Part shown: positions 1 to 64,000 of the stretch, piece by piece | Numbering within the stretch: the first letter of the stretch is position 1 | Layout: each line of letters begins with the position of its first letter | Source: Akkermansia muciniphila | GTDB lineage: Bacteria > Verrucomicrobiota > Verrucomicrobiia > Verrucomicrobiales > Akkermansiaceae | DNA length: 64,000 nt | Assembly: GCA_945874895.1 (NCBI GenBank) | Contig: CAMCIC010000003.1 | Coordinates: 186,001-250,000 of the forward strand | Reading direction: 5' to 3' | Position numbers and translations under genes: made by a program | The notes under the pieces: generated by a model | Seen by the model: the letters and a program-made list of their open reading frames with translations, nothing else | What the model was told of the DNA's origin: nothing | The model's database searches: none

Positions 1-156
1 ATTTTAACTTTAAAGTGGCAGATCAATGGCGCTGCATTTGGTTACATGCTTGCCACAATTATAATTCTACCTTTCGCTTGGTTAATCTATAAGAAAAAAG
101 GTAGTGATTACCGCAAAGAGCATACGGCCCGTATGATCAATCAATTGACCATTTGA
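1..156 (+). CDS. C-terminus of a membrane protein, probably a polysaccharide flippase
   Basis: The reading frame is open from the first base and ends at TGA 154-156, giving 51 residues of a gene that starts outside the window. It holds one hydrophobic segment (GYMLATIIILPFAWLIY, about residues 14-30) followed by a basic tail (KKKGSDYRKEHTAR). A last membrane helix with a short cytoplasmic tail directly upstream of glycosyltransferases suits a Wzx-type flippase, but the fragment is too short to prove it. The codons are AT-rich, like the next four genes. Confidence 0.5.
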   Translation: MLTLKWQINGAAFGYMLATIIILPFAWLIYKKKGSDYRKEHTARMINQLTI

Positions 157-184
157 AATAAAGTCATAATCGATAGCTAGTAAT

Positions 185-1213
185 ATGACTGAATCTCAAA
201 AACAAGACGTTGTGTCTGGTCACTTGCCACATTTGTCAGTGGTGATTCCGACCTACAATCGTCCGATGGAGCTCTCTCGCACTCTCAAAGTGCTACTGCC
301 CCAGGCGAAGATATTCGGTGTTCCCGTAGTGATCTTAGATAATGCCTGCCCAGTTGGCGCGAAGCATGTAATGGAGTCCCATAAGGAATACATTGATACC
401 GTAAAAATTATTCGCAACAGAGCCAACATTGGAGCGAATGCAAACATATGCCGCTGTTTTGAAATATGTAGAACGGAATGGATGTGGTTGCTGGGTGATG
501 ATGACATACCCGAGGAGAACTGCATTGAAACAATGTTGGAGGAATTAAAGAATCTCGATCCTAGGGTTTGTTATGTAAATTTTTCCTGCAATCATTTTTC
601 TCATGTTAGATCCATTGAAATCGATGGTATAGAAGGTTTAGCGGACCAGCTTAAAGATCGAACTATGGCATCGAACCTGCTATTCATCTCTGCAGGTATG
701 TTTAATGTAAATGCATGTAGAAAGTTTCTAGTTGTAGGCTACCAGCACACCTATACCTGCGCTCCTCACCTCGCTATGCTATTTTCTGCACTCGGTAGTG
801 AAGATCAATTTTGCAAATTTTCTACAAAAAAAATTGTCAAATACATGCCGCCTAATGCTGAGAATCAGTGGAGCATGTTGAAGCTTTTTGCAGGCATTAC
901 AGGACTCTACGAACTAGATCATCATCATAAAGCTATGGGATCCATCATGAAGGTTTTCCTTGTACAGTGCCGGTGGAATCTTTTTTTGCCAAATGGAGTA
1001 GTAGCCATTTTTTGCGACCCTAAGTATTCTCCTCGTCAGTGGTTGCTTATGCTTTTTAGGGCGTCTGTTCTCGGTGACCTCTGGGTGAGGACTCAGTGTG
1101 TGTTCATGATGTTGACTTTACCCCTAGCTAGCATACTTATTCTGCGCAAAGCTATAGGTGGAATCTTGCATCGATTCGATAAAAAAATCACTGCTGTCAG
1201 CAAGAGACAATAA
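185..1213 (+). CDS. family 2 glycosyltransferase
   Basis: This 342-residue protein should transfer a sugar from an activated donor to the growing exopolysaccharide unit on the cytoplasmic face of the membrane. The N-terminal GT-A fold is clear: LSVVIPTYNRP at about residues 17-27, VVILDNA at 48-54, NIGANANI at 81-88, and the metal-binding GDDD at 104-107. A hydrophobic stretch near residues 300-330 may associate with the membrane. It begins 28 bp after the flippase fragment and belongs to the same AT-rich block. Donor and acceptor cannot be told from sequence. Confidence 0.88.
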   Translation: MTESQKQDVVSGHLPHLSVVIPTYNRPMELSRTLKVLLPQAKIFGVPVVILDNACPVGAKHVMESHKEYIDTVKIIRNRANIGANANICRCFEICRTEWMWLLGDDDIPEENCIETMLEELKNLDPRVCYVNFSCNHFSHVRSIEIDGIEGLADQLKDRTMASNLLFISAGMFNVNACRKFLVVGYQHTYTCAPHLAMLFSALGSEDQFCKFSTKKIVKYMPPNAENQWSMLKLFAGITGLYELDHHHKAMGSIMKVFLVQCRWNLFLPNGVVAIFCDPKYSPRQWLLMLFRASVLGDLWVRTQCVFMMLTLPLASILILRKAIGGILHRFDKKITAVSKRQ

Positions 1214-1410
1214 ATTCGCTTCGAGACTGGTTGCATGAATTGGTTAATGCCTGTCAATTCTTATTCTTGTAATAAAAATATTTTTATTCATTCTTATAAC
1301 AGTATTGCATCATTGTATCACTTTTATGTATTTTTGGTATTTATATTTTTTGGCAATGTAATTTGAAAATTTATTTTGTAAAGCATTTTTAGTTTAATAT
1401 AATTCATCAG

Positions 1411-2586
1411 TTGAAAATCCTCTACATATCCGGTCCATCTTTTCTTGATATGGATTTATCCTTCGTTCGTGCCATGAATGGGCATGCCGAGTGTATCTAC
1501 CTGTGTGATGTTTATCCCAAACTTTACCGGGCTACAGCGCTTGATCTGCGAGATGCTCCTGACGATGCAGGAATCTACCCGATGAATGATATCAGCGGAA
1601 TGCGATCTTTTTCTGACGTCGTTCCAATAGAACGCTGTTTTGTGATCAGCAGAGTATCGAATCATCCATTTCATCCAAGTAACGTAATATTGCAATACAA
1701 ACTTCTGAAGTTCATTCTTGATGTAAACCCCGATGTAATTCACTTCAATAATCTGATCTACTTCAATCATTTTTATTTATTTTTATTCAGAAGTCGTGTT
1801 CTCATTAGCATACATGATCCATTTCCTCATAGTGGTGAGGAGGATGATGCGCAAAGCGTAATTTCCAAAATATACAGATATCTCAATAAAAAACTTGTCA
1901 ATAAACATCTGCTTTACAACGATGCAATGGTAGACGCCTATGCGCGAAGCAGAGGCATAGCAAAAAACCGAATTGTAACTTCGCGTCTTGGTCCCTACGA
2001 CTACTTGAGATCGATTCGAGGATCTTTCTATACCAATAAAATTGATTTTTTGTTTTTTGGCAGAATACAGAAATACAAGGGTATTGATTTGTTGCTTGAG
2101 GCCTTCAAGATCGTTCTGGAAAAAGCCCCCAATGCTAAGCTCCTCATTGCTGGTTCAGGTTCGTTCTGGTTCGATCTTGATTCATTTTCAATTTCTTCTG
2201 ACAACTTGATCATTCGCAACAGTTTCATTCCAGGGCCAGAACTTGCGGATATGATTGATGCTGCTTCAGTGATTGTATGCCCCTACCGTGATGCAACACA
2301 GAGTGGTGTTGTGATGAGTGCCTACGCTTTCTGTAAGCCTGTCGTCGTGACGGATGTGGGTGCATTGAGGGAAGTGGTCGAGGATGGAGTGACAGGGCTA
2401 GTGGTTCCTCCCAACGATGCACAATCGCTTGCTCTTGCTATGTTGGATTTCATTTATGGCGCATCTTCTCAATTTGATTGGCACGCATCCATTCACCGGC
2501 ATTTCTATGAACAGACGGGATCATGGGATCACATTGCAAAAGAATTGCTTTTGAATTATCAGAAAGTTGGAGAAAATCCCTCCTAA
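1411..2586 (+). CDS. family 4 glycosyltransferase (TTG start)
   Basis: This 391-residue GT-B glycosyltransferase starts with KILYISGPSF, a typical first beta strand. The donor-binding half carries FFGRIQKYKGIDLLLEAF (about 215-232), LLIAGSG (244-250) and, near 305-335, a GT4 tail with KPVVVTDVGALREVV and GLVVPPND. The only plausible start is TTG at 1411: the frame is closed by TAG at 1390 and no ATG or GTG lies between. The 197-bp gap before it is very AT-rich and may hold a promoter. Likely substrate: a nucleotide sugar for the exopolysaccharide repeat unit. Confidence 0.87.
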   Translation: MKILYISGPSFLDMDLSFVRAMNGHAECIYLCDVYPKLYRATALDLRDAPDDAGIYPMNDISGMRSFSDVVPIERCFVISRVSNHPFHPSNVILQYKLLKFILDVNPDVIHFNNLIYFNHFYLFLFRSRVLISIHDPFPHSGEEDDAQSVISKIYRYLNKKLVNKHLLYNDAMVDAYARSRGIAKNRIVTSRLGPYDYLRSIRGSFYTNKIDFLFFGRIQKYKGIDLLLEAFKIVLEKAPNAKLLIAGSGSFWFDLDSFSISSDNLIIRNSFIPGPELADMIDAASVIVCPYRDATQSGVVMSAYAFCKPVVVTDVGALREVVEDGVTGLVVPPNDAQSLALAMLDFIYGASSQFDWHASIHRHFYEQTGSWDHIAKELLLNYQKVGENPS

Positions 2587-2649
2587 GAGTCGAAGGACAT
2601 TCTTTATTATCCTTTCATCGACTCGCCTAACATTCCATTTTTTTGACTC

Positions 2650-4188
2650 ATGCAAAATATCTCTATTTCCAGAATTATCGTTTTGATGCTGGGTTTATTT
2701 TTTGCGACCTACATTCTGATTGAGGCGATTACTAGCAGAACCTCAGTCTTAGGGAGATTTTATCTTTACGTTGCGATTGCGGCTTTTTTGACCGGTGTTT
2801 TTAAGCCCCGCGTTGCGATTTATGCTTTGATCTTCTGTACGGCTTACATTGACTTTTTCAAACGACTCATGGTCATCGCGGGTGTGCCTACAAACTTCGA
2901 CGTGATGTGCTCGCTCGCGACGCCTCCATTGCTTTGTGCGGGTGCCATGATCAATTTGTTGTTAGGTGCAATTGTGCGAAAAATTAAGGTCACTCGGAGT
3001 CTGATTTTCACTTTTTGTTTTGCTTCCGCGATCATGATTCTCGCGGTCGTGACCTCTAGTGGCGAAGGTGCCAGAAGCTTCGGAGGACTCGTGAATTTTG
3101 TTGCCTATCCGTTTCTATTGGTCTTGATTCCTGTTTTGTTTAAAAATACCAGTGATAAAGTGAAGTTATTTAATTTCATTTATGTGATTTTTGTGGTAGT
3201 GGCCCTCTACATGATCAAGCACGGAATTTACGGACTTGCGGATTTCGAGTATGACTACCTTCTCACGAATTTGTCCCAGGAGGTAAGGATTCTAGTCGAG
3301 GGTGACAACATGCGTTGTTTTTCCACGATGAATGGCGCGGGTATTGTTTCGGTAATGTGTGGACTTATGTTTTTCTGGTCATTCGTAAGTGTTGTAAAAA
3401 GATCTACGTTGATGACATTTGTTAGGTCTTTGCTTGCGATTCTCTTCGCAACAGCATGTTACTTGACGCTTTCACGTACAGGTTGGTTGTGCGGCATCGT
3501 ATCCATTATTGCCTATGTTCTGTTTCGGCACTGGAAGAGCACGGTGATCGCTTATTTTACTGGCATCTCAGCTATCATTCTTTTGGTTGTTTGTTCACCT
3601 CTGATCAAGGATATGAAATTGCTCGAGCGCGCAGAGACGGAATTGAAATTTCTACTCAAAAGTTCTGATTCTCGACTAGAGCAAGCGACTACGATTGGCT
3701 CATTCAACGGACGTCTCAATGGTTGGGTGAATCTGATGACAAAAGAAAAAATGCTTACTCCCTTTGGTTGGAAAATGGATGGGCAGAATTTCAAGGACTA
3801 CGACTTGACGGAACTCGGCGATGATATGATTTTTTGGACGATTGTGAAATATGGTTACATTCCGGTTTTTTTGGGCACAGTCTTTTTCGTTACGTTTCTC
3901 TACAAGTTGCACCGATTTGTTTGTTATCTGCCATATGAAAGTGTAGAGAGAAGAATATCCACGATATGTCTCGCCACCTCGATCGGGATTCTGTCAGGGG
4001 GGGTCGGCAACGCGGCCCAGTTGAACGTATTCCCCGTAAATATCTATTTCTATCTTTGCTTATCTTTCGTCTATTCCATTTACTTGGAGAGAAGACGAGA
4101 GGTCAAAAGAGGGAAGCTGGTAGTAGGATACTCTGAGAGTGAGTCCGTGCTCACTAATCGTAGAAATCAACCCATGCTATCCGCATAG
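2650..4188 (+). CDS. Wzy/O-antigen-ligase-like polysaccharide polymerase
   Basis: This 512-residue protein has roughly ten to twelve hydrophobic segments spread along most of its length. The segment LTLSRTGWLCGI (about residues 273-284) is the 'SR-G' signature seen in Wzy/WaaL proteins, and a large extracytoplasmic loop (about 295-390) precedes the last helices, as in that family. It should polymerise or ligate lipid-linked oligosaccharide on the periplasmic side. A second protein of this superfamily lies at 16303-18213, so the locus has two candidates; one may polymerise and the other ligate. Confidence 0.75.
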   Translation: MQNISISRIIVLMLGLFFATYILIEAITSRTSVLGRFYLYVAIAAFLTGVFKPRVAIYALIFCTAYIDFFKRLMVIAGVPTNFDVMCSLATPPLLCAGAMINLLLGAIVRKIKVTRSLIFTFCFASAIMILAVVTSSGEGARSFGGLVNFVAYPFLLVLIPVLFKNTSDKVKLFNFIYVIFVVVALYMIKHGIYGLADFEYDYLLTNLSQEVRILVEGDNMRCFSTMNGAGIVSVMCGLMFFWSFVSVVKRSTLMTFVRSLLAILFATACYLTLSRTGWLCGIVSIIAYVLFRHWKSTVIAYFTGISAIILLVVCSPLIKDMKLLERAETELKFLLKSSDSRLEQATTIGSFNGRLNGWVNLMTKEKMLTPFGWKMDGQNFKDYDLTELGDDMIFWTIVKYGYIPVFLGTVFFVTFLYKLHRFVCYLPYESVERRISTICLATSIGILSGGVGNAAQLNVFPVNIYFYLCLSFVYSIYLERRREVKRGKLVVGYSESESVLTNRRNQPMLSA

Positions 4189-4233
4189 AATAATTTTTCA
4201 AATTTTTTTCTCAACACTACCAAAGAAGAAGTC

Positions 4234-5343
4234 ATGTCACTCACAAAAGAAAGTCATACTCATTTCTCAGTTAGCAAACAAAATTCTCCTGTAGAATCCA
4301 TGCACGAAAAATCAATGGTTGCTTCACATCCCGAATCTCATTTCGATGGGTTTGACTACTTAAGGGTCATTTTCATGGTGATGGTGTTATTCGCGCACAC
4401 CGACCTTTTCGCCTATTTTGGCAACCAATATTCCCGTGAACACGGTTCAGGTGCTAACATTTGGGATGTATTGTATTTGCAAGTGCAGTCGTGCGCAGTT
4501 CCTACTTTTGTTCTGATGTCCATGGTTCTTTTCTGTGTAAAGCCACCCACTTTGTCGAGAGCGTGGGGTCGTATCAAGAAACTCGGTTATCTCTATGGAT
4601 TCTGGGTAGGCGCTTGGGTGGTCTACAGTGGATTGCGTCCTGCGCCTTCGGTATATGGTGTCATTGAATTTTTCGTACGCGGTGGAGGTTGGGTTCTCTA
4701 CACGTTCTTCGTATTGATGTTGATGACGCCAATTTGCTGTCTTGCGGATAAAATGAAAAAAATCAATTCCTGGATAGGACCAGTTTTGGCTCTACTGGTC
4801 ATCGTTTCCACTTTCGTCTATTTGGTAGACGATCTAAAATGGACGCGAAAAATGTATTACTGGGTTCCTACTTCTTTCCTATTTGCGCCTTTTATCGCAG
4901 TCTGGTTGACACCTAAAATTCATGCGTTACGCGAATCCAGTCTTCTAAGATGGAAGATAGCAGGGGTATTTATTCTTCTTGCTGTTATCAGTGCACTGAT
5001 TGAATGGCAGTTTTCGGCAGCAGAGAAATTGCACCTTGAATGGAGGTCTTTTTTGCCCAAGCATGCACGCCCGTCGGTTCATTTCACAGCTGTAGCGGTC
5101 ATTGTTCTGAGCTTGGCCGTCAAATCCAAGGCACCTAGAATCGTGTTATTTTTCGCGCGAAACTCACTCGGTGTCTACTGCATTCATCCATTTATTTTGC
5201 GAGGCGTTGCTAAGCCTATCATAGACTTCGTGAGTCCATTCGCACCTGACCTAGCCATTTTGACCGCAAGTGTTACCATTGCGGTGATATGCTCATGGAT
5301 TACAGAGTTTCTGAGGCGCGCTTTCAGGGAGCGCCTTGTTTGA
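4234..5343 (+). CDS. acyltransferase family 3 membrane protein
   Basis: The 369-residue protein is a polytopic membrane O-acyltransferase of the OafA/acyltransferase-3 family. After a hydrophilic N-terminus of about 36 residues comes FDYLRVIFMVMVLFAHTD (39-56), where His55 matches the conserved active-site His after the first helix. Near the C-terminus NSLGVYCIHPFIL is the usual last-third motif. It probably adds acetyl or another acyl group to a sugar of the exopolysaccharide. It starts 45 bp after the polymerase gene and is the first of two unrelated acylation systems in the locus. Confidence 0.85.
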   Translation: MSLTKESHTHFSVSKQNSPVESMHEKSMVASHPESHFDGFDYLRVIFMVMVLFAHTDLFAYFGNQYSREHGSGANIWDVLYLQVQSCAVPTFVLMSMVLFCVKPPTLSRAWGRIKKLGYLYGFWVGAWVVYSGLRPAPSVYGVIEFFVRGGGWVLYTFFVLMLMTPICCLADKMKKINSWIGPVLALLVIVSTFVYLVDDLKWTRKMYYWVPTSFLFAPFIAVWLTPKIHALRESSLLRWKIAGVFILLAVISALIEWQFSAAEKLHLEWRSFLPKHARPSVHFTAVAVIVLSLAVKSKAPRIVLFFARNSLGVYCIHPFILRGVAKPIIDFVSPFAPDLAILTASVTIAVICSWITEFLRRAFRERLV

Positions 5344-5384
5344 TGAGATAAAGATTCAAGAATTTCTTCCTCATATCATCCAAA

Positions 5385-7559
5385 ATGAAACATTTTTTTC
5401 ATCTATTTTCAAAATTAGGTGTTTCATTGCTGATCATCTTCTTTATTGCCATCCTGTTGACACCGGCTTTTGCCCAAGTCACTTGGCTGGTCGACTTCGG
5501 TAACGATACGGCAAAAACTGTTTCTCCTGACAATTTCGGCAGAACATGGAACAATGTGACTCAAGTCAACTCCTCTGGTGTGGAAAATTTGGTTTCTACG
5601 GAGGGGGCCAAATCTGGTGTTCAGTTGCATTTGTCTGCGACCAAGGGAGCCTTGCTTTTCAATCCTTGGGGGGCGGCTACCTCCGCCACTGCGGCACCGG
5701 GTGATTTGAACGTGGGATCTGCTGCGCGTGATTGGATTTCAGTCAACTCGGCGAACGAGGCACGCATTACATTGAGCAATCTTCCTACTCAGGCACATCT
5801 AAGACTCACTTTTTTCGCATCGTTCCCGAGTGATCAAACGCGTACTACTCGATATGATGTATCAGGAAATCAAACAACCACTTGTTATCTGCAGACCAGT
5901 GGTTTGAATCTAGCTCTTGCGGAGCCTACCAATGCCAATCAATCACAGTTTGCGAGAGTGGATGATATCATGCCGTCAGCAGCGGGGTTACTTCACATCG
6001 ATATCAAAAGGCATAGCGGGGACACTGGCTACTTGGGGATTTTGAAAGTGGAAGTCTTGAATGAGTTGAATTTTCCGCCATCTGCAGAATCACTTGCTAT
6101 TTCGGGAACCAAGAAGGCAAACACATCGATCGTCGGCAGGTATGTGTATTTTGATCGAGAGGGCAATGAGGAATTAAACACGGAAATCTACTGGGAAAAA
6201 ACCAATTCACCTTTCGTCACCACCCCCAATGTATTTGTTGCAGCAACAGGAAATCCAGTGTTGTCGTTGACTACTAGGGACATAGGTTTTTACTACAGGT
6301 TTTGTGTTTTACCCAGAGCTGGATCTGGAAATAATGTCAATCAAGCGAATAAAACAGCTTGGATCGGACCTGTTTCGCCATCCACTGTGATTTCATCTTT
6401 TCATGTAGGCAGCAGTTTCACCCAGTGGCCCAATATTCCCAAGCAATTTGAGAACCTCTGCGTGGCTGCCGGTATGCCTGCTTCCGCGCAATGGCAAGTT
6501 ACCAGCGGTAAGAACCTCATGTATCACTGGGATAACGGTCTCAATGGTGTTTTGGGGGCGGGAATTTATTCACGGCACGAAATCCCTACCGACTCGTATA
6601 ATGTTTTTGTCATTCAACCATACAACGATGAGTGGCAGACTGCCAACGTCGCCCGAGCCACGGATTATTGCGGTAGATTTTATCGTCTTGCTAATCCTAC
6701 GACCTGCCAAGTTTACCTCTACCAAGGGTGGCCTTGGTTGAGTCAGCCGATCACCACGCAGAATAATATCAACAACGCATTTGAACAAATCCGCGCTAGT
6801 ATCTCTCTGAATTCGAATCGACCTGCTCTCATTATCCCAGCAGGACAGGTGGTTCGAGCCATTTTGGACGACGCCGAAAACGGTGTGTTAAAAAACTATA
6901 ATACCAATGGCTCCCTTTCTCGGACGAATTTCTACATTGATAACCTTCATTTAGGCAATTTAGGTGCATATGCTGTAGCCTTGACTCACTATGCGACAAT
7001 TACCAAGAGGTCGCCAGTGGGGCTTCCTTACACGGCTTTAGATGCTAACTTTTATAACGACAACGTGGTAAGTTTCAATTCTGCGATCGCTGCCAGGATT
7101 CAACAGATCGTGTGGGATGTGGTCAGTTCTTACCCCAATGCGCTCGCCGTCAACAGTTCTCAGTCGATTCCGCCCTGGGGCACAACGATAAGTCCTCCCA
7201 TTGTGGTTGAACCTGATCCGCCTTTTGTGACTGAGTCAACTGTCCCATCGGATCCTTTGCTATTGTCGCAGGCTTTCGGTGCAGCAGGCCAAGGCGCGAC
7301 AGCGATTCTTGGAAATCTCCCAAGAACATTGCCCCCGGCGGATGATGGTTTTTTTGTAGCGGAATACACATTGAATCCTTTAGCCGAGAGCAATGGAGTT
7401 GTGTATACTCCTCACTGGTCATACGATCTGAAAAGATGGACCACTACACAACCTGCGAACACCGTTATCACCCGAACTGAAAATACAGTAAGAATTTCGT
7501 GGCCGAACACGAGTCGCTGGCGCTTTCTTCGTATTCATGTGGTGCAGCCAGCGCAGTAG
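5385..7559 (+). CDS. secreted SGNH-hydrolase-like protein of unknown specificity
   Basis: The 724-residue protein opens with a signal peptide (basic start, hydrophobic core LGVSLLIIFFIAILL, likely cleavage after TPAFA). An N-terminal beta-rich domain follows (WLVDFGND to about 225). The centre carries FHVGSSFTQWPN, which resembles SGNH block I with its nucleophile Ser, and later DNLHLGNLGAYA supplies a D-x-x-H pair as in SGNH block V. A C-terminal beta domain ends the protein. I infer a deacylase or acyl-handling enzyme for the polymer; no PEP-CTERM tail is present. Assignment to SGNH rests on two short motifs only. Confidence 0.6.
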   Translation: MKHFFHLFSKLGVSLLIIFFIAILLTPAFAQVTWLVDFGNDTAKTVSPDNFGRTWNNVTQVNSSGVENLVSTEGAKSGVQLHLSATKGALLFNPWGAATSATAAPGDLNVGSAARDWISVNSANEARITLSNLPTQAHLRLTFFASFPSDQTRTTRYDVSGNQTTTCYLQTSGLNLALAEPTNANQSQFARVDDIMPSAAGLLHIDIKRHSGDTGYLGILKVEVLNELNFPPSAESLAISGTKKANTSIVGRYVYFDREGNEELNTEIYWEKTNSPFVTTPNVFVAATGNPVLSLTTRDIGFYYRFCVLPRAGSGNNVNQANKTAWIGPVSPSTVISSFHVGSSFTQWPNIPKQFENLCVAAGMPASAQWQVTSGKNLMYHWDNGLNGVLGAGIYSRHEIPTDSYNVFVIQPYNDEWQTANVARATDYCGRFYRLANPTTCQVYLYQGWPWLSQPITTQNNINNAFEQIRASISLNSNRPALIIPAGQVVRAILDDAENGVLKNYNTNGSLSRTNFYIDNLHLGNLGAYAVALTHYATITKRSPVGLPYTALDANFYNDNVVSFNSAIAARIQQIVWDVVSSYPNALAVNSSQSIPPWGTTISPPIVVEPDPPFVTESTVPSDPLLLSQAFGAAGQGATAILGNLPRTLPPADDGFFVAEYTLNPLAESNGVVYTPHWSYDLKRWTTTQPANTVITRTENTVRISWPNTSRWRFLRIHVVQPAQ

Positions 7560-7607
7560 AATTCTGGGCGCGGTGCTTGGTGCATGGTTAAGTAAAAAAT
7601 CGAAAAT

Positions 7608-7621
7608 CAACATTCGTCATT
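7608..7621 (+). repeat. 14-bp arm matched inversely at 9207-9220
   Basis: The 14-mer CAACATTCGTCATT here is the exact reverse complement of 9207-9220. The arms enclose the MBOAT gene. The surrounding 7600-7690 is AT-rich and carries ATTAAAAATTAAGAATTCAT, similar in style to the ATTTTGAA repeats after the MBOAT gene. Confidence 0.6.
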
Positions 7622-7691
7622 AGTAGGCGTTGTTCTTCGTTCAATGTTGTTCCATTGAGCATTAAAAATTAAGAATTCATCATTTCTCTTC

Positions 7692-9149
7692 ATGCTCTTC
7701 AATTCATGGGAATTTCTGGGGCTACTCTGCATTACCTTGTTTGTCTATTATCTGCCGTGGGCAGGGGGGCGACACGGCAAGGCCTGGCAAGTAATGGTTG
7801 CCTTGATCGCCAGCGTGGTGTTTTACGGATGGGAGGACCCCAAACTTCTCGGCTTGCTGGCTATTTCCTGCGTGGGCAACAGCATTGCCACGGCGCGTAT
7901 CATCCTCTACAAAGTCCGGGGGGATGAACCGCGTGTTAAAAAATGGGTTCGTCTTGCGGTGATTCTGAACCTCGCGCTGTTGGCGGTTTTCAAGTATCTG
8001 CCATTTGTGGTGAGCATGATCCCTTTTCTGCCAGAGCATTGGGTGCTTTGGGTGCGTGACATTCCGCTTCCAATCGGCATTTCGTTTTACACCTTCCACG
8101 GCATTAGCATGATCGTAGATGTGGCGCGCGGTGAAGTCACAAGGGAAAGCGATGCGATGCTACCTCGCGGTTCCCGTTTTGCCAAAGGTGTGCGGGACAT
8201 TGGATTTTACCTACTTTTTTTCCCTCAGCTGGTTGCAGGTCCTATTGTAAAAGCGAAGCAATTTTGGCCGCAGATCGCAGCGAAAAAATGGTCTGATATC
8301 CTATGGAGCAAAGTCATTCGGTCTCTGATACTAGGTTTTTTTCTCAAAATGGTGGTTGCGGACAACCTCGCCGAGCAAACAACAAGTCTCACGAAACCAT
8401 GGCTTAACGCACTTTCTCCCTTGGATCTTACGATGCTCCTGTATGGATACTCCATGCAAATCTTTGCTGATTTTGCTGGATACTCTCTCATCGCGATTGG
8501 TCTCGCCGCTTTGTTTGGTTATGAGTTTCCTATCAATTTCAATTTTCCTTACTTATCAACGAGCATTACGGAATTCTGGCGTCGTTGGCACATGTCGCTC
8601 TCAGCTTGGTTGCGCGACTACCTGTACATTCCTCTCGGCGGCAACCGCAAGGGGGAGATGCGCACCTACATCAACTTGTTCTTGGTCATGTTCCTCGGGG
8701 GATTGTGGCATGGTGCCGAATGGAAATTCGCGCTATGGGGAATGCTGCATGGGGTATTGCTTGGCATCGAACGGTTCTGTTTCCGCCATCAAAAAGATAC
8801 GAAAGCACAGCGTCCGGTATGGCGTGCCCTATTGGGGTGGTGTTACACGTTTCATGCGGTGACCCTGCTCTGGTTGACTTTCCTTATGCCTGACATGGCA
8901 CAAATCGCCTATTTTTTCGAGGAACTTCTCATACCGGGGCGCATAACGGGGCCAGCATTGTTCAGTTCGTTCGTGTTTGGATCCGCAGTCGTTCTTTACC
9001 ATGCCTTTGGGTGGTGGCGTGAGCATCGAAACACCTCTTTCGAGCGTTTTCGCGGCTCCTGGAAAGAATCCATGATCTATGGTGTAATGGTGTTCCTCAT
9101 CCTCACCAACTCTGGCCCACCGCAAGGGTTCATCTATTTTCAATTTTGA
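7692..9149 (+). CDS. MBOAT-family O-acyltransferase (AlgI-like)
   Basis: This 485-residue polytopic protein is a membrane-bound O-acyltransferase of the AlgI/PatA/DltB type, which passes acyl groups across the membrane to polysaccharides. The family core is intact: NFNFPYLSTSITEFWRRWH with His300, LRDYLYIPLGGNRKG (307-321), and GGLWHGAEW with catalytic His340. Such proteins work with a periplasmic SGNH partner, here the product of 9625-10509. The four-helix-bundle gene between the two is out of place. The stop codon lies inside an ATTTTGA repeat tract. Confidence 0.92.
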   Translation: MLFNSWEFLGLLCITLFVYYLPWAGGRHGKAWQVMVALIASVVFYGWEDPKLLGLLAISCVGNSIATARIILYKVRGDEPRVKKWVRLAVILNLALLAVFKYLPFVVSMIPFLPEHWVLWVRDIPLPIGISFYTFHGISMIVDVARGEVTRESDAMLPRGSRFAKGVRDIGFYLLFFPQLVAGPIVKAKQFWPQIAAKKWSDILWSKVIRSLILGFFLKMVVADNLAEQTTSLTKPWLNALSPLDLTMLLYGYSMQIFADFAGYSLIAIGLAALFGYEFPINFNFPYLSTSITEFWRRWHMSLSAWLRDYLYIPLGGNRKGEMRTYINLFLVMFLGGLWHGAEWKFALWGMLHGVLLGIERFCFRHQKDTKAQRPVWRALLGWCYTFHAVTLLWLTFLMPDMAQIAYFFEELLIPGRITGPALFSSFVFGSAVVLYHAFGWWREHRNTSFERFRGSWKESMIYGVMVFLILTNSGPPQGFIYFQF

Positions 9150-9174
9150 ATTTTGAATGAATAATTTTGAATCT
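9142..9174 (+). repeat. ATTTTGAA repeat tract, left end of the four-helix-bundle unit
   Basis: The unit AATTTTGA recurs about three times, beginning inside the MBOAT stop codon. The 11-mer AATTTTGAATT at 9142-9152 is repeated inverted and without mismatch at 9628-9638, just after the four-helix-bundle gene. The pair therefore brackets a 497-bp segment. Confidence 0.6.
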
Positions 9175-9206
9175 GAAAAGTAATCTAATGACCAATCAAA
9201 CATTAA

Positions 9207-9220
9207 AATGACGAATGTTG
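9207..9220 (-). repeat. 14-bp arm inverse to 7608-7621
   Basis: AATGACGAATGTTG is the exact reverse complement of 7608-7621. It lies in the AT-rich leader between the MBOAT stop and the four-helix-bundle gene. Confidence 0.6.
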
Positions 9221-9281
9221 AATTACAATAAACTCTTGTGTTAATCATTCTGAGCATGAGTACAAATTTCTTTCGATAATC

Positions 9282-9305
9282 ATGAAAGAAAAAAATTTAT
9301 TCTAA
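9282..9305 (+). other. frameshifted 5' end of the four-helix-bundle gene with slippery A tract
   Basis: ATG at 9282 opens a frame reading M-K-E-K-N-L-F and stops at TAA 9303-9305. The heptamer A AAA AAT (9290-9296) sits in phase for a -1 slip. A -1 shift there gives M-K-E-K-N-F-I-L-T-K-S-Y-D-F-S-L-K-I, which runs straight into the frame of 9335-9628 and looks like the usual N-terminus of four-helix-bundle proteins. A one-base loss from an original A8 would produce the same picture, as would a sequencing error. Confidence 0.6.
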
Positions 9306-9334
9306 CAAAATCTTATGATTTTTCCCTGAAAATC

Positions 9335-9628
9335 ATGAGGATTGCCAAATCGATTCGTGAGTGTAGGGAATATGACTTGGCTTCACAATTATGGCGATCC
9401 GGAACGAGCATTGGTGCCAATGTTGAAGAAGCACAGGCTGCGCAAAGCAGGGCTGATTTCAAATCCAAGTTGTCGATAGCAGCGAAGGAGGCGAGAGAAG
9501 TCCATTACTGGCTGAGACTCACGATTGACAGCGGAGTGTTATCAACTGAAGAGATAAAACGTGCCTTGCGGAACGCGGACGAGCTTAAACGAATTCTTAC
9601 TTCGATCATCAAATCCGCTTCTTCATGA
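9335..9628 (+). CDS. four-helix-bundle protein (23S rRNA intervening-sequence family)
   Basis: The 97 residues from ATG 9335 carry the family hallmark LWRSGTSIGANVEEAQAAQS (about 22-41), then AKEAREVHYWLRL and a final amphipathic helix. Relatives normally have an extra N-terminal helix of about 18 residues; that helix is encoded just upstream but is offset by one base from the ATG at 9282. Function in this family is poorly known; members are found in rRNA intervening sequences and as free-standing genes. It interrupts an MBOAT-SGNH pair, so it is likely cargo of a small mobile unit rather than a polysaccharide gene. Its TGA overlaps the next ATG. Confidence 0.85.
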   Translation: MRIAKSIRECREYDLASQLWRSGTSIGANVEEAQAAQSRADFKSKLSIAAKEAREVHYWLRLTIDSGVLSTEEIKRALRNADELKRILTSIIKSASS

Positions 9629-10509
9629 ATTCAAAATTAACAATGCTACGTTTCCTCCTTGGAGTAGCTGTTGCTTTACTGCTATGCTTCGGATTACAAG
9701 CTGTTTTCTACTACGTGCTGGATGGGAGGACGGGGAAGGGAGAATCGAACTATTTCAGCACAATGAGCCGATTTCAAGCGGCCGCCCAGTCACCGGCGGT
9801 AATCGCCTTCGCAGGATCGTCGATCACAGGGCGAATCCCCGGGCGAGAGATAGGCAATGATGCGATTGCCAATCTTGGCTGTGATGGAGCCGGCGCTTTG
9901 GATGGTATCGCGGTGATGGCTCAAGGTCTCATTCCTCAATCTCGCTGGCTGGTGGTAGAAACAAACACTCTTTTTGTGGCCAATGAACCATCCGATAGCC
10001 TTATTGTGCGCGGTTGCAAAGGATTGGGCTTTATTTTAGGTTCTCAATTTCCTCTGCTTGGCGCTTCGGCTCGTCCATCCGCGATGCTTTATTCTCGTCT
10101 TTCACAAAGGCGAAATGCCATACGGGCAGAGTCTTATGAAGTCGATGTTACACCGATTTCATTGGTTGATTTTACTTCTGCCGACCGACGTGAGGTTCAG
10201 TTGCTAAGTCATTATTCGAAATATCTAGAGATGATCGCTGAACGTGGAGTAAATATTGTATTGGTCCACATTCCTGCAGGCGTCAGGCAAGAGCGTGATG
10301 AAAAATTAGAACTTTGGGGAACTGGTATTCTCTGTGGGAACCATGGATATCCCTTCGTTGATTTGGAAAAGCAAATAGGCAGGGAACGCTTCAAATTTTC
10401 CGATGGAGTGCACATGGAGCCACAATCTGCTGCGACAGTATTGTCAACAATTGCGAAACTCTGTGATCGGTGGGATGAAGAAAATAAGTTAAAAATCAAT
10501 CATCGTTAG
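9625..10509 (+). CDS. SGNH-type partner of the MBOAT acyltransferase
   Basis: The protein (294 residues from 9625) has an N-terminal anchor (FLLGVAVALLLCFGLQAVFYYVL) and a periplasmic SGNH-like domain. AFAGSSITG (61-69) gives the nucleophile Ser66, and FSDGVHMEP supplies Asp260 and His263. This matches AlgJ/AlgX/DltD-like proteins that accept acyl groups delivered by an MBOAT protein and place them on polysaccharide. ATG 9643 may be the original start, since the first six residues come from the inverted-repeat end of the four-helix-bundle unit; ATG 9625 overlaps the previous stop (ATGA). Confidence 0.75.
   Translation: MNSKLTMLRFLLGVAVALLLCFGLQAVFYYVLDGRTGKGESNYFSTMSRFQAAAQSPAVIAFAGSSITGRIPGREIGNDAIANLGCDGAGALDGIAVMAQGLIPQSRWLVVETNTLFVANEPSDSLIVRGCKGLGFILGSQFPLLGASARPSAMLYSRLSQRRNAIRAESYEVDVTPISLVDFTSADRREVQLLSHYSKYLEMIAERGVNIVLVHIPAGVRQERDEKLELWGTGILCGNHGYPFVDLEKQIGRERFKFSDGVHMEPQSAATVLSTIAKLCDRWDEENKLKINHR
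9628..9638 (-). repeat. 11-bp right arm of the four-helix-bundle unit
   Basis: AATTCAAAATT is the exact reverse complement of 9142-9152. It overlaps the stop of the four-helix-bundle gene and the first codons of the next gene. Confidence 0.6.
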
Positions 10510-10532
10510 GCAATAGAACATGCCATTTGATT

Positions 10533-11270
10533 ATGAAACAAAACATCCTCTATCGAATCATTCGTAAGCTCTCTCACCTGCGGGTTATGGATCGGAGGCA
10601 CATTTACAAATACTGGGAAATCGAACATTTGAAAAAAATTGTCGCCTATTACCAGGTAGATTGCTTTTTTGATGTAGGCGCCAATTATGGTCAATATGCC
10701 ACAATGCTGCGAAAAGATGTTGGGTTCGAGGGGCTTATTGTATCATTTGAACCCAATCTTGATGCAGCAAATCATTTGCTGAAATTATCTAAAAATGATC
10801 CTCTTTGGCAAGTGGAGCAGGGGGCCCTATCCTCATTTGACGGTGTGCAGCAATTCAATATCATGGCGGATTCACAATTTAGTTCGCTCAGTCAACCTAC
10901 GCACAGTGAAACCGATCTTTTCATCGAATCCAACAAGGTGAAAAGAACTGTCGATGTCAAATGTGAAACTGTGACCACGGCCTACGAGAGATTGAGCCAA
11001 CAACATCGTTTCAAATATCCTTTCCTCAAAATGGATACACAAGGCTATGATGTGGAGATCATGCGCCATGCAGGTGGCGCTCTCGGTCATTTTATTGGGA
11101 TTCAAAGTGAGCTGGCCATTAAGAAATTGTATGAAAATTCGATCGATTACAAAAGCGCTATTGAATTCTACGAAACGCTTGGATTTTCCATGAGCGCGTT
11201 TGTGCCCAATAACTCTGGTCATTTCCCTTACCTTGTTGAAACTGATTGCATCATGGTTCGTGGTCGCTGA
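10533..11270 (+). CDS. FkbM-family SAM-dependent methyltransferase
   Basis: The 245-residue protein is a Rossmann-fold methyltransferase of the FkbM family, which O-methylates sugars and other hydroxyl groups. The SAM-binding motif is FFDVGANYGQYA (about 49-60), followed by IVSFEPN, and the family's LKMDTQGYDVEIM occurs near residue 167. It probably methylates a sugar of the exopolysaccharide. ATG 10533 is preferred over an in-frame TTG at 10527. It lies 23 bp after the SGNH gene in the same direction. Confidence 0.88.
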   Translation: MKQNILYRIIRKLSHLRVMDRRHIYKYWEIEHLKKIVAYYQVDCFFDVGANYGQYATMLRKDVGFEGLIVSFEPNLDAANHLLKLSKNDPLWQVEQGALSSFDGVQQFNIMADSQFSSLSQPTHSETDLFIESNKVKRTVDVKCETVTTAYERLSQQHRFKYPFLKMDTQGYDVEIMRHAGGALGHFIGIQSELAIKKLYENSIDYKSAIEFYETLGFSMSAFVPNNSGHFPYLVETDCIMVRGR

Positions 11271-11313
11271 TGTCAATTGAATTTAGCAACATTCATTCCT
11301 ATCACAATCAACC

Positions 11314-12402
11314 ATGCTCAAAGTTCTTTTACCTATTAACATCGATAAGTGGAGGAGTCCCATTGCCACGCTTCTTCGCGCTTGTGTAGAGCACAATCCG
11401 GATGTTCATTTCGTAAGTTTTTCGAGACCTGAGACAGAAGAAGATCGCGAAAACGGCAAAAAATTCTGGAGTCTGCCAAATATCACTCTGGGAAATTGGC
11501 GTTCCATCTTTGACCGCTATGATATCGTTCACATTGCTTCCCACACGCCCAAAAATCTTTTAGCAGGCAGCTTGGCAAAAATTATAAGTGCGGGAAAAAC
11601 CAAATTTCTTTACACCATCAATCTTGAACTCGAAGCGGAAAACCGTAAGACGGCGATTTACCAGTGGTTCGATCTGATGGTGGATTATTACGTTTCCGTG
11701 AGCAGAATCGCAGGCAAACTAGTACGTGAGGATGCACCGGATAATTACTTCGGAGTGATACCCAATGGGTATGATCCCGCTTTTTTCTACCCTTTTGTGG
11801 ATGCTTCTGGCGACTTGCCTGAAGCAGTCGCCGATTTGGGTGGTAAATCTTATGTGTTGAATGTGGCTGCACTGGAACCGCGCAAACATCCTGAGTGGAT
11901 TGTGTCCCTTGCTGCAGCGAATCCAGATATCAATTTTGTGATGGCTGGCTGGGTTGTCCCCGATGGAGGAGAGCCGTTTCTGCATATGATTCAAAACGCG
12001 GCTCTGCCCAATTTGATTTGGCTTGGCCATGTCACGCGGTCGGCGATTCGCGCGCTGTTAGGAAACGCTTCAGTATTTGCTTTTCCTTCCGAGCGCGAAG
12101 GCTTGCCCCTGTCTGTCATCGAGGCAATGGGCATGGGGGTTCCGGTGATTGCCCAGCCCAAATCATCACTTCCCGAATTGATCACGAACGAAATCTGCGG
12201 AAGTTTACGCAGCATCGATGGCGCTGATGCAATCCACGAATGGAGCCGATTGATCCGTGAGTATGTTAGCATCGATCCGAGTGTTCGTGCAGAACGCAAG
12301 ACCGAGCTTTCTCGCCTTACGCAAGCTCGTTATTCTTGGGAAAGTGTCGGCAAAATGTATTCTGGTATTTACAAGAAAACTTCCCGTATCGACGACTTGT
12401 AG
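11314..12402 (+). CDS. family 4 glycosyltransferase
   Basis: This 362-residue GT-B enzyme carries the donor-binding signature FAFPSEREGLPLSVIEAMG (about 254-272), containing the E-x7-E pair, followed by VPVIAQPKSSLPELI. Upstream, VLNVAALEPRKHPEWIV (183-199) is the usual start of the second domain. It should add a sugar to the lipid-linked repeat unit. The gene begins 43 bp after the methyltransferase. Confidence 0.9.
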   Translation: MLKVLLPINIDKWRSPIATLLRACVEHNPDVHFVSFSRPETEEDRENGKKFWSLPNITLGNWRSIFDRYDIVHIASHTPKNLLAGSLAKIISAGKTKFLYTINLELEAENRKTAIYQWFDLMVDYYVSVSRIAGKLVREDAPDNYFGVIPNGYDPAFFYPFVDASGDLPEAVADLGGKSYVLNVAALEPRKHPEWIVSLAAANPDINFVMAGWVVPDGGEPFLHMIQNAALPNLIWLGHVTRSAIRALLGNASVFAFPSEREGLPLSVIEAMGMGVPVIAQPKSSLPELITNEICGSLRSIDGADAIHEWSRLIREYVSIDPSVRAERKTELSRLTQARYSWESVGKMYSGIYKKTSRIDDL

Positions 12403-12431
12403 GATTTCACAATAAAGGAAGACACCTGTTT

Positions 12432-13589
12432 ATGAAGCGAGTCACACTGGTTACCAACATGCTGCCACCGTATCGCGTTAGCTTTTATCGAGCGTTATCC
12501 CGACAGGTCGACTTCCACTTGCTATTGGACACCTTGACTGAGTTCAATAGGAATTGGGAATTGCCTGCCGATGCGAAGGAGCTGAAGCTGACGGTGCAGA
12601 ATTGCCGATCTTTTGTTTACAGCAGATACAGAGGAGATGTTGGCTACAGGGAGAAGCGGCAGTTTCATTTCTCTGAACAGACGATCCCTATGCTCAGGGC
12701 TTTACGACCTGATGTGATTTTATCGATCGAGTTTGGACTGAAGACATTATGGTCGATCTTCTATGGTTGGCTTTTTCATGTTCCGGTGATCCTGCTTTCG
12801 GAGGGAACACTTCATACCGAAGGTCATGTAGGGAGATTGAAGCGCATCTTGCGTAGAGCCATTGTTTCACAGTGTGATCGGTTTTGGTCAAATGGGCCGG
12901 ATTCAAGTGAATTGCTAAAATCTTACGGGGCGGAGGTGAGTCTCATTGATGAAGGAATGACTGGCATCGATACGCAGGACTGGCATGATTCTGTTCAATA
13001 CCAATTGTCACAACGTCAAGACATCAGAACAAAGTGGAATCTGAAAGGAAGGGTTCTTCTGTTTTCCGGTTCTCTGACGCCGCGCAAAGGGATCGCTCCG
13101 CTCTTGTCTGCCATCGAAGCTTGGAAGGGGGAGTGCGCTGCGTTTGAATTTACGCTGCTCTTGCTAGGGGATGGCGAGGAACGGTCTGCAGTAGAAGAGT
13201 GGCGCAAGAGAAATCCTGAGATCCATGTTGTTATGCCCGGCTTTGTGCAACCTCAGGATTTGCCACCTTTTTTCGCTGCGGCCGACTGGGCAGTTTTGCC
13301 GACCTTGGACGATAATTGGCCGCTTGCCACGCTGGAGACGTTGGTCGCTGGTCTGCCTCAATTGTTTTCCTGTTACAATGGCGCGACTTCCGATTTGTGT
13401 CAAAAAGAGACGGGGGTGGCATTTGACCCGCTGAATCAGCAGGATTTTCTTCGAGCTTTGCGAGAATTCCAAGCAGCACCAGAAGGGCGCATTCCTGCCT
13501 CCATCGTCAGTCAAATTTCCTGCTACTATAGTGCTGAAGGACAGGCTCGACGGGCTCTAGGCTCGATTGAAAAAGTATTGGAGTGGTGA
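12432..13589 (+). CDS. family 4 glycosyltransferase
   Basis: The 385-residue protein begins with MKRVTLVTNMLPPYRVSFYR, a typical GT-B start. The second domain has LLFSGSLTPRKGI and the donor site DWAVLPTLDDNWPLATLETL with GLPQLFSCYNGA. ATG 12432 is chosen over an upstream in-frame start at 12336, which lies inside the previous gene; a good ribosome-binding site (AAAGGAAG, about 12413-12420) precedes 12432. The gap from the previous stop is 29 bp, so co-transcription is likely. Confidence 0.9.
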   Translation: MKRVTLVTNMLPPYRVSFYRALSRQVDFHLLLDTLTEFNRNWELPADAKELKLTVQNCRSFVYSRYRGDVGYREKRQFHFSEQTIPMLRALRPDVILSIEFGLKTLWSIFYGWLFHVPVILLSEGTLHTEGHVGRLKRILRRAIVSQCDRFWSNGPDSSELLKSYGAEVSLIDEGMTGIDTQDWHDSVQYQLSQRQDIRTKWNLKGRVLLFSGSLTPRKGIAPLLSAIEAWKGECAAFEFTLLLLGDGEERSAVEEWRKRNPEIHVVMPGFVQPQDLPPFFAAADWAVLPTLDDNWPLATLETLVAGLPQLFSCYNGATSDLCQKETGVAFDPLNQQDFLRALREFQAAPEGRIPASIVSQISCYYSAEGQARRALGSIEKVLEW

Positions 13590-13719
13590 AGAAAATCTTC
13601 TCTCACCACAATCCTGCGTTGCAAGATTTCTGCCAATGGTGGCATGATGTCGCACCAGTAATTTCTCTTTCCCCCGATTCAGATTTTTCACAAGACTCAT
13701 CATCTCATTCGATTCTTTT

Positions 13720-15150
13720 ATGTCCTCCCATTCGAAACGCATCATAAGAGTCCAAGTTTTGCAATTCATGGATGCCTTGTTGGTATTGAGTGGCTTTGCG
13801 TTGGCCTTCACCTTGCGGTTGCCCGTGTTGCATTCGTTGAATTTTTTCCTCGTGAAGGTAGGACATTCGCTGAACATTGATTACGTGGGCAGTCTAACGG
13901 ATATCTCCTCTTTGCTGTTCGTGATTGTGCCGCTGACCATCATGACTCTCAAGCATGTAGGGTTTTATGGCAATCCCACCAGCACCTCAGTCTTGCGGGC
14001 ATTCGGTAGCATCCTCACAACGATTCTTGTGATCACATGCGTCACAGCTCTGTTGTCTTTGTTTTTCAAAATCAACACTTCCGGTCGTTCCGTATTGGTG
14101 ATTGCACCGGCATTCATCACTATGCTCTTGATGCTGCGTTTCTGCTGCATGCGCGCCTATTGGCGTCATCGTTATCAAAGAGATAAAATCCGTGAGTCCA
14201 TCGTTCTTGCGGGGCAACCCGAGGAGGTGGAGGCTTTTTGGCAGACTTTGCAAAGTCGGGAGGCGTCACGCTGGAGAGTGGTGGGCCGCTATGACCTCGC
14301 CAGCGACAAGTGGGATGAATTCCAGCAACTGCTGCATGATGAGGCGGTAGAACGAGTGATTTTCACTGCGAAGCACTCCGAGTTTGATAAAATTGCAACC
14401 GCTGTCGAGATGTGCGAGGCGCGTGGCATCGAGGCATGGATTTCCGCTCATTTCATGCAAACCCAGGTGGCGCGTCCGTCTTTCGATTCGATTGATGGAC
14501 ATCCGATGCTGGTGCTCCGATCCACTCCTGACTTTTCCTGGGAGCTTCTGATGAAGGGGTGGATGGATCGTGCCGGAGCCTTTTTGTTGCTTGCTGGTTC
14601 GATTCCTTTGTGGTTGCTGGTGGCAATTGCCATTAAGATCCAGAGCCCAGGGCCGATTTTTTATCGTCAGGAGCGCGCGGGAAGGTACGGTAAGCCTTTT
14701 TGGATGTGGAAATTCCGCACCATGATTGTCGATGCCGAGAAAAAGCTGGAAGAAATCAAGCAGCAGGCGGGCAATCAGATGAGCGGACCCGTATTCAAGC
14801 TGGAACACGATCCGCGGATCTTTCCTCTCGGTCGTCTGCTGCGGAAGTTTTCGATTGATGAGCTGCCTCAATTGATCAACGTGTTGACAGGTGACATGAG
14901 TTTGGTGGGGCCACGTCCCATGGCAATGTATGAATTGCCGAAAATCGAACGCTCCGAGCACAGGCGAAAACTCAGTGTGAAGCCTGGGTTGACCTGCATT
15001 TGGCAGGTGAGTGGCAGGAACCAGATTACGAGTTTTGATGAATGGGTGGCGCTTGACTTGCAGTATATCGACAACTGGTCGCTTTGGCTGGACATCAAGC
15101 TCTTAGTGCAAACGATTCCGGCGGTGCTATTCGCCCGCGGAGCGAAATGA
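13720..15150 (+). CDS. polyprenyl-phosphate sugar phosphotransferase starting exopolysaccharide synthesis
   Basis: The 476-residue protein matches the WbaP/EpsE/CpsE family, which moves a sugar-1-phosphate from a UDP-sugar to undecaprenyl phosphate. Four N-terminal helices are followed by a CoA-binding-like middle domain, a fifth membrane segment (AFLLLAGSIPLWLLVAIAI) and the catalytic domain: WKFRTMIVDAEKKL, SIDELPQLINVLTGDMSLVG, PRPM, and LSVKPGLTCIWQVSGRN. It ends in ATGA shared with the next small gene. A 130-bp gap with no clear gene precedes it. Confidence 0.93.
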   Translation: MSSHSKRIIRVQVLQFMDALLVLSGFALAFTLRLPVLHSLNFFLVKVGHSLNIDYVGSLTDISSLLFVIVPLTIMTLKHVGFYGNPTSTSVLRAFGSILTTILVITCVTALLSLFFKINTSGRSVLVIAPAFITMLLMLRFCCMRAYWRHRYQRDKIRESIVLAGQPEEVEAFWQTLQSREASRWRVVGRYDLASDKWDEFQQLLHDEAVERVIFTAKHSEFDKIATAVEMCEARGIEAWISAHFMQTQVARPSFDSIDGHPMLVLRSTPDFSWELLMKGWMDRAGAFLLLAGSIPLWLLVAIAIKIQSPGPIFYRQERAGRYGKPFWMWKFRTMIVDAEKKLEEIKQQAGNQMSGPVFKLEHDPRIFPLGRLLRKFSIDELPQLINVLTGDMSLVGPRPMAMYELPKIERSEHRRKLSVKPGLTCIWQVSGRNQITSFDEWVALDLQYIDNWSLWLDIKLLVQTIPAVLFARGAK

Positions 15151-15413
15151 CGGATATGAAGTCTTTGATTCGCAATTGTGGCATGTGCATCGTTCGTCTC
15201 TTTGGCAGTGATGTTCGGGATGCAGTGGATGGTGAACTGTTAGGTCGTGCCTTGATTGTTCCTTGGCGTGGAACCGTTCATTTGATCGGCTACGAAGGCA
15301 TACCCTTGCGTATGGTTTGCGTGCCGCAGGACCGGATTCGCTATTGGAGGGTTGCGTTGGGATTTGCCAAAGCGGAGGTGCCGGATTACGGCAGGGTTGC
15401 TCGCGAGTTGTAA
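15147..15413 (+). CDS. small protein of unknown function in the polysaccharide operon
   Basis: An 88-residue protein starts at ATG 15147 with a 4-bp ATGA overlap to the sugar phosphotransferase, a strong sign of translational coupling. It has no membrane segment or signal peptide; it is basic, with IVPWRGTVHLIGYEGIPLRMVCVP in the middle and RYWRVALGFAKAEVPDYGRV at the end. I do not recognise a family. Position suggests a helper of the initiating transferase or of the glycosyltransferase that follows; that is inference only. Confidence 0.65.
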   Translation: MTDMKSLIRNCGMCIVRLFGSDVRDAVDGELLGRALIVPWRGTVHLIGYEGIPLRMVCVPQDRIRYWRVALGFAKAEVPDYGRVAREL

Positions 15414-15494
15414 CCCGTCTCATTTATGGCGTAGCCCCTAAAAAGGCATCAATGCCAAGCTGATTGCATCCCTCAATTTATCACATCTCATCCG

Positions 15495-16232
15495 ATGAAG
15501 CGCATAGTGACGATTTTATTGACGCACCAATCTCAAGAATCGGTGGTCAAGATGAGGGACTATTGGCGAGAGTTGGATCCTGATCAGGACTTTGTGATAG
15601 CCTATGGCGGAAAGAAAGCCTCATGGCAGGATGACATGCCGGATTTGGTTTTGGTCGATGATCCTGCGTTGCGCACACGTGATCATCCGCGCGAGCGTCA
15701 AAGCTACCAAGGGGTCTTTCAGGCCGCCATGCCGCGTGTGAATGCATTGGGTGCTACTCATGTGCACTTGGCTGAATTCGATGAGATTCCGGTGGTGAAG
15801 GATTTGAATGTCAGGCTTCTCTCCATGATGGAGAAAGAGAAATGCGACGTATTGGGGCATAGGCTATTTCGTGTGGATGATACGACGCACCCGCACGCTT
15901 TGGATCATTTGAAAGATCCCCAATTTTTGCCATATTGGCAGGGGCTATCTTGCAGACCGCACAAGGGAACCGTTCTTTCCATGCTGGGGTGTGGTTCATT
16001 CTGGACGAGGGAGTGTTTTGAGGCAGTGGCGCAATTGAATCCACCGCTTCGCATTTATCTGGAACTTTTTTTGCCGACTGCCGCTCACCATTTGGGCTAC
16101 CGCGTGCGACCCATGGGCTCGCAGGATCATTTTATGGCTCCTGAAATCATGAAGCAAAAAGAGGATCTCGCCTCCTATCGGAGCCAAGGTGCCTGGCGTG
16201 TTCATCCGGTCAAACGGATGTGGTTGGATTGA
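15495..16232 (+). CDS. glycosyltransferase-like protein, unassigned
   Basis: The 245-residue protein resembles a GT-A glycosyltransferase: a first strand MKRIVTILLTHQS, a long middle, and HVHLAEFDEIPVV (about 91-103), where E-x-D may serve as a metal site. Later GCGSFWTRECFEA and LELFLPTAAHHLGYRV resemble the acceptor-side motifs of family 2-like enzymes. The family is not certain. Context within the polysaccharide operon, 81 bp after the small coupled gene, supports a sugar-transfer role. Confidence 0.6.
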   Translation: MKRIVTILLTHQSQESVVKMRDYWRELDPDQDFVIAYGGKKASWQDDMPDLVLVDDPALRTRDHPRERQSYQGVFQAAMPRVNALGATHVHLAEFDEIPVVKDLNVRLLSMMEKEKCDVLGHRLFRVDDTTHPHALDHLKDPQFLPYWQGLSCRPHKGTVLSMLGCGSFWTRECFEAVAQLNPPLRIYLELFLPTAAHHLGYRVRPMGSQDHFMAPEIMKQKEDLASYRSQGAWRVHPVKRMWLD

Positions 16233-16302
16233 AGGTTGCTCATGCGGTAGATTCTTCCGATTGAGATCTCGGCGTTAACACAAGGCTCATTCACAATCGC
16301 TT

Positions 16303-18213
16303 ATGCATTTGGTCTCTTTGGTTTTTTTCTTGTTAGGCTGTGTTGCTGCAGGATTGTTCGCGGTTGGCATGGATCCGTATGCCTGCGGTATTCCGCTGAT
16401 TCTTTTGTCCGTTGCCGTGATTGTTGGATCGTGGAACCGGCAGTCGCGGCCGCGCGCCGGATGGGTTCATGCTTGGATTGTGGTCACCGTGATTTACTTT
16501 GCGGTGAGGATGGTGCAATCCGACGTTGTCGATTTCGCCCGCAGCGATGCGTTGCTTTTGATCGGAGTGGTGCTTGCTTTTTGGTGGACCACCACGGCGG
16601 GTGCAGGGATGATGTTTTCGCGATGGCTGAGCGGTCTGTGGGCGATCGTAGTTGTCAACGTGGCGGTGGCGATGATGCAGGAATATCGGGATATCGAGTT
16701 TTTTCCTGTAATGATTTCCCGTGCCACGAATCATTTTCCCAGTGGTCTTTACCATCATTACAATCATTTCTCGAACTTCCTTTTGGGAGTGGGTTTGCTA
16801 TCGCTGGGTTACGGCATGGCGGCCTCGATCAAGCGCGTCATGCGTGTCGCCTGTTTTGTCATGTATGGGATTTGCGTGTATGGCATTTTCCTAGCTCACT
16901 CCAGAGGTGCGTGGCTTGGTCTCGGCTGCGGAACCGCATTGGTATTGGTCGGATGGTTGGCCAACTTGTGGAGAGTGAAGACATCTTGGGCAGGAGTGGC
17001 TCTGGTCATTGCCACATTTCTCGCGCCGATGTTGGTGGTTGGAGCGTGGCAGTTGGGCACGAGTGCAGTGGCAAACCGGAATACGGGTGACAGTGGGCGC
17101 CTAGAGTTTGCCAGCATAGCGGTCGACTTGATTCAGGAGCGTCCGCTATGGGGGGGCGGCAGTCGGTCCTATTTCTTTGATTCGTTTTCCAAGTGGAACC
17201 CGAAAGAGCTATGGGTGGGCGGAGGAGACATTGAGTATGTGCATAACGAGTATTTGCAGGCGGCCGTTGATTACGGGTTGGTGGGATTGGCATTGCTGCT
17301 CGGTGTTGTGGGCATCGTGATTTTTCGAGGCGTCGCCTTTTTGGCGGTAGGGGAAAACCAGAATCGATCCCATGCGGGAATCACATTGGGTGCGATGGCT
17401 GCTTTATGCGCCATGGGCGTCCAAGCATTTTTCAGTTTTGTTTTTCATGTCTTGCCCGATGTGATTTTGATGGGGGCATGCATTGGTTGGTTGGTTCGCC
17501 AACCATGGGCTTTATCTGCAGGCTCCATGGAAGAAAACAAGCAAGTCACCTTTTCATGGAAGCAGGGAGCGATGGGCACAGCTCTGGGATTGATCGCTGT
17601 GCTTTTGTCGTTTAGGGACGCGATGGCCTGGTGGCAGCTGCACCCACGCATCGATTATGCCTGCTCTGATGACGTTGTGATGGCGGAAAGATACCGGAAA
17701 GCATTGGCGATCCGTCCGGATTTCCGTCGCTATAGCGAATTCGCTCGCACGTTGTATCTCTACACCAAAAAAGCCAAGATCGCCGAGCAGGAAAAAGTTT
17801 TTCTCGTCAATCAAGCCATCGAGTCTCTCGAATGGGCCATTCAACGTGCCCCAGAGAGTTACGAAGACAATGTGAATTTGGCATTGATGTATGATTTTAT
17901 GGGGCGCTTTGAGAAATCGGAACCGATCTATCAGAAAGTATTGCCCATCCTTGATCCGCGAGAAATGTATTATGGTGCCCGTTATTTCCATGCTCGGCAT
18001 TTGGCATCGCGAGCCAAAATCTTATGGTATCAGCGACAACCAGAAAAAGCTCTGGTCTTGTTTCTGAGAGCCAAAGAAGAATTAGCGAGAGCGAAATACA
18101 CGTTTCAAGAAGCCGATCCAGAGGTCAAAAACCTTATCCAAAAAAGCATCGAATTCCTCCAAGGTGCCAATATCAAACCGGAAGAAGCGGGAGCTGAAAC
18201 ATCGAGCGATTGA
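16303..18213 (+). CDS. O-antigen ligase/Wzy-like protein with C-terminal TPR region
   Basis: The 636-residue protein has about a dozen hydrophobic segments in the first 450 residues, the Wzy/WaaL signature AHSRGAWLGLG (about 201-211), and a long periplasmic loop with RPLWGGGSRSYF and HNEYLQAAVDYGLVGLALLL. The last 180 residues are soluble and helical, with tetratricopeptide-like repeats (for example AIQRAPESYEDNVNLALMYD). Such ligase-TPR fusions occur in several exopolysaccharide loci. It probably joins or polymerises the repeat units outside. A terminator at 18250-18285 closes the operon. Confidence 0.8.
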   Translation: MHLVSLVFFLLGCVAAGLFAVGMDPYACGIPLILLSVAVIVGSWNRQSRPRAGWVHAWIVVTVIYFAVRMVQSDVVDFARSDALLLIGVVLAFWWTTTAGAGMMFSRWLSGLWAIVVVNVAVAMMQEYRDIEFFPVMISRATNHFPSGLYHHYNHFSNFLLGVGLLSLGYGMAASIKRVMRVACFVMYGICVYGIFLAHSRGAWLGLGCGTALVLVGWLANLWRVKTSWAGVALVIATFLAPMLVVGAWQLGTSAVANRNTGDSGRLEFASIAVDLIQERPLWGGGSRSYFFDSFSKWNPKELWVGGGDIEYVHNEYLQAAVDYGLVGLALLLGVVGIVIFRGVAFLAVGENQNRSHAGITLGAMAALCAMGVQAFFSFVFHVLPDVILMGACIGWLVRQPWALSAGSMEENKQVTFSWKQGAMGTALGLIAVLLSFRDAMAWWQLHPRIDYACSDDVVMAERYRKALAIRPDFRRYSEFARTLYLYTKKAKIAEQEKVFLVNQAIESLEWAIQRAPESYEDNVNLALMYDFMGRFEKSEPIYQKVLPILDPREMYYGARYFHARHLASRAKILWYQRQPEKALVLFLRAKEELARAKYTFQEADPEVKNLIQKSIEFLQGANIKPEEAGAETSSD

Positions 18214-18969
18214 TCAATTTCCTGGGATCTGTTTCCAATCCACCATCACATCCGTCAGTTCTCCCAAGAGCTGACGGATTTTTTTGTCCGCATTTTGACG
18301 GTTTTTTTCGGTTTCGGACAAGTTTTGTCCGAGATTGTAAGGCATGGACAAGATCACAAAAGACCACTGTTGATCTGTTCCAAGAAGAAGCCGGTCTGTC
18401 ATGTCGATCAAAGTCCTGCTCCAGTGATCGTGGGTAAGATGTTTGTGCCCAACAAAATAATAATAACTTACAAAACCAACAGGAAAGGGCTTGCCTCCAT
18501 CTTTCTCGGGAGCGATAGGAAAAGTGCTGGTAAGGCGCTGTACCTTGATGTTTTTGCCTCCTGGGGTAGTGAAGTCGACGGGCAAACTGAGCATATCAAT
18601 GTGTCCCTGAGCGCGCAAACATCTCTCCGGCCTATGGATCGAATTGTTGATGTCAAAGCCGGAAATCACAATCGACAAATTGATCGCGTTATCGAAACGC
18701 CGTCCATGCGCATAAAGCGGCGGCATATCATAGCTTTGATACATCCCTTTGATGAAAGTCGTGTCTGGATTGAGGATCTGCACTTCTTTTTCCGACGGGT
18801 GAGTCGCGGTAGCGATCCATTCACCCATATGGAGCGGAGGTGTTTTTTGCTCCATATCGATGGCCTGGAGCGATAAAGAAGTGAGGGCTACATCGCCACG
18901 ACGAGGGAGAACAAACACCAAGCTCAGTGTCAGCGCCAATGCGACAGGAGCGATATAGAAGCGTTTCAT
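18214..18969 (-). CDS. epsI: exosortase-associated EpsI-family protein
   Basis: The 251-residue protein starts at ATG 18969, overlapping the exosortase stop by 4 bp (ATGA). An N-terminal membrane segment (FYIAPVALALTLSLVFVLP) is followed by a periplasmic domain with the EpsI signature SIHRPERCLRAQGH and the late motif VSYYYFVG. EpsI proteins accompany exosortases and are thought to aid sorting or linkage of exported products to polysaccharide. Its 3' end runs over the terminator of the opposing polysaccharide operon, so the last 12 or so codons are shared with that hairpin. Confidence 0.87.
   Translation of the reverse strand: MKRFYIAPVALALTLSLVFVLPRRGDVALTSLSLQAIDMEQKTPPLHMGEWIATATHPSEKEVQILNPDTTFIKGMYQSYDMPPLYAHGRRFDNAINLSIVISGFDINNSIHRPERCLRAQGHIDMLSLPVDFTTPGGKNIKVQRLTSTFPIAPEKDGGKPFPVGFVSYYYFVGHKHLTHDHWSRTLIDMTDRLLLGTDQQWSFVILSMPYNLGQNLSETEKNRQNADKKIRQLLGELTDVMVDWKQIPGN
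18250..18285 (+). terminator. rho-independent terminator of the polysaccharide operon, inside epsI
   Basis: Arms 18250-18262 and 18267-18279 pair over 13 bp (ATCCGTCAGTTCT with AGAGCTGACGGAT, one G-U pair) around a CCCA loop, followed by seven T. It stands 37 bp after the ligase stop and lies wholly in the coding sequence of the opposing epsI gene. On the minus strand there is no T run after the hairpin, so it should act in one direction. Confidence 0.8.
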
Positions 18970-19913
18970 GAGGGTATGCTGGTTGCGGTATTTTGAGAAC
19001 GCACGACCGTTCTCCTGACTGCTCTTTTTTTCCATGGCATACCGCCCTCCAGCATGGCGTGAAGGCCCATCATCATCAGCAGGGAAATGGGGTAAAACAA
19101 CAGCAAGCCAGAGTGATCATGCCACGTTTTTTTCGCGAACTGAGGATTCCCATATTCCGCGATGATAAAAATGGAGGCGACACGAAGTCCGTTGCCAAGA
19201 ATCGCAATCGGCAGTGCGGAAAAAATCAGCAGTGCACGTTTCCAGAGATTCATGGGAGCGAGGTAAGCCCATGCGCAGGAAATCATGAGTAGCGCCATGA
19301 GTGAGCGAATGCCGCTGCACATTTCATCGATCGTCAACGGGTTCCATTTCTGAGTGGTCGAATAAATCACTGCGCCCGAGGCGTAGGTGCCCACTCCGAA
19401 AATCTTGCAGATCGATTGGGCCATGGATACGGAAATGTTTTGTAGAGGCACGGTTGCCTGCTGGATGTCTGGCACGGGAATGCTCAGCCAAAGGTAGAAC
19501 ACGGGGAAGGCGGTGAGTAGGAATGTTTTTCTCCCGCATAGATACCAGATCAACCCTGATACCATGAAGGGCAATGAAGCGACTCCTACGCGCCACTGAA
19601 TGACACGATGGGATATGATAAAGAGCAAGCAACCGAAGCCCACAAGCAGAAGGCCCTGCCATTCGCCTTGCCGAATCGATGCGGTGATGTTTTTCCAATG
19701 ATAGATCAATAGACCGAGGATGATGAAGGGGAACATCACGCCGTGTTCGTAGCGCGTTTCTTCATTCCAACTGTCGTAAAGAACGCGGAGTAGCGACAAT
19801 TCTCGCCCGGGGCCGTATCCTGGGATAAAAAGAAAAAACCATAACAACACGATGCCACATCCGAACAGGCAGAAGCTTTTGGCCACTGGGGATGTTGTAG
19901 ATGGGGGAATCAT
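18966..19913 (-). CDS. exosortase
   Basis: The 315-residue integral membrane protein is an exosortase, the transpeptidase-like enzyme that processes PEP-CTERM proteins. With ATG 19913 as start, the catalytic triad is visible: Cys199 in DEMCSGIRSL, Arg244 in LGNGLRVASI, and His265/His267 in HDHSGLLLF. About eight hydrophobic segments surround these motifs. An in-frame TTG at 19922 is possible, but ATG 19913 is preferred. The nearest substrate is the PEP-CTERM protein at 38193-40916. The promoter at 19935-19963 would give a leader of only about 15 nt. Confidence 0.92.
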   Translation of the reverse strand: MIPPSTTSPVAKSFCLFGCGIVLLWFFLFIPGYGPGRELSLLRVLYDSWNEETRYEHGVMFPFIILGLLIYHWKNITASIRQGEWQGLLLVGFGCLLFIISHRVIQWRVGVASLPFMVSGLIWYLCGRKTFLLTAFPVFYLWLSIPVPDIQQATVPLQNISVSMAQSICKIFGVGTYASGAVIYSTTQKWNPLTIDEMCSGIRSLMALLMISCAWAYLAPMNLWKRALLIFSALPIAILGNGLRVASIFIIAEYGNPQFAKKTWHDHSGLLLFYPISLLMMMGLHAMLEGGMPWKKRAVRRTVVRSQNTATSIPS

Positions 19914-19934
19914 AACGGACAATAGGCGGAATGA

Positions 19935-19963
19935 AGTATAATCATGTCCATTCTTTTGCGCAA
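19935..19963 (-). promoter_or_regulatory. candidate sigma-70 promoter of the exosortase-epsI pair
   Basis: Reading the minus strand, TTGCGC (19963-19958) and TATACT (19940-19935) are separated by 17 bp. Transcription would begin near 19928, about 15 nt before ATG 19913. No SD motif lies in that short leader. Confidence 0.4.
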
Positions 19964-20009
19964 TGGGGAAAGATGAGGCGATTGTGACACGGACGTTTTG
20001 TTAGATCGT

Positions 20010-20399
20010 TCATTCTTTTTCAGACATGAGCAAACGCCGCGTTCTTTCCATCAGCAAAAGATGGATGATTCTAGTAAGATACCAGAGGCAGAGAACTGCG
20101 ACAAAAATCTCCAGTAAGGGCGTGGCGGGTGGTTTGGGAGAGGGGGCACGTAGCCATGCCGCCCAGTCGGGCACATTGACCACACTGCGGCAAAAACCCA
20201 GAAGCGCGACCACACCACTGCCGATCATCCCATGCCAGTAGTTGTTGCGGGAAAAAAAATAACAGATCAGGAAAGCCCCGCCTAACGAAAGCCCTCCTTG
20301 CAGGAAGGAGAAACTTTCGTTGCGTCCTGGCAGCATCATTTTTCCAGCAAAACCGCAGGATAGAACGATGAGTCCGAGAATGAGCAGGGCGAGGCGCAT
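20010..20399 (-). CDS. small membrane protein of unknown function
   Basis: The 129-residue protein has about four membrane segments (LALLILGLIVLSCGFAGK; GLSLGGAFLICYFF; MIGSGVVALLGFC; LEIFVAVLCLWYLTRIIHLLL) and a basic C-terminus. I do not recognise the family. It follows leuB by 6 bp and is probably co-transcribed with it, though no link to leucine synthesis is evident. Confidence 0.65.
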   Translation of the reverse strand: MRLALLILGLIVLSCGFAGKMMLPGRNESFSFLQGGLSLGGAFLICYFFSRNNYWHGMIGSGVVALLGFCRSVVNVPDWAAWLRAPSPKPPATPLLEIFVAVLCLWYLTRIIHLLLMERTRRLLMSEKE

Positions 20400-20405
20400 G
20401 ATCTG

Positions 20406-21500
20406 TTAGAGTCGGGCGAGGATCGCGTCGCCCATTTCCGCGGTGTTCACGCGGGTTTCACCCGCAGCACCGGTGGCGATGTCACCGGTGCGGAAGCCAT
20501 CGCGAATCGTGGCGGCCACGGCGGCATCGATGGCATCAGCGGCTGCTGTTTCGCCTAACGAATAGCGCAGCAACATCGAGACACTCAGGATCTGGGCGAT
20601 GGGATTGGCGATCCCTTGTCCTGCGATGTCCGGTGCCGATCCACCAGAGGGCTCATACATGCCGAAATAAAGGCCTTTGTCATTTTTCGAACCTAGCGAG
20701 GCCGAAGGCAGCATACCGAGAGAGCCGGAGATCATGGCCATTTCGTCGGATAGAATATCACCGAAGAGATTTTCCGTTACCAGCACATCGAACCCAGAGG
20801 GTCGTTTCACGAGTTGCATGGCGGCATTGTCCACATACATGTGAGACAGTGCCACCTCGGGAAATTCTTTGGCGATTTCGTTGGCCGTTTCACGCCACAG
20901 CACGGACGATGCGAGAACGTTGGCTTTGTCGACAGAGACAAGTTTTTTGTCGCGTCCCATCGCGGCGGTAAAGGCCACGCGCAGGATTCGCTCGATTTCC
21001 GATTTTTTGTAGATCATCGTGTCGAAGGCAACAGGTTCGCCGTTTTCTTCTCGCCGACCCTTGGGTTGGCCGAAATAGACACCGCCAGTAAGTTCACGTA
21101 CGCAGAGCACATCAAAGCCATCGGGAATGAGTTCGTTTTTTACGGGTGATGCGTGAATCAATGCGGGTAAACAAACACCGGGACGCAGGTTGGCGAAGAG
21201 GCCGAAGTGCTTTCTGAGAGGCAGCAGTGCGCCGCGTTCGGGTTGAATATCGGGCGGCAGCGATTCCCATTGAGGACCTCCTACTGAGCCGAAAAGAATC
21301 GCATCGGCTTTCTCCGAAGCGGCGATGGTTTCCGGTGGCAGGGGGTGACCCGTGGCATCGATCGCGGCACCGCCGACGAGGTGCTCGCTGCGCGAGATCT
21401 TGAACTGGAATTTTTCCGCTGCAGCATCGAGCACGCGTAGCGCTTGGGTCATGACTTCGGGACCGATTCCGTCGCCGGAGAGAATGGTAATGGTATGCAT
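20406..21500 (-). CDS. leuB: 3-isopropylmalate dehydrogenase
   Basis: The 364-residue enzyme oxidises and decarboxylates (2R,3S)-3-isopropylmalate in leucine synthesis, using NAD+. The N-terminus [14 protein letters not shown], the substrate loop [15 protein letters not shown], the catalytic lysine in [10 protein letters not shown] and the metal-binding region [26 protein letters not shown] are all intact, and [14 protein letters not shown] is the cofactor motif. Length matches the family. It is divergent from deoB across 110 bp, in which I see no clear promoter. No other leucine gene is in the window. Confidence 0.97.
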
Positions 21501-21610
21501 GATAGGTCGGTGTGTTTTTCTGAAAGAAGACCCCGTAGGGTTTGTTAAAAAGACTTTGAAATCAAGAGGAATGTTCTTCTCTGTTTCCTATCCCACGCTA
21601 GATTTCCGTC

Positions 21611-22756
21611 ATGCGTGCGTTGTGGATGGTATTGGACTCGGTGGGCTGTGGTGGGGCGCCCGATGCCGCGGACTTTGGCGATGAGGGAGCGGACACCCTA
21701 GGGCATTTGATGGAGCGAGAGGGTTTGGAGTTGCCTCACATGGCGAGTCTGGGTCTCTATGAAATCATGAGAGATCGTGGCGTAAGGCTACCTGTGTCAC
21801 CTGGATTGCGTGTAGGGGCTTCGGCTTGTCGTTTGACTGAGAAATCCATAGGCAAGGACACCACGACAGGGCATTGGGAGTTGGCGGGATTGGTGCTGGA
21901 TCAGCCGTTTGTCATCTACGAGACCTTTCCACTGGAGTTTGTGACAGAGCTGGAACAGCGGACGGGAGTGACGTTTCTCGGCAATATCGTTGCCTCGGGC
22001 ACGGCGATTTTGGATCAACTGGGAGAAGAGCACATTCGCACTGGTAAACCCATTCTCTACACCAGTGCTGACTCCGTATTGCAGATCGCGGCTCACCAGG
22101 CAGAGGAAGTGTTTGGACTGAAGCGATTGCTCGATCTGTGTTCCACTGCGCGTGATTTGTTAGATCAACGTGGGATGCGGGTGGGGCGTGTGATCGCAAG
22201 GCCTTTCGCGGGCGATCATGTTGGCCATTTTCAGAGAACAGCAGAGCGTCGAGATTTCTCGGTAGTACCTGCAGAGACTGTGCTTGATCGCTTGCAGAAT
22301 AAGGGCGTGAAGGTGATTGGGGTAGGGAAAATTTTCGATCTATTCGCTGGGCGAGGAATGGATGAGAGCTATGTTACGAAATCCAATGCGGAAGGTATGG
22401 AGACAGTGGCCGACTTATGGGAGAAAAGGCGTGAGGGCGACTTGCTGATCGTTGCGAACCTTGTGGATTTTGACATGCTCTATGGTCATCGCCGTGATCC
22501 TCGTGGTTATGCGCGGGCTTTGCGGCAGTTTGATGCTTGGCTGGGCGAGTGGTTGCCATCGGTGTCAGACGAAGATTTTCTCATCATCACGGCTGACCAT
22601 GGCAACGATCCATATCATCATGGCACGGACCACACGCGCGAGCAGGTTCCGCTATTGACTCTTCATAGTCCGCGTCCTCTGCGTCCGTGTCATGACTTCA
22701 CCGAGGTGGCATCGTTGCTGGAACAGTTTTTCCATGGATCAAGCTTCGGCACGTGA
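21611..22756 (+). CDS. deoB: phosphopentomutase
   Basis: The 381-residue metalloenzyme of the alkaline-phosphatase superfamily interconverts (deoxy)ribose-1-phosphate and -5-phosphate in nucleoside salvage. It opens with WMVLDSVGCGGAPDA, the metal and nucleophile region is GADTLGHL and KDTTTGHWELAG, and the C-terminal metal ligands are in ITADHGNDPYHHGTDHTRE. The first motif has GCGG where many relatives have GIGA. Length fits DeoB. The 3' end abuts the rpmF terminator on the other strand. Confidence 0.95.
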   Translation: MRALWMVLDSVGCGGAPDAADFGDEGADTLGHLMEREGLELPHMASLGLYEIMRDRGVRLPVSPGLRVGASACRLTEKSIGKDTTTGHWELAGLVLDQPFVIYETFPLEFVTELEQRTGVTFLGNIVASGTAILDQLGEEHIRTGKPILYTSADSVLQIAAHQAEEVFGLKRLLDLCSTARDLLDQRGMRVGRVIARPFAGDHVGHFQRTAERRDFSVVPAETVLDRLQNKGVKVIGVGKIFDLFAGRGMDESYVTKSNAEGMETVADLWEKRREGDLLIVANLVDFDMLYGHRRDPRGYARALRQFDAWLGEWLPSVSDEDFLIITADHGNDPYHHGTDHTREQVPLLTLHSPRPLRPCHDFTEVASLLEQFFHGSSFGT

Positions 22757-22761
22757 ACGCG

Positions 22762-22792
22762 AAAAACACCGCACTGGAGGCCAGTGCGGTGT
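22762..22792 (-). terminator. rho-independent terminator after rpmF
   Basis: A perfect 12-bp stem (ACACCGCACTGG, 22766-22777; CCAGTGCGGTGT, 22781-22792) with a 3-nt loop is preceded on the plus strand by five A, which become the T run of the minus strand. It lies 30 bp after the rpmF stop and may also slow readthrough from deoB. Confidence 0.82.
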
Positions 22793-22821
22793 CAAGGAAA
22801 TGGAATCGCGCGAAGCGAGAG

Positions 22822-23004
22822 TTACAGGGCGTCCACGACGAGTACTTTGCGGTCTTTGTAGTATCCGCAGGAAGGGCAAGCGATGTGGGAAGGCACTTTT
22901 GTTTCGCACTCAGGGCAAGATTTCAACAAAGGTGCTTTCCAGCGTTTGGCGCCACGACGCATTTTCTGGCGGCTCTTGGATTGACGGCGTTTTGGTACGG
23001 CCAT
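22822..23004 (-). CDS. rpmF: 50S ribosomal protein L32
   Basis: The 60-residue protein begins AVPKRRQSKSRQKMRRG, the L32 start, and keeps two zinc-binding pairs: Cys30-x2-Cys33 (CPEC) and Cys43-x2-Cys46 (CPSCGYYK). It is therefore the zinc-containing form of L32. It follows the DUF177 gene by 12 bp, the usual rpmF arrangement. No SD motif is visible before the ATG. Confidence 0.97.
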   Translation of the reverse strand: MAVPKRRQSKSRQKMRRGAKRWKAPLLKSCPECETKVPSHIACPSCGYYKDRKVLVVDAL

Positions 23005-23016
23005 GGTAGTTTGTAG

Positions 23017-23517
23017 TTAGTGGTTGTCGTTCAGGTCTGAGAGGGCATCGAGTGCCGACCAGCGGGAGTCCGCCGGCGGCGGGGGCGGGGAACTTAGATC
23101 AGAGTCCGAGGTTTTGTCGAGTACTAAATATGGAGAATTTAATTGGCATTCCATGGGCACGTCCCCTTCATCGCAGCGTGGATCTGCGGGCATTTCGATC
23201 ACGATCTCCTCACGCAGGGCATCAGCGATGTTGATGGGAGCCTCGTTTTCCAGTTCGAGAGAGATGGCTACGTCTGGCAGGCGGATGGTTTGTTCGAATC
23301 GCTGCAAGGTCACCACGCAGGTGAATTCGAAGCGAGCCGAAAGCTCACCGCTCAGCAATAGCTCAGAGCCGAAGCGTTGGGCAAAGAGATCGTAGGTCAG
23401 CGGGCTGACAGCTTTGGCATCGTCATGTGCTGGAAAATCAAATACATCCGCGGGCAGTTCGCCGCTGAGCGAAAGACCATCTTCGGGCAGCGTAGAGGGG
23501 TCGAGAAAAAGTGTCAT
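23017..23517 (-). CDS. YceD/DUF177-family protein upstream of rpmF
   Basis: The 166-residue acidic protein has the DUF177 pattern: an early SGELPAD, the centre GELSARFEFTCVVTLQRFEQTI, where one Cys of the usual C-x-R-C-L pair remains, and PADPRCDEGD near residue 120. Family members bind 23S rRNA or aid its processing and lie before rpmF in many phyla. ATG 23517 is preferred over an in-frame GTG at 23532. The C-terminus has a proline run followed by an SALDALSDL motif. Confidence 0.85.
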   Translation of the reverse strand: MTLFLDPSTLPEDGLSLSGELPADVFDFPAHDDAKAVSPLTYDLFAQRFGSELLLSGELSARFEFTCVVTLQRFEQTIRLPDVAISLELENEAPINIADALREEIVIEMPADPRCDEGDVPMECQLNSPYLVLDKTSDSDLSSPPPPPADSRWSALDALSDLNDNH

Positions 23518-23609
23518 GACCAAGACTAGCACGGGCAGTGCACATGAGCAAGATCGGAGAGGAGTGGTCGATGGGTTCCCGCAAGAGTGACGGGTGCGGT
23601 CAAAACAAA

Positions 23610-23712
23610 GCGTTTTTTCATGACGGATTTCACGGATGAAAAGGCGTAAGCCGGCACGAAGGAAAAGGTAGAGTTTCCGGTGATGGGGATTCCGTTGAGA
23701 AAGGGAAAAGGT
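23610..23712 (+). repeat. interspersed repeat, copy A
   Basis: This stretch aligns with 47463-47568: both have GCGTTTTTT, GACGGATTTYACGRATGAAAAG, GAAGGAAAAG and GATGGGGATT in the same order and spacing. It fills the space between the DUF177 gene and the ApaG-domain gene and ends just before ATG 23718. Confidence 0.65.
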
Positions 23713-23717
23713 AGTGC

Positions 23718-24179
23718 ATGGTCATCAGTCCGCTGTTTCCCTGGTTTGATCGTCCTGCCTGTAGGCGTCGCTCTGGAGCTTGCCATAGCGAGTCCTTTGG
23801 TTATCCTAGGGACGTGAGAGAACTGAATGGATGGATCGTGACTGTGGTGGAAGTGCGTTTTATGCCCGAACTGGAAGCCCCCTCCGAGAAACCCTATCCT
23901 TTTTTGTATGCCATTGCCATTCGTAACGAATCTGACGAGACAGTGACCTTGCGAGGACGAAAATGGGTGGTGCGCGAGGACAATGGCGACACTGTGGTGG
24001 TCGAGGGCGAAGGGGTGATCGGCGAGATGCCTGTTTTCGAAAAAGGCGCGGAGTTTTCCTATAACAGCTATCATGTCGTGGCGGATTCCGCCAAGGTCCA
24101 GGGTGCTTATTTTGGCGAGACCGATGCTGGGGAAAAAGTGTTTGCCCGTATTCCCGAGTTTCGTTTGATGGTGCCCTGA
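23718..24179 (+). CDS. ApaG-domain protein
   Basis: Residues about 40-153 fit the ApaG fold, a small fibronectin-like beta sandwich: [40 protein letters not shown], then [20 protein letters not shown] and a last strand [10 protein letters not shown]. ApaG in enterobacteria affects cobalt resistance and binds nucleotides; its role here is unknown. The first 30 or so residues are unlike the family and lie next to the repeat, so GTG 23814 may be the true start. Confidence 0.75.
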
Positions 24180-24242
24180 GCCATCGAGCAGGGGTGAAAA
24201 TATTTCACTGCGAACCTTGACCAAGGAGGCAAAGGGCGCTAT

Positions 24243-24248
24243 GGGAGG
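24243..24248 (+). promoter_or_regulatory. mdh: ribosome-binding site of mdh
   Basis: GGGAGG lies 7 nt before ATG 24256. A second SD (AAGGAGG, 24224-24230) lies 10 nt before ATG 24241, so two starts in the same frame are possible. Such good SD sites are rare in this window. Confidence 0.5.
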
Positions 24249-24255
24249 CGCGCCT

Positions 24256-25245
24256 ATGAAAGCACCTATCACTGTATCTGTTACTGGAGCCGCTGGCCAG
24301 ATCGGCTATGCCCTATTGTTTCGCATTGCATCCGGCTCGGTCTTTGGTCCGGATCAGCCAGTGAATCTGCGTTTGATTGAAATCGAACCAGCACTGCCCG
24401 CTCTGGAGGGTGTGGTCATGGAGTTGGACGATTGCGCGTTTCCATTGCTGAACGAAGTGATTCCCACTGCCGATCTGAATGAAGGCTTCCGTAACACGAA
24501 TTGGGCGTTGCTTGTCGGTTCCGTGCCCCGCAAAGCGGGTATGGAGCGGGGCGACCTGCTTGGCATCAACGGCAAGATTTTCACAGGTCAAGGAAAAGCC
24601 ATCGCCCGCAATGCGGCCAAAGACGTGCGCGTGCTGGTAGTTGGCAATCCTTGCAATACCAACGCCTTGATCGCCATGAACAATGCTGATGGCGTGCCGA
24701 AAGATCGGTTCTTCGCCATGACACGTCTGGACGAAAATCGTGCGAAGAGCCAGCTGGCCAAGAAAGCCTCTGTTCATCAGTCGAAAGTGACTAACATGTG
24801 CATCTGGGGCAATCATTCCGCCACACAATACCCCGATTTTACCAACGCGAAAATCAATGGTCGTCCTGTGACCGAAGTCATTTCCCATGTCGAGTGGCTC
24901 AAAGGCGATTTCATTTCCACCGTCCAACAACGCGGCGCGGCGATCATCAAAGCTCGCGGCGCTTCCTCCGCTGCATCGGCCGCTAATGCTGCTCTCGATA
25001 CAGTGAAGAGCCTGATCACTCCCACGCCTGCAGGTGACTGGCACAGCGTAGCGGTTTGCTCGGACGGTTCCTACGGCATTGAAAAAGGCCTCATGGCATC
25101 TATGCCGATCCGCACCATCGAAAATGGCAAATGGGAAGTCGTTCAGGGCGTGCCTGTCGACGCTTTTAGCCAAGAGAAAATCGACCTCACCATCAACGAG
25201 CTCAAAGAAGAGCGCGATGCGGTGAAAGATCTGCTTCCGAAGTAA
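24256..25245 (+). CDS. mdh: malate dehydrogenase
   Basis: The 329-residue enzyme oxidises malate to oxaloacetate with NAD+ in the citric acid cycle. It is of the proteobacterial/eukaryotic-cytosol type: [23 protein letters not shown] at the start, [39 protein letters not shown], the active loop [14 protein letters not shown], and [12 protein letters not shown] with the catalytic His. ATG 24256 fits family length; ATG 24241 is an alternative. A strong terminator follows 20 bp after the stop. Confidence 0.96.
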
Positions 25246-25265
25246 TCGGACTCCCATCGAACAAA

Positions 25266-25295
25266 GCCGCTGCTTTTTTAGCAGCGGCTTTTTTT
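25266..25295 (+). terminator. rho-independent terminator of mdh
   Basis: GCCGCTGCT (25266-25274) pairs with AGCAGCGGC (25280-25288) around five T, and a run of seven T follows. Confidence 0.88.
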
Positions 25296-25348
25296 GTGGT
25301 CGGCTCAGTCCGTTTGAGCACTCTAGTTTGTTGGGATTTGCACGACTT

Positions 25349-26626
25349 TCATCGACCTGCTTGTGGAGAGCGACGATGGCGTGAATGGCGATTTCGTTGA
25401 TTTCCCTGTGTCGTTTTTTGGGAGTGGGGCGTCTGGGATGAGGCGCCGCGTTGGTGCCGGCTGGCGATCGATTCCTCATGCCACGAATGGGTCGTCCAAG
25501 CTGGTATGGGCATGCGGATGGTTTTCTCGATGTCACGCAGGTATTCCAGTTCTTCTTCCGAGCAAAAGGAGACCGCGCGGCCGTCAGCACCCGCTCTTGC
25601 GGTGCGGCCGATGCGATGCACATACGCTTCGGGTTCGTTGGGAAGATCGTAATTGATCACAAGACCTACTTCCTTTACATCGACTCCGCGAGCGGCGACA
25701 TCGGTGGCCACCAATACGGGGGTGAGGCCTTTTTTGAAACGATCCAGTGCTTTTTCGCGCTGCGCTTGAGATTTGTTGCCGTGAATCGCATCAGCCGGAA
25801 AACCTGCTGCGGTCAAATTTTTAGCGAGCTTGTTCGCGCCGTGTTTGGTGCGGCTGAAAACGATCGTGAGTTTTTGTGTATGGGCTTGTGCCTGGCTCCG
25901 CAGCAGTTCCTCCAGCAAGGGGCGTTTCGATTCCTTGTTGACGAAACACAGCTGTTGATCGATTTTCTCTGCCGTTGTGGTCTCCGGTGTGATGCTGACG
26001 TGGGTTGGATCGAGCAGAATGCTATGCGCGAGTTCGACAATGTTCGGTGCCAGTGTAGCGGAAAAAAACAGCGATTGTCGTTTGGCGGGCAGCAGGGCAA
26101 CGATGCGTTTTACATCGCGTAAAAATCCCATGTCGAGCATGCGGTCCACTTCATCGAGTACAAAAAATTCCACTTGTGAAAGATCGACGTGCCCTTGGTT
26201 CACCAGATCGAGCAAACGTCCTGGGCAAGCAACCAATACATCGACGCCGCGTTGCATGGCCTGTACCTGAGGGTTTTGGCCAACTCCTCCGTAGATGAGG
26301 GTGTGACGGAAGGGAACATATTTGCCGTAAGTGGCAAAACTTTTGCCCACCTGCAAGGCGAGCTCGCGAGTGGGTGCGAGCACAAGTGCCCGACAGCTGC
26401 GGGTTTTGGCCTTGGTTGGATTTTTTTGCAGCGAGTGGAGAATGGGCAGTGCGAAGCTGGCGGTTTTCCCAGTGCCTGTTTGTGCGCATCCCAGTAGATC
26501 ACGACCTTCGAGCAAGATCGGAATGGCTTGTTGTTGGATGGGAGAGGGAGTGGTGTATTGCAGTTCTTGCAATACGCGTTGCAAAGGCGCAGCCAGAGGC
26601 AGCGCTGCGAATGTCGTAGCGGTCAT
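25349..26626 (-). CDS. DEAD-box RNA helicase, RhlE-like, DEVD variant
   Basis: The 425-residue ATP-dependent RNA helicase has all core motifs: Q motif (SPIQQQAIP), motif I AQTGTGKT, Ia PTRELALQV, II DEVDRMLDMGF, III SAT, V TDVAARGVDV and VI HRIGRTARAG. Motif II reads DEVD instead of DEAD. After residue 380 comes a basic, Ser/His/Gln-rich tail of low complexity, as in RhlE. ATG 26626 is chosen because the family starts at TTFAALPL; the longer frame to 26701 is unlike relatives. It could act in ribosome assembly or mRNA decay. Confidence 0.92.
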   Translation of the reverse strand: MTATTFAALPLAAPLQRVLQELQYTTPSPIQQQAIPILLEGRDLLGCAQTGTGKTASFALPILHSLQKNPTKAKTRSCRALVLAPTRELALQVGKSFATYGKYVPFRHTLIYGGVGQNPQVQAMQRGVDVLVACPGRLLDLVNQGHVDLSQVEFFVLDEVDRMLDMGFLRDVKRIVALLPAKRQSLFFSATLAPNIVELAHSILLDPTHVSITPETTTAEKIDQQLCFVNKESKRPLLEELLRSQAQAHTQKLTIVFSRTKHGANKLAKNLTAAGFPADAIHGNKSQAQREKALDRFKKGLTPVLVATDVAARGVDVKEVGLVINYDLPNEPEAYVHRIGRTARAGADGRAVSFCSEEELEYLRDIEKTIRMPIPAWTTHSWHEESIASRHQRGASSQTPHSQKTTQGNQRNRHSRHRRSPQAGR

Positions 26627-26859
26627 AGGATAAAAAAGCCAGCGCGCACCGTAGATCGGTGGCTGGTGTCGCGATGAGTTGTAGGGTGAAACCTCAAACA
26701 ATCTTTCTCATCGACGAAGACCGGAAAAGGGCGATGCTCACTTGAGCGCCAATCGAGACACATAAAGCGCCTGCAACGAACTGATACCCCTGATTCGATG
26801 ACGTGTCAAGTTCATTCGCGAGCAATCAAAATGTTTGTTAGGATTGACGATCGATACAC

Positions 26860-26889
26860 AAAAAAACGCTTCCGGATGCCGGAAGCGTT
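26860..26889 (-). terminator. rho-independent terminator after the b562-like gene
   Basis: AACGCTTCCGG (26865-26875) pairs with CCGGAAGCGTT (26879-26889) over 11 bp with a 3-nt loop. The plus-strand A run at 26860-26866 becomes the T run in the minus-strand transcript. It stands 30 bp after the stop of the 26919 gene. Confidence 0.85.
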
Positions 26890-26918
26890 CGTGAAGATTG
26901 ATAGAAACAATGGATGGA

Positions 26919-27335
26919 TCACTCCTCCTCGATGTATTTTTTATGACCTTCTTTTTTCAAGGCCTTGGCGTCATCCACGAGCTTTGTCACTTCGTCGATT
27001 TTTCCTTCGAGAAAAGCGATTTCGATTTTGCAAAATACGACGAAAGTCTCGCCCATCAGACGGCGGTAGTCCGCAATGGCTTTCTCCTTTTCCTTCGGAT
27101 CTGGCACCATATCGGTGATAAAGTCGGGGACCATGGCCGCCCCTTTGAGCATGCCTTCTTGCGCTTGTCGGGCTAAGGCCGCGCCTTTGACGGGATCTTT
27201 TTCTTTGCTCAGAGCTTTGAAGGAATCGTTGACGGCTTCCATTTCCTTGCCCAGCGGAGTTTCTTCATCAGCGTGCATCGACAGGGTCATTCCTGCCATC
27301 ATCAGTATCAAAGTCCAGAGAGTTGCGAATTTCAT
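26919..27335 (-). CDS. periplasmic cytochrome b562-like four-helix protein
   Basis: The 138-residue protein has a signal peptide (LWTLILMMAGMTLSMHA). The mature part fits the cytochrome b562 fold: helix 1 begins GKEMEAVNDSFKAL, whose Met32 aligns with the haem-ligand Met7 of E. coli b562, and the last helix ends KKEGHKKY, whose His131 aligns with His102. Acidic and lysine-rich helices lie between. I infer b-type haem binding because both ligands are kept; redox partners are unknown. It has its own terminator. Confidence 0.65.
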   Translation of the reverse strand: MKFATLWTLILMMAGMTLSMHADEETPLGKEMEAVNDSFKALSKEKDPVKGAALARQAQEGMLKGAAMVPDFITDMVPDPKEKEKAIADYRRLMGETFVVFCKIEIAFLEGKIDEVTKLVDDAKALKKEGHKKYIEEE

Positions 27336-27411
27336 AACGATGTCCATACGCCGTGATGCAGTGCCATCTATCAATGGTGTTTCATCATCGTGGAAATTTT
27401 TTCCACTTCCG

Positions 27412-27903
27412 TTAGAGTCTTTTTGGACCTTCGGAGGGCTTGGGAATTCGTCTCATCTGATCGAAATCACCTTCCTCGCAACAACGCACGAATCCTTCCG
27501 CATAGCTCTTCAGTTTGTCCCAGGAGTCGCGGATTTCCGAAGCCTCCTTGGTGCTGATCGAGTTGTCGAGGGCTGCCAAGGAAATCATGTGCAGCATTTG
27601 GGAAAACTGGCTGATGATTTCATGCGTGGCGGGCAAGACTTCGAAGCCCTTGCTGCATGAGCTGTCAGGATTGCGCAGGAAACAACCGCCAGCCTGTTGG
27701 CATAGCCATTCGACAATGGACTCGTCGTGGCTTAGTTCCATGAGCGTTGCGATCCGGTCCAAAGGATTGCGGCTTCCTGTGCCATCTGCATTCGGTTTTT
27801 CCGCCCATTTGTAGACAAGTGAGAGGGATATGCCCATTTCCGCGGCGATTGCCTTGGGGCTGACCTGTTCAAAGACTTTGCGCAGGATCTCGTGACTTTC
27901 CAT
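27412..27903 (-). CDS. CII-like helix-turn-helix regulator
   Basis: The 163-residue cytoplasmic protein resembles the phage regulatory CII family. An N-terminal helix-turn-helix is clear (SPKAIAAEMGISLSLVYKWAEK, about 15-36), then the family-type middle LDRIATLMELSHDESIVEWLCQQAGG and a helical C-terminus. Cysteines near 65-83 could bind metal. No phage genes lie nearby, so it is likely a chromosomal regulator. Its target is unknown. Confidence 0.7.
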   Translation of the reverse strand: MESHEILRKVFEQVSPKAIAAEMGISLSLVYKWAEKPNADGTGSRNPLDRIATLMELSHDESIVEWLCQQAGGCFLRNPDSSCSKGFEVLPATHEIISQFSQMLHMISLAALDNSISTKEASEIRDSWDKLKSYAEGFVRCCEEGDFDQMRRIPKPSEGPKRL

Positions 27904-27982
27904 ACCGATAGATTTTCATTTCCTCCCAGTGCCGACAAGGATTTTCGTGTGTCGAATTCGGATTTGCCAAGAATGCGTCGTA

Positions 27983-29944
27983 TTATTGAGATGATTTTTT
28001 CCAAATGTCATCGCCGTATCGACCTGCTTTGCGGAAATCCCATGGCTTGAATCCTAGGGAAAAAGCGGGAGAGCCCGCCTTGAGGGTCCAGTCACCGGAT
28101 GCTGGATCCTTGAACATGGGGTCGGCCCAACGAGATGCTTTTTCGTGAGGCAAAGTGCCCGGATCAGCGGCGTCTGTTCGCCAGTAAAGATTGCCACTTG
28201 CCTCAAACTTGCCTGTTTTCCAGCCATGACCACGATGAATTGGACCGCGCTCCCAGAGGATGATATTGTGGGTGATGTGAAACGAAGTGTGCGCTTCGGC
28301 GCGTGTGAACTGCAGTTGCTGCTCGGAAGCGAAGGCGAGGATATTATTGCGCAGCACGTTTTCTTTGCCGTAGTGCTGGTGATAACTACCGCTTTTGGTA
28401 TGATGGACGAGGTTGTTTTCCATCACGATTCCCGTGCTTCCTTCGTCATTGTATAGCCCCCATCCGCCATATTTGTAAGATTTAACATCGTGAATATGAT
28501 TGCCTGAAATGATTGTCCCCTCGGATGGTCCCAGAGTGTAGACCGCTCCCATGTCACTGAGCAATCCATCGCCGATGTGGTGAATGTGGTTTTGAAGAAT
28601 TTTGTTATGCTTGGCTTCACTGCGCTCATAGCCCCAGCGCCAACCTACGGAAATCCCGGTGTATGGCATGTGACCGATGTCGTTGTGAGACACAGTTTGA
28701 TCGCGAGCATGACCGATCCACACACCCGCGGCACAGGGGAATTCCTGCCCCGTATATTGGATGATGTTATTGTCAAAAAGCTGATGGGAACTGGTCATGG
28801 CGGTGGTCGCTGGTAGTTCCATCGTGCCGCTTCGCAGTCCACCTGCTCCGAGATCATGCAGTTTGCAAGCACGCACGGTATTGGAGTGGCATTGTTGCCT
28901 GAACCAAATGCCGTAAAGCCCGCTATGCGCGACTTCGCAGGATTCAAAAGTCATACGATCACAGAAGTCAGCCTGGATCACTGCTTCGATCGATGCTGCG
29001 GCTTGCTGCGGTTCAAATCCCTGTGCTGGAAACTTCCATCCTGTATGGAGGAACCGAAAGCCTCGCCAAGAAATGTCACTCACGCGCTTTTCTTGGGTGC
29101 CTTTGATGATGAGCAATTGCGATAGACGCGGTGCGATGACCTTGGCTTTGTCTAACACTTCTCCCGGTCTCGGACGATAGTGCAGAATGCGCCTCGCATC
29201 GACATACCACTCACCTGGCGCGTCGAGTGCTGCCGGGAAATTGGTAAAGATGATGCCCGTATGCTGATCCCAGCGATTCCATGGCTTCATGGGCTTTCCG
29301 ATTGTTGTCAGTGTGCCCGTGTTCGCATCGAGTGATTCCATTCCCCGCCGAGTGTTATCCCATTTGTGGTAGGCGAGCATTTGTACCGAAGTCAGATCAA
29401 GGGGCGCGATGTTCTGTAACAACTGCATGTCCGTGGGGGACATGGTGACTTTCTGACGTGATCGCTTGTCGTCGATGGGTTCCTCGGTGACGGATTTCAT
29501 CAGCAGAAATCCCTGATTTGGGTGCCTCGCGAGAGTGGCTCTCTGATCATTTACCCACAATTGGTGGAATTTCGTTAGGTTGGACGGCAAGGCGCAGCGC
29601 CATGTGCCATCAGGCGCGACCGTGAAGCCATGAAGCTGGATGCCGCCACTGAAAACGGGCTTGGCATTCCCCGTTGCCAGCCAGCGAATCGGAGCTTGGG
29701 CCGTGCCGCTATGGCTCGCATCGATCACCAGCGGCTCTTCGAGTAAGTAATCGCCCGGTTCGACGAGCACATCAATGGCCTGTTGTGGATGGGAGACACG
29801 GTGCCGCGCGATTGCCTCCAAAGCTTGGGCCGGGCTTCTATGGTGCCGTGAACCCACATGAATGGCATACGGCTCCGCAGCCTCTGACACGGGGATCAGA
29901 GCCATGACAAGCCACCATGAGCGCCAACAGGAAATGAGGGCCAT
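27983..29944 (-). CDS. secreted right-handed beta-helix protein
   Basis: The 653-residue protein has a signal peptide (SWWLVMALIPVSEA). An N-terminal segment (SPAQALEAI to YLLEEPLVI) is the usual opening of pectate-lyase-like proteins, then a beta-helix with repeated N-rich turns: VRACKLHDLGAGGLRSG, LFDNNIIQYTGQ, ISGNHIHDVKSY and MENNLVHHT. Such proteins bind or cut polysaccharides. Start ATG 29944 lies 6 bp after the stop of the cytochrome-c fusion gene, so the two are one operon. Substrate unknown. Confidence 0.8.
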   Translation of the reverse strand: MALISCWRSWWLVMALIPVSEAAEPYAIHVGSRHHRSPAQALEAIARHRVSHPQQAIDVLVEPGDYLLEEPLVIDASHSGTAQAPIRWLATGNAKPVFSGGIQLHGFTVAPDGTWRCALPSNLTKFHQLWVNDQRATLARHPNQGFLLMKSVTEEPIDDKRSRQKVTMSPTDMQLLQNIAPLDLTSVQMLAYHKWDNTRRGMESLDANTGTLTTIGKPMKPWNRWDQHTGIIFTNFPAALDAPGEWYVDARRILHYRPRPGEVLDKAKVIAPRLSQLLIIKGTQEKRVSDISWRGFRFLHTGWKFPAQGFEPQQAAASIEAVIQADFCDRMTFESCEVAHSGLYGIWFRQQCHSNTVRACKLHDLGAGGLRSGTMELPATTAMTSSHQLFDNNIIQYTGQEFPCAAGVWIGHARDQTVSHNDIGHMPYTGISVGWRWGYERSEAKHNKILQNHIHHIGDGLLSDMGAVYTLGPSEGTIISGNHIHDVKSYKYGGWGLYNDEGSTGIVMENNLVHHTKSGSYHQHYGKENVLRNNILAFASEQQLQFTRAEAHTSFHITHNIILWERGPIHRGHGWKTGKFEASGNLYWRTDAADPGTLPHEKASRWADPMFKDPASGDWTLKAGSPAFSLGFKPWDFRKAGRYGDDIWKKSSQ

Positions 29945-29950
29945 GAAAGA

Positions 29951-32900
29951 TCAACCGCCTTGCTGCTTGAGAGAAACGAGATATTCGATGAGGTCGGTAA
30001 ACTCCTTTGTCGTCAAACCGGAAGCCAATCCCGGAGGCATCATGCTTGTGCCAGGGTGTTGCTCCTCTTTCACGTCACTACGCTTGATCTGGCTCGCTGC
30101 TCCGCTGATATCGCGCAGGCTGACCAGACCGTCCTGTTCAGCGGTGACAAAGCCCATCTTCATGGATCCGTCTTTCATCGAGAAGATCGAGGTTTGGAAA
30201 CCTTGTGCCACGACCTTGCCGGGATCCAAGATGGATTCGATCAGATAATCGCGCTGGAACTTGGCACCGGCTGCGCCGAGGTAGGGACCTTTTTGTTCAG
30301 CAGCCGGATCGACACTGTGGCAGGCAATGCAGCCCTGTGCGGTGAAGAGTTTGGCTCCGTTCGTGGCATCACCCTTCTCGCTGATGGCGATCTTGGTTAC
30401 CTCGTCTGGTTTCAGTTCCATGACTTTTTTGCCACCTTGGCTGCTTTGCGCCCCCGCGATGACGGCTTTCGCTGCCTTTGCTGCATCAATCGTTTTTTTG
30501 TTATCAAACGCAATTCCTGCTTCGATTTGTTGATCGAAACCAGGCAGTTTCATGTCAGCCAGTGCTAGGAAAAATCCGACTTCTTGCGGGTTTTTATCGG
30601 CAATTTCACGGACTTGCTTTTTCCACTGATCTTTGGCTAAGGGCGAGTTGAGAACAGTGAACATGGAACGCCATGCGATGCGTGACGCACTGTCGTTGGA
30701 TTTTTTACCGATGTCGTTCAGTTCTTTGATTTCCGCGCCGCGGGAGGTTTCATTGACGAAGTCGTTGATCATTTGATCCGCAGCTTTGTCGCGTTTTTCG
30801 TCCTCGAGCCAAGCCGCGAGCACGTCGATGCGGTTACGCGTGATTTTTTCCGTGCTGCGCATCAGGGCGTTGTAGCACTGAATGCGGATCTCCCATGGGC
30901 GCTTGGCATCTTTGGCAGCATTCATGAGAATGGCGGCCGTCGATCCGTCGACCGTGCTCATCCCCAGTGCAGTTGTGACAGGGTCGAGTCCGCCGAGTTG
31001 AAGCTTGGCGACATCGAGACGGTTTTTGGCGAAGACCTCGATCAGCAGTTTGCGATCACTCTCGCTGACTTTGGTGAAGTTCTTTTCGAGGCCGGCTTTG
31101 ATCCGGTCCGAGGCCTCCCACGTTACGGGCTCGTAGTATGGTCCGCGGTCATCGGGGCGGGTGCTCCACCATGCGTTTAGGTCCCAGGTTTTTTCCTTGT
31201 GCATGAGGCGAGCCAAGGAGCTCAGCGCGCCAAAACGGAGGGTGTTGTCAGTGGTGCTAGTGGCGACATTCAACAGTCCATCGACAGTTTCGTCAGAGTG
31301 CATTTGCTGCAATGCCAGCAGGGCGGTGCGCTGCTGGGGAGATTGACTCAGAGCGGCCAGGCATTGTTTGGCTGCCTTCAGTTCGATCAGGCATTGTACG
31401 GCGATGTGAGGCAGGATGTAGTGCTCGTTTTGTTCGAATTTCGCGCCTTTTTTGAGTTTGGCGGGATCACTTTCAAACGTGGCTGCTGCAGCGAGGATCG
31501 CGGCTCCATTCTCTGCTTTGCCCAAGCGCGCGAGGCCGATCATGGCTTGGCGTTGAACGCGGGGATTCGGATCCTTAAGGCCATCGAGGTAGGGTTTTAC
31601 AGGAACGTTGGCTAGTTCCTTCTTGCGATCAGTCATGGCGCGCAATGCGAACTCGCGGATGGCGGCATCTGTTGTGGCCGCGGCGAGCGTGGGATTCGCT
31701 TCGGCGCCCATGAGTTGTTTGTAGGTGAAAATGGCGGCCACGCGGGCAGGAATACTCAGTTTGCCGTCCTGTATGGATTTGACGAGTGCCTTGCTGATGG
31801 ATGATTTTTTGCCGCGAGCGATGATTTCTCGCTGTGTTTCCAGACGAGCCACTGCCGACGGGGAAATCACGCCTTTGACGAGAGCTTCATCGCTGAGTTT
31901 TTTCAAATCGGGGAAGGGAGTATGGGTAGCGCCTTCTACCACCACTTGTTGAACCAGTCCGACCGCTTTGCCATTGCCTGAGTAGGAAAAGCCGCCGTTG
32001 CGCCAGTCGGCAAGGTAAATGCGTTGTGAGCCGTCCACATCCATATCGATGGCGCGAGCCTGGTCATGGAACACGTCCTGATCGGTGACGAAGGTGGCTT
32101 CGAAGGGTTTCAACGGGTGACGCAAGAACTTTCCAGTGGTCCAGTCGCAGGTATAGAGGGTGTCTCCGAATCCTTCGGGAAAGTTGGGCTCTTGCAGATA
32201 GAGTCCGCCAGTGCCAGAGCCGCCACCGTAGTCGGCAAGTGGAGCAAGCATTTCATCTCTGAAATTGTGATAAAACTTTGGATAGCCGTGGTTGGCATAT
32301 TGCACGAAGTGGTGCAGGCGAGTGTTCCAACCCTTGCCGTCATTGGTGTTATCGCGAGCGAACATATCGAGCGTGGGCGAGATGGCCACATCGCAAATGT
32401 TGCGGCAATACAGGGCGTAAGGCTCCATTTCTGATCCGTCAGGACGTACTCGCACAACTCCACCGCCGTGCAGGGTATAGACTGTGCCATCCGCGCCTTT
32501 GGCGGCCGGCATGCCGAAGTCTCCCACAGCTACATAGAGCCATCCGTCGATGCCCATGCGCACACCGTTGGTGGTGTGGTCTGCTCCGCGAGGGTGCTCA
32601 ATGCCCCAGCCGAATCCCTTCACCAGTTCCTTGCTTTCTTCCGCTACACCATCGCCATCTTTGTCCGTGAAAGAGGAGAGGAACGGCGGGTGAATGATGT
32701 AGAGAGTGTCGCGCAAAAAGTGTCCGCCACGAGGAGAATGAAGGGTGGGCACGAAATCCTTGAACTCATCTGCCTTGCCATCGCCGTTGGTGTCGCGGCA
32801 GCGGATTACCTTGCCATATCCTTTCACGTGACCGAGCGACCCATTCGGGTCTGAGCTGACATACACATCGCCGCCGGCCGCTGCTGACAAGGCTGTGGGA

Positions 32901-33013
32901 TAGTTTACGTTGGGATATTCCGCGTAGGTTTGAATTTTGAAACCAGCGGGTACCGCGAGCGAGGTGCCTACCAAGAACAAGGGTGAGAGTCGGATCAGGG
33001 TTCGAGATTTCAT
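29951..33013 (-). CDS. PVC-type membrane-bound dehydrogenase / haem c fusion
   Basis: The 1020-residue secreted protein has a signal peptide (SPLFLVGTSLAVPAG), a six-bladed propeller of the PVC-type sugar-dehydrogenase family (FKIQTYAEYPNVNYPTAL; DGDGVAEE; HPRGADHTTNGVRMGIDGWLYVAVGD), a long helical HEAT-like region, and a C-terminal cytochrome c domain with CIACH and a later PPGLASGL for the axial Met region. Such proteins are plentiful in Planctomycetes and Verrucomicrobia and are thought to oxidise sugars. ATG 33013 is preferred to starts further upstream because the signal peptide follows it directly. Confidence 0.9.
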   Translation of the reverse strand: MKSRTLIRLSPLFLVGTSLAVPAGFKIQTYAEYPNVNYPTALSAAAGGDVYVSSDPNGSLGHVKGYGKVIRCRDTNGDGKADEFKDFVPTLHSPRGGHFLRDTLYIIHPPFLSSFTDKDGDGVAEESKELVKGFGWGIEHPRGADHTTNGVRMGIDGWLYVAVGDFGMPAAKGADGTVYTLHGGGVVRVRPDGSEMEPYALYCRNICDVAISPTLDMFARDNTNDGKGWNTRLHHFVQYANHGYPKFYHNFRDEMLAPLADYGGGSGTGGLYLQEPNFPEGFGDTLYTCDWTTGKFLRHPLKPFEATFVTDQDVFHDQARAIDMDVDGSQRIYLADWRNGGFSYSGNGKAVGLVQQVVVEGATHTPFPDLKKLSDEALVKGVISPSAVARLETQREIIARGKKSSISKALVKSIQDGKLSIPARVAAIFTYKQLMGAEANPTLAAATTDAAIREFALRAMTDRKKELANVPVKPYLDGLKDPNPRVQRQAMIGLARLGKAENGAAILAAAATFESDPAKLKKGAKFEQNEHYILPHIAVQCLIELKAAKQCLAALSQSPQQRTALLALQQMHSDETVDGLLNVATSTTDNTLRFGALSSLARLMHKEKTWDLNAWWSTRPDDRGPYYEPVTWEASDRIKAGLEKNFTKVSESDRKLLIEVFAKNRLDVAKLQLGGLDPVTTALGMSTVDGSTAAILMNAAKDAKRPWEIRIQCYNALMRSTEKITRNRIDVLAAWLEDEKRDKAADQMINDFVNETSRGAEIKELNDIGKKSNDSASRIAWRSMFTVLNSPLAKDQWKKQVREIADKNPQEVGFFLALADMKLPGFDQQIEAGIAFDNKKTIDAAKAAKAVIAGAQSSQGGKKVMELKPDEVTKIAISEKGDATNGAKLFTAQGCIACHSVDPAAEQKGPYLGAAGAKFQRDYLIESILDPGKVVAQGFQTSIFSMKDGSMKMGFVTAEQDGLVSLRDISGAASQIKRSDVKEEQHPGTSMMPPGLASGLTTKEFTDLIEYLVSLKQQGG

Positions 33014-33104
33014 GAGCGGCATGACTACGCACAGAATCGGGGCGATGTTACAAGTGATTTGCGGTTCTGTGGCAAGAGATGACGCAAAAATTCCGCATCG
33101 CTCC

Positions 33105-35258
33105 TCAAGGCTCTCCCTGAGGGAAGATTTCATGGATCGGGGTCTCGATTTTTTGATCCACCCATCGCTCGAGTGCACTCGCCATGGCAGCTAGGACTTG
33201 CGGATGATTTTTGGCAACATTGTGCTCACAGTGTTTGTCCGCGATGATGTGAAAGAGTCGGAAGTGGCGTCCACCATCAGCTCGCGGGGTCATGATCAAC
33301 TTCCAACGCTCGGTGCGCAGCATGCGCTCCTTCGCAGCGATCAAACGCTGTTCATATTCGGGCTTGAGCACGAAATGATAGTCGTCGTTTTCATCGATGA
33401 AGGTGAGCTCATCCATCGGTGGCAGTGGCGGGCGCACCACGTCCTCCACACGGAACTGGATGAAGGGAAAGCTAGTCTCCGCATAAAATGGGCGCGACTG
33501 GGAGGTTTCCGGCTGCTCCAGCCATGAAGCAAAACTTTTGCCTTCCCAGCGAGCGGGAGGCGAGAGATCCAGCAGGTCCAGTAGGGTGGGGGCGATGTCG
33601 ATGCTCCGCACGATCTGCGGATAGTTGCGTGGCGGTAGTCCCGGCACATGCATGACAAGAGGAATGTGGTTGGTTTGGTCACCGCCGTGAAAACTCAGCC
33701 CGTGACCCAGAGTGGCGCCCGGCTCATAGAGGTCATCACCATGATCCGAGCTGATCACCACGATTGTATTTTGGTCGAGGCCGTTTTTTTTCAAAGCTTC
33801 GAGAAGCCGTTTCACACAATCATCAAACTGTCGTGTGCAGCCATCATAGAGCGCGGAAATCTGCTTCGCATCTGCGGGAGAAAGCTGGTTCCACTTGTTT
33901 TCCAAATCGGTGCCGCCGATGAAGGCATCGATATCGAAATCCACCGAGGTCTTGTTTTTTCCCTGATAGGAAGGATCCGCAAACATGCTGTTGCAGGGCT
34001 CAGAAGATCGGTAGGGAAGATGGTTACAAGAATAAAATACATGCGTAAAAAACGACTGACCAGAAGCGGCTGCTCTTGCCAGTTGTTCTTCCACTCGTCT
34101 GGTGACCACTTCCGGTGTGACAAACTGGGCAAAGGATTGGATCTCGGGAAATACCAGAAATCCGAGATCGTGATCGAAGTAAAGCGGCACGAGGAAGTGG
34201 GCCATGATGACCGCCTGACTCATATAGATCCTGAAGCTGTCGAATGACGAGACTGAGATTTCCTCATGCCCTAGCGGAATCATTTGAAAGAATCCTGCAC
34301 ACCAGTCGCCGATCGCACTGGTATGGTATCCTTGTTCCCGCAGTTCGTCCGCGATGGTGCGAAGCGATGAGCGGGTGGTCTCCACCTGTGCTTTGCCGGG
34401 ATACATGTGGCGAAAACCGTGGGTATGGGGGTAGACCGAGCCGTGCAAACTGCTGTTTGATTCCAGAGTGGACGCGATCGGTGTGAAGCAGCGGGAGAAA
34501 ACTTGTGACTTCGCAGCGAGCGCGTCGATGCCAGGCGATACACCAGCGGCTGCCAGCCCATCGCTGCGGTTGGGGCGATATCCCGCATAGCCCAGACGGT
34601 CACCGCGCAAGGAATCGGATCCGATGATAAGGATGTTCCGCGGTTGGGCTGATGGACGGGATTTCGATTCGGTCTGCTGGGATCTCAGGCTGGAAGGAAG
34701 CAACCATGAGCCGAGCGTCAACACCATCACTCCCATGGCGGTGATGCGAGCCTTGGGGCGGTGCTGCCATTGCCGCCAATGCCAGAGAGAGGCTCCCAAC
34801 AGGGCGAGCACGGGAAGCCCTTGGAAGACGATCTGATTCAGCCAATCAGGAAACCAGTCACAGAGATGATAATACCAGTGACCGTATTCCATTTCGTTGA
34901 GAAAGTAAGGGCGGGTTGCGCTCAATCGGAGTATGAAAAAGCCGTGCACCAGAGTCACGAGCAGGATGGCGCGGACCACGGATTGCCAGCCGCGCCGCGA
35001 ACACCTCTTCTCCCACTGCTTCCATGCGGGATACAAGATGAGCATCGCGATCAAGCCCAGAAGTAGGTAGGCGAGCCCGACGTAAACATTCTGCCCTAAC
35101 AAAAAAGCGAGATGCTTTTCTCGTGCCAAGGTGCTGAATTTGTTGTCCATGCCTCCCGATTGATTCATGAGCCTGCTGATTCCGATGCCGTAGTGATAGA
35201 GCAGGAAAACTGACAGGCCGCACAGAAAGTGCCGCATTTGGGTCGCGGGTAGGGGCAT
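33105..35258 (-). CDS. membrane-anchored sulfatase-like enzyme with Thr nucleophile
   Basis: The 717-residue protein has about five membrane helices in its first 190 residues and a periplasmic alkaline-phosphatase-superfamily domain. Metal motifs are ILIIGSDSLRGDRLG (Asp215) and VVISSDHGDD. The nucleophile position reads STLESNSSLHGSVYPHTHG with Thr264, not the Cys/Ser-x-Pro-x-Arg motif that formylglycine sulfatases need. It is thus closer to phosphoethanolamine or glycerol-phosphate transferases than to true sulfatases. ATG 35258 is chosen; ATG 35237 is possible. It heads the minus-strand group ending at 27983. Confidence 0.8.
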   Translation of the reverse strand: MPLPATQMRHFLCGLSVFLLYHYGIGISRLMNQSGGMDNKFSTLAREKHLAFLLGQNVYVGLAYLLLGLIAMLILYPAWKQWEKRCSRRGWQSVVRAILLVTLVHGFFILRLSATRPYFLNEMEYGHWYYHLCDWFPDWLNQIVFQGLPVLALLGASLWHWRQWQHRPKARITAMGVMVLTLGSWLLPSSLRSQQTESKSRPSAQPRNILIIGSDSLRGDRLGYAGYRPNRSDGLAAAGVSPGIDALAAKSQVFSRCFTPIASTLESNSSLHGSVYPHTHGFRHMYPGKAQVETTRSSLRTIADELREQGYHTSAIGDWCAGFFQMIPLGHEEISVSSFDSFRIYMSQAVIMAHFLVPLYFDHDLGFLVFPEIQSFAQFVTPEVVTRRVEEQLARAAASGQSFFTHVFYSCNHLPYRSSEPCNSMFADPSYQGKNKTSVDFDIDAFIGGTDLENKWNQLSPADAKQISALYDGCTRQFDDCVKRLLEALKKNGLDQNTIVVISSDHGDDLYEPGATLGHGLSFHGGDQTNHIPLVMHVPGLPPRNYPQIVRSIDIAPTLLDLLDLSPPARWEGKSFASWLEQPETSQSRPFYAETSFPFIQFRVEDVVRPPLPPMDELTFIDENDDYHFVLKPEYEQRLIAAKERMLRTERWKLIMTPRADGGRHFRLFHIIADKHCEHNVAKNHPQVLAAMASALERWVDQKIETPIHEIFPQGEP

Positions 35259-35321
35259 GACGTCAATCGTAGGGCGCAAGGAGTTGTCCGATGCGGGAGG
35301 GGCGATCGCTTGTTTCCTCTA

Positions 35322-35338
35322 GTCCATGATCCATGGAC
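35322..35338. promoter_or_regulatory. inverted repeat in the divergent intergenic region
   Basis: GTCCAT and ATGGAC arms flank GATCC between the divergent sulfatase-like and glycosyltransferase genes. It could be an operator; there is no other support. Confidence 0.25.
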
Positions 35339-35466
35339 CACGGAGGAAGAGGGCTTTTTTCCTTGGCGGGAATTTTCACAAATTTCATTTCATCATTCAT
35401 CTCCCGGCCGTAAAGTAGTGGAAAAAGTTGTTCGACGCAATGCTTCAACTTGTGATACGGAAATTC

Positions 35467-36573
35467 ATGCATCCGCCACGCCTATTGATCCTGACCGCCG
35501 CATTCGGTGAAGGGCATAATAGCGCCGCGAGGAATTTGGCGCTGGCATTTGCCGAGCTCGGCGTAGAGGCCAAGGTGGTGGATCCCTGCCGCGAGGCATC
35601 TCCCGTGATCACTCGCGTCTTGTGCTGGTTGTATCGCTGGGTGACCACCCATGCGCCGCGCTTGTGGTATCGGATCTACCTGTCGACGGACGATATGGAT
35701 TTTTCGAAGCAGCGCTTTGGATTCATGCGTAAGCCGGAAAGCTATCTTGCAGATCTGTTGGATGAGTATCAGCCGCAGGCCATCGTCAGCACTTATCCGG
35801 TTTACCCGTATTTTCTCGACCGTATCCTGGCGAATCATCCAAACCCGCCCCCCGTATTTACCATCATAACGGATTCGATCGAAATCAACGCCTCGTGGAA
35901 AAAGGCGCCCACCACGGCATGGATGGTCACAGATCCAATCACGCGGGGGATATTATTGCGCGAAGGACTGCCGGCGGAGAAGGTAATCGATACAGGCTTT
36001 CCGGTGCACCCTTCGTTCGCAAAAATGTCTGGACTCGATCGCCAAGGCTCGGTCAAGCCCTTCGAAGTTCTGTATTTCCCCACGCCCAAAAAACCTCACG
36101 TTCGCAGGATCTCGCGTGCCTTGCTGCAAGCTTCTCCCGATGTGCACCTTACGATCGTGATGGGTCGCAATGTACGGTTGCTCTATGCCAGAGCGAAGGA
36201 ATTGCAAAAAGAGTTTCCCGGTCGGGTTCGCTTGCGTGGATGGACGAGACGTGTGCCAGAATTGCTCAATTGTCATCATCTCATCGTTGGCAAAGCGGGT
36301 GGTGCCACAGTGCATGAGGCCATCGCCGCACAATGTCCTATGCTAGTGCATCATTTGGTCCCGGGGCAGGAGGAAGGCAACCTGCGCCTGCTGGAACAAC
36401 TGCAGGTGGGCATTCTCGCCGAGACCCCAGAGCAGATTCGCGCTACCATGATCGACCTCGTTTCAGATCACGCTTCCCAGTGGCGCCGGATGAAGCACGC
36501 ACTCGCTCAGTATCATCGGAATTCCGGTTGCTTTCAGGCGGCACGTTCGATTCTCGATCAGATTCGGAAATGA
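35467..36573 (+). CDS. MGDG-synthase/UgtP-like glycosyltransferase
   Basis: The 368-residue GT28-type enzyme resembles monogalactosyl- and diglucosyl-diacylglycerol synthases. The N-terminal domain has LLILTAAFGEGHNSAARNLA (about 6-25) and, as in that family, STYPVYPYFLD near 115. The donor domain has FPVHPSF, YFPTPKKPHVRRIS and HHLIVGKAGGATVHEAIA, followed by PGQEEGN. It should make a membrane glycolipid from a UDP-sugar and diacylglycerol. ATG 35467 is chosen because the family starts with this beta strand. Confidence 0.85.
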   Translation: MHPPRLLILTAAFGEGHNSAARNLALAFAELGVEAKVVDPCREASPVITRVLCWLYRWVTTHAPRLWYRIYLSTDDMDFSKQRFGFMRKPESYLADLLDEYQPQAIVSTYPVYPYFLDRILANHPNPPPVFTIITDSIEINASWKKAPTTAWMVTDPITRGILLREGLPAEKVIDTGFPVHPSFAKMSGLDRQGSVKPFEVLYFPTPKKPHVRRISRALLQASPDVHLTIVMGRNVRLLYARAKELQKEFPGRVRLRGWTRRVPELLNCHHLIVGKAGGATVHEAIAAQCPMLVHHLVPGQEEGNLRLLEQLQVGILAETPEQIRATMIDLVSDHASQWRRMKHALAQYHRNSGCFQAARSILDQIRK

Positions 36574-36651
36574 AAAGCAGGCAGGGCCCTTGATCCACGG
36601 CATCATGGACGGCTTGAGGATTTGGGCGACCTGCCACGTCTGAGCCAAGGC

Positions 36652-37734
36652 TCAGTCATACAAGGACTTGGGTGGATCCATTCGGTAGTTGCTCCCGCTA
36701 ATGACCTCTTGGATCACTACTGAATTTTCTGCTTTGAGGGTGGGCGATGCTTGAATTAGCAAAATCATCCGATTCGAGCCCAAGGACTTTGCGGTTTGGA
36801 TGGCGAGATGCGAATCGCTGCCGCGTCGCACGTAACCGTAAAGAATGTTTTCGCTCGAGGGTTTTGTGAGTCTGTAGCAGACCCAATCGCGCTCAATGGA
36901 GAACTCCGCAATTGGTCGGGCTGACTCCACCACATCGAGCCGATAGGACATGGCGATGTTGGGTTTTTCTTCGAGATATTTTTCCCAAGGGAATGCCTGA
37001 TAGTCCACGTGACTATCCCAGTCCACCAGCACCTGCGATTCTCCGATTTGCTCGAGAAGAATCATTTCCACTCGATTATGGCCCTTACTGACAAAGGCTC
37101 TCCAGAAGGTATGGTAATTGAGAGTAATGGGCTCGATCTCGTTGATGGATTCGATCTTATCTGGTTGCAGAGGATACTGGGCATAGTAGTGTCGCATCCT
37201 CTCCTGTGATGAATCGGCGTGGCGAATAAGGGGGAGTTTTTCTTCGATGCTAGCGGCGGCATAGTAACGGCGCACCGTGTTTTCGATATTTGCTACGAGC
37301 TCCCGCGCGATATCTAACTCGTGATCCAGATTGTCTTTTTGCTGGGAATGGGCGCTTTGCTCCAACCTACGATTCGCGTCAATCTGATGATAGACCAGTA
37401 TCCCTGCAAGTATGAGGAGCGTTGGGATCAGGATTTGCCATCCCCGACGCACGACAGGATTCTTTTTTATCCAGCTATCCTCCAAAAAATTGGGATCATA
37501 GATGACTTCGTGCTGCATGATTTCATCGATGTTTTTTTCGATGCTCTTGCCCTCGTAGGACGGGTGCCTGCCCGGCTCCTCTCGTAAGGTAACCACCGCA
37601 GGGGCAGGGCGCTCCTCGTTTTTGCCATCGACCACGCGAAACGGCTCGAGACGCACCACCGGTTCCTCGCCGGGTTCTGGGTGGCTTGATGAATCACGCT
37701 TTCTGCTCCTTTGGTTGTTCGAATGTTTCTCCAT
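36652..37734 (-). CDS. single-pass membrane protein of unknown function
   Basis: The 360-residue protein has a hydrophilic, proline-rich cytoplasmic N-terminus, one membrane segment (GWQILIPTLLILAGILVYH, about 99-117) and a periplasmic domain with a helical start and a beta-rich end (HNRVEMILLEQIGESQVLVDWDS). I recognise no family. A 16-bp perfect inverted repeat (CTGAGCC-AA-GGCTCAG) overlaps its stop codon, but no T run follows. Its 5' neighbour region is a 458-bp gene-free stretch. Confidence 0.65.
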   Translation of the reverse strand: MEKHSNNQRSRKRDSSSHPEPGEEPVVRLEPFRVVDGKNEERPAPAVVTLREEPGRHPSYEGKSIEKNIDEIMQHEVIYDPNFLEDSWIKKNPVVRRGWQILIPTLLILAGILVYHQIDANRRLEQSAHSQQKDNLDHELDIARELVANIENTVRRYYAAASIEEKLPLIRHADSSQERMRHYYAQYPLQPDKIESINEIEPITLNYHTFWRAFVSKGHNRVEMILLEQIGESQVLVDWDSHVDYQAFPWEKYLEEKPNIAMSYRLDVVESARPIAEFSIERDWVCYRLTKPSSENILYGYVRRGSDSHLAIQTAKSLGSNRMILLIQASPTLKAENSVVIQEVISGSNYRMDPPKSLYD

Positions 37735-38139
37735 TTGCTGACGTGATGCTAACGGGAAAAGTTGCGGGCTGCAATCTTCGATCGCAGAGGCTCATCCTAC
37801 GATGCAGACGAGGCAGGGTGATCAAGCAAGAAGGGGGGAGTGGCCAACGCAAGATGCCGTGTGACCGTCGGGCGCGTAGTAAGTGAATGCGAAGTATCTG
37901 AACATGGATTCTCTGATTCGTCGGATCAGCCAGACATTTTTTCCATTGCTTCAGGTGATGTCTCCTGGTAGCGCAAGGCCTCAGGAGATTGGAAAAGAGA
38001 AAGGCGAATATCTTCAGAGAAACGATTCTCTTTGGATGAGTTTGTGGCAATTTGACTGTCGTGATTCGGGGTGTTTTGGCGATCTGACCTCGATTTTTTG
38101 AGTTCGGATGAGCATTCCCTAAAAAATAACTTTTTTTGA

Positions 38140-38168
38140 TTGCTTTCATGCGCTGCAGAGTGCTATAT
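38140..38168 (+). promoter_or_regulatory. candidate promoter of the PEP-CTERM gene
   Basis: TTGCTT (38140-38145) and CTATAT (38163-38168) are 17 bp apart. Transcription would start near 38175, so the eight-C tract 38181-38188 would lie in the leader, just before ATG 38193. Confidence 0.3.
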
Positions 38169-38180
38169 GCAAGTGTAATT

Positions 38181-38188
38181 CCCCCCCC
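38181..38188 (+). repeat. eight-C homopolymer 4 nt before the start codon
   Basis: A run of eight C ends 4 nt before ATG 38193 at the place where an SD would normally be. The frame is also open upstream, so a longer N-terminus could be translated through it. Such tracts often vary in length. Confidence 0.6.
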
Positions 38189-38192
38189 GCCA

Positions 38193-40916
38193 ATGAAACA
38201 TTCACCCAAACTTGCCTCACTACTTGCATTCTGGTCAATGCATGGGCTGACGTTTGCTAAAACGTCTTACACAGATACTTCTTCAACGGGACTTTGGTTC
38301 TCCGATCGTTGGAACAACAGGGACAATGCTGCACCCTACACCTCAGCCTTCCAGCACGATCACGATGTGATTTTTGACAGCGGGACTTACACTTTCTCTG
38401 GCATGGGCACAACGCATGCCGTGGATGTGGGCGGCATTACGCTGAATACCGGGGCGAACGTTACATTCACGGGTAACTCTGGCGTTTTTTCCACCGGTGG
38501 CACCGTGAGCACATTTGATATCGCATCCAGTGCAGTGTTGAATTTTGGCACGCAGGCGTTTGATGCCACAGCCGGCACCGGCTTCATCAAAAATGGCGCT
38601 GGTGTGCTGGCTCTCACTGGCGGCGCCTATGACGGTGATTTTACCCTGAACGCAGGAACCGTGGTTGCTAACAGCTCTTCAGCCCTTGGATCAGGCATTG
38701 CGAATCAGTTGTCTCTCAACGGTGGAACGATCGCTACCAGCACTGCTGCAACCACTTCATTTACTACGACTCGCTTTGGTGCTGGGATTGTGATAGGTGG
38801 TAACGTTCAAATCGGAGAGCTAAGCACGAATGTGGCACTTGCCAACAGCAGTGGCAGTTTGTCATTCGCAAATGGAATCTCCTTGGGTAGCGCGAATCGA
38901 ACCTTCACCCTTGGCAACAACGGAGTACATATTTTCAGCGGAGTAATCTCTAACACATCAGGTGGTATCACTTTTGCTGCAAATGAAGGAGTTGCGGGCG
39001 GTTTCCGAATTACCAACGGATCCAACACTTTCACGGGTGATATCACGATTACAGGCGGTCATGTGCGCTTCTCATCTGATGGCAGTTTGGGTAACGCCCA
39101 AAACGATGTGATTATCGATGGCGGGGTTTTTTCAACCGCGAGCGGTGCAAGTTACATTTTGGGAGCGGGTCGTACAATTACCCTTGGTGATGGTATGGAT
39201 ACGGCTATCAACACTGAACTATCTGCCTCCACCCTCACCGTAACTAATGGTATAGTAAACAAATCGGGAGAATCCGGAAGTTTGGTCAAACAAGGCGATG
39301 GTAAATTAGTTCTGCTTGGAGCTAACGCCTACAGTGGTAACACAACGATTAGTGCAGGAAATCTTTCCATTGAGGGAACGAGTTCACTATCCAATGGCAA
39401 CTACGCTGGAAACATTTCCATATTAAATACAAGTTCTGGTCTTTTGACATACAACAGCACGGCGACTCAGGTGTTGAGTGGTGAAATCAGCGGAAGCGGC
39501 AGTGTTTTTATTGACAAAGGCAAAGTCAATCTAGCGGGAGCCAACACTCTCACGGGGAGCTACAATGTTGCCAACGGTGCGGCTTTAGATCTGACCAACA
39601 ATTCTGCACTCAATGGGGCAGGTTCTTTGGTTTTGTCAAGCGGGGCAATTTTGGATAATTCTTCCTCGGGTGCGATCTCGATCACTAACAATACCATGAC
39701 GAAGTTCATGACGGGTAGTCTGACCTACTTGGGTACTACGGGGCGCAACCTGACTTTGGGAAGTGGGACAACCACGCTCACGGGCAACATGACATTCAAT
39801 GTGAATGGTGGAGAGTTGACATTGGGTTCCAGCACGACAGCCAGCGGCATTTCGCTTACGAAAAATGGGAGTGGACTTTTGCGCTTCGATGGATTGGAGT
39901 CCGGTGTATTGACTGGAACGAATACAATCAGCAGTGGCACGCTGCGCATTGTCAGCAACAACAATCTCGGATCTGGGATCATTTTCGATGTCGGTGAACA
40001 AGCCGCCTTGTCTCTGGATGGCAACCTGAGTTGGAATGGCGACTACATTCTGCGCAACAACTCTCAGTTGATCCGCCAAACAAACACTGTGATCTCTGCG
40101 AATGCCACTTACGCGGCAAATCGCACATTGACTTCTGCAGATGGTCTTACCAATGGCAAACACACCATTCAGTCCGGTGTGACCATCACCGCCACGTCCG
40201 ATCTTTTTGGTAGCACCCCTGCCACTGCCGTTGGTGATCGCATCGTCATGGAGGATGCCTCTAGCATTCGCAGTACTGGCACTTTTTCCTTAAATGAGAA
40301 CAAGGGTGTTTTGCTAATGGGCACTGCAACCATTGGCGCGAGCGCAGGGCAAACGTTGACCATCAACAGCGACATTTCTGGTGATGAGGGCATCGTTGAG
40401 ATAGGAGGAACGAATGCTGATGGTGTAGTGGCTCTCAACGGTGCTAACACTTATCTTGGTGCTACGACAGTGAGTTCTGGCACTCTTTTGGTCAATGGAT
40501 CTCTCGCTTCTCAACAGGTAACCGTATCAGCCGGTGCTGCCTTTGGTGGTACTGGTGTGATTGCGGGTAATTTGCATTTTGAAGAGGGTTCAATGCTAAG
40601 CATCTCAAACTTGGAGCAATCGTTCACCGTTGATGGTGAGATCAGCTTTGGTGGTGGCTTCGGCATTGGTAGCCTTACTGGCTTGAACTGGAATGCTGTG
40701 CAAGAAGGCAGATACACCTTGATATCTACCTCGCAAGATTTCTCGGGTGTTGTTTCTAACTACGGTATCGACAACACCTACTGGTTCGGCAACGGACGCG
40801 GTGCATACTTCGAAACCGGAAGTTTGGCGATGGTCGTGATTCCTGAGCCCAGCGTGGCGATCCTCACTGGATTGGGCGCATTGGCGCTGTTGCGCCGCCG
40901 CCGCAGCGATTCGTAA
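38193..40916 (+). CDS. PEP-CTERM protein with autotransporter-type beta repeats
   Basis: The 907-residue secreted protein starts with a signal peptide (LASLLAFWSMHGLTFA) and consists of repeated beta-strand units rich in G, N, T and S (for example LTGGAYDGDFTLNAGTVV; LLGANAYSGNTTISAGNL; LNGANTYLGATTVSSGTL), the autotransporter-associated beta repeat that builds a beta-helix. There is no C-terminal barrel. It ends with the exosortase signal: VIPEPSVAILTGLGALALL then RRRRSDS. It is the only clear substrate in the window for the exosortase at 18966-19913. Confidence 0.93.
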   Translation: MKHSPKLASLLAFWSMHGLTFAKTSYTDTSSTGLWFSDRWNNRDNAAPYTSAFQHDHDVIFDSGTYTFSGMGTTHAVDVGGITLNTGANVTFTGNSGVFSTGGTVSTFDIASSAVLNFGTQAFDATAGTGFIKNGAGVLALTGGAYDGDFTLNAGTVVANSSSALGSGIANQLSLNGGTIATSTAATTSFTTTRFGAGIVIGGNVQIGELSTNVALANSSGSLSFANGISLGSANRTFTLGNNGVHIFSGVISNTSGGITFAANEGVAGGFRITNGSNTFTGDITITGGHVRFSSDGSLGNAQNDVIIDGGVFSTASGASYILGAGRTITLGDGMDTAINTELSASTLTVTNGIVNKSGESGSLVKQGDGKLVLLGANAYSGNTTISAGNLSIEGTSSLSNGNYAGNISILNTSSGLLTYNSTATQVLSGEISGSGSVFIDKGKVNLAGANTLTGSYNVANGAALDLTNNSALNGAGSLVLSSGAILDNSSSGAISITNNTMTKFMTGSLTYLGTTGRNLTLGSGTTTLTGNMTFNVNGGELTLGSSTTASGISLTKNGSGLLRFDGLESGVLTGTNTISSGTLRIVSNNNLGSGIIFDVGEQAALSLDGNLSWNGDYILRNNSQLIRQTNTVISANATYAANRTLTSADGLTNGKHTIQSGVTITATSDLFGSTPATAVGDRIVMEDASSIRSTGTFSLNENKGVLLMGTATIGASAGQTLTINSDISGDEGIVEIGGTNADGVVALNGANTYLGATTVSSGTLLVNGSLASQQVTVSAGAAFGGTGVIAGNLHFEEGSMLSISNLEQSFTVDGEISFGGGFGIGSLTGLNWNAVQEGRYTLISTSQDFSGVVSNYGIDNTYWFGNGRGAYFETGSLAMVVIPEPSVAILTGLGALALLRRRRSDS

Positions 40917-40974
40917 GGGGCGTGCGGCCGTTTTCTTATTGTCGATGGGAGCCATTCGTCCTATCTTGTTCGTG

Positions 40975-41850
40975 ATGAAAACGCTGTGGTTTTTTCTGGT
41001 TCTGGTCGTCTCGTCAGTCGGCCAGGATGTTGCATTGCAAGGTCCATTGGAGCAGGTATATGGCATCTGGCGCCATTCGATGATCCAGAAGGATTACGCG
41101 GCGTGGTCCAAGGTGACTGCGACTCATCGGCAGATCGCTACAAAAAACCGATTGAACTCTGAGCGCCGCGCATTCCCCAAGGGGATTTTCGAGGTGCCGG
41201 CCGTTCCTCCCGCCCTAGCAGGGTTGAAAAACGTACAAACCAAACGCAATGGTCGCACGGCCAAGAGCGTCTATTTTGGCAAAGTAGATTTCGGAGTAGG
41301 CGGTGTGCCAACAGACAATCTGCTGGTCATTGATTTTGTGCAGGAGAATACCGGATGGAAATACGATGTGGCGGAATTTGTCAATCTCGCGGCTTTGCCC
41401 GATGTACGTGCGGAATTGAACCGGGGGGACTTAGCCTACATAGCCAAAACACCTGATTTCGCTCCTACGGGAGTCGTGCCTCCTTTGCCTGTGGCTGTTC
41501 CTATCGCGAAATACATTGCCAAGGTCTACGTGTTTTGTCCCGGTCGATCCGTGGATGTGACTGTCAACCGAGTCAGCCGACATCATTTTGGCAATGCCAA
41601 GGAAGCGGAACTGGTGATGGGGGGCGTCGTCGATGGGAAAAACGAGATTCAATATTCGATCAAAGGGCTGCCCGGGGGCAATGGGAAGGAAGCGATGTCG
41701 ATCCGCGTATATGTGCTCTCTCAAATCGAGGGAGTCATGCCGATCAAGGCCTTCGAGTATCAAGTGCTGGAGGGGGCTCCTGTGGAAGTTTCTGGTTCGG
41801 CGAAGTTCGACCTTGATGCGGTCATGTCCAAAAAGTTGTTAGGGAAATGA
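40975..41850 (+). CDS. secreted protein of unknown function
   Basis: The 291-residue protein begins with MKTLWFFLVLVVSSVGQ, a signal peptide. An early helical part (YGIWRHSMIQKDYAAWSKVTATHRQ) resembles secreted DUF4878-like domains, and a beta-rich C-terminal half follows (IAKVYVFCPGRSVDVTVN; FEYQVLEGAPVEVSG). I assign no function. ATG 40975 is preferred over in-frame starts at 40939 and 40945. It is followed without a gap by maf. Confidence 0.65.
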   Translation: MKTLWFFLVLVVSSVGQDVALQGPLEQVYGIWRHSMIQKDYAAWSKVTATHRQIATKNRLNSERRAFPKGIFEVPAVPPALAGLKNVQTKRNGRTAKSVYFGKVDFGVGGVPTDNLLVIDFVQENTGWKYDVAEFVNLAALPDVRAELNRGDLAYIAKTPDFAPTGVVPPLPVAVPIAKYIAKVYVFCPGRSVDVTVNRVSRHHFGNAKEAELVMGGVVDGKNEIQYSIKGLPGGNGKEAMSIRVYVLSQIEGVMPIKAFEYQVLEGAPVEVSGSAKFDLDAVMSKKLLGK

Positions 41851-41851
41851 C

Positions 41852-42424
41852 ATGATGACACGTTGGATACTGGCTTCCTCCTCGCCGCGTCGAATCGGGC
41901 TGTTGCAGCGTGCGGGAATTCCGGTAGAAGTGATCCCCTCAGACGCCGTTGAATGGCATGATGTCGGTGAGGATTTTCGCGACCTTTGCGAGGAGAACGC
42001 GCGTCGCAAGGCTCGTGATGTTGCCGCGCATCATCAAGGGGCATGGGTCATAGGAGCTGATACACTCGTAAGTCTTGATGGGAGACCACTGGGGAAACCT
42101 GCTGATCTGACGGAAGCTCGCGCTATGTTGAGAGAATTGAGTGGGCGAGTGAATCACGTTTGCACCGGAGTGTGTGTGATCTCGCCCGACGCGAGCGAGT
42201 TGTGCTTTCATGAGCTTACAGAAGTGGAATTCCAATCTCTGAGCGATGAGCGAATCGATCAATACATGGCAAGAGTGCCCACACTCGACAAAGCGGGTGG
42301 TTACGCCGTGCAGGAATGCGGTGAAATGATCATCGCTGAGGTGCGGGGCGATCTTGACAATGTGATCGGTTTGCCTGTGTCCCGGTTGCTACAGGAACTT
42401 CGCAAAATCGGAGTGGATTTTTGA
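41852..42424 (+). CDS. maf: Maf-family nucleotide pyrophosphatase
   Basis: The 190-residue enzyme hydrolyses non-canonical or modified nucleoside triphosphates and may affect septum formation. The motifs are intact: ILASSSPRRIGLLQ (6-19), VIGADTLVSLDGRPLGKP (about 66-83), and KAGGYAVQE with the catalytic region near 152. Start ATG 41852 lies one base after the previous stop; ATG 41855 is equally possible. The gene appears coupled to the upstream secreted protein. Confidence 0.95.
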   Translation: MMTRWILASSSPRRIGLLQRAGIPVEVIPSDAVEWHDVGEDFRDLCEENARRKARDVAAHHQGAWVIGADTLVSLDGRPLGKPADLTEARAMLRELSGRVNHVCTGVCVISPDASELCFHELTEVEFQSLSDERIDQYMARVPTLDKAGGYAVQECGEMIIAEVRGDLDNVIGLPVSRLLQELRKIGVDF

Positions 42425-42467
42425 TTTTGTGAGTTGTTTTGACAGGTGATTTTCGTAAAATCGTCCT

Positions 42468-43760
42468 GTGCCACAAACTCGTTTTCAAATCGAGGAGATC
42501 TTGTCTCAAGATGTCCACGGTGCGTTGTTTCTCGCTATCGATGGCGAGAGTGGCGACGAAGTATTGCTTCAACGTTTTTTTCCATTTGGTGTCGGTGAGC
42601 GTGGCCTCGATGCTGAGGAGCGCGTTTCTTATGATCATGCGATAGAGCAAATGAAACATTTGTCTCATCCGAAGTTGCGATCTGTGATCGATGGTGGATC
42701 GGATCCGGTGGACGGCATCCCATTCATGGTAACGGAATCGCGCCGTGGCATGAGTTTGCAACGTTATGTCAGCCGGAGGTTAATATCAGAGACCGAAGGC
42801 GTAACCATGGCCGATCATGCCTTGGAGTTGATGGAATGGTTCGAACAACAGTTCGGGCGAGATGTCGACTGGCTATCGTTGCATCCTGCGGATGTGGAGG
42901 TTCTGGAGGAAGGTTGTTTGTTCCGTTTTCGCATTGATCCGATGAAGTGGTTAGGATTGCGGCAAGGTCCCAGTCTCTTGGGGGATCTTGCGAATTTGCT
43001 AGAGTCAAGTAGGGGTTGGACGGAACAGATGGTGGCTGCAAGCGAAATGGGTCCACTGGCTGACTGGCTGCGTGCGGTGAAGTCCCGAGAATGGTCCGCG
43101 CGCGATGCTTTGCGGTTGCTCCGGGGAGAGGAAATACCGGTCTCCTCCCCCGCCGCTTCTGCCGCAATACCAAAGATGGCTTTGGTGAAGTATGCCTCTC
43201 ATCCCTCACCTGCAATGGCGTCGCGTCCCATCCAAGCCAAGAGTTCCATGCTCAGATATGGATGGTTGTCGTTGGTGCTTGTTTTACTCTCTGTAGGTGG
43301 GGGGATTTGGTGGTATAAAACCAAAAAAACGAGTGAAGATCGTGTAGTTCATTCCGCTCCATCCAAAAAGAAGGGAAAGGAGCAGCCCTCACCTGAAGCA
43401 GAAGTGCTGAAGTCCAAAGAAGCGAATCTGGAAGGGGATTACGTGCCTCAGGAATCGAGAGAAATCCGCAAACGCATGGGACAGGAGATATCCCTCATGG
43501 AAAAGGTGAGTGCTGTGAGTCTCAGTTCCTCTGGCAAGTCCCTTTATATCGAGTTTTCTGGCGGTGGCCAAGCGGACTCCCGTGTGCGTGGGCGATACCT
43601 AACTGAACTTGGTATGAAGGGGATGTCCTTGAAAGAATTGGCTCACCTGAAAGGAAAAAAAGTGCGCATTCGCGGCAAGGTCACCGAGGAGAGGCCTACG
43701 GGACGTCTGATCATCGACCTCACATCTTCTTCCCAGATCTCGGTGGTGGAGGGCCGATGA
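42468..43760 (+). CDS. membrane-anchored pseudokinase with periplasmic domain
   Basis: The 430-residue protein starts with GTG. Residues 5-220 follow a Ser/Thr-kinase plan but lack its active residues: FQIEEILSQDVHGALFLAID has no Gly-loop, Gln35 stands where the catalytic Lys is expected (EVLLQRF), the catalytic loop D-L-K-P-x-N reads SLHPAD (137-142), and DFG reads DPM. GDLANLLE and SARDALRLL match the later kinase helices. One membrane segment (264-283) and a periplasmic beta-rich domain (KKVRIRGKVTEERPTGRLII) follow. I infer a signalling scaffold, not an enzyme. Confidence 0.7.
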   Translation: MPQTRFQIEEILSQDVHGALFLAIDGESGDEVLLQRFFPFGVGERGLDAEERVSYDHAIEQMKHLSHPKLRSVIDGGSDPVDGIPFMVTESRRGMSLQRYVSRRLISETEGVTMADHALELMEWFEQQFGRDVDWLSLHPADVEVLEEGCLFRFRIDPMKWLGLRQGPSLLGDLANLLESSRGWTEQMVAASEMGPLADWLRAVKSREWSARDALRLLRGEEIPVSSPAASAAIPKMALVKYASHPSPAMASRPIQAKSSMLRYGWLSLVLVLLSVGGGIWWYKTKKTSEDRVVHSAPSKKKGKEQPSPEAEVLKSKEANLEGDYVPQESREIRKRMGQEISLMEKVSAVSLSSSGKSLYIEFSGGGQADSRVRGRYLTELGMKGMSLKELAHLKGKKVRIRGKVTEERPTGRLIIDLTSSSQISVVEGR

Positions 43761-43812
43761 CTTCGTTCGAAACGATGGTTGAATGTCGCAGGTTCTGGTG
43801 CATGCTGCTGAC

Positions 43813-45051
43813 ATGCACATTGAGATCATCAACACCGGATCGGAATTGTTGTTAGGAAACGTTCAGAATACGCACGGCGCTTGGCTGGGACGTGAATTGT
43901 TTCGATTGGGACTGCGTGTGGCCCGCCAAATTACGATTCCCGATGGTGAAGTGATTGAGCATACGCTGGCGGAGTCGGTGAGAAGAAGCGACTTGGTCAT
44001 CGTAACTGGTGGGCTGGGGCCTACCAGTGATGACATCACGCGCGAGGCTACGGCTGCGGTATTAGGGTGCGATTTGATCGAGGACGAAGCTGCATTGCGG
44101 TCGCTGGAGGAATTTTTTGCGACGAGAAAGAAAGTGATGGCGCCGACGAACCGCAAGCAGGCCATGTCACCTGTCGGGGCGGATATCCTTCCTAATGGCA
44201 ACGGCACGGCGCCAGGCATTTATGTTCCTCCGCGTCTGAATCCCGTGCGTCCCTGTGCGATTTTTTTACTGCCTGGTCCTCCGCGTGAGTTGTATCCGAT
44301 GTTTCTCGCGGAAGTGGAACCTCGATTGCGAGCTTTGGCAGGTGTGGCTTCCGATCGGGACATGTTGGAGTTGAAATTCACAGGCGTGGGAGAAAGTGAT
44401 TTTCATCAAGCAATCGATGAGAGCCTAGCGGCAGTGGAGGGTCTTGAGTATGGCTATTGTGCACGAATTTCTGAGGTGGATCTGCGTTTGATCGGGCATC
44501 GTGATGCGATTGAAAAAGGTCGTGCAATTGCCTTGGAGGCTTTTGCTCCCTGTTTGATCAGCGAGGGGGGGATTTCGTTAGAAGAAGTCGTGCTGCATCT
44601 TTTGCGACAGTTGAAATATACGCTGGCGACGGCAGAGAGTTGCACGGGTGGGTTGATTGCATCTCGTCTCACCGACGTTCCGGGATCTAGTGAGGTTTTT
44701 ACCCACGGCTGGGTGACCTATTCGAACTGCGCGAAAGTCGAGCAGCTTGGTGTCTCGGAGGAGAGCTTGAACTCATGGGGGGCTGTGTCTGAGATCGTGG
44801 CAGTCGAGATGGCTGAGGGAGCGCTTCGGCAGTCGGGCGCTGATATTTCGGTTGCGGTCACCGGAGTGGCAGGTCCTGGGGGCGGCACAGCAGACAAACC
44901 TGTCGGCACGGCATGGTTGGCATTGGCCAGAAAAAACCGCGCCACGGTGGCAGAAAAAGTTTTCCACTTGCGGGATCGCAATGGTTTTAAGAAAGCGGTG
45001 AGTCAATCGGCGCTGGATTTGATTCGTCGACAGGTCACACAGGCACCATAA
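43813..45051 (+). CDS. cinA: CinA-family nicotinamide-nucleotide amidase
   Basis: The 412-residue protein has the N-terminal MoaB-like domain (IEIINTGSELLLGNVQNT; VIVTGGLGPTSDDITRE) and the C-terminal amidase domain (TAESCTGGLIASRLTDVPGSS; VAVTGVAGPGGGTADKPVGT). CinA deamidates nicotinamide mononucleotide, recycling pyridine nucleotides. ATG 43813 is the family start; ATG 43783 would add ten residues. Length is typical. It begins 52 bp after the pseudokinase gene. Confidence 0.95.
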   Translation: MHIEIINTGSELLLGNVQNTHGAWLGRELFRLGLRVARQITIPDGEVIEHTLAESVRRSDLVIVTGGLGPTSDDITREATAAVLGCDLIEDEAALRSLEEFFATRKKVMAPTNRKQAMSPVGADILPNGNGTAPGIYVPPRLNPVRPCAIFLLPGPPRELYPMFLAEVEPRLRALAGVASDRDMLELKFTGVGESDFHQAIDESLAAVEGLEYGYCARISEVDLRLIGHRDAIEKGRAIALEAFAPCLISEGGISLEEVVLHLLRQLKYTLATAESCTGGLIASRLTDVPGSSEVFTHGWVTYSNCAKVEQLGVSEESLNSWGAVSEIVAVEMAEGALRQSGADISVAVTGVAGPGGGTADKPVGTAWLALARKNRATVAEKVFHLRDRNGFKKAVSQSALDLIRRQVTQAP

Positions 45052-45106
45052 GTTTTTTGATTTCTGATTTGAGCTTTGGTCTCAAATTGCAGAGAGTGTC
45101 GCTGTG

Positions 45107-45556
45107 ATGAAACAATGGTTCATGCTGCTGTGCCTTGGATTGGCGTCTTGTGTATCAGATCCCCATGGTCTTACCGTGAAGCAGTATCATCTCCGGGAGA
45201 GCATGTTCAATCAAAACATTGATCTGATGGCGCGCGGAGAAGTCCAGAGATTGCTGCACGGCGCGGTAACGGTGGAGGAACGCAGCCAGAAAGTGGGACA
45301 ATACTACCACATCATCTGGAATCAACCGGGCTATTCTTCTGCTTCGATGGAAGTTGTGTTTGAGTATCTGCAGGCGGGTAGTGGCAGCAAAGTGCAAAGA
45401 TTGATACAAAAGGCTCCTGTAAAAGATCGTTTGGATGCCCGTTTTTCGATTGTGGGCAATGATTATCTCCGAAATGGACGCGTTCTCGCGTGGCGAGTCA
45501 TGGTCAAAGATGGTGAAAAAGTGCTCGCTTCGAAGCAATCTTACATGTGGCGTTGA
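45107..45556 (+). CDS. small lipoprotein of unknown function
   Basis: The 149-residue protein has a lipoprotein signal (FMLLCLGLASCVSD) with lipobox LASC. The mature part has a helical start (LRESMFNQNIDLMARGEVQRLLHG), then beta-strands with YYHIIWNQPGY and a final VLAWRVMVKDGEKVLASKQSYMW. I know no family name. ATG 45107 follows GTG 45104 in frame. It converges with the folate gene, with 6 bp between the stops. Confidence 0.65.
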   Translation: MKQWFMLLCLGLASCVSDPHGLTVKQYHLRESMFNQNIDLMARGEVQRLLHGAVTVEERSQKVGQYYHIIWNQPGYSSASMEVVFEYLQAGSGSKVQRLIQKAPVKDRLDARFSIVGNDYLRNGRVLAWRVMVKDGEKVLASKQSYMWR

Positions 45557-45562
45557 CGGCGT

Positions 45563-46135
45563 TCAGCCGAGTGGTGTCAGACCATGCTCGGTAACGATGC
45601 CGTCCATAGCGATATCGTGTGGTTCGGCCGGGATGTTTTCCAAAAGGTGGGATGCAAATGTCACACCGATCAGATACGGGCGGTGCGTATGGTCGGCGGA
45701 GAGGTATCGATCGTAAAAACCTTTGCCTTTTCCTAAGCGTCGTCCCTTGATGTCAAATGCCACACCTGGGCACAGCATGACGTCGATTTCATTTCGCGGC
45801 ACCAAAAGGGATGCGGAGTGAGGTTCATGCAAATTCCAGCGACCTTTCACGAGCTCTTGGGTGGGATCAACAATGGAGTGGAATGTCATCTCTGAGCCAT
45901 TGATGCGAGGATATGCCCAGAGCCGATCGGCGAGGACTCGGTGCAACGCAGTGAGGTCCGGTTCACCTGGTAGCGGGAAAAAAGTGGCGACACGCTTCCA
46001 ATCGGGATGGGCTGCAAACCATGATTGCAGGTGGAGGAGAATCGCCCGAGAGCAGGCCACGGCATCTGCCTCCATCATGGCGCGGCATTTTCGGCGCAAC
46101 GCGGATTTGATTTCATTGGACGACGGAATTGGCAC
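45563..46135 (-). CDS. 5-formyltetrahydrofolate cyclo-ligase
   Basis: The 190-residue enzyme converts 5-formyl-THF to 5,10-methenyl-THF with ATP. It shows IKSALRRKCRAMM, FFPLPGEPDLTALH and the C-terminal ATP-binding signature PGVAFDIKGRRLGKGKGFYDRYL. The start is GTG (46135). It is divergent from 46160-46765 across 24 bp. Confidence 0.93.
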   Translation of the reverse strand: MPIPSSNEIKSALRRKCRAMMEADAVACSRAILLHLQSWFAAHPDWKRVATFFPLPGEPDLTALHRVLADRLWAYPRINGSEMTFHSIVDPTQELVKGRWNLHEPHSASLLVPRNEIDVMLCPGVAFDIKGRRLGKGKGFYDRYLSADHTHRPYLIGVTFASHLLENIPAEPHDIAMDGIVTEHGLTPLG

Positions 46136-46159
46136 TTGATACTTTTTGGAGTTCGCAAG

Positions 46160-46765
46160 ATGCTAACGCCTGTGAAGTGCGCATGGCAAGGAATCATTGG
46201 GCTTCTGACGCTCTGTGCCGTTCTAGCGGCTCCGGAAGAAAAAAAGCTCGATTACAAATCACCCGTAGTAGGTGCGGGATTGTTCTCGGACAAGCTGGGG
46301 ATGATGGACAAGGAGCGCGAGGAATACGCGATCAATCTCGCGACCTACGCGGGCAATCAGATAGCCGATGCGAAAGGTGCGCCTGCAGCCTTGGCTCAAG
46401 CGCGTCGATTGCTGGCACTCTCTCTTCATTTGGCACCGCGCAATCGCAAAGCAGTGGTGATGAACTACCAGCTCGAGCGCGGCATTTTACCCCTGAAGGT
46501 GGAGGGCGATTACAGTGCCGAGGTCTTGGCTCGTCTGTTGCTGACGCGAGGTCAGTTGTTGATGAAGCAGAGCTCAGAAGAAGATGTTTTGTTAGGCCGT
46601 TGTTTCATCGAGGTCGCCGCGGAAATGGATGCCCGCAACGAGGATGCGGTGTATGCTTCAGAGTTGTTGCGTCTGGACCGCAACAAGGTGTCTTGGGAAA
46701 AGCTGACGGATGTGAAGCCGGTGTCGCCATCCGCCGCAGATCTCCCAACCAATGAGCGACCATGA
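46160..46765 (+). CDS. secreted or anchored helical protein of unknown function
   Basis: The 201-residue protein starts MLTPVKCAWQGIIGLLTLCAVLAAP, a signal peptide or anchor. The mature part is helical and TPR-like (ALAQARRLLALSLHLAPRNRKAVVMNYQLERG; LLTRGQLLMKQSSEEDVLLGRCFIEVA). I do not recognise a family. Its stop overlaps the next start by 4 bp (ATGA), so it is translationally coupled to the cobalamin adenosyltransferase. ATG 46160 is chosen because the longer frame to 46025 lies inside the opposing gene. Confidence 0.65.
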   Translation: MLTPVKCAWQGIIGLLTLCAVLAAPEEKKLDYKSPVVGAGLFSDKLGMMDKEREEYAINLATYAGNQIADAKGAPAALAQARRLLALSLHLAPRNRKAVVMNYQLERGILPLKVEGDYSAEVLARLLLTRGQLLMKQSSEEDVLLGRCFIEVAAEMDARNEDAVYASELLRLDRNKVSWEKLTDVKPVSPSAADLPTNERP

Positions 46766-47280
46766 GTATTATTACCAAGCGGGGAGACGATGGGGAGACG
46801 GATTTGCTTTTCGGTAGGCGCATTCGTAAAACATCAGCGCGCGTTCAGGCGCTGGGCGCGGTTGATGAATTGAATGCTGCGCTTGGTTTGGCGCGAGCCG
46901 CGGGTTTGCGCGAAGAAATCGAATCGATTGTCGATCGAGTGCAAGAAAAACTGGTAGCGGCGATGGGGCAATTGGCCACTCTGCCAGAAGATCGCGCGCG
47001 CTATACCTATGCGGCGATTGGCGCGTCAGATGTGGAGTGGTTGGAACAGGTAGCGAAGCAAATGGAAAGCCGCGGCGTTCGCTTCACCGATTGGGCTCGT
47101 CCTGGTGCGGAGGGCGCGATCGCGAGTGCCGCGCTTGATATGGCTCGCACCGTCGCGCGTCGCGCGGAATGTCAGGCATGGGAGCTCCATGACCAAGGTG
47201 GTGAGGTGAGTGCTGAAGTGCTATTGTTTCTCAATCGGATCTCAGACCTCATGTGGATATTGGCACGCGTCAGCCAGTAA
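46762..47280 (+). CDS. PduO-type cob(I)alamin adenosyltransferase
   Basis: The 172-residue enzyme makes adenosylcobalamin from cob(I)alamin and ATP. The family start IITKRGDDGETDLLFGRRIRKTSARVQALGAVDELNAALG is intact through residue 43, and MARTVARRAECQAWEL with FLNRISDLMWILARVSQ is the typical end. The window has no B12-dependent enzyme to pair it with. It overlaps the preceding gene by ATGA. Confidence 0.93.
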   Translation: MSIITKRGDDGETDLLFGRRIRKTSARVQALGAVDELNAALGLARAAGLREEIESIVDRVQEKLVAAMGQLATLPEDRARYTYAAIGASDVEWLEQVAKQMESRGVRFTDWARPGAEGAIASAALDMARTVARRAECQAWELHDQGGEVSAEVLLFLNRISDLMWILARVSQ

Positions 47281-47462
47281 GCTCTTGTGCCGAAAAAACA
47301 TCGGCGTATCCTCACACGGCGATCCAGTGGGGGAAATGATGTCATGCATGAAATTTCATCGGTCTCGTCGTAGATCCATGGAGATCGGGAGAGTGGAAAC
47401 GATTTGTTCCTGGATCAGATACGGATGATTGCCATCAAGCGTGGCGGGCGAGATCAATACAG

Positions 47463-47568
47463 GCGTTTTTTTACGACGGATTTTACGAATGAAAAGGCGG
47501 GTCAGCAGGAAGGAAAAGAAAGAAGTTTCAGGGGATGGGGATTTTGCAGAGAAAGGCGAGGGGTAACG
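47463..47568 (+). repeat. interspersed repeat, copy B
   Basis: It aligns with 23610-23712 over its whole length with small gaps. Shared blocks are GCGTTTTTT, GACGGATTT-ACG-ATGAAAAGGCG, GAAGGAAAAG and GATGGGGATT. A similar but weaker block (GAATGAAGAGGCGGGTCA) is found at about 51698-51718. Confidence 0.65.
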
Positions 47569-47575
47569 TGCGATT

Positions 47576-47602
47576 CATTCATCCGTAAAATCCATCGTAT
47601 CC
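47576..47602 (-). repeat. inverted partner of the start of repeat copy B
   Basis: CATTCATCCGTAAAATCCATCGTATC reads, inverted, GATACGATGGATTTTACGGATGAATG. It matches TTACGACGGATTTTACGAATGAA at 47471-47493 with few mismatches. Together the arms could fold copy B into a long hairpin. Confidence 0.55.
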
Positions 47603-47675
47603 CGATCCGGCTTCCTAGGCCTCATGTGATTTTTCATTGGTAATTTCGCTCTGAAGGAATTAGGCATCGTATGTC

Positions 47676-48740
47676 ATGGTGCGCACGTTACGAATGGTGG
47701 ATTTTCGCTGTTGGAACACGTTGGCGTTAGAGATGCCGGAATGCGGTGGCGTTTTTGTTGGTCAGAACGCGCAGGGAAAAACCTCGATCCTCGAAGCGGT
47801 ATGCGTGCTGTTGCGTCTGCAATCGCCACGCACGCACAAGCTCCAGGCGTTGGTGCGGTTTTCCCAAGCGGGATTCGGCGTGGCCGGTGAGGCATGGCAG
47901 ATGAATCGCAAAGTCCGCTATGGCAAGGAGGGGTTGCGCTGTGAGGTGGAGGATGAGCTACGCGATGGTTCGAACGCCTATTTGCAGGACGGTGGCTTGG
48001 TGGTGTGGATGGGCAATGAGGATCTGGAACTGGTCCGCGGAGCGGGGGAGACACGTCGACGTTACCTCGATTTCATGGGAATGCAGTGGAAACCAGAATA
48101 TCGTCATCACTGGTCTCGCTATCGAAGAGCGCTGAAAATGAAAAACATGCTGCTGAAGGAGCGTCACATCGATGAACGACAACTTTCAGCTGTGGAGGAA
48201 TTGATGGTTGCGCACGGAGAATCTCTGGCGGATTTGCGCACGGAAATGATCGGTATGTTAGAAAATTGGTGCAAACAATTGCACCAAGAGGTCAGTGGTG
48301 GGATCGAGTCCGTCAGTTTGCTCTATCAGAGCGCGGGAAGTTGCTCGATGCGAGATAGCCTGCGGCAGGCCCGTGAGCGGGAGTGGCGTGTGCGGCAGTC
48401 AGTCATCGGACCGCATCGCGATGATCTGTTGCTCCGTCTCAATGGTTTGTCGGCATCAGAGTTTGCAAGCGAGGGACAGCAGCGGACTCTGGCTCTGGCG
48501 CTCAAGTTGGCCCAAGGTGCGCTCCTGCAGCATGAACGCGCGCGAGTGCCGATTTATTTGTTAGATGACATTTTTGGAGAACTGGATGCAGCAAGGCGCA
48601 ACGCGTTGATGCGGGCGCTGCCAGCACATGCCCAGAAATGGATCACCACTACATCGATGGGTTGGTTGAGTGATCGAGAGGACGCATACCTGAACTTGCC
48701 GCAGTTTCAGGTTGCGGAGGGGAGAGTCTCGCCGCCCTGA
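47676..48740 (+). CDS. recF: DNA replication and repair protein RecF
   Basis: The 354-residue SMC-like ATPase loads RecA at gaps. Walker A is FVGQNAQGKTSILEAV (about 27-42), the signature motif is ASEGQQRTLALALKLAQ and Walker B is PIYLLDDIFGELDAARRNAL. Length is usual. It is not next to dnaA, dnaN or gyrB here. Its last 34 bases overlap the opposing gamma-carbonic-anhydrase gene. Confidence 0.94.
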   Translation: MVRTLRMVDFRCWNTLALEMPECGGVFVGQNAQGKTSILEAVCVLLRLQSPRTHKLQALVRFSQAGFGVAGEAWQMNRKVRYGKEGLRCEVEDELRDGSNAYLQDGGLVVWMGNEDLELVRGAGETRRRYLDFMGMQWKPEYRHHWSRYRRALKMKNMLLKERHIDERQLSAVEELMVAHGESLADLRTEMIGMLENWCKQLHQEVSGGIESVSLLYQSAGSCSMRDSLRQAREREWRVRQSVIGPHRDDLLLRLNGLSASEFASEGQQRTLALALKLAQGALLQHERARVPIYLLDDIFGELDAARRNALMRALPAHAQKWITTTSMGWLSDREDAYLNLPQFQVAEGRVSPP

Positions 48741-49243
48741 CCGAGATACAGTCGCGAGCCTTTTACATACTTCAGCGCCCAATCCTTGATTTTTGACTGC
48801 TCCTCTAACGAAAGAGTTTTCACCACCTTGGCCGGCGAACCAAGCACCAGCGATCCGGGCGGAATGATGGTGTTTCCCGTGACCAGTGCACCGGCGCCGA
48901 TGATCGATCGCTCACCAATGACTGCTCCATCCAAAACGATCGCGCCCATGCCGATGAGCACTTCATCTTGAACCGTGCAGGCATGGAGAATCGCGGAATG
49001 ACCGACTGTCACCAGCTCACCCACATAACAACCGTAATCATCCGCAAGATGGATGACAGCATTGTCCTGCACGTTGGATCGTGGTCCGATGACAATCTGG
49101 TTGATGTCCCCGCGCAGCGTGGCATTGTACCACACGCTGCTCATTTCGTGCATGGTCACGCGCCCGATCACATCGGCACTCGGAGCGATGAAACAGCTTT
49201 CATGAATCTGCGGTTGGTGATGGAGAAAGGGATGGATGGGCAT
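48707..49243 (-). CDS. gamma-carbonic-anhydrase-like hexapeptide protein
   Basis: The 178-residue left-handed beta-helix protein matches the gamma-CA/YrdA family. Zinc ligands are expected at the conserved histidines in NVQDNAVIHLADD, VTVGHSAILHAC; the hexapeptide repeats run through VLIGMGAIVLDGAVIGERSIIGAGALVTG, and GSPAKVVKTL is the usual end. Whether it has carbonic anhydrase activity is not known for most such proteins. ATG 49243 is preferred over TTG 49249. It overlaps the 3' end of recF. Confidence 0.9.
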   Translation of the reverse strand: MPIHPFLHHQPQIHESCFIAPSADVIGRVTMHEMSSVWYNATLRGDINQIVIGPRSNVQDNAVIHLADDYGCYVGELVTVGHSAILHACTVQDEVLIGMGAIVLDGAVIGERSIIGAGALVTGNTIIPPGSLVLGSPAKVVKTLSLEEQSKIKDWALKYVKGSRLYLGQGGETLPSAT

Positions 49244-49320
49244 GTCCAAGGCTACGGTGCAATCGGCGTGGAATCAAGCAGACGATGCAAGGAATCACGG
49301 GTGATCGCGTATGGGAAAGC

Positions 49321-51552
49321 ATGACTTCGGTGGCTCGCGCGATGGTATGGATGATGAGTGTGTTTCAGCTCGTCGGAGCTCCCTTGGACTGGATGGCGCG
49401 ATCCGAGGACGGCACGCAGATGTGGTGGCAGGATGGTGCACCCAAGGTTATGAACTCGGATCAAGCACCAGCGAGTGAGGTCTTGTGCTTCCGCTATGGC
49501 ACCGAGCAGTTTCGCATCGATACGCGAAAGGTGCGGCTGTTGGATGAAAAGTGGGATTGCTCGCTGATGGTCGGTGGACAGCGCTACCAGTGCACCGGAC
49601 GTGCTGAGGTGAAGGATGATTTTTTCCAACCGGTGCGTTTTGTGGAGTGTGGCCAATGGTTTCATCGCGTGGTGATCGATGGTCTGAGATTTGCCGATGC
49701 GCAAGGTCGCGCCTATGATGGGAAAGCTTCTTTGGAAATATCCGTGTGGCCAGATCGTGTGGCGTTTCGGTTACTGTGTGAGGACGCCGTGGAACTGCGG
49801 TTGCAATGCCGTGACAAGTCCGCACAGGGAGAGAAGAGTGTCTCGATCGAAATGGTGGGCGCAGTAGCTGCGGCGATCATCGCCTCCGAGTTGCCGGTGG
49901 TGCGTGACGAGGCACTGGGTTGTCATCACTTGCGTTTGCCTGAAAAAGCGTGGAGCAATGTGGCGGGCACGTATTATCCGCAAGAGCATCTGGATCGGCG
50001 CGATCGCTGGCGTTTCAGTGTGCAGAATGAGGGCGCAACATCCACGGTGGCGCGAGTGATGTTTACGCAAGGGAAGCACTTGCCGATCACGGGCTTCACT
50101 CCGATGATATGCGATGCGGAGGGACGGCCGACGGGGCATTTGCTGCAGATTTCCAAAAATTGGCACCAGCGACCGGAAAAAGGTCACCTGCCGCACGAAG
50201 GCACCTGGTTTCACGGTTGCCTGTGGCTGCGCGTGCCGGCGAAATCCATGCGGGATTTCACCTTGCAGATGGTCTATGCGCGTTATGGCGGTGTGTGCGC
50301 GGCGTCGCATGCGCAGTTGAGTTTGATCGGCTGGGGGCACAATCAACTTTGGCATCAGGTCGCGGTCGGGAGTTTTGGCGAGAGCATTTGCTTCGAGCCT
50401 GGCCGTGTGCAGCGGCGTTGTTTCATCACTGATGTGCGTCCTCTGATGACCCTAGCCCGTGAGCCAAATGCCAAGCCTTGGGGCTGGGCGGGAAATTGCG
50501 GAGGCGGCGATTTTCTTCTGTGGATGGACGAGCACAAACGCTATCAGCCTATGAAAGGCACGCGTAGCACGGTGCGTTCGCACGGCCCCTGTCTCACGGA
50601 CGTGCGCTATGAGGAGGAAAGTTGCGGTGGGGAAATCACTTCGCGGATCGATGTCATAGTGCCAGCGGCGAATGATCATCTGCGCACACTTTTCCGCCTA
50701 CGCTATGATGTGAAAAAAACGATGCATTTTCAGCGTCTGGCGTTTTTTCAGCTTGGTGCGGATTTTTATAATGATACTCCCGCGCAAATGATCGCGCTTG
50801 GTGATGAAAACGGCATGAGAGAGGAGTGGAGCTCGCCTCGCAAGAGTGGTAGCTACGACCGTGTGGCCCTACCGATGACGGGGGAGCAGCCATGGATTTC
50901 GATCCACGGAGTGAATCCGGCCGATCTCCGACAGGGACGAGCTGCCGCGAGTCGCGGGCTGATTGTGCGCTCGTGGCGTGCGGTGCTGGGTGGCAAATCG
51001 GAGGGTCCGCATCTTTCGACTTACTGCTCGGAGTGGAGCGTGGGCAACCATCGCAGTGGCCTAGAATTGTCACCTCCGCCCGGGTTGCGCGAGTTGCAAG
51101 CGGGCGACTTTGTGGAAGCGGAGATCGAACTCGTGGTGTTTCCTTCGGATGCTGCGGCGTATTATGGACCAGATCAGGCGTTTTTATCGATGTTGCAAAG
51201 CGATGCGAATACTTGGCGTCCGGTGCGGCGCGAGGCACATCGGCGTGACTTCGCGGCGAAGGTTGTCAAAGGCGAGCGGATCCAAGGGGAAATCCTGACC
51301 ATCGCTGTCGATGCTGGGCAGCAGGCGCGCGTGGAATTGTCTGGCGGATTCGGTCACGTGCCGATTCGTTTGGTGGGCTTGAAGACTCCCGATCGTCATC
51401 AAGTGCTTGTGAATGATCAGCCGGTGAACGATTGGCAAACGGAGTGGAATGCCGAATTGCTCAGTTGGTGCATCGTTGTGAATGTGAGTTGCCATGCGTC
51501 GCAATCATCGGTGAGTTTGGCTCCGCGCGGCGAGTCGGGGAGGAATCAATGA
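49321..51552 (+). CDS. large secreted or anchored protein of unknown function
   Basis: The protein (743 residues from ATG 49321; 755 from ATG 49285) begins with a hydrophobic segment (VARAMVWMMSVFQLVGAPL). The rest looks beta-rich, with many W, F and C residues (HLPHEGTWFHGCLWLRVP; WGWAGNCGGGDFLLWMDEHKRYQPM; HLSTYCSEWSVGNHRSG), in the manner of carbohydrate-active proteins. I do not recognise a family. No neighbour explains it. The start is uncertain between the two ATGs. Confidence 0.65.
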   Translation: MTSVARAMVWMMSVFQLVGAPLDWMARSEDGTQMWWQDGAPKVMNSDQAPASEVLCFRYGTEQFRIDTRKVRLLDEKWDCSLMVGGQRYQCTGRAEVKDDFFQPVRFVECGQWFHRVVIDGLRFADAQGRAYDGKASLEISVWPDRVAFRLLCEDAVELRLQCRDKSAQGEKSVSIEMVGAVAAAIIASELPVVRDEALGCHHLRLPEKAWSNVAGTYYPQEHLDRRDRWRFSVQNEGATSTVARVMFTQGKHLPITGFTPMICDAEGRPTGHLLQISKNWHQRPEKGHLPHEGTWFHGCLWLRVPAKSMRDFTLQMVYARYGGVCAASHAQLSLIGWGHNQLWHQVAVGSFGESICFEPGRVQRRCFITDVRPLMTLAREPNAKPWGWAGNCGGGDFLLWMDEHKRYQPMKGTRSTVRSHGPCLTDVRYEEESCGGEITSRIDVIVPAANDHLRTLFRLRYDVKKTMHFQRLAFFQLGADFYNDTPAQMIALGDENGMREEWSSPRKSGSYDRVALPMTGEQPWISIHGVNPADLRQGRAAASRGLIVRSWRAVLGGKSEGPHLSTYCSEWSVGNHRSGLELSPPPGLRELQAGDFVEAEIELVVFPSDAAAYYGPDQAFLSMLQSDANTWRPVRREAHRRDFAAKVVKGERIQGEILTIAVDAGQQARVELSGGFGHVPIRLVGLKTPDRHQVLVNDQPVNDWQTEWNAELLSWCIVVNVSCHASQSSVSLAPRGESGRNQ

Positions 51553-51965
51553 TGTGAGGGAGGAGACACGGAGCAGGGTAGATCATGTCAGTAGGTTGAT
51601 TCGTTGAAGTGGATCAGCCGAACTTGTGGATCACTTATCCAGTTCTCGACGATGCTGCGAACTAGTGAGTTGTCAGGGAATTTTCACAAATATGAGGATG
51701 AATGAAGAGGCGGGTCACAGCCAGAACCACGACCGACGGAATCCCCACTGGCTTCGTTTAGGATCATACTTTCTCCCTCCAAGCACGTGCCTTTGCATGT
51801 CATCACTGATGTTGATTGTAGGTCTTATATCGGTATCAAAGATGCCGATATCGTCTTCTGTAATGGCTCAATTTTTCGAGAGCTGAATGCTTTTCACTCG
51901 GATCGAATAAAATCAAGGCTTGCCAGTGATGGAGGATGCTGTGCAGGTTTTGTGCCGCTATTTCC
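51553..51965. other. 413-bp gene-free stretch before prfC
   Basis: No gene is supported. It holds a weak relative of the interspersed repeat (about 51676-51735) and the hairpin at 51827-51851. The repeat relative begins with GGGAATTTTCACAAAT, a 16-mer also present exactly at 35368-35383. Confidence 0.45.
51827..51851 (+). promoter_or_regulatory. hairpin in the prfC leader region
   Basis: ATATCGGTATC (51827-51837) and GATGCCGATAT (51841-51851) pair over 11 bp with one G-U pair around AAA. No T run follows, so it is not a standard terminator. It could be a leader structure or an operator. Confidence 0.35.
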
Positions 51966-53576
51966 ATGTCTGCCACCGATTCCAATCCGCAAGCTCTTGA
52001 AACGTCGCGCCGACGGACCTTTGCCATCATCTCTCACCCAGATGCGGGCAAGACCACCTTGACGGAGAAATTGCTGCTCTACGGCGGTGCCTTGCAGTTG
52101 GCCGGCAGTGTCACGGCGCGGGCCTCGCAGCGCAGCACGACGAGTGACTGGATGGAACTGGAAAAGCAGCGCGGCATTTCCGTTTCCTCGACCGTCCTTC
52201 AGTTCGAATACGGCGGTTGCTGCGTGAATCTGTTGGATACGCCGGGTCACAAAGACTTTTCGGAAGATACCTACCGCGTTCTGACGGCGGTGGACTCGGC
52301 GGTGATGGTGGTGGATGCTGCGAAGGGCATCGAAGCTCAGACATTGAAGTTGTTCGAGGTCTGCCGCAAGCGCGGTGTGCCGATTTTTGTCTTCATCAAC
52401 AAACTCGACCGCCCTTCGCGTCCGCCGTTGGAGTTGATCGATGAACTAGAAAAAGTGTTAGGTCTGGCCCCTGCTCCCATCAACTGGCCGCTGGGCGATG
52501 GTCCTCGCTTCCGCGGGATTTATGATCGAGAAAAACGGGAAGTACACTTGTTCGAGCGCACGGCTCACGGTGCCTATCGTGCTCCCGTCAAAACGGGTGG
52601 CATCGATGATGATGCATTGACTCATACGATCGATGCGGATGTCCTAGAACAAGCGCGTGCCGACATTGAATTGCTGGACGTGGTGACAGAACCGCTCGAT
52701 ATGGAGCAAGTGCTGGATGGCAAACAAATGCCGATTTTCTTTGGTTCTGCGATGAACAACTTCGGTGTGCAATTCATGCTGGATGCCTTTCTTCAACTCG
52801 CCCCACCACCATCACCGCGTCAAGCGCAGGAACGTTTGGTGCAACCGCAGGAAACGAATTTTTCGGGCTTCGTATTTAAGATTCAGGCGAATATGAATCC
52901 GAAGCATCGCGACCGCGCTGCCTACATTCGCATCGTTTCGGGAGCTTTCGAGCGCGATATGAATGTCACCCACACCCGCACCGGTAAAAAAATTCGCCTC
53001 TCCAACAGCCAGCGTCTTTTCGCTCAGGATCGCGAGACGGTAGATACGGCCTATCCGGGCGATGTGGTGGCCTTGGTAGGCAACTATGATTTTCACATCG
53101 GCGACACCCTGGCGATGGAGTCGAACTTGCACTTTGATGAAATCCCGCGCTTTGCACCGGAATGTTTCAGCTATGTGCAATGCATTGGCACGGAAAAATT
53201 CAAGCGCTTCCGCGAAGGTCTGGATCAGTTGCTGAAAGAAGGCTTGGCGCAGCCCTTCGAGATTCCCAGCAGTGTTCAGCGCGTGCCTTTGTTAGGGGCG
53301 GTGGGACCTCTGCAATTTGAGGTATTGCAATATCGGTTGGAAAGCGAATATGGGGCACCCTGTCGCGTGGAGCCATCACCGTGGAACTGCATCCGCTGGG
53401 TGCGGGCAAAAGACGGAAGTCCCATCAAGGAAGAGCCTAAACTGCAAGTTCCTTCGGGTGGGGTGGTCGCGCGGGATGCTCTTGGCCACTGGGTGGTGTT
53501 TCTTTCGGACTCCTGGTTGCTCAAGTTGTTAGAGAGCCGGAACGAGGACTATGAATTCCTCTCCCAGCCTCTCTGA
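51966..53576 (+). CDS. prfC: peptide chain release factor 3
   Basis: The 536-residue GTPase recycles release factors RF1 and RF2 from the ribosome. G-motifs are AIISHPDAGKTTLTEKLLLYGG, DTPGHKDFSEDTYRVLTAVD and FINKLDRP, and RF3-type features include WMELEKQRGISVSSTVLQF. The C-terminal domain VGPLQFEVLQYRLESEYGAP is typical. ATG 51966 matches family length. No SD motif precedes it. Confidence 0.95.
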   Translation: MSATDSNPQALETSRRRTFAIISHPDAGKTTLTEKLLLYGGALQLAGSVTARASQRSTTSDWMELEKQRGISVSSTVLQFEYGGCCVNLLDTPGHKDFSEDTYRVLTAVDSAVMVVDAAKGIEAQTLKLFEVCRKRGVPIFVFINKLDRPSRPPLELIDELEKVLGLAPAPINWPLGDGPRFRGIYDREKREVHLFERTAHGAYRAPVKTGGIDDDALTHTIDADVLEQARADIELLDVVTEPLDMEQVLDGKQMPIFFGSAMNNFGVQFMLDAFLQLAPPPSPRQAQERLVQPQETNFSGFVFKIQANMNPKHRDRAAYIRIVSGAFERDMNVTHTRTGKKIRLSNSQRLFAQDRETVDTAYPGDVVALVGNYDFHIGDTLAMESNLHFDEIPRFAPECFSYVQCIGTEKFKRFREGLDQLLKEGLAQPFEIPSSVQRVPLLGAVGPLQFEVLQYRLESEYGAPCRVEPSPWNCIRWVRAKDGSPIKEEPKLQVPSGGVVARDALGHWVVFLSDSWLLKLLESRNEDYEFLSQPL

Positions 53577-53614
53577 TGAATGCTCTCCCTGAGTTGGATG
53601 GGGTCTGTATGCCA

Positions 53615-53645
53615 TAAAAAAAGCGCGACCCTGAGGTCGCGCTTT
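53615..53645 (-). terminator. rho-independent terminator of rplI
   Basis: AAAGCGCGACC (53620-53630) and GGTCGCGCTTT (53635-53645) pair over 11 bp with loop CTGA. The preceding A run (53615-53622) gives the T run on the minus strand. It stands 22 bp after the rplI stop. Confidence 0.85.
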
Positions 53646-53667
53646 GCGAGGAACTTGTGTGAGCGAA

Positions 53668-54150
53668 TTATTCCGCGGACTCTTCCTCTTTGTCTTCTTT
53701 GGGAGCCACCACGTTGATGGTGAGGATGGTCGATACTTGCGGGTGCACGCGCACATTGACATCACTCTTGCCAGATTTTTTGATGGGTTTTTCCAATTCG
53801 ATGCCATGGCGATCGATGACGATACCAGCGGCTTCCAATTCACGGTGAATGTCGATGGAGGTAACGGAACCGAAAGCCTTGCCGTCTTGACCGATTTCCA
53901 ATGTGAACTTGGGACGCAGCTTGGCGATCTTGGCAGCAACTTCTTGAGCGGCTGTCAGTTCTTCCGCTTCACGTTGTGCTCGCACAGCTTTCAGGGCATT
54001 GACATGGCGCAGGTTGGAACGGGTGGCTTCGAAAGCCTTGCCTTGTGGGATGAGGAAATTGCGGGCGTAGCCGGCGCGTACTTTGACGACATCCGATTCG
54101 GCGCCGAGACCTTCGATTTTTTCTTTGAGAATCACTTGTGCTGTAGCCAT
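53668..54150 (-). CDS. rplI: 50S ribosomal protein L9
   Basis: The 160-residue protein has the L9 N-terminal domain (AQVILKEKIEGLGAESDVVKVRAGYARNFLIPQGKA), the long linking helix (NALKAVRAQREAEELTAAQEVA) and the C-terminal domain with FGSVTSIDI. An acidic tail follows (KEDKEEESAE). ATG 54150 is the family start. It carries its own terminator and no companion S6 or S18 gene. Confidence 0.96.
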   Translation of the reverse strand: MATAQVILKEKIEGLGAESDVVKVRAGYARNFLIPQGKAFEATRSNLRHVNALKAVRAQREAEELTAAQEVAAKIAKLRPKFTLEIGQDGKAFGSVTSIDIHRELEAAGIVIDRHGIELEKPIKKSGKSDVNVRVHPQVSTILTINVVAPKEDKEEESAE

Positions 54151-54334
54151 GACGTAAAAAATTGCTGTTGCGGGGGGCGGAACTTGTGCGAAAGCGGCTG
54201 GCGAGTCAAGAAATAATTTTCGCGAAAGGGAGATTCCTCGATTTTTCCTTGGCCATCGGTCAACTCGCGTCAAATGCGGGATCACGGTCGATTTCCTCGA
54301 AATGCCTTGACCGTAAGAGAGGGAGAGCCTACGC

Positions 54335-55534
54335 ATGCGCATGACTTTTGACGAATTAGGCCTGAATGAAGCCGTTCTCGCAGCGGTAAAGGAATCGGGC
54401 TATGAGACGCCAACCGCCATTCAAGCACAGGCCATCCCTCTGGTTTTGGCTGGGCGTGATGTGGTCGGCGCCTCGCAGACCGGTACCGGAAAAACGGCCG
54501 CCTTCGCTCTCCCTTCGCTGTCGAAAATTTCCCCTCTGGGAAAACCCCAGATTTTGGTGCTCGAGCCCACTCGCGAACTGGCACACCAAGTGGCCGAGCA
54601 ATTCATCAAATACGGCAAGCACACTGGTTTGAAAACTGCACTGCTCTACGGTGGTGTGGGATACGGCGAACAGGCGAAAGCGCTCGAACAGGGGGCGGAC
54701 ATCGTGGTCGCCACACCAGGTCGCTTGGTCGATCATTTCTACCGTGCTACGATGCGATTCGGAGCGTTGAAAATTCTGGTGCTCGATGAGGTGGATCGCA
54801 TGCTCGACATGGGCTTCCTCCCGCAAGTGAGAAAAATTGTCAATCTCTGCCCATGGGATGAGCGCCAGACATTGTTTTTCTCCGCGACCATGCCAGCCGC
54901 GATCCAGACCTTCGCTCAATGGTGTCTGAAAGATCCGATCAGTGTTGAGATCGCCAAACGCGAGGTCGCCAGCACGGTGACTCACGCCTTTTACCCAGTG
55001 GCCATGGATCAGCGCGATGAACTGCTGGTGGGCTTGCTGGATGCGACGGAGTGGCACAGTGTGATGATCTTTACCCGTACTCGTAAGGAGGCCGATCAGG
55101 TCACCGATATGCTCAAGGAAAACGGCCATCCGAATGTGGTAGCGATGCACAGTGATGTCTCGCAGAAAGATCGCATGGAGGCACTGCAGGGATTTCGCGA
55201 TGGGAAATACGACGTATTAGTGGCCACGGATGTGGCGGCGCGCGGCATTGACATTTCGGGTGTGTCCCATGTGATCAATTACCGCGTTCCGGAAAATGCA
55301 GAGGACTACGTGCACCGCATCGGACGCACTGGTCGCGCTGCCTCTGAGGGGGACGCATTTACCATTTTGACTGCGGACGAACTGGATTACGCGAAGTCTG
55401 TCGAGGTCTATGTGAACCAGACGATTCCGCGCAAGAAGTTGGAAAATTTCCCCTACACCTATACCGCTTTGCTCGATGATGATCCGGTTCGGCCGGTGCG
55501 GAGGAAGTCCTCCGGTCCGCGCAAGCGCCGCTAG
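54335..55534 (+). CDS. DEAD-box RNA helicase, DEVD variant
   Basis: The 399-residue enzyme has the full motif set: Q motif (TPTAIQAQAIP), I SQTGTGKT, Ia PTRELAHQV, II DEVDRMLDMGF, III SAT, IV FTRTRKEAD, V TDVAARGID and VI HRIGRTGRA, then a short basic tail (RPVRRKSSGPRKRR). It shares DEVD at motif II with the helicase at 25349. ATG 54335 is chosen; ATG 54341 is two codons later. GAGGGAG upstream could be an SD. It precedes ruvC by 8 bp. Confidence 0.93.
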   Translation: MRMTFDELGLNEAVLAAVKESGYETPTAIQAQAIPLVLAGRDVVGASQTGTGKTAAFALPSLSKISPLGKPQILVLEPTRELAHQVAEQFIKYGKHTGLKTALLYGGVGYGEQAKALEQGADIVVATPGRLVDHFYRATMRFGALKILVLDEVDRMLDMGFLPQVRKIVNLCPWDERQTLFFSATMPAAIQTFAQWCLKDPISVEIAKREVASTVTHAFYPVAMDQRDELLVGLLDATEWHSVMIFTRTRKEADQVTDMLKENGHPNVVAMHSDVSQKDRMEALQGFRDGKYDVLVATDVAARGIDISGVSHVINYRVPENAEDYVHRIGRTGRAASEGDAFTILTADELDYAKSVEVYVNQTIPRKKLENFPYTYTALLDDDPVRPVRRKSSGPRKRR

Positions 55535-55542
55535 ACTGTTCC

Positions 55543-56046
55543 ATGCGTGTTTTTGCTGTCGACCCTGCCGTGCGCAACACTGGATACGCCGTGTTGGAAG
55601 GGGATGTTCGTGCCCCTCGGGTTTTGGATTATGGTGTCATCAGCATCCCGAGCCGTGAGGTTCAATCCGTAGCCTTGGCCTCTGTCAGAAGTCATCTGTA
55701 TCACCTCATGCAGAAGTGGCAACCAGATGAAGTGGCGGTAGAAGGCATCATTTACGTGCAATCTCACCAAACGGCCATCAGCATGGGGGCGGCGCGCGCC
55801 GCCACTCTCATTGCCGCCGCGGACCATGGCCTGAAAATTTATGAGTATGCTCCCCGCAAAGTCAAAATGGCGGTAGTGGGCAAGGGAAATGCCTCCAAAG
55901 ATCAGGTGGCTTTTATGGTGCGGGCTTTGCTGAAGTTGAGCGAGACGCCTCCCGCTGATGCCGCAGACGCGCTGGCAATGGCCATGGCTCACCTGCAATC
56001 GGCGGATCCTCTGCGTGCCAATTTGCTGGAGCGAAGATTGATCTAA
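55543..56046 (+). CDS. ruvC: Holliday junction resolvase RuvC
   Basis: The 167-residue endonuclease cuts Holliday junctions. Catalytic acids are Asp7 (FAVDPAVRNTGY), Glu67 (VAVEGII) and Asp139 with Asp142 (ADAADALAMAM). The usual DPG after the first Asp reads DPA. It is 8 bp after the helicase gene and 11 bp before lipB, so the three form an operon. No ruvA or ruvB is in the window. Confidence 0.93.
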   Translation: MRVFAVDPAVRNTGYAVLEGDVRAPRVLDYGVISIPSREVQSVALASVRSHLYHLMQKWQPDEVAVEGIIYVQSHQTAISMGAARAATLIAAADHGLKIYEYAPRKVKMAVVGKGNASKDQVAFMVRALLKLSETPPADAADALAMAMAHLQSADPLRANLLERRLI

Positions 56047-56057
56047 CGGATACGCGT

Positions 56058-56684
56058 ATGCTCGAAAACGGACTTATCTCCTACGATCAGGGATTGCAGA
56101 TGCAGGAAAGCGCTGTGGCTGAATTGCTTGCGGGAACCACTGGTGAGCGTTTGATTTTATTGGAGCATGAGCCCGTGTATACCATTGGACGATTGCGGGA
56201 TCGGTCCTCATTGCGCGATGCTCAGCGATTGCCGCATCCGATCGTAGAAACGAATCGTGGGGGACAAGCTACCTATCATGGCCCGGGGCAGTTGGTGGGA
56301 TATCCAATTCTGGACCTGCGAGACCGCGGTCAGGATCTCCACGCGCATTTGCGAATGATCGAGGAAGTTCTGATCGATGCCTGTCGACATTTTGGCGTGG
56401 ATGCCAGACGGCATGAGGGCCTTACCGGGGTTTGGGTAGACGATCGTAAAATGGCATCCATTGGCGTGGGTGTAAAAAAATGGATTTCTATGCACGGGTT
56501 TGCCATCAACATCACGGCAGACAGTCTCTCAGGATTTTTTGCGATTACGCCATGTGGCATCGATGGTGTGACGATGACCTGCCTCTCGCGGGAAGCAGGG
56601 CGAGAGATTGCCGTGGAGGAATTTGCGGCAGTCCTAGAAAGAAAGTTCCCAGAACTTCGCGGTAAGATCGACTCGGTAGACTGA
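56058..56684 (+). CDS. lipB: octanoyltransferase LipB
   Basis: The 208-residue enzyme moves octanoyl groups from acyl carrier protein to lipoyl domains. The motif VETNRGGQATYHGPGQLVGYPILDL (about 63-87), Lys131 in DRKMASIGVGVKKWISMHG and catalytic Cys166 in ITPCGIDG are all present. Its product is used by dihydrolipoyl-dehydrogenase complexes, one of which is indicated by the partial gene at 63824. Confidence 0.95.
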   Translation: MLENGLISYDQGLQMQESAVAELLAGTTGERLILLEHEPVYTIGRLRDRSSLRDAQRLPHPIVETNRGGQATYHGPGQLVGYPILDLRDRGQDLHAHLRMIEEVLIDACRHFGVDARRHEGLTGVWVDDRKMASIGVGVKKWISMHGFAINITADSLSGFFAITPCGIDGVTMTCLSREAGREIAVEEFAAVLERKFPELRGKIDSVD

Positions 56685-56732
56685 AGCAGCTTCTGCGATT
56701 TTAGGTCCGCGGGGAATGCTTGCTGCGGGATA

Positions 56733-57791
56733 TCATTGCTTCTTCTGGATCATGCCTTTGTCGCGCAAAGACTTGATCCATCGCTCGTAGCGCGCGGCGG
56801 ATTTCTGTCGCGCCACGCGTTGTTCGATCTGGTCGTGAACCTCGGACAGAGCAGGAACGGGACCGTAGACTTTTTGTAAGACTTTGACGATGGTCAGCCC
56901 GCGGGGATCCATCAAGGGACCGATGATGGTGCCTTCGGGCGGGTCCATCATGAGCGCGGCGATCTCAGGTGCTAGGTCGGTGCGTGAAACATTTTCCTGT
57001 TTTCCCCCTTTTTCCGCGTAGGCATCCCGAGAGTGGATTTTTGCCAATTCCTCGAAGTTGGATCCCTCTTTCAGTTGTTTGACGATGTTGTCTGCCAGGT
57101 CGAGCTGGGATTCTGGAGTGGAGATCGGGTTTTTAGGATCTACGGCGGGGATGTAGATTTTGAGGAAAGTCATTTTATCGCCCGTGATGTCGCGGATCTT
57201 CAGTTTTGTCTCTTCGTATTCCTTTTGGATTTCAAAGGGCAACGGTGGCGCGGTATCGCTGAATTTCGAGGCACGCATGGCTTGCACGATCATTTGCCTT
57301 TCCGTCATGGTGCGGAAGCTTTCCATGGTCATCGCCGAGCGAGCAAGGTCATCGCGGAATTTGGCCGCATCGCCGTTGCTTCTCTCGCGAATCTGGCGCT
57401 GGATTTCCTCGTCCACCGCATTGCCACGGATTTTGCCTCCTTGCGTTTTGAACTCGCTCATGACCAGCTCGCGGTCGATGAAGTCATCGAGAACTTTGTC
57501 ATAGGATTCCTTGATGCGTTTTTCGAATTCCGGTCCACGCCGTGGAAACTGAGCGCGTAATTCGGCCACGATGGGTGCCAACGCAAATGCCACTTCTTTT
57601 TTCGTGATGACACATCCGTTCACGGTAGCAGCGATGCCATTGATTTCACGGACTTCTTTTTTCTCGCTTGATGCGACTTGCGCTTTTGGCGTGGGAGCGG
57701 CGGGTGTGGCCGGTGGCAGTAATGCATCGGTTTGCGCGCACAGTGACAACGAAGTGGCGAGCCAACTGCAGAGAGCGGATTGCTTAATCAT
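56733..57791 (-). CDS. SurA-like periplasmic peptidyl-prolyl isomerase
   Basis: The 352-residue protein has a signal peptide (CSWLATSLSLCAQ), a SurA-type N-terminal helical domain (IAATVNGCVITKKEVAFAL to FIDRELVMSEFKTQGGKI) and a PpiC/parvulin domain (ILKIY-type start MTFLKIYIPAVD; LADNIVKQLKEGSNFEELAKIHSRD; EGTIIGPLMDPRGLTIVKV). It should help fold outer-membrane proteins. ATG 57791 is chosen; the frame is open to 57851. It is the last gene of a minus-strand envelope group. Confidence 0.88.
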   Translation of the reverse strand: MIKQSALCSWLATSLSLCAQTDALLPPATPAAPTPKAQVASSEKKEVREINGIAATVNGCVITKKEVAFALAPIVAELRAQFPRRGPEFEKRIKESYDKVLDDFIDRELVMSEFKTQGGKIRGNAVDEEIQRQIRERSNGDAAKFRDDLARSAMTMESFRTMTERQMIVQAMRASKFSDTAPPLPFEIQKEYEETKLKIRDITGDKMTFLKIYIPAVDPKNPISTPESQLDLADNIVKQLKEGSNFEELAKIHSRDAYAEKGGKQENVSRTDLAPEIAALMMDPPEGTIIGPLMDPRGLTIVKVLQKVYGPVPALSEVHDQIEQRVARQKSAARYERWIKSLRDKGMIQKKQ

Positions 57792-57816
57792 GAGAGGAGG
57801 AATGGATGACCGTGAT

Positions 57817-58671
57817 TTATTCATCGACGCGCTTGGAGGCGAGTTCGACAAGCTTAGCAGATTTGGCGAGGATGGAGTTCACCATGGCTTCAGTGACCAC
57901 TTTTTTTTCGGTCTCATCCATCACCATGTCGTTGCGCAAACCGGACAAAATTTCCCGCATTTCGACAAAATTCGGACGCTCCGAAATCCTAGGATGAAGT
58001 GTCCCGAGGGTTTCTGTGTAGTAATCGGCAATGTCTTCGCGCATGAGTTCCTTAGCGCGCGCGGGACTGTATTGTTTTTTTACCGCCGTGGAGGCCACAT
58101 GCAGCGCGCGGAGCCAGCCGCCGAGGGATATGAGATGGGCGAGATCGGTATCGCGCAGAGCCACCAGTTCTTTTTCCACATCTTTTTGCGTAGCGGCCAA
58201 TTCTTTTTTGAGCTGATCAGGCTTATTGTTTTTGGCACTCTCGAGCAAAGAAGCCACATGGCGTGAGACGCGCTCTCCCGCTCCTAGGGCTTTTCCATAG
58301 CGAGATAGTTCTTTGGCGAGCGGTTCAACCTTGCCCATGTCATTGGCCTGCACAATGAGAAACCCATCGGCAATCAGAAATCCGATTTCAACAGCAAGAT
58401 CGGCGCGATCGAGTGGCATGCGTTCAGGGACCTTGCGCTCCACGTCAGCCATCGGCAAGGGCGCGAGTTGCTGAAGAGAATCAAATACCTTGGCGATCGA
58501 TGGTGCAGTGAAATCATTCACGGCTAGCTCTTCGCGAACGTGATCGTCGTCCAAGAGATCCTCGGGAGCCACGGGCTGAGTCGACTCCGGCTCATCGACA
58601 TCGTCTTTTTGCGCCCACAACGGAGTCGTGAGCAGCAGCCATGGAAGCACGCACAATGACAGGAATTTCAT
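57817..58671 (-). CDS. secreted helical protein of unknown function
   Basis: The 284-residue protein starts MKFLSLCVLPWLLLTTPLWAQ, a clear signal peptide, followed by an acidic linker and long helices (VERKVPERMPLDRADLAVEIGFLIADGFLIVQA; LKKELAATQKDVEKELVALRD). I do not recognise the family. It lies 25 bp upstream of the SurA-like gene on the same strand, hinting at a role in the periplasm. A perfect 7-bp inverted repeat is 11 bp before its ATG. Confidence 0.65.
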   Translation of the reverse strand: MKFLSLCVLPWLLLTTPLWAQKDDVDEPESTQPVAPEDLLDDDHVREELAVNDFTAPSIAKVFDSLQQLAPLPMADVERKVPERMPLDRADLAVEIGFLIADGFLIVQANDMGKVEPLAKELSRYGKALGAGERVSRHVASLLESAKNNKPDQLKKELAATQKDVEKELVALRDTDLAHLISLGGWLRALHVASTAVKKQYSPARAKELMREDIADYYTETLGTLHPRISERPNFVEMREILSGLRNDMVMDETEKKVVTEAMVNSILAKSAKLVELASKRVDE

Positions 58672-58681
58672 GGCACAATCG

Positions 58682-58698
58682 TGACAGATTTTCTGTCA
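58682..58698. promoter_or_regulatory. inverted repeat just upstream of 58671
   Basis: TGACAGA (58682-58688) and TCTGTCA (58692-58698) are perfect arms around TTT, 11 bp before the start codon of the secreted protein. It could be an operator or a small leader hairpin. Confidence 0.3.
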
Positions 58699-58752
58699 GG
58701 GTAAAGCAGAATCGTCAGCGCAGAGGGAAATTTCATAGGCTGCGCCTGTGGA

Positions 58753-59685
58753 TCACGGCTGCGGGAGCGTGGCAGGGAGAGTCGTGATTTTTTCCATCAA
58801 TCTCGGGTCACCTGGACGACCGTGAAAAAGGATTTTGCCCTCCGTGCTGAGTAGCACAATCGTCGGCATATCGGTCACGCGCAAAGCGCCTGCGAGGCTA
58901 TCTTTGCTGCGATCCAGCCACTGGGGGCCGGGCAACGGTGTTTTTTGCTCTCGCAGAAAGTCCTTGGCTTCGGCAAGAATCTCAGTGCGACCATCAATCA
59001 AAACTGAAGCGATGGCGATCTTCTCTTTTTGTAGCGAGGGACAGGCCGAAGACAGGTCTGCCATGGCGGTCTCGCAATCAGGACTCCATGGCGACCAAAA
59101 ATGCAACAGCAGTCCACGGTTTTGGCCCAGCAGGTCTTTGAGTTTCTGGGGATTTTTTTGGTCGAGATCTGCCATTTGGATATGGAGATCGATTTTGGTA
59201 TTTTGTATGTGTTCGCTCAACCGGAGATTGTCGATGTAGGGAGTGAAGGCGCTCGCTTGTCCCGGGCTGAGCCAGAGGGCCTCGGTGATGTGTTTTTTAA
59301 AGTCCTCGCGTTTGCTCTCGCTCAGGGCCTTGAGTGCACGCGCGAACTCGATGACGGCGAGAAAATCCTCACGCGCGGCGAAAATTTCCGACTGATCTAG
59401 ATGGAAGCTTTTCTCTTGCTTTTCCCATAGCGGCAGCAGGTCGATGATGCCTTGGTCGTTCTTATGTTCTACGTGATAAAGAAAACGCGCTTCGAGGATG
59501 GTTTGTTCGGGCACCCCGAGCTTGCGTGCTTCCGCTTCCGCGGCATCGAGAGCTTGTTTTGTCTCAGGTATGGCAAACAACACATCCATGGCTGCCTCTT
59601 TGGGAGGCAGGGTGGGAGCTGCTGGGTCCAGTTCCTGAGCATGCAGGGTGAGACCCAGCAAGACGATCGCCATTGCGAATTTCAT
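58753..59685 (-). CDS. periplasmic thioredoxin-like protein lacking the first active-site Cys
   Basis: The 310-residue protein has a signal peptide (FAMAIVLLGLTLHAQ), a helical N-terminal half and a C-terminal TlpA-like thioredoxin domain. The active-site stretch reads LLLHFWSPWSPDCETAM where relatives have WCxxC: Ser replaces the first Cys, leaving SPDC. The cis-Pro region TDMPTIVLLSTEGKILFHGRPGD is normal. It may be a monothiol reductase, an isomerase-like protein or non-catalytic. It begins 7 bp after the LysM gene ends. Confidence 0.75.
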   Translation of the reverse strand: MKFAMAIVLLGLTLHAQELDPAAPTLPPKEAAMDVLFAIPETKQALDAAEAEARKLGVPEQTILEARFLYHVEHKNDQGIIDLLPLWEKQEKSFHLDQSEIFAAREDFLAVIEFARALKALSESKREDFKKHITEALWLSPGQASAFTPYIDNLRLSEHIQNTKIDLHIQMADLDQKNPQKLKDLLGQNRGLLLHFWSPWSPDCETAMADLSSACPSLQKEKIAIASVLIDGRTEILAEAKDFLREQKTPLPGPQWLDRSKDSLAGALRVTDMPTIVLLSTEGKILFHGRPGDPRLMEKITTLPATLPQP

Positions 59686-59692
59686 CGGTAGA

Positions 59693-60073
59693 TCAAGGTG
59701 CGGGGATGATCATTTTTTTGCCCAGCACCACCGTATCGTTGGTCATTTGATTGGCGGCTTTGATCGCGTCGATGGAGACACCGTATTGTTTGCTGATTTT
59801 CCAAAGACTATCGCCTGGGGCCACATAGTGTTGTCTAGCTCCAACGGTGGAAACGGGCGGAACAATAGCGGCCGTAGCGGTGCCTTCGACGACTGGTGTG
59901 GCCACGGCTCCTGTGGTTTCTTCATACGCGGCCGCTTCATAGGTGGGGGATGCGGTTGCTGCTGCCTGGTCGAAGCCGGGGGTGACGGGTGTATCGTAGT
60001 GGTTCGTTTTGTCACCGCAAGAGGTGAGACCAATCGTAGCGATAGTCAGCAGAGATAAGGTGTATTTTTGCAT
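59693..60073 (-). CDS. LysM-domain lipoprotein
   Basis: The 126-residue protein has a lipoprotein signal (LSLLTIATIGLTSCGDK, Cys at about 19), an Ala/Thr/Pro-rich linker and a C-terminal LysM domain (HYVAPGDSLWKISKQYGVSIDAIKAANQ, ending KKMIIPAP). LysM binds N-acetylglucosamine chains of peptidoglycan. It likely tethers the outer membrane to the wall, or it serves as an adaptor for the amidase encoded divergently at 60233. Confidence 0.85.
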   Translation of the reverse strand: MQKYTLSLLTIATIGLTSCGDKTNHYDTPVTPGFDQAAATASPTYEAAAYEETTGAVATPVVEGTATAAIVPPVSTVGARQHYVAPGDSLWKISKQYGVSIDAIKAANQMTNDTVVLGKKMIIPAP

Positions 60074-60232
60074 GGGATCTTGAGAAAGGTGTGCACGTGA
60101 GTAACGACGCCGCTTGGGGAAATATTTCCATAAACTTGCAGAGGATCAAAAAATCTCGGTTTGTCGAAGAGAGTTGTTTTGACATGGTTGCAAATTCGGC
60201 AGGGAAATGTATGGGTAGTGAACGCCCATTCC

Positions 60233-61528
60233 ATGAGATACTCGTTTCATCGTCCTACCATTGCTCTGCTGTTGCTGCTGGTCATCGCAGCCGTGGGCGC
60301 TGCCCAGTGGTTGCGATGGAAACATCATTCAAGCGTCGGCGACATGCCGTCCACAGCGGATTTGAAGCCCTCATACCGTCTCTCTCCCATGGGGCAGATT
60401 CCCGATTGGAAAGCGCTGGATGTTTACCAGTTCACCCTTACCCGAGAGCAATTTCTTGAAGATCTGAGCTGTTATTTTACCTGCAGTGATGCTTGGAAAA
60501 AATACATCGAGATCGATGAGGGAGGAGCATGGATTTCAGAAATCGCCAGCTCACCGCATCGTCGTTATCGATTGAATTTCGCGACGACCGATAAGGAAAA
60601 AAGCGCGCCGAGGTCATGGCGCAAGAAGGCGGAGTTTCCCGTTGCCTCGATCGATCGTCCCTTGGAGGGCATTCATATCGCCATTGATGCGGGACATTTG
60701 GGGGGTGAGTGGGCGCAGATGGAGGAACGATGGTTCAGGATCGGAGATGGTAGACCGGTGACAGAGGGTGACATGACCTTGCACGTGGCCAAGCTGATCC
60801 AGCCCATGCTTCAGGCCAAAGGCGCGAAAGTTTCACTTGTGAGAAAAGACACGCAACCGATCACTCATGACCGTCCTGAGCGATTGATGGATTTGGCAAG
60901 GGCGCAAAACCCAGCACGAGACAATCCATTTTATCTGAACAAGGCGGCGGAGAGTTTGTTCTATCGTACTTCGGAAATTCGCGCGCGTGCGGACAGCGTC
61001 AATCGCGCTTTGCGGCCGGATCTGGTGCTTTGCTTGCATTTCAATGCAGTGGCGTGGGGTGATCCAGCGAGCCCGACCTTGGTGCAAGAAAACCATTTGC
61101 ACATCTTGCTCAATGGGGCCTACACGGATGAGGAAATGGGTTACGACGATCAGCGCTTCGAAATGATGCGCAAGTTGCTGCAACGAACCATTCACGAGGA
61201 GGCGGCCGTGGCGAGCGTGATGGCGGATGTTTTTTCCAAGCAGGCCGAATTGCCTCCTTACCCCTACGAGCCCGATTCCAAACGCGCTCGCAATGTAGGT
61301 GGGCATCCTTACCTCTGGGCTAGAAATCTGTTAGCCAATCGTCTCTACGATTGCCCCGTGATCTTTTTCGAGCCCTACGTGATGAATTCTCAGGAAGTCT
61401 ACGAGCGGATTCAAGCAGGAGACTATCCAGGCTTGCCTGTCGTGGCGGGAAAACCGCGCAAATCGATTTACCGTGAATATGCCGATGCTGTCGTCGACGG
61501 CTTGTTGGAATACTACAAGAAGAATTGA
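60233..61528 (+). CDS. N-acetylmuramoyl-L-alanine amidase (Amidase_3)
   Basis: The 431-residue zinc enzyme cuts the bond between muramic acid and the stem peptide. It is anchored by an N-terminal segment (TIALLLLLVIAAVGAAQWL). The Amidase_3 domain starts GIHIAIDAGHLGGEWAQMEE, giving the first zinc His and a nearby Glu; the second His is in PDLVLCLHFNAVAWG, and the late Glu in IFFEPYVMNSQE is a likely catalytic base. ATG 60233 is chosen over the open frame from 60161. It is divergent from the LysM lipoprotein. Confidence 0.88.
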   Translation: MRYSFHRPTIALLLLLVIAAVGAAQWLRWKHHSSVGDMPSTADLKPSYRLSPMGQIPDWKALDVYQFTLTREQFLEDLSCYFTCSDAWKKYIEIDEGGAWISEIASSPHRRYRLNFATTDKEKSAPRSWRKKAEFPVASIDRPLEGIHIAIDAGHLGGEWAQMEERWFRIGDGRPVTEGDMTLHVAKLIQPMLQAKGAKVSLVRKDTQPITHDRPERLMDLARAQNPARDNPFYLNKAAESLFYRTSEIRARADSVNRALRPDLVLCLHFNAVAWGDPASPTLVQENHLHILLNGAYTDEEMGYDDQRFEMMRKLLQRTIHEEAAVASVMADVFSKQAELPPYPYEPDSKRARNVGGHPYLWARNLLANRLYDCPVIFFEPYVMNSQEVYERIQAGDYPGLPVVAGKPRKSIYREYADAVVDGLLEYYKKN

Positions 61529-61530
61529 AC

Positions 61531-63327
61531 TCAGAATCCCCAAACCAAGGGGATGATCGCCGACGCCATGATCCACGTGATGACATTCATGGGCAGTCCG
61601 ATCCGAATGAAGTCGCTGAATTTATAACCTCCAGGACCGTAGACCATCATGTGAGTTTGATATCCCATGGGCAACATGAAAGCGCAGGATGCCGCAATGC
61701 ATACGCCGATGATGAAAGGCATGGGGCTGATGTCCAATGATTTCGCAAGATTGATCACAATCGGCACCATCATCAATGCGGTGGCGTTGTTCGATAAAAC
61801 CTCGGTAAGGCACAGAGTCAGGAGAATCACCGCAGAGAGTGCGAAGTAAGGCAACACGGCGGGTGTCGACACGGAACGTGCGCCATTGACAAATCCATCA
61901 GCGAGCCATTTTGCGGTGCCGGTCTGGTCCATCGCCAGTCCTAGTGCTAGCATGCCATAGAGCATAAGGATGATGGGCCAGTCGATGCCGGCATAGGCCT
62001 CGCGCATGGAAATGACCCGCAGCCACAGAATCGCAACGGCACCCACCATGCTGGCCATGTGCATGGGGATTCCGGGGATCAGCGTGACGCAGGAAACCAC
62101 AGCCAGCAGAATCGCCCACGTCAAGGTCGCTTGGGACTTGAATCCAGGAGTGGGCAACGATTCCACACTATCGGTCAATACGAAATTGTGGCTGTCCTGC
62201 AAGCTTTGCAAGTTGTTGCGCGGCGTAAGCACCAGCAGGGTGTCGCCATTTTCTAACTCGGTTGTCGCCAGACTTTCGGTGATGTTTTTCCCATTGCGAT
62301 GCAAGGCCAACACCACGCAATTGTAGCGCTGACGGAAGTCGCGCGCCGCCAGAGTTTGATTGATCAACTCCGATTCTTCGGTGATTACCAACTCCGTCAC
62401 CACACCTTCGATCTTGGATAGGGTTTGGATGCCGAGGTCAGGAAGCAATTCCTCAACCGTGCTGACTTTGTTGCGGCGACCATGGACTCCGATGAGAAAA
62501 CGGTCGTTTGCCTCGATTACGATCTGATTGACCTGCTGCATCACGCGTTCTCCATTTCGCCGAACTTCCATCATGTGAATGCCGGACTTGGGATCGAAGA
62601 TCGGACTCTCCAGAAGGCGCTGACCCACGAGTGGTGAATGTTTTTCCACCAGAATATGAAACACGGGTGTGCTGCGTTGTTTGTCATCCAATACTCCGAT
62701 CACCGAACTGCGGTTCGGAAGCAATTTCGGACCGAAGGCTACGATGTATGCCAAGCCGACGAGGCTGAGTGGCAATCCGATCCATGCGATCTCAAACATC
62801 TGCAAGGGAGGCAATCCGTAGTTCTGCAGCGCTCCACTGACCACAATGTTGGTGGAGGTGCCGATCAGTGTGCAACAGCCCCCAAGAATGGAGGCGTAGG
62901 AGAGGGGAATGAGCAACTTTGATGCCGGAATGTCCTTGGATCGGGCCAATCCCAGCGCCACGGGCAACATGATCGCCACAATCGCAGTGTTGTTCATGAA
63001 AGCGCTAAAAAAGATCGAGGTGCCGCAGAAAATCAGCAAGGTAGATCGCAGTCCACCCCCAGCTAGCTTCTGAATCATGCTGGAAATTTGCCGCACTCCC
63101 CCTGATTTTTCGAGCGCCGTACCGATGATGAACAACGCCCCAATGGTCAGAGGGGCTTCGTTCTTGAAAACTTCCAGCACTCCCTTGGCATCCACCAATC
63201 CGAGCAGAACCGTCACGCAAAGCAGAGTCAGCGCGATGAGGTCCGCGGGAGCAATCTCTTTGAGAAAGGCGTATAAGGTTACTACGATGAGTAACAAAGT
63301 AAGGATTATGGGCCAAGTAAGTGCCAT
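61531..63327 (-). CDS. SLC13-family anion transporter with two RCK_C domains
   Basis: The 598-residue protein is a Na+-coupled or proton-coupled anion carrier of the SLC13/DASS type. Two membrane halves with inverted symmetry carry the twin motifs (MNNTAIVAIMLPVALG and SNNATALMMVPIVINL; GCCTLIGTSTNIVVSGAL), and two TrkA-C domains lie between them (PLVGQRLLESPIFDPKSGIHMMEV; LVITEESELINQTLAARDFRQRYN). Sulfate and dicarboxylates are the usual substrates. ATG 63327 is preferred over the open frame to 63369. The stop is 2 bp from that of the amidase gene. Confidence 0.9.
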   Translation of the reverse strand: MALTWPIILTLLLIVVTLYAFLKEIAPADLIALTLLCVTVLLGLVDAKGVLEVFKNEAPLTIGALFIIGTALEKSGGVRQISSMIQKLAGGGLRSTLLIFCGTSIFFSAFMNNTAIVAIMLPVALGLARSKDIPASKLLIPLSYASILGGCCTLIGTSTNIVVSGALQNYGLPPLQMFEIAWIGLPLSLVGLAYIVAFGPKLLPNRSSVIGVLDDKQRSTPVFHILVEKHSPLVGQRLLESPIFDPKSGIHMMEVRRNGERVMQQVNQIVIEANDRFLIGVHGRRNKVSTVEELLPDLGIQTLSKIEGVVTELVITEESELINQTLAARDFRQRYNCVVLALHRNGKNITESLATTELENGDTLLVLTPRNNLQSLQDSHNFVLTDSVESLPTPGFKSQATLTWAILLAVVSCVTLIPGIPMHMASMVGAVAILWLRVISMREAYAGIDWPIILMLYGMLALGLAMDQTGTAKWLADGFVNGARSVSTPAVLPYFALSAVILLTLCLTEVLSNNATALMMVPIVINLAKSLDISPMPFIIGVCIAASCAFMLPMGYQTHMMVYGPGGYKFSDFIRIGLPMNVITWIMASAIIPLVWGF

Positions 63328-63407
63328 CGCGCGGCTTTTATCGGCTTTGAGGAAAAAAAAGACAAGCACAGACTGCGGTAAAACACGAGTTCACCGCATC
63401 GGTATGG

Positions 63408-63701
63408 TCAGGGCCAGTTGATGGGCAAGATCAGATTGTCTGGGGCGATGATGGTCTTTTCGCGTGAGTTGCCACCCTTATCGACGGAAAGCTGGGACTT
63501 TGAGCAGCGCAATTCCTTCGCCAGTAGTTCAATGAGTGCTTTGTTTGCCGCTCCGTCGATCGGGGGAGCGGCGATTCTGAGTCGCAGGATTTTGCCATGG
63601 AGGGGATGGGATTCCCAACCAATCACGGCATGCTGTTTAGCGTTGGGGGTGACGCGGACATGAAATTTCACGCGCTTTGTTAGATCAAACCAAGTCTGCA
63701 A
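63408..63701 (-). CDS. DUF167/YggU-family protein
   Basis: The 97-residue protein has the family pattern: FHVRVTPNAKQHAVIG, LRLRIAAPPIDGAANKALIELLAKEL, SKSQLSVDKGGNSREKTI. Function is not established for the family. The start is unclear: the frame is open upstream, TTG 63701 is the first candidate and GTG 63671 would also fit. It is not followed closely by another gene. Confidence 0.9.
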   Translation of the reverse strand: MQTWFDLTKRVKFHVRVTPNAKQHAVIGWESHPLHGKILRLRIAAPPIDGAANKALIELLAKELRCSKSQLSVDKGGNSREKTIIAPDNLILPINWP

Positions 63702-63771
63702 GCAAACGCCATCTTGTTCCGAATCCCATCTGGAAACGAAGAAATGCGTAGGGAGCGCCCCATGGGATCAG

Positions 63772-63808
63772 AAAAAAAGCGCCCACCGCGATTCGGTGAG
63801 CGCTTTTT
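63772..63808 (-). terminator. rho-independent terminator after the dihydrolipoyl dehydrogenase gene
   Basis: AAAAGCGCCCACCG (63775-63788) and CGGTGAGCGCTTTT (63794-63807) pair over 14 bp with one mismatch. The A run at 63772-63778 gives the minus-strand T run. It lies 16 bp after the stop of the 63824 gene. Confidence 0.82.
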
Positions 63809-63823
63809 CAGAAAAGAGGCGGA

Positions 63824-64000
63824 TTAGAAGTGAATCGCGTGTCCCTCGGCGGCGAGGGTAGCTTCGTGAATGACTTCTGACATGGTGGGGTGGGCGTGAA
63901 TGGTCGAGTGGATGTCCTCAGCGGTCAGTTCTTGATCCAGTGCCAAGCCCATTTCGGCAATGAGTTCAGTGGCATGATCGCCGATGATGTGGGCACCTAG
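63824..64000 (-). CDS. lpdA: C-terminus of dihydrolipoyl dehydrogenase
   Basis: Reading the minus strand, 58 residues end at TAA (63826-63824). They start LGAHIIGDHATELIAEMGLAL and continue LTAEDIHSTIHAHPTMSEVIHEA, which is the dimerisation-domain end of E3; the AHPTMSE motif holds the catalytic His. The gene continues beyond the window. E3 reoxidises lipoyl groups of 2-oxoacid dehydrogenase complexes, which LipB helps to charge. Confidence 0.93.
   Translation of the reverse strand, partial: LGAHIIGDHATELIAEMGLALDQELTAEDIHSTIHAHPTMSEVIHEATLAAEGHAIHF

Follow-up and report, generated by a model that had tools for sequence, protein, structure and literature searches.

The window, the whole 64-kb stretch of DNA analysed here, hosts a gene for a DltB-like MBOAT acyltransferase (7692-9149, plus strand; PF03062, E 1.9e-28; the TIGR04091 match, E 1.4e-54, is under the cut-off of that profile), followed by a gene of 294 amino acids (9625-10509, plus strand), which adjoins MBOAT genes in relatives too. 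The latter is labelled SGNH in the first-pass annotation only, and gave no match in Pfam and NCBIfam profile searches. As that annotation had proposed, an insert separates MBOAT from its operon partner, since the two lie side by side in relatives. The insert measures about 0.5 kb, resides outside any 23S rRNA gene, and consists of one S23/IVP gene (9299-9628, plus strand, as read in the family's conserved frame) set between putative inverted arms made of tandem heptamers. The IVP ORF is the sole ORF of at least 80 amino acids lying wholly between the arms, and no transposase is found inside the element.

The ORF exceeds the cut-offs of both PF05635, the "23S rRNA intervening-sequence protein" (S23/IVP) family (E 4e-23, 82 bits against a curated 33.8), and TIGR02436 (E 6e-27, 94 bits against 24). 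PF05635 is matched in at least 45 of the 57 genomes of the order, the source genome included, among the matches listed; no relatives of the window protein were found in viral contigs. Structure prediction for the conserved frame (pLDDT 97) gives a four-helix bundle of the 2rld/2gsc type (TM 0.91 to 2rld, the best PDB match, and 0.86 to 2gsc), and both entries contain five chains. Ahead of ATG 9335, the first usual start codon of the IVP frame, the conserved first helix (ILTKSYDF) can still be read in frame, but no usual start codon precedes it, ATG 9282 being out of frame. The window copy is therefore shortened or decayed.

The left arm (9142-9172, plus strand) is an array of AATTTTG-type heptamers, unit TGAATTT, with TGAAT at 9147 and 9154 and again, past an interruption, at 9168. 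The right arm (9628-9644, minus strand) is an imperfect 17-nt inverse (88%) of 9136-9152, exact over 11 nt (9628-9638). The perfect inverted 11-mers first described around a four-helix-bundle gene are indeed there, as AATTTTGAATT is found at 9142-9152 (plus strand) and 9628-9638 (minus strand), with the PF05635 ORF in between. The insert had been said to start within the MBOAT stop codon (9147-9149). The final MBOAT codons, CAA TTT TGA, which specify a C-terminal QF and the stop, overlap the first arm unit, and relatives lacking the IVP gene at this junction share the C-terminus FIYFQF; the insert hence begins in the stop codon or immediately behind it, as claimed, but the first letters of the arm are host codons. 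At the other end ATG 9625 of the right host gene overlaps the IVP stop, and the native start is more likely ATG 9643, immediately beyond the right arm. A heptamer-like sequence within the element, AATGACGAATGTTGA (9207-9221, plus strand), is the exact inverse of 7607-7621, upstream of the MBOAT gene.

Arms so short and AT-rich may be due to chance, a caution already raised in the first-pass annotation. The two AATTTTGAATT matches are the only ones in the window, against 0.10 expected, and none of 100 shuffles gave two; a single strict period-7 tract, at 9136-9158, occurs in the window, and the 464 kb scanned in this genome contain two in all. Yet, in spite of the exact inverse 11-mer around the S23 ORF, the flanks of the window copy align with a score of only 12.0, a value equalled or exceeded by 8.7% of mispaired flanks, and the left arm begins in host codons. 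The window copy alone is therefore no proof of arms; taken alone its arms are marginal, and the case rests on the family. That two AT-rich 11-mers simply happen to lie close together is nevertheless hardly credible, given that the MBOAT junction is empty in relatives, that the unit belongs to the TGA/GAA class of its protein subfamily, and that a solo array of the same unit resides elsewhere in the genome.

Arms and units across the family

Four PF05635 genes reside in the source genome, and all are flanked, by eye, by inverted heptamer arms. The heptamer differs from copy to copy, and is shared by both arms of each copy. When arms were scored by flank alignment, with a threshold of 14, two of the four, the window copy and L004 (13.0), fell below it. 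In a set of 166 loci from several phyla, from which nine duplicates had been removed and in which orthologous copies of sister species remain, 120 loci scored >14, against 61 of 1651 mispaired flanks; the window copy is one of the 46 below the threshold. Only one of 368 control ORFs of at least 90 amino acids exceeded it, and none of the 84 in the 90-200 amino acid class. Among control ORFs, flanks pair (score 15.5) for that of MBOAT alone, on either side of which lie the 7607-7621 and 9207-9221 sequences. Relatives were represented by 93 loci (91 with enough flank), being the best matches and the same-genus ones among the matches listed. One of the nine removed loci, L082 (score 15.0), turned out to be a neighbouring gene and not an IVP copy. 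Arm self-identity in the 166-locus set is 0.64 at lag 7 and 0.60 at lag 14, against 0.24-0.34 at lags 5, 6 and 8. In cyanobacterial plasmids, the 8 records read out of 14 correspond to 7 distinct loci, all scoring >14, and 7 of the 15 IVP copies of one Fodinibius genome pass.

Other IVP genes had been predicted to carry the same arms. Inverted arms they do have, but not the same letters; as each copy has its own heptamer, a search for identical letters would fail although the idea behind it holds. Accordingly, AATTTTGAATTTTGAAT, considered as a signature of all IVP genes, was rejected, being found at two genome sites only, the window and a solo array lacking a gene. The window 17-mer has a single further site in the genome, this gene-less solo array, which is built of the unit seen in the window.

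Protein identity and unit similarity are correlated (Mantel r 0.21, a value as high in 1 of 5000 permutations) once pairs from the same genome or with the same neighbour, the latter recognised by a blastp filter, are excluded. A filter for shared sites based on common 5-mers had marked 5882 of the 6555 pairs, and gave way to blastp. Heptamer and subfamily of the protein vary together at unrelated sites, a modest correlation in which host phylogeny is only partly controlled. Units of different subfamilies include AAGACNN, GTCACTR, AGTTTTC and TGAANNN. All 5 scored units of the window subfamily contain both TGA and GAA, against 15 (TGA) and 17 (GAA) of 111 in other subfamilies, and the TGAATTT unit of the window fits its subfamily. 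As to concerted evolution of arms at shared sites, between-locus scores of 449 pairs are at background level; most pairs are thus not orthologous sites, and the gyrA group among them provides examples only.

Filled and empty junctions

Six of the ten MBOAT-partner junctions inspected (source genome and relatives) have no room for a gene. The empty junction sought in relatives is present in six of them, 9-36 nt separating the last MBOAT codon, stop codon included, from the first matched residue of the partner. Among 16 metK-ahcY junctions, 5 host an IVP gene, 1 arms only, 8 are empty and 2 are of other type; the corresponding figures for 19 gyrB-gyrA junctions are 4 filled, 1 with a solo arm, 7 empty and 7 other. 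Gap lengths at these three sites include the stop codon, and in some cases initial codons as well. In Pseudomonas the exact stop-to-start distance between cysD and cysN is 1-16 nt in 26 of 30 species, and 454-499 nt in the other 4. No target-site duplication is visible at this site when a filled junction is compared with one having a 1-nt gap, the two being from different species. The survey of Pseudoalteromonas junctions counts the 10 that were readable, of 28 entered and 30 fetched. Junctions called empty are not always bare, as five checked at gyrB-gyrA and metK-ahcY show a period of 9 (lag-9 identity 0.41-0.71). The MBOAT-partner junction of one relative was evaluated as an inverted heptamer element and rejected; since its halves pair weakly (score 10), it is called just a gene-less heptamer-like stretch. 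Elements located between co-directional genes point with them in 66 of 72 cases (p 7e-14).

The same distribution could in principle result from a non-mobile, old, vertically inherited regulatory module, made of a small RNA- or DNA-binding protein and its sites, which has been lost many times, empty junctions being losses. A single subfamily with GTCANNN units precedes gyrA in six genomes (G000, the source genome, G006, G008, G015, G021 and G042), and its occurrence in several genera also fits an old insertion followed by repeated loss; similarly, at metK-ahcY, G000 and G009 carry copies that resemble each other in both protein and arms. This explanation is nonetheless unlikely. The metK-ahcY site carries a different subfamily and different units in G039, close IVP proteins with similar units adjoin unrelated genes, and between trmJ and suhB the element points one way in one Pseudoalteromonas and the other way in another. 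Moreover, the nearly gapless cysD-cysN junctions of 26 of the 30 Pseudomonas species would require many clean losses, had the element been present in the ancestor.

Movement is suggested by comparisons between species. The minimal mobile or cassette-like unit, devoid of its own transposase, envisaged in the first-pass annotation is supported by empty junctions and by arms at other copies. In our estimate, with a probability of about 0.7, the window harbours, in decayed form, a small mobile element similar to the intervening sequences (IVS) of 23S rRNA, which has inserted in a protein operon and encodes a protein recognising its arms. Cassettes of this kind are found at operon junctions of several bacterial groups, which suggests a widespread mobile element that has largely escaped notice.

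Possible mechanism and relation to known systems

In the favoured model the IVP protein, with its Avd-like fold and five-chain PDB relatives, would bind its own heptamer arms, either as DNA or as RNA stem. In the operon mRNA, base pairing of the arms may form a stem that encloses the gene and could be cleaved by RNase III; insertion at a stop/start junction would thus be tolerated, as in 23S rRNA. The predicted terminal RNA stem of a gyrB-gyrA copy is about 28 bp long (z -5.6); that of the window copy is weak (z -1.5, 6 of 100 shuffles being equally good). As neither transposase nor reverse transcriptase is found inside the element, the DNA steps of movement would use host or trans-acting enzymes. 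Loss of the gene leaves solo or paired heptamer arrays.

Enzymes acting in trans might belong to other elements. IVP genes could be passengers of a DNA transposase, for example of the Y1/REP type, heptamer arrays representing its ends. Y1_Tnp matches occur in 51 of the 57 genomes and at 3 places in the source genome, none in the element, and gene-less arms resemble MITE derivatives. Since arms differ between copies, a single transposase is not expected to recognise all of them; arms track the IVP subfamily instead, and G036 has an armed IVP gene (score 26) and no match to Y1_Tnp, the only transposase profile used, which makes such dependence improbable. Equally, the gene could cooperate in trans with a reverse transcriptase, like Avd in diversity-generating retroelements (DGRs). 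The model resembles Avd (TM 0.78 to 4dwl and 0.77 to 8ub7; Foldseek E 0.1-0.3), and matches the bAvd profile below its cut-off. Yet the RVT_1 profile found no match in the source genome (97% complete, four IVP genes), nor in the IVP-bearing G015, G022, G027, G034, G039 and G054, among which G039 (one contig) and G054 have 7 and 9 IVP matches, respectively, among the matches listed. This scenario, to which we assign little likelihood, is contradicted in these genomes, unless the enzyme has diverged beyond the reach of the profile, or was present only transiently.

A broader version of the favoured reading is tentative, and rather doubtful. S23/IVP proteins could be a large family of sequence-specific binders, the heptamer code of which is written in their own arms, forming with host enzymes alone transposase-free mobile elements. 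These might enter stop/start junctions in sense via an RNA stage (excised, stem-closed operon RNA), arms being re-copied from each other; a single element class would then also cover, as special cases and remnants, 23S rRNA IVS and the intergenic heptamer arrays known from Xanthomonas and cyanobacteria. PF05635, a common family of unknown function, would gain a testable role at the heart of a mobile element that has a recognition code of its own, and with the heptamer code at hand binding can be tested directly. Three puzzles would be joined, namely rRNA IVS, S23 genes in core operons such as gyrB-gyrA, and intergenic tandem heptamers. Inserts inside essential operons could also alter their mRNA processing.

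The elements share with the 23S rRNA IVS of Leptospira and Coxiella the S23/PF05635-type ORF, terminal inverted repeats (by arm score, in most of the loci), sporadic distribution and a size of 0.4-0.5 kb. For the Coxiella IVS, the accessible text of PMC4990558 describes tandem GACAGAT heptamers before the S23 ORF, a 28-bp terminal stem, and RNase III cutting at the first repeat; its authors think that the S23 protein is not made. Unlike IVS, the elements reside at protein-operon junctions (MBOAT-partner, gyrB-gyrA, metK-ahcY, cysD-cysN) and not in rRNA, have many units going with protein subfamily, and are heptameric in both arms.

Cyanobacterial STRRs are intergenic heptamer arrays as well. 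Tandem 7-mers between genes are further described, in the accessible parts of the reports, as GGGAATC in Xanthomonas, often in convergent inverted pairs (70 cases in Xcc), and GGGGA(T/C)T in Nostoc (PMC4692102), and as TAACTGA arrays in Beggiatoaceae (PMC4679880); unlike the elements described here, they are not linked there to S23 genes. The solved IVP structure 2gsc comes from Xanthomonas campestris, and heptamer arrays may thus be remnants of IVP elements.

The Avd protein of DGRs shares the four-helix fold, and its likeness to PF05635 is noted in the accessible part of PMC10053308; DGRs differ by their reverse transcriptase, for which the source genome gave no match. REPIN/RAYT systems and MITEs have in common with the IVP elements short intergenic inverted repeats and gene-less derivatives. 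The IVP elements are set apart from both by the absence of an internal transposase, by variable tandem-heptamer arms, and by a four-helix-bundle protein which co-varies with them.

The window copy and the MBOAT junction

The two inverse 11-mers at 9142-9152 and 9628-9638 proved exact, and are the sole pair of this kind in the 64 kb (2 found versus 0.10 expected). The only gene between them encodes an S23, or "23S rRNA intervening-sequence", protein (IVP; PF05635 and TIGR02436 profile matches), with an MBOAT gene on its left and the following gene of the operon on its right. The first-pass annotation had described the segment as splitting an MBOAT-SGNH pair. The element does separate the two genes, and the SGNH label of the partner found no family match in profile searches. 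The final codons of MBOAT, CAA TTT TGA, provide the first letters of the left arm, and are thus host sequence; the FIYFQF C-terminus is common to relatives having no IVP gene at the junction. A match to the partner gene turned up in 11 of the 57 genomes, that of the window (G000) among them, and the junction upstream of it is readable in 10. The empty junction sought in relatives exists: in six genomes (G004, G007, G009, G015, G027 and G030) the first matched residue of the partner lies 9-36 nt past the last MBOAT codon, stop included, leaving no room for a gene. The junction spans 100 nt with no evident heptamers in G008, and 238 gene-less nt with heptamer-like letters and weak pairing in G005. 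In G021 a different IVP gene with GAGACGC-type arrays precedes the partner, MBOAT lying past the contig end.

The predicted structure of the conserved frame is a confident four-helix bundle (pLDDT 97), similar to the S23 structure 2rld (TM 0.91) and to the DGR protein Avd (4dwl; TM 0.78, Foldseek E 0.1). Residues Q, S, E, E are invariant in the family, R and N nearly so; by inspection, no known nuclease motif was recognised among them. Reading is open upstream of ATG 9335, and the 5' end of the gene (9282-9340) is out of frame with ATG 9282, near an A run. Since the conserved first helix has no usual in-frame start, the copy is probably decayed, or may start at ATG 9335. A 15-nt exact inverse pair, TCAACATTCGTCATT / AATGACGAATGTTGA (7607-7621 and 9207-9221), flanks the MBOAT gene, and the region 7590-7690 resembles a degraded run of heptamers that may be left over from a further element.

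Inverted heptamer arms in the IVP family

G000 hosts four PF05635 genes. The idea that the other copies would carry the same arms held in part: by eye, inverted arrays of tandem 7-nt units flank all of them, the letters changing each time. The heptamer is GTCACTR at the gyrB/gyrA junction (L002), AAGACNT at metK/ahcY (L001), GAAGAGT in the locus L004 and AATTTTG in the window copy. Arms were scored by local alignment of the left flank to the reverse-complemented right flank, with a threshold of 14, which L004 (13.0) and the window copy (12.0) do not reach. A 17-mer of the window recurs once in G000, in a solo array (L006; contig C18, around 49730) of about three and a half GAATTTT units, beside open reading frames and with no IVP gene nearby, which is likely a remnant of the same element kind.

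Arm scores exceeded 14 in 64 of 91 loci with enough flank from G000 and relatives (93 taken), and in 56 of 76 from a public-genome scan (80 kept of 585). Of 18 plasmid records matched, 14 are cyanobacterial, and 8 of these were read. Once nine duplicates were removed, 120 of 166 loci passed versus 61 of 1651 mispaired flanks (63/90 in G000 and relatives, 50/69 in public genomes, 7/7 in the cyanobacterial set), distinct loci being those with no common 80-nt core, so defined that orthologous copies from sister species are included. Among control ORFs of G000 only 1 of 368 passed, namely the MBOAT ORF adjoining the element (0/84 in the 90-200 aa subset), as did 3 of 384 random places. Self-identity in armed segments is 0.64 at lag 7 and 0.60 at lag 14, and 0.24-0.34 at lags 5, 6 and 8. 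Strict period-7 tracts number two in 464 kb of G000, a sample excluding the other three IVP loci and L006, and one is the left arm of the window. Left-arm units carry AG in 89 of 108 cases and CT in 18, a bias indicating that arms have strand polarity. The window finding is real, and the copy is a member of a broad element class.

Fodinibius halophilus (G061) has fifteen PF05635 matches (L340-L354), several clustered, in a 4.2-Mb genome; seven pass the arm score, and the related elements L341 and L343, with GAGATNT-type units, reside at different places. IVP genes of Shewanella and Vibrio (L222, L229, L224) occupy a junction in a putative polysaccharide-export operon; in place of clean heptamers, their flanks have longer repeats that include CTAGA/GCGAAGCGCTCTAGC-like motifs.

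Heptamer and IVP protein co-vary. The comparison covered 107 loci and 5244 pairs in which the two genomes differ and no neighbouring ORFs are homologous. In these pairs the similarity of the units correlates modestly with the identity of the proteins (r 0.21, equalled in 1 of 5000 label permutations), host phylogeny being only partly controlled. Below 45% identity the units have a mean similarity of 0.42; the mean is 0.51 at 60-70% (189 pairs) and reaches 0.61 at 70-95% (14 pairs). The window subfamily, defined by an SGTSIGA-type motif, includes nine loci, two in G000. Its scored units contain TGA and GAA in 5/5 cases each, versus 15/111 and 17/111 in the remaining loci; by eye, TGA or GAA occurs in the best-paired flanks of all nine, three of which score below 14. 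The match of its TGA/GAA letters to the subfamily is good evidence that the arms of the window copy are real.

Filled, empty and gene-less junctions

Names of gyr, metK, ahcY, cys, trmJ and suhB genes derive from reading translations, not from annotation; cas and ribonucleotide reductase names are those of the records. Of 27 gyrA junctions found, 19 were read: gyrB-element-gyrA occurs in four (G000, G006, G008, G015), gyrB adjoins gyrA with no IVP gene in seven, a solo right arm without the gene is present in G005, and seven have other arrangements, including an IVP before gyrA in G042. In G008 (L100/L075) an additional ORF of ~100 aa (MNDKLTKEQILQAPSRLDELLRERG...), absent from the other gyrB/gyrA junctions read, separates gyrB from the element, and is possibly cargo or a second insertion. 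At ahcY (26 junctions found, 16 read) an IVP gene follows metK in G000, G009, G004, G042 (arm score 10) and G039, the latter with a different IVP subfamily and AGTTTTC arms; eight junctions have no IVP gene, G007 has both arms and no gene, and two have other neighbours. Five gene-less junctions checked (metK/ahcY of G002, G003 and G006, gyrB/gyrA of G004 and G009) are not bare, and feature period-9 repeats, for example GATCCGACC-type nonamers (lag-9 identity 0.41-0.71).

In Pseudomonas (79 genomes with a match, 30 cysD/cysN junctions read) the stop-to-start gap is 1-16 nt in 26, and 454-499 nt with heptamer-like ends in four, the IVP gene being profile-confirmed in one (L238/G057). Comparing L280 with L271 places the insert between TAAG and ATG, with no target duplication visible across these different species. 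At trmJ/suhB of Pseudoalteromonas full elements have opposite orientations in L188 and L228 (which scores 11.0 because its two units differ), and gene-less arrays of AGGTTCT or AGCTATC plus GGCTGAC are found in L293, L303, L313 and L317, among 10 readable junctions. Heptamer-armed IVP genes also reside on plasmids, between cas6 and cas4 in Pseudanabaena pPg_01 (L162), and, in Nostoc pNe_5 (L167), between the genes of the two ribonucleotide reductase subunits, in the orientation opposite to theirs.

Orientation, proposed mobility and relation to rRNA intervening sequences

Of the 120 armed loci, 72 have co-directional neighbours; the element reads with them in 66 of these and against them in 6 (p 7e-14). 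Divergent genes flank a further 13 loci and convergent genes 9, and 26 could not be assigned. The left arm starts a median of 6 nt past the upstream stop codon (75 cases). Such a pattern could reflect insertion via RNA, or else selection in favour of sense copies. RVT_1 matches are missing in G000 and in the IVP-bearing G015, G022, G027, G034, G039 and G054, which argues that a reverse transcriptase of the same genome is dispensable. Elements could alternatively be moved by Y1 transposases supplied in trans, enzymes common among these genomes; yet G036 has an armed element and no Y1 match.

The operon elements would be IVS-like, with arms serving as recognition sites for the protein and as processing sites of the RNA, and enzymes from elsewhere would be required for movement. 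The Coxiella IVS, as described in PMC4990558, has a 28-bp terminal stem and tandem GACAGAT before the S23 ORF, in copy number varying among strains, the first repeat being the RNase III cut site; according to the same source, the S23 protein is probably not produced there, and IVS as such have long been suspected of mobility. As RNA, the gyrB/gyrA copy is predicted to fold with a terminal stem of ~28 bp (z -5.6), the window copy weakly (z -1.5). The likeness of PF05635 to Avd is noted in PMC10053308. Heptamer arrays of Xanthomonas and Nostoc (PMC4692102) and of Beggiatoaceae (PMC4679880) are described, in the available portions of these papers, without a link to S23/IVP, and no open-access paper joins non-rRNA S23/IVP genes with heptamer arms among the matches listed (titles and beginnings of abstracts, of incomplete coverage). 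The element kind is already known from rRNA; the operon form, the heptamer code and the derivatives look new.
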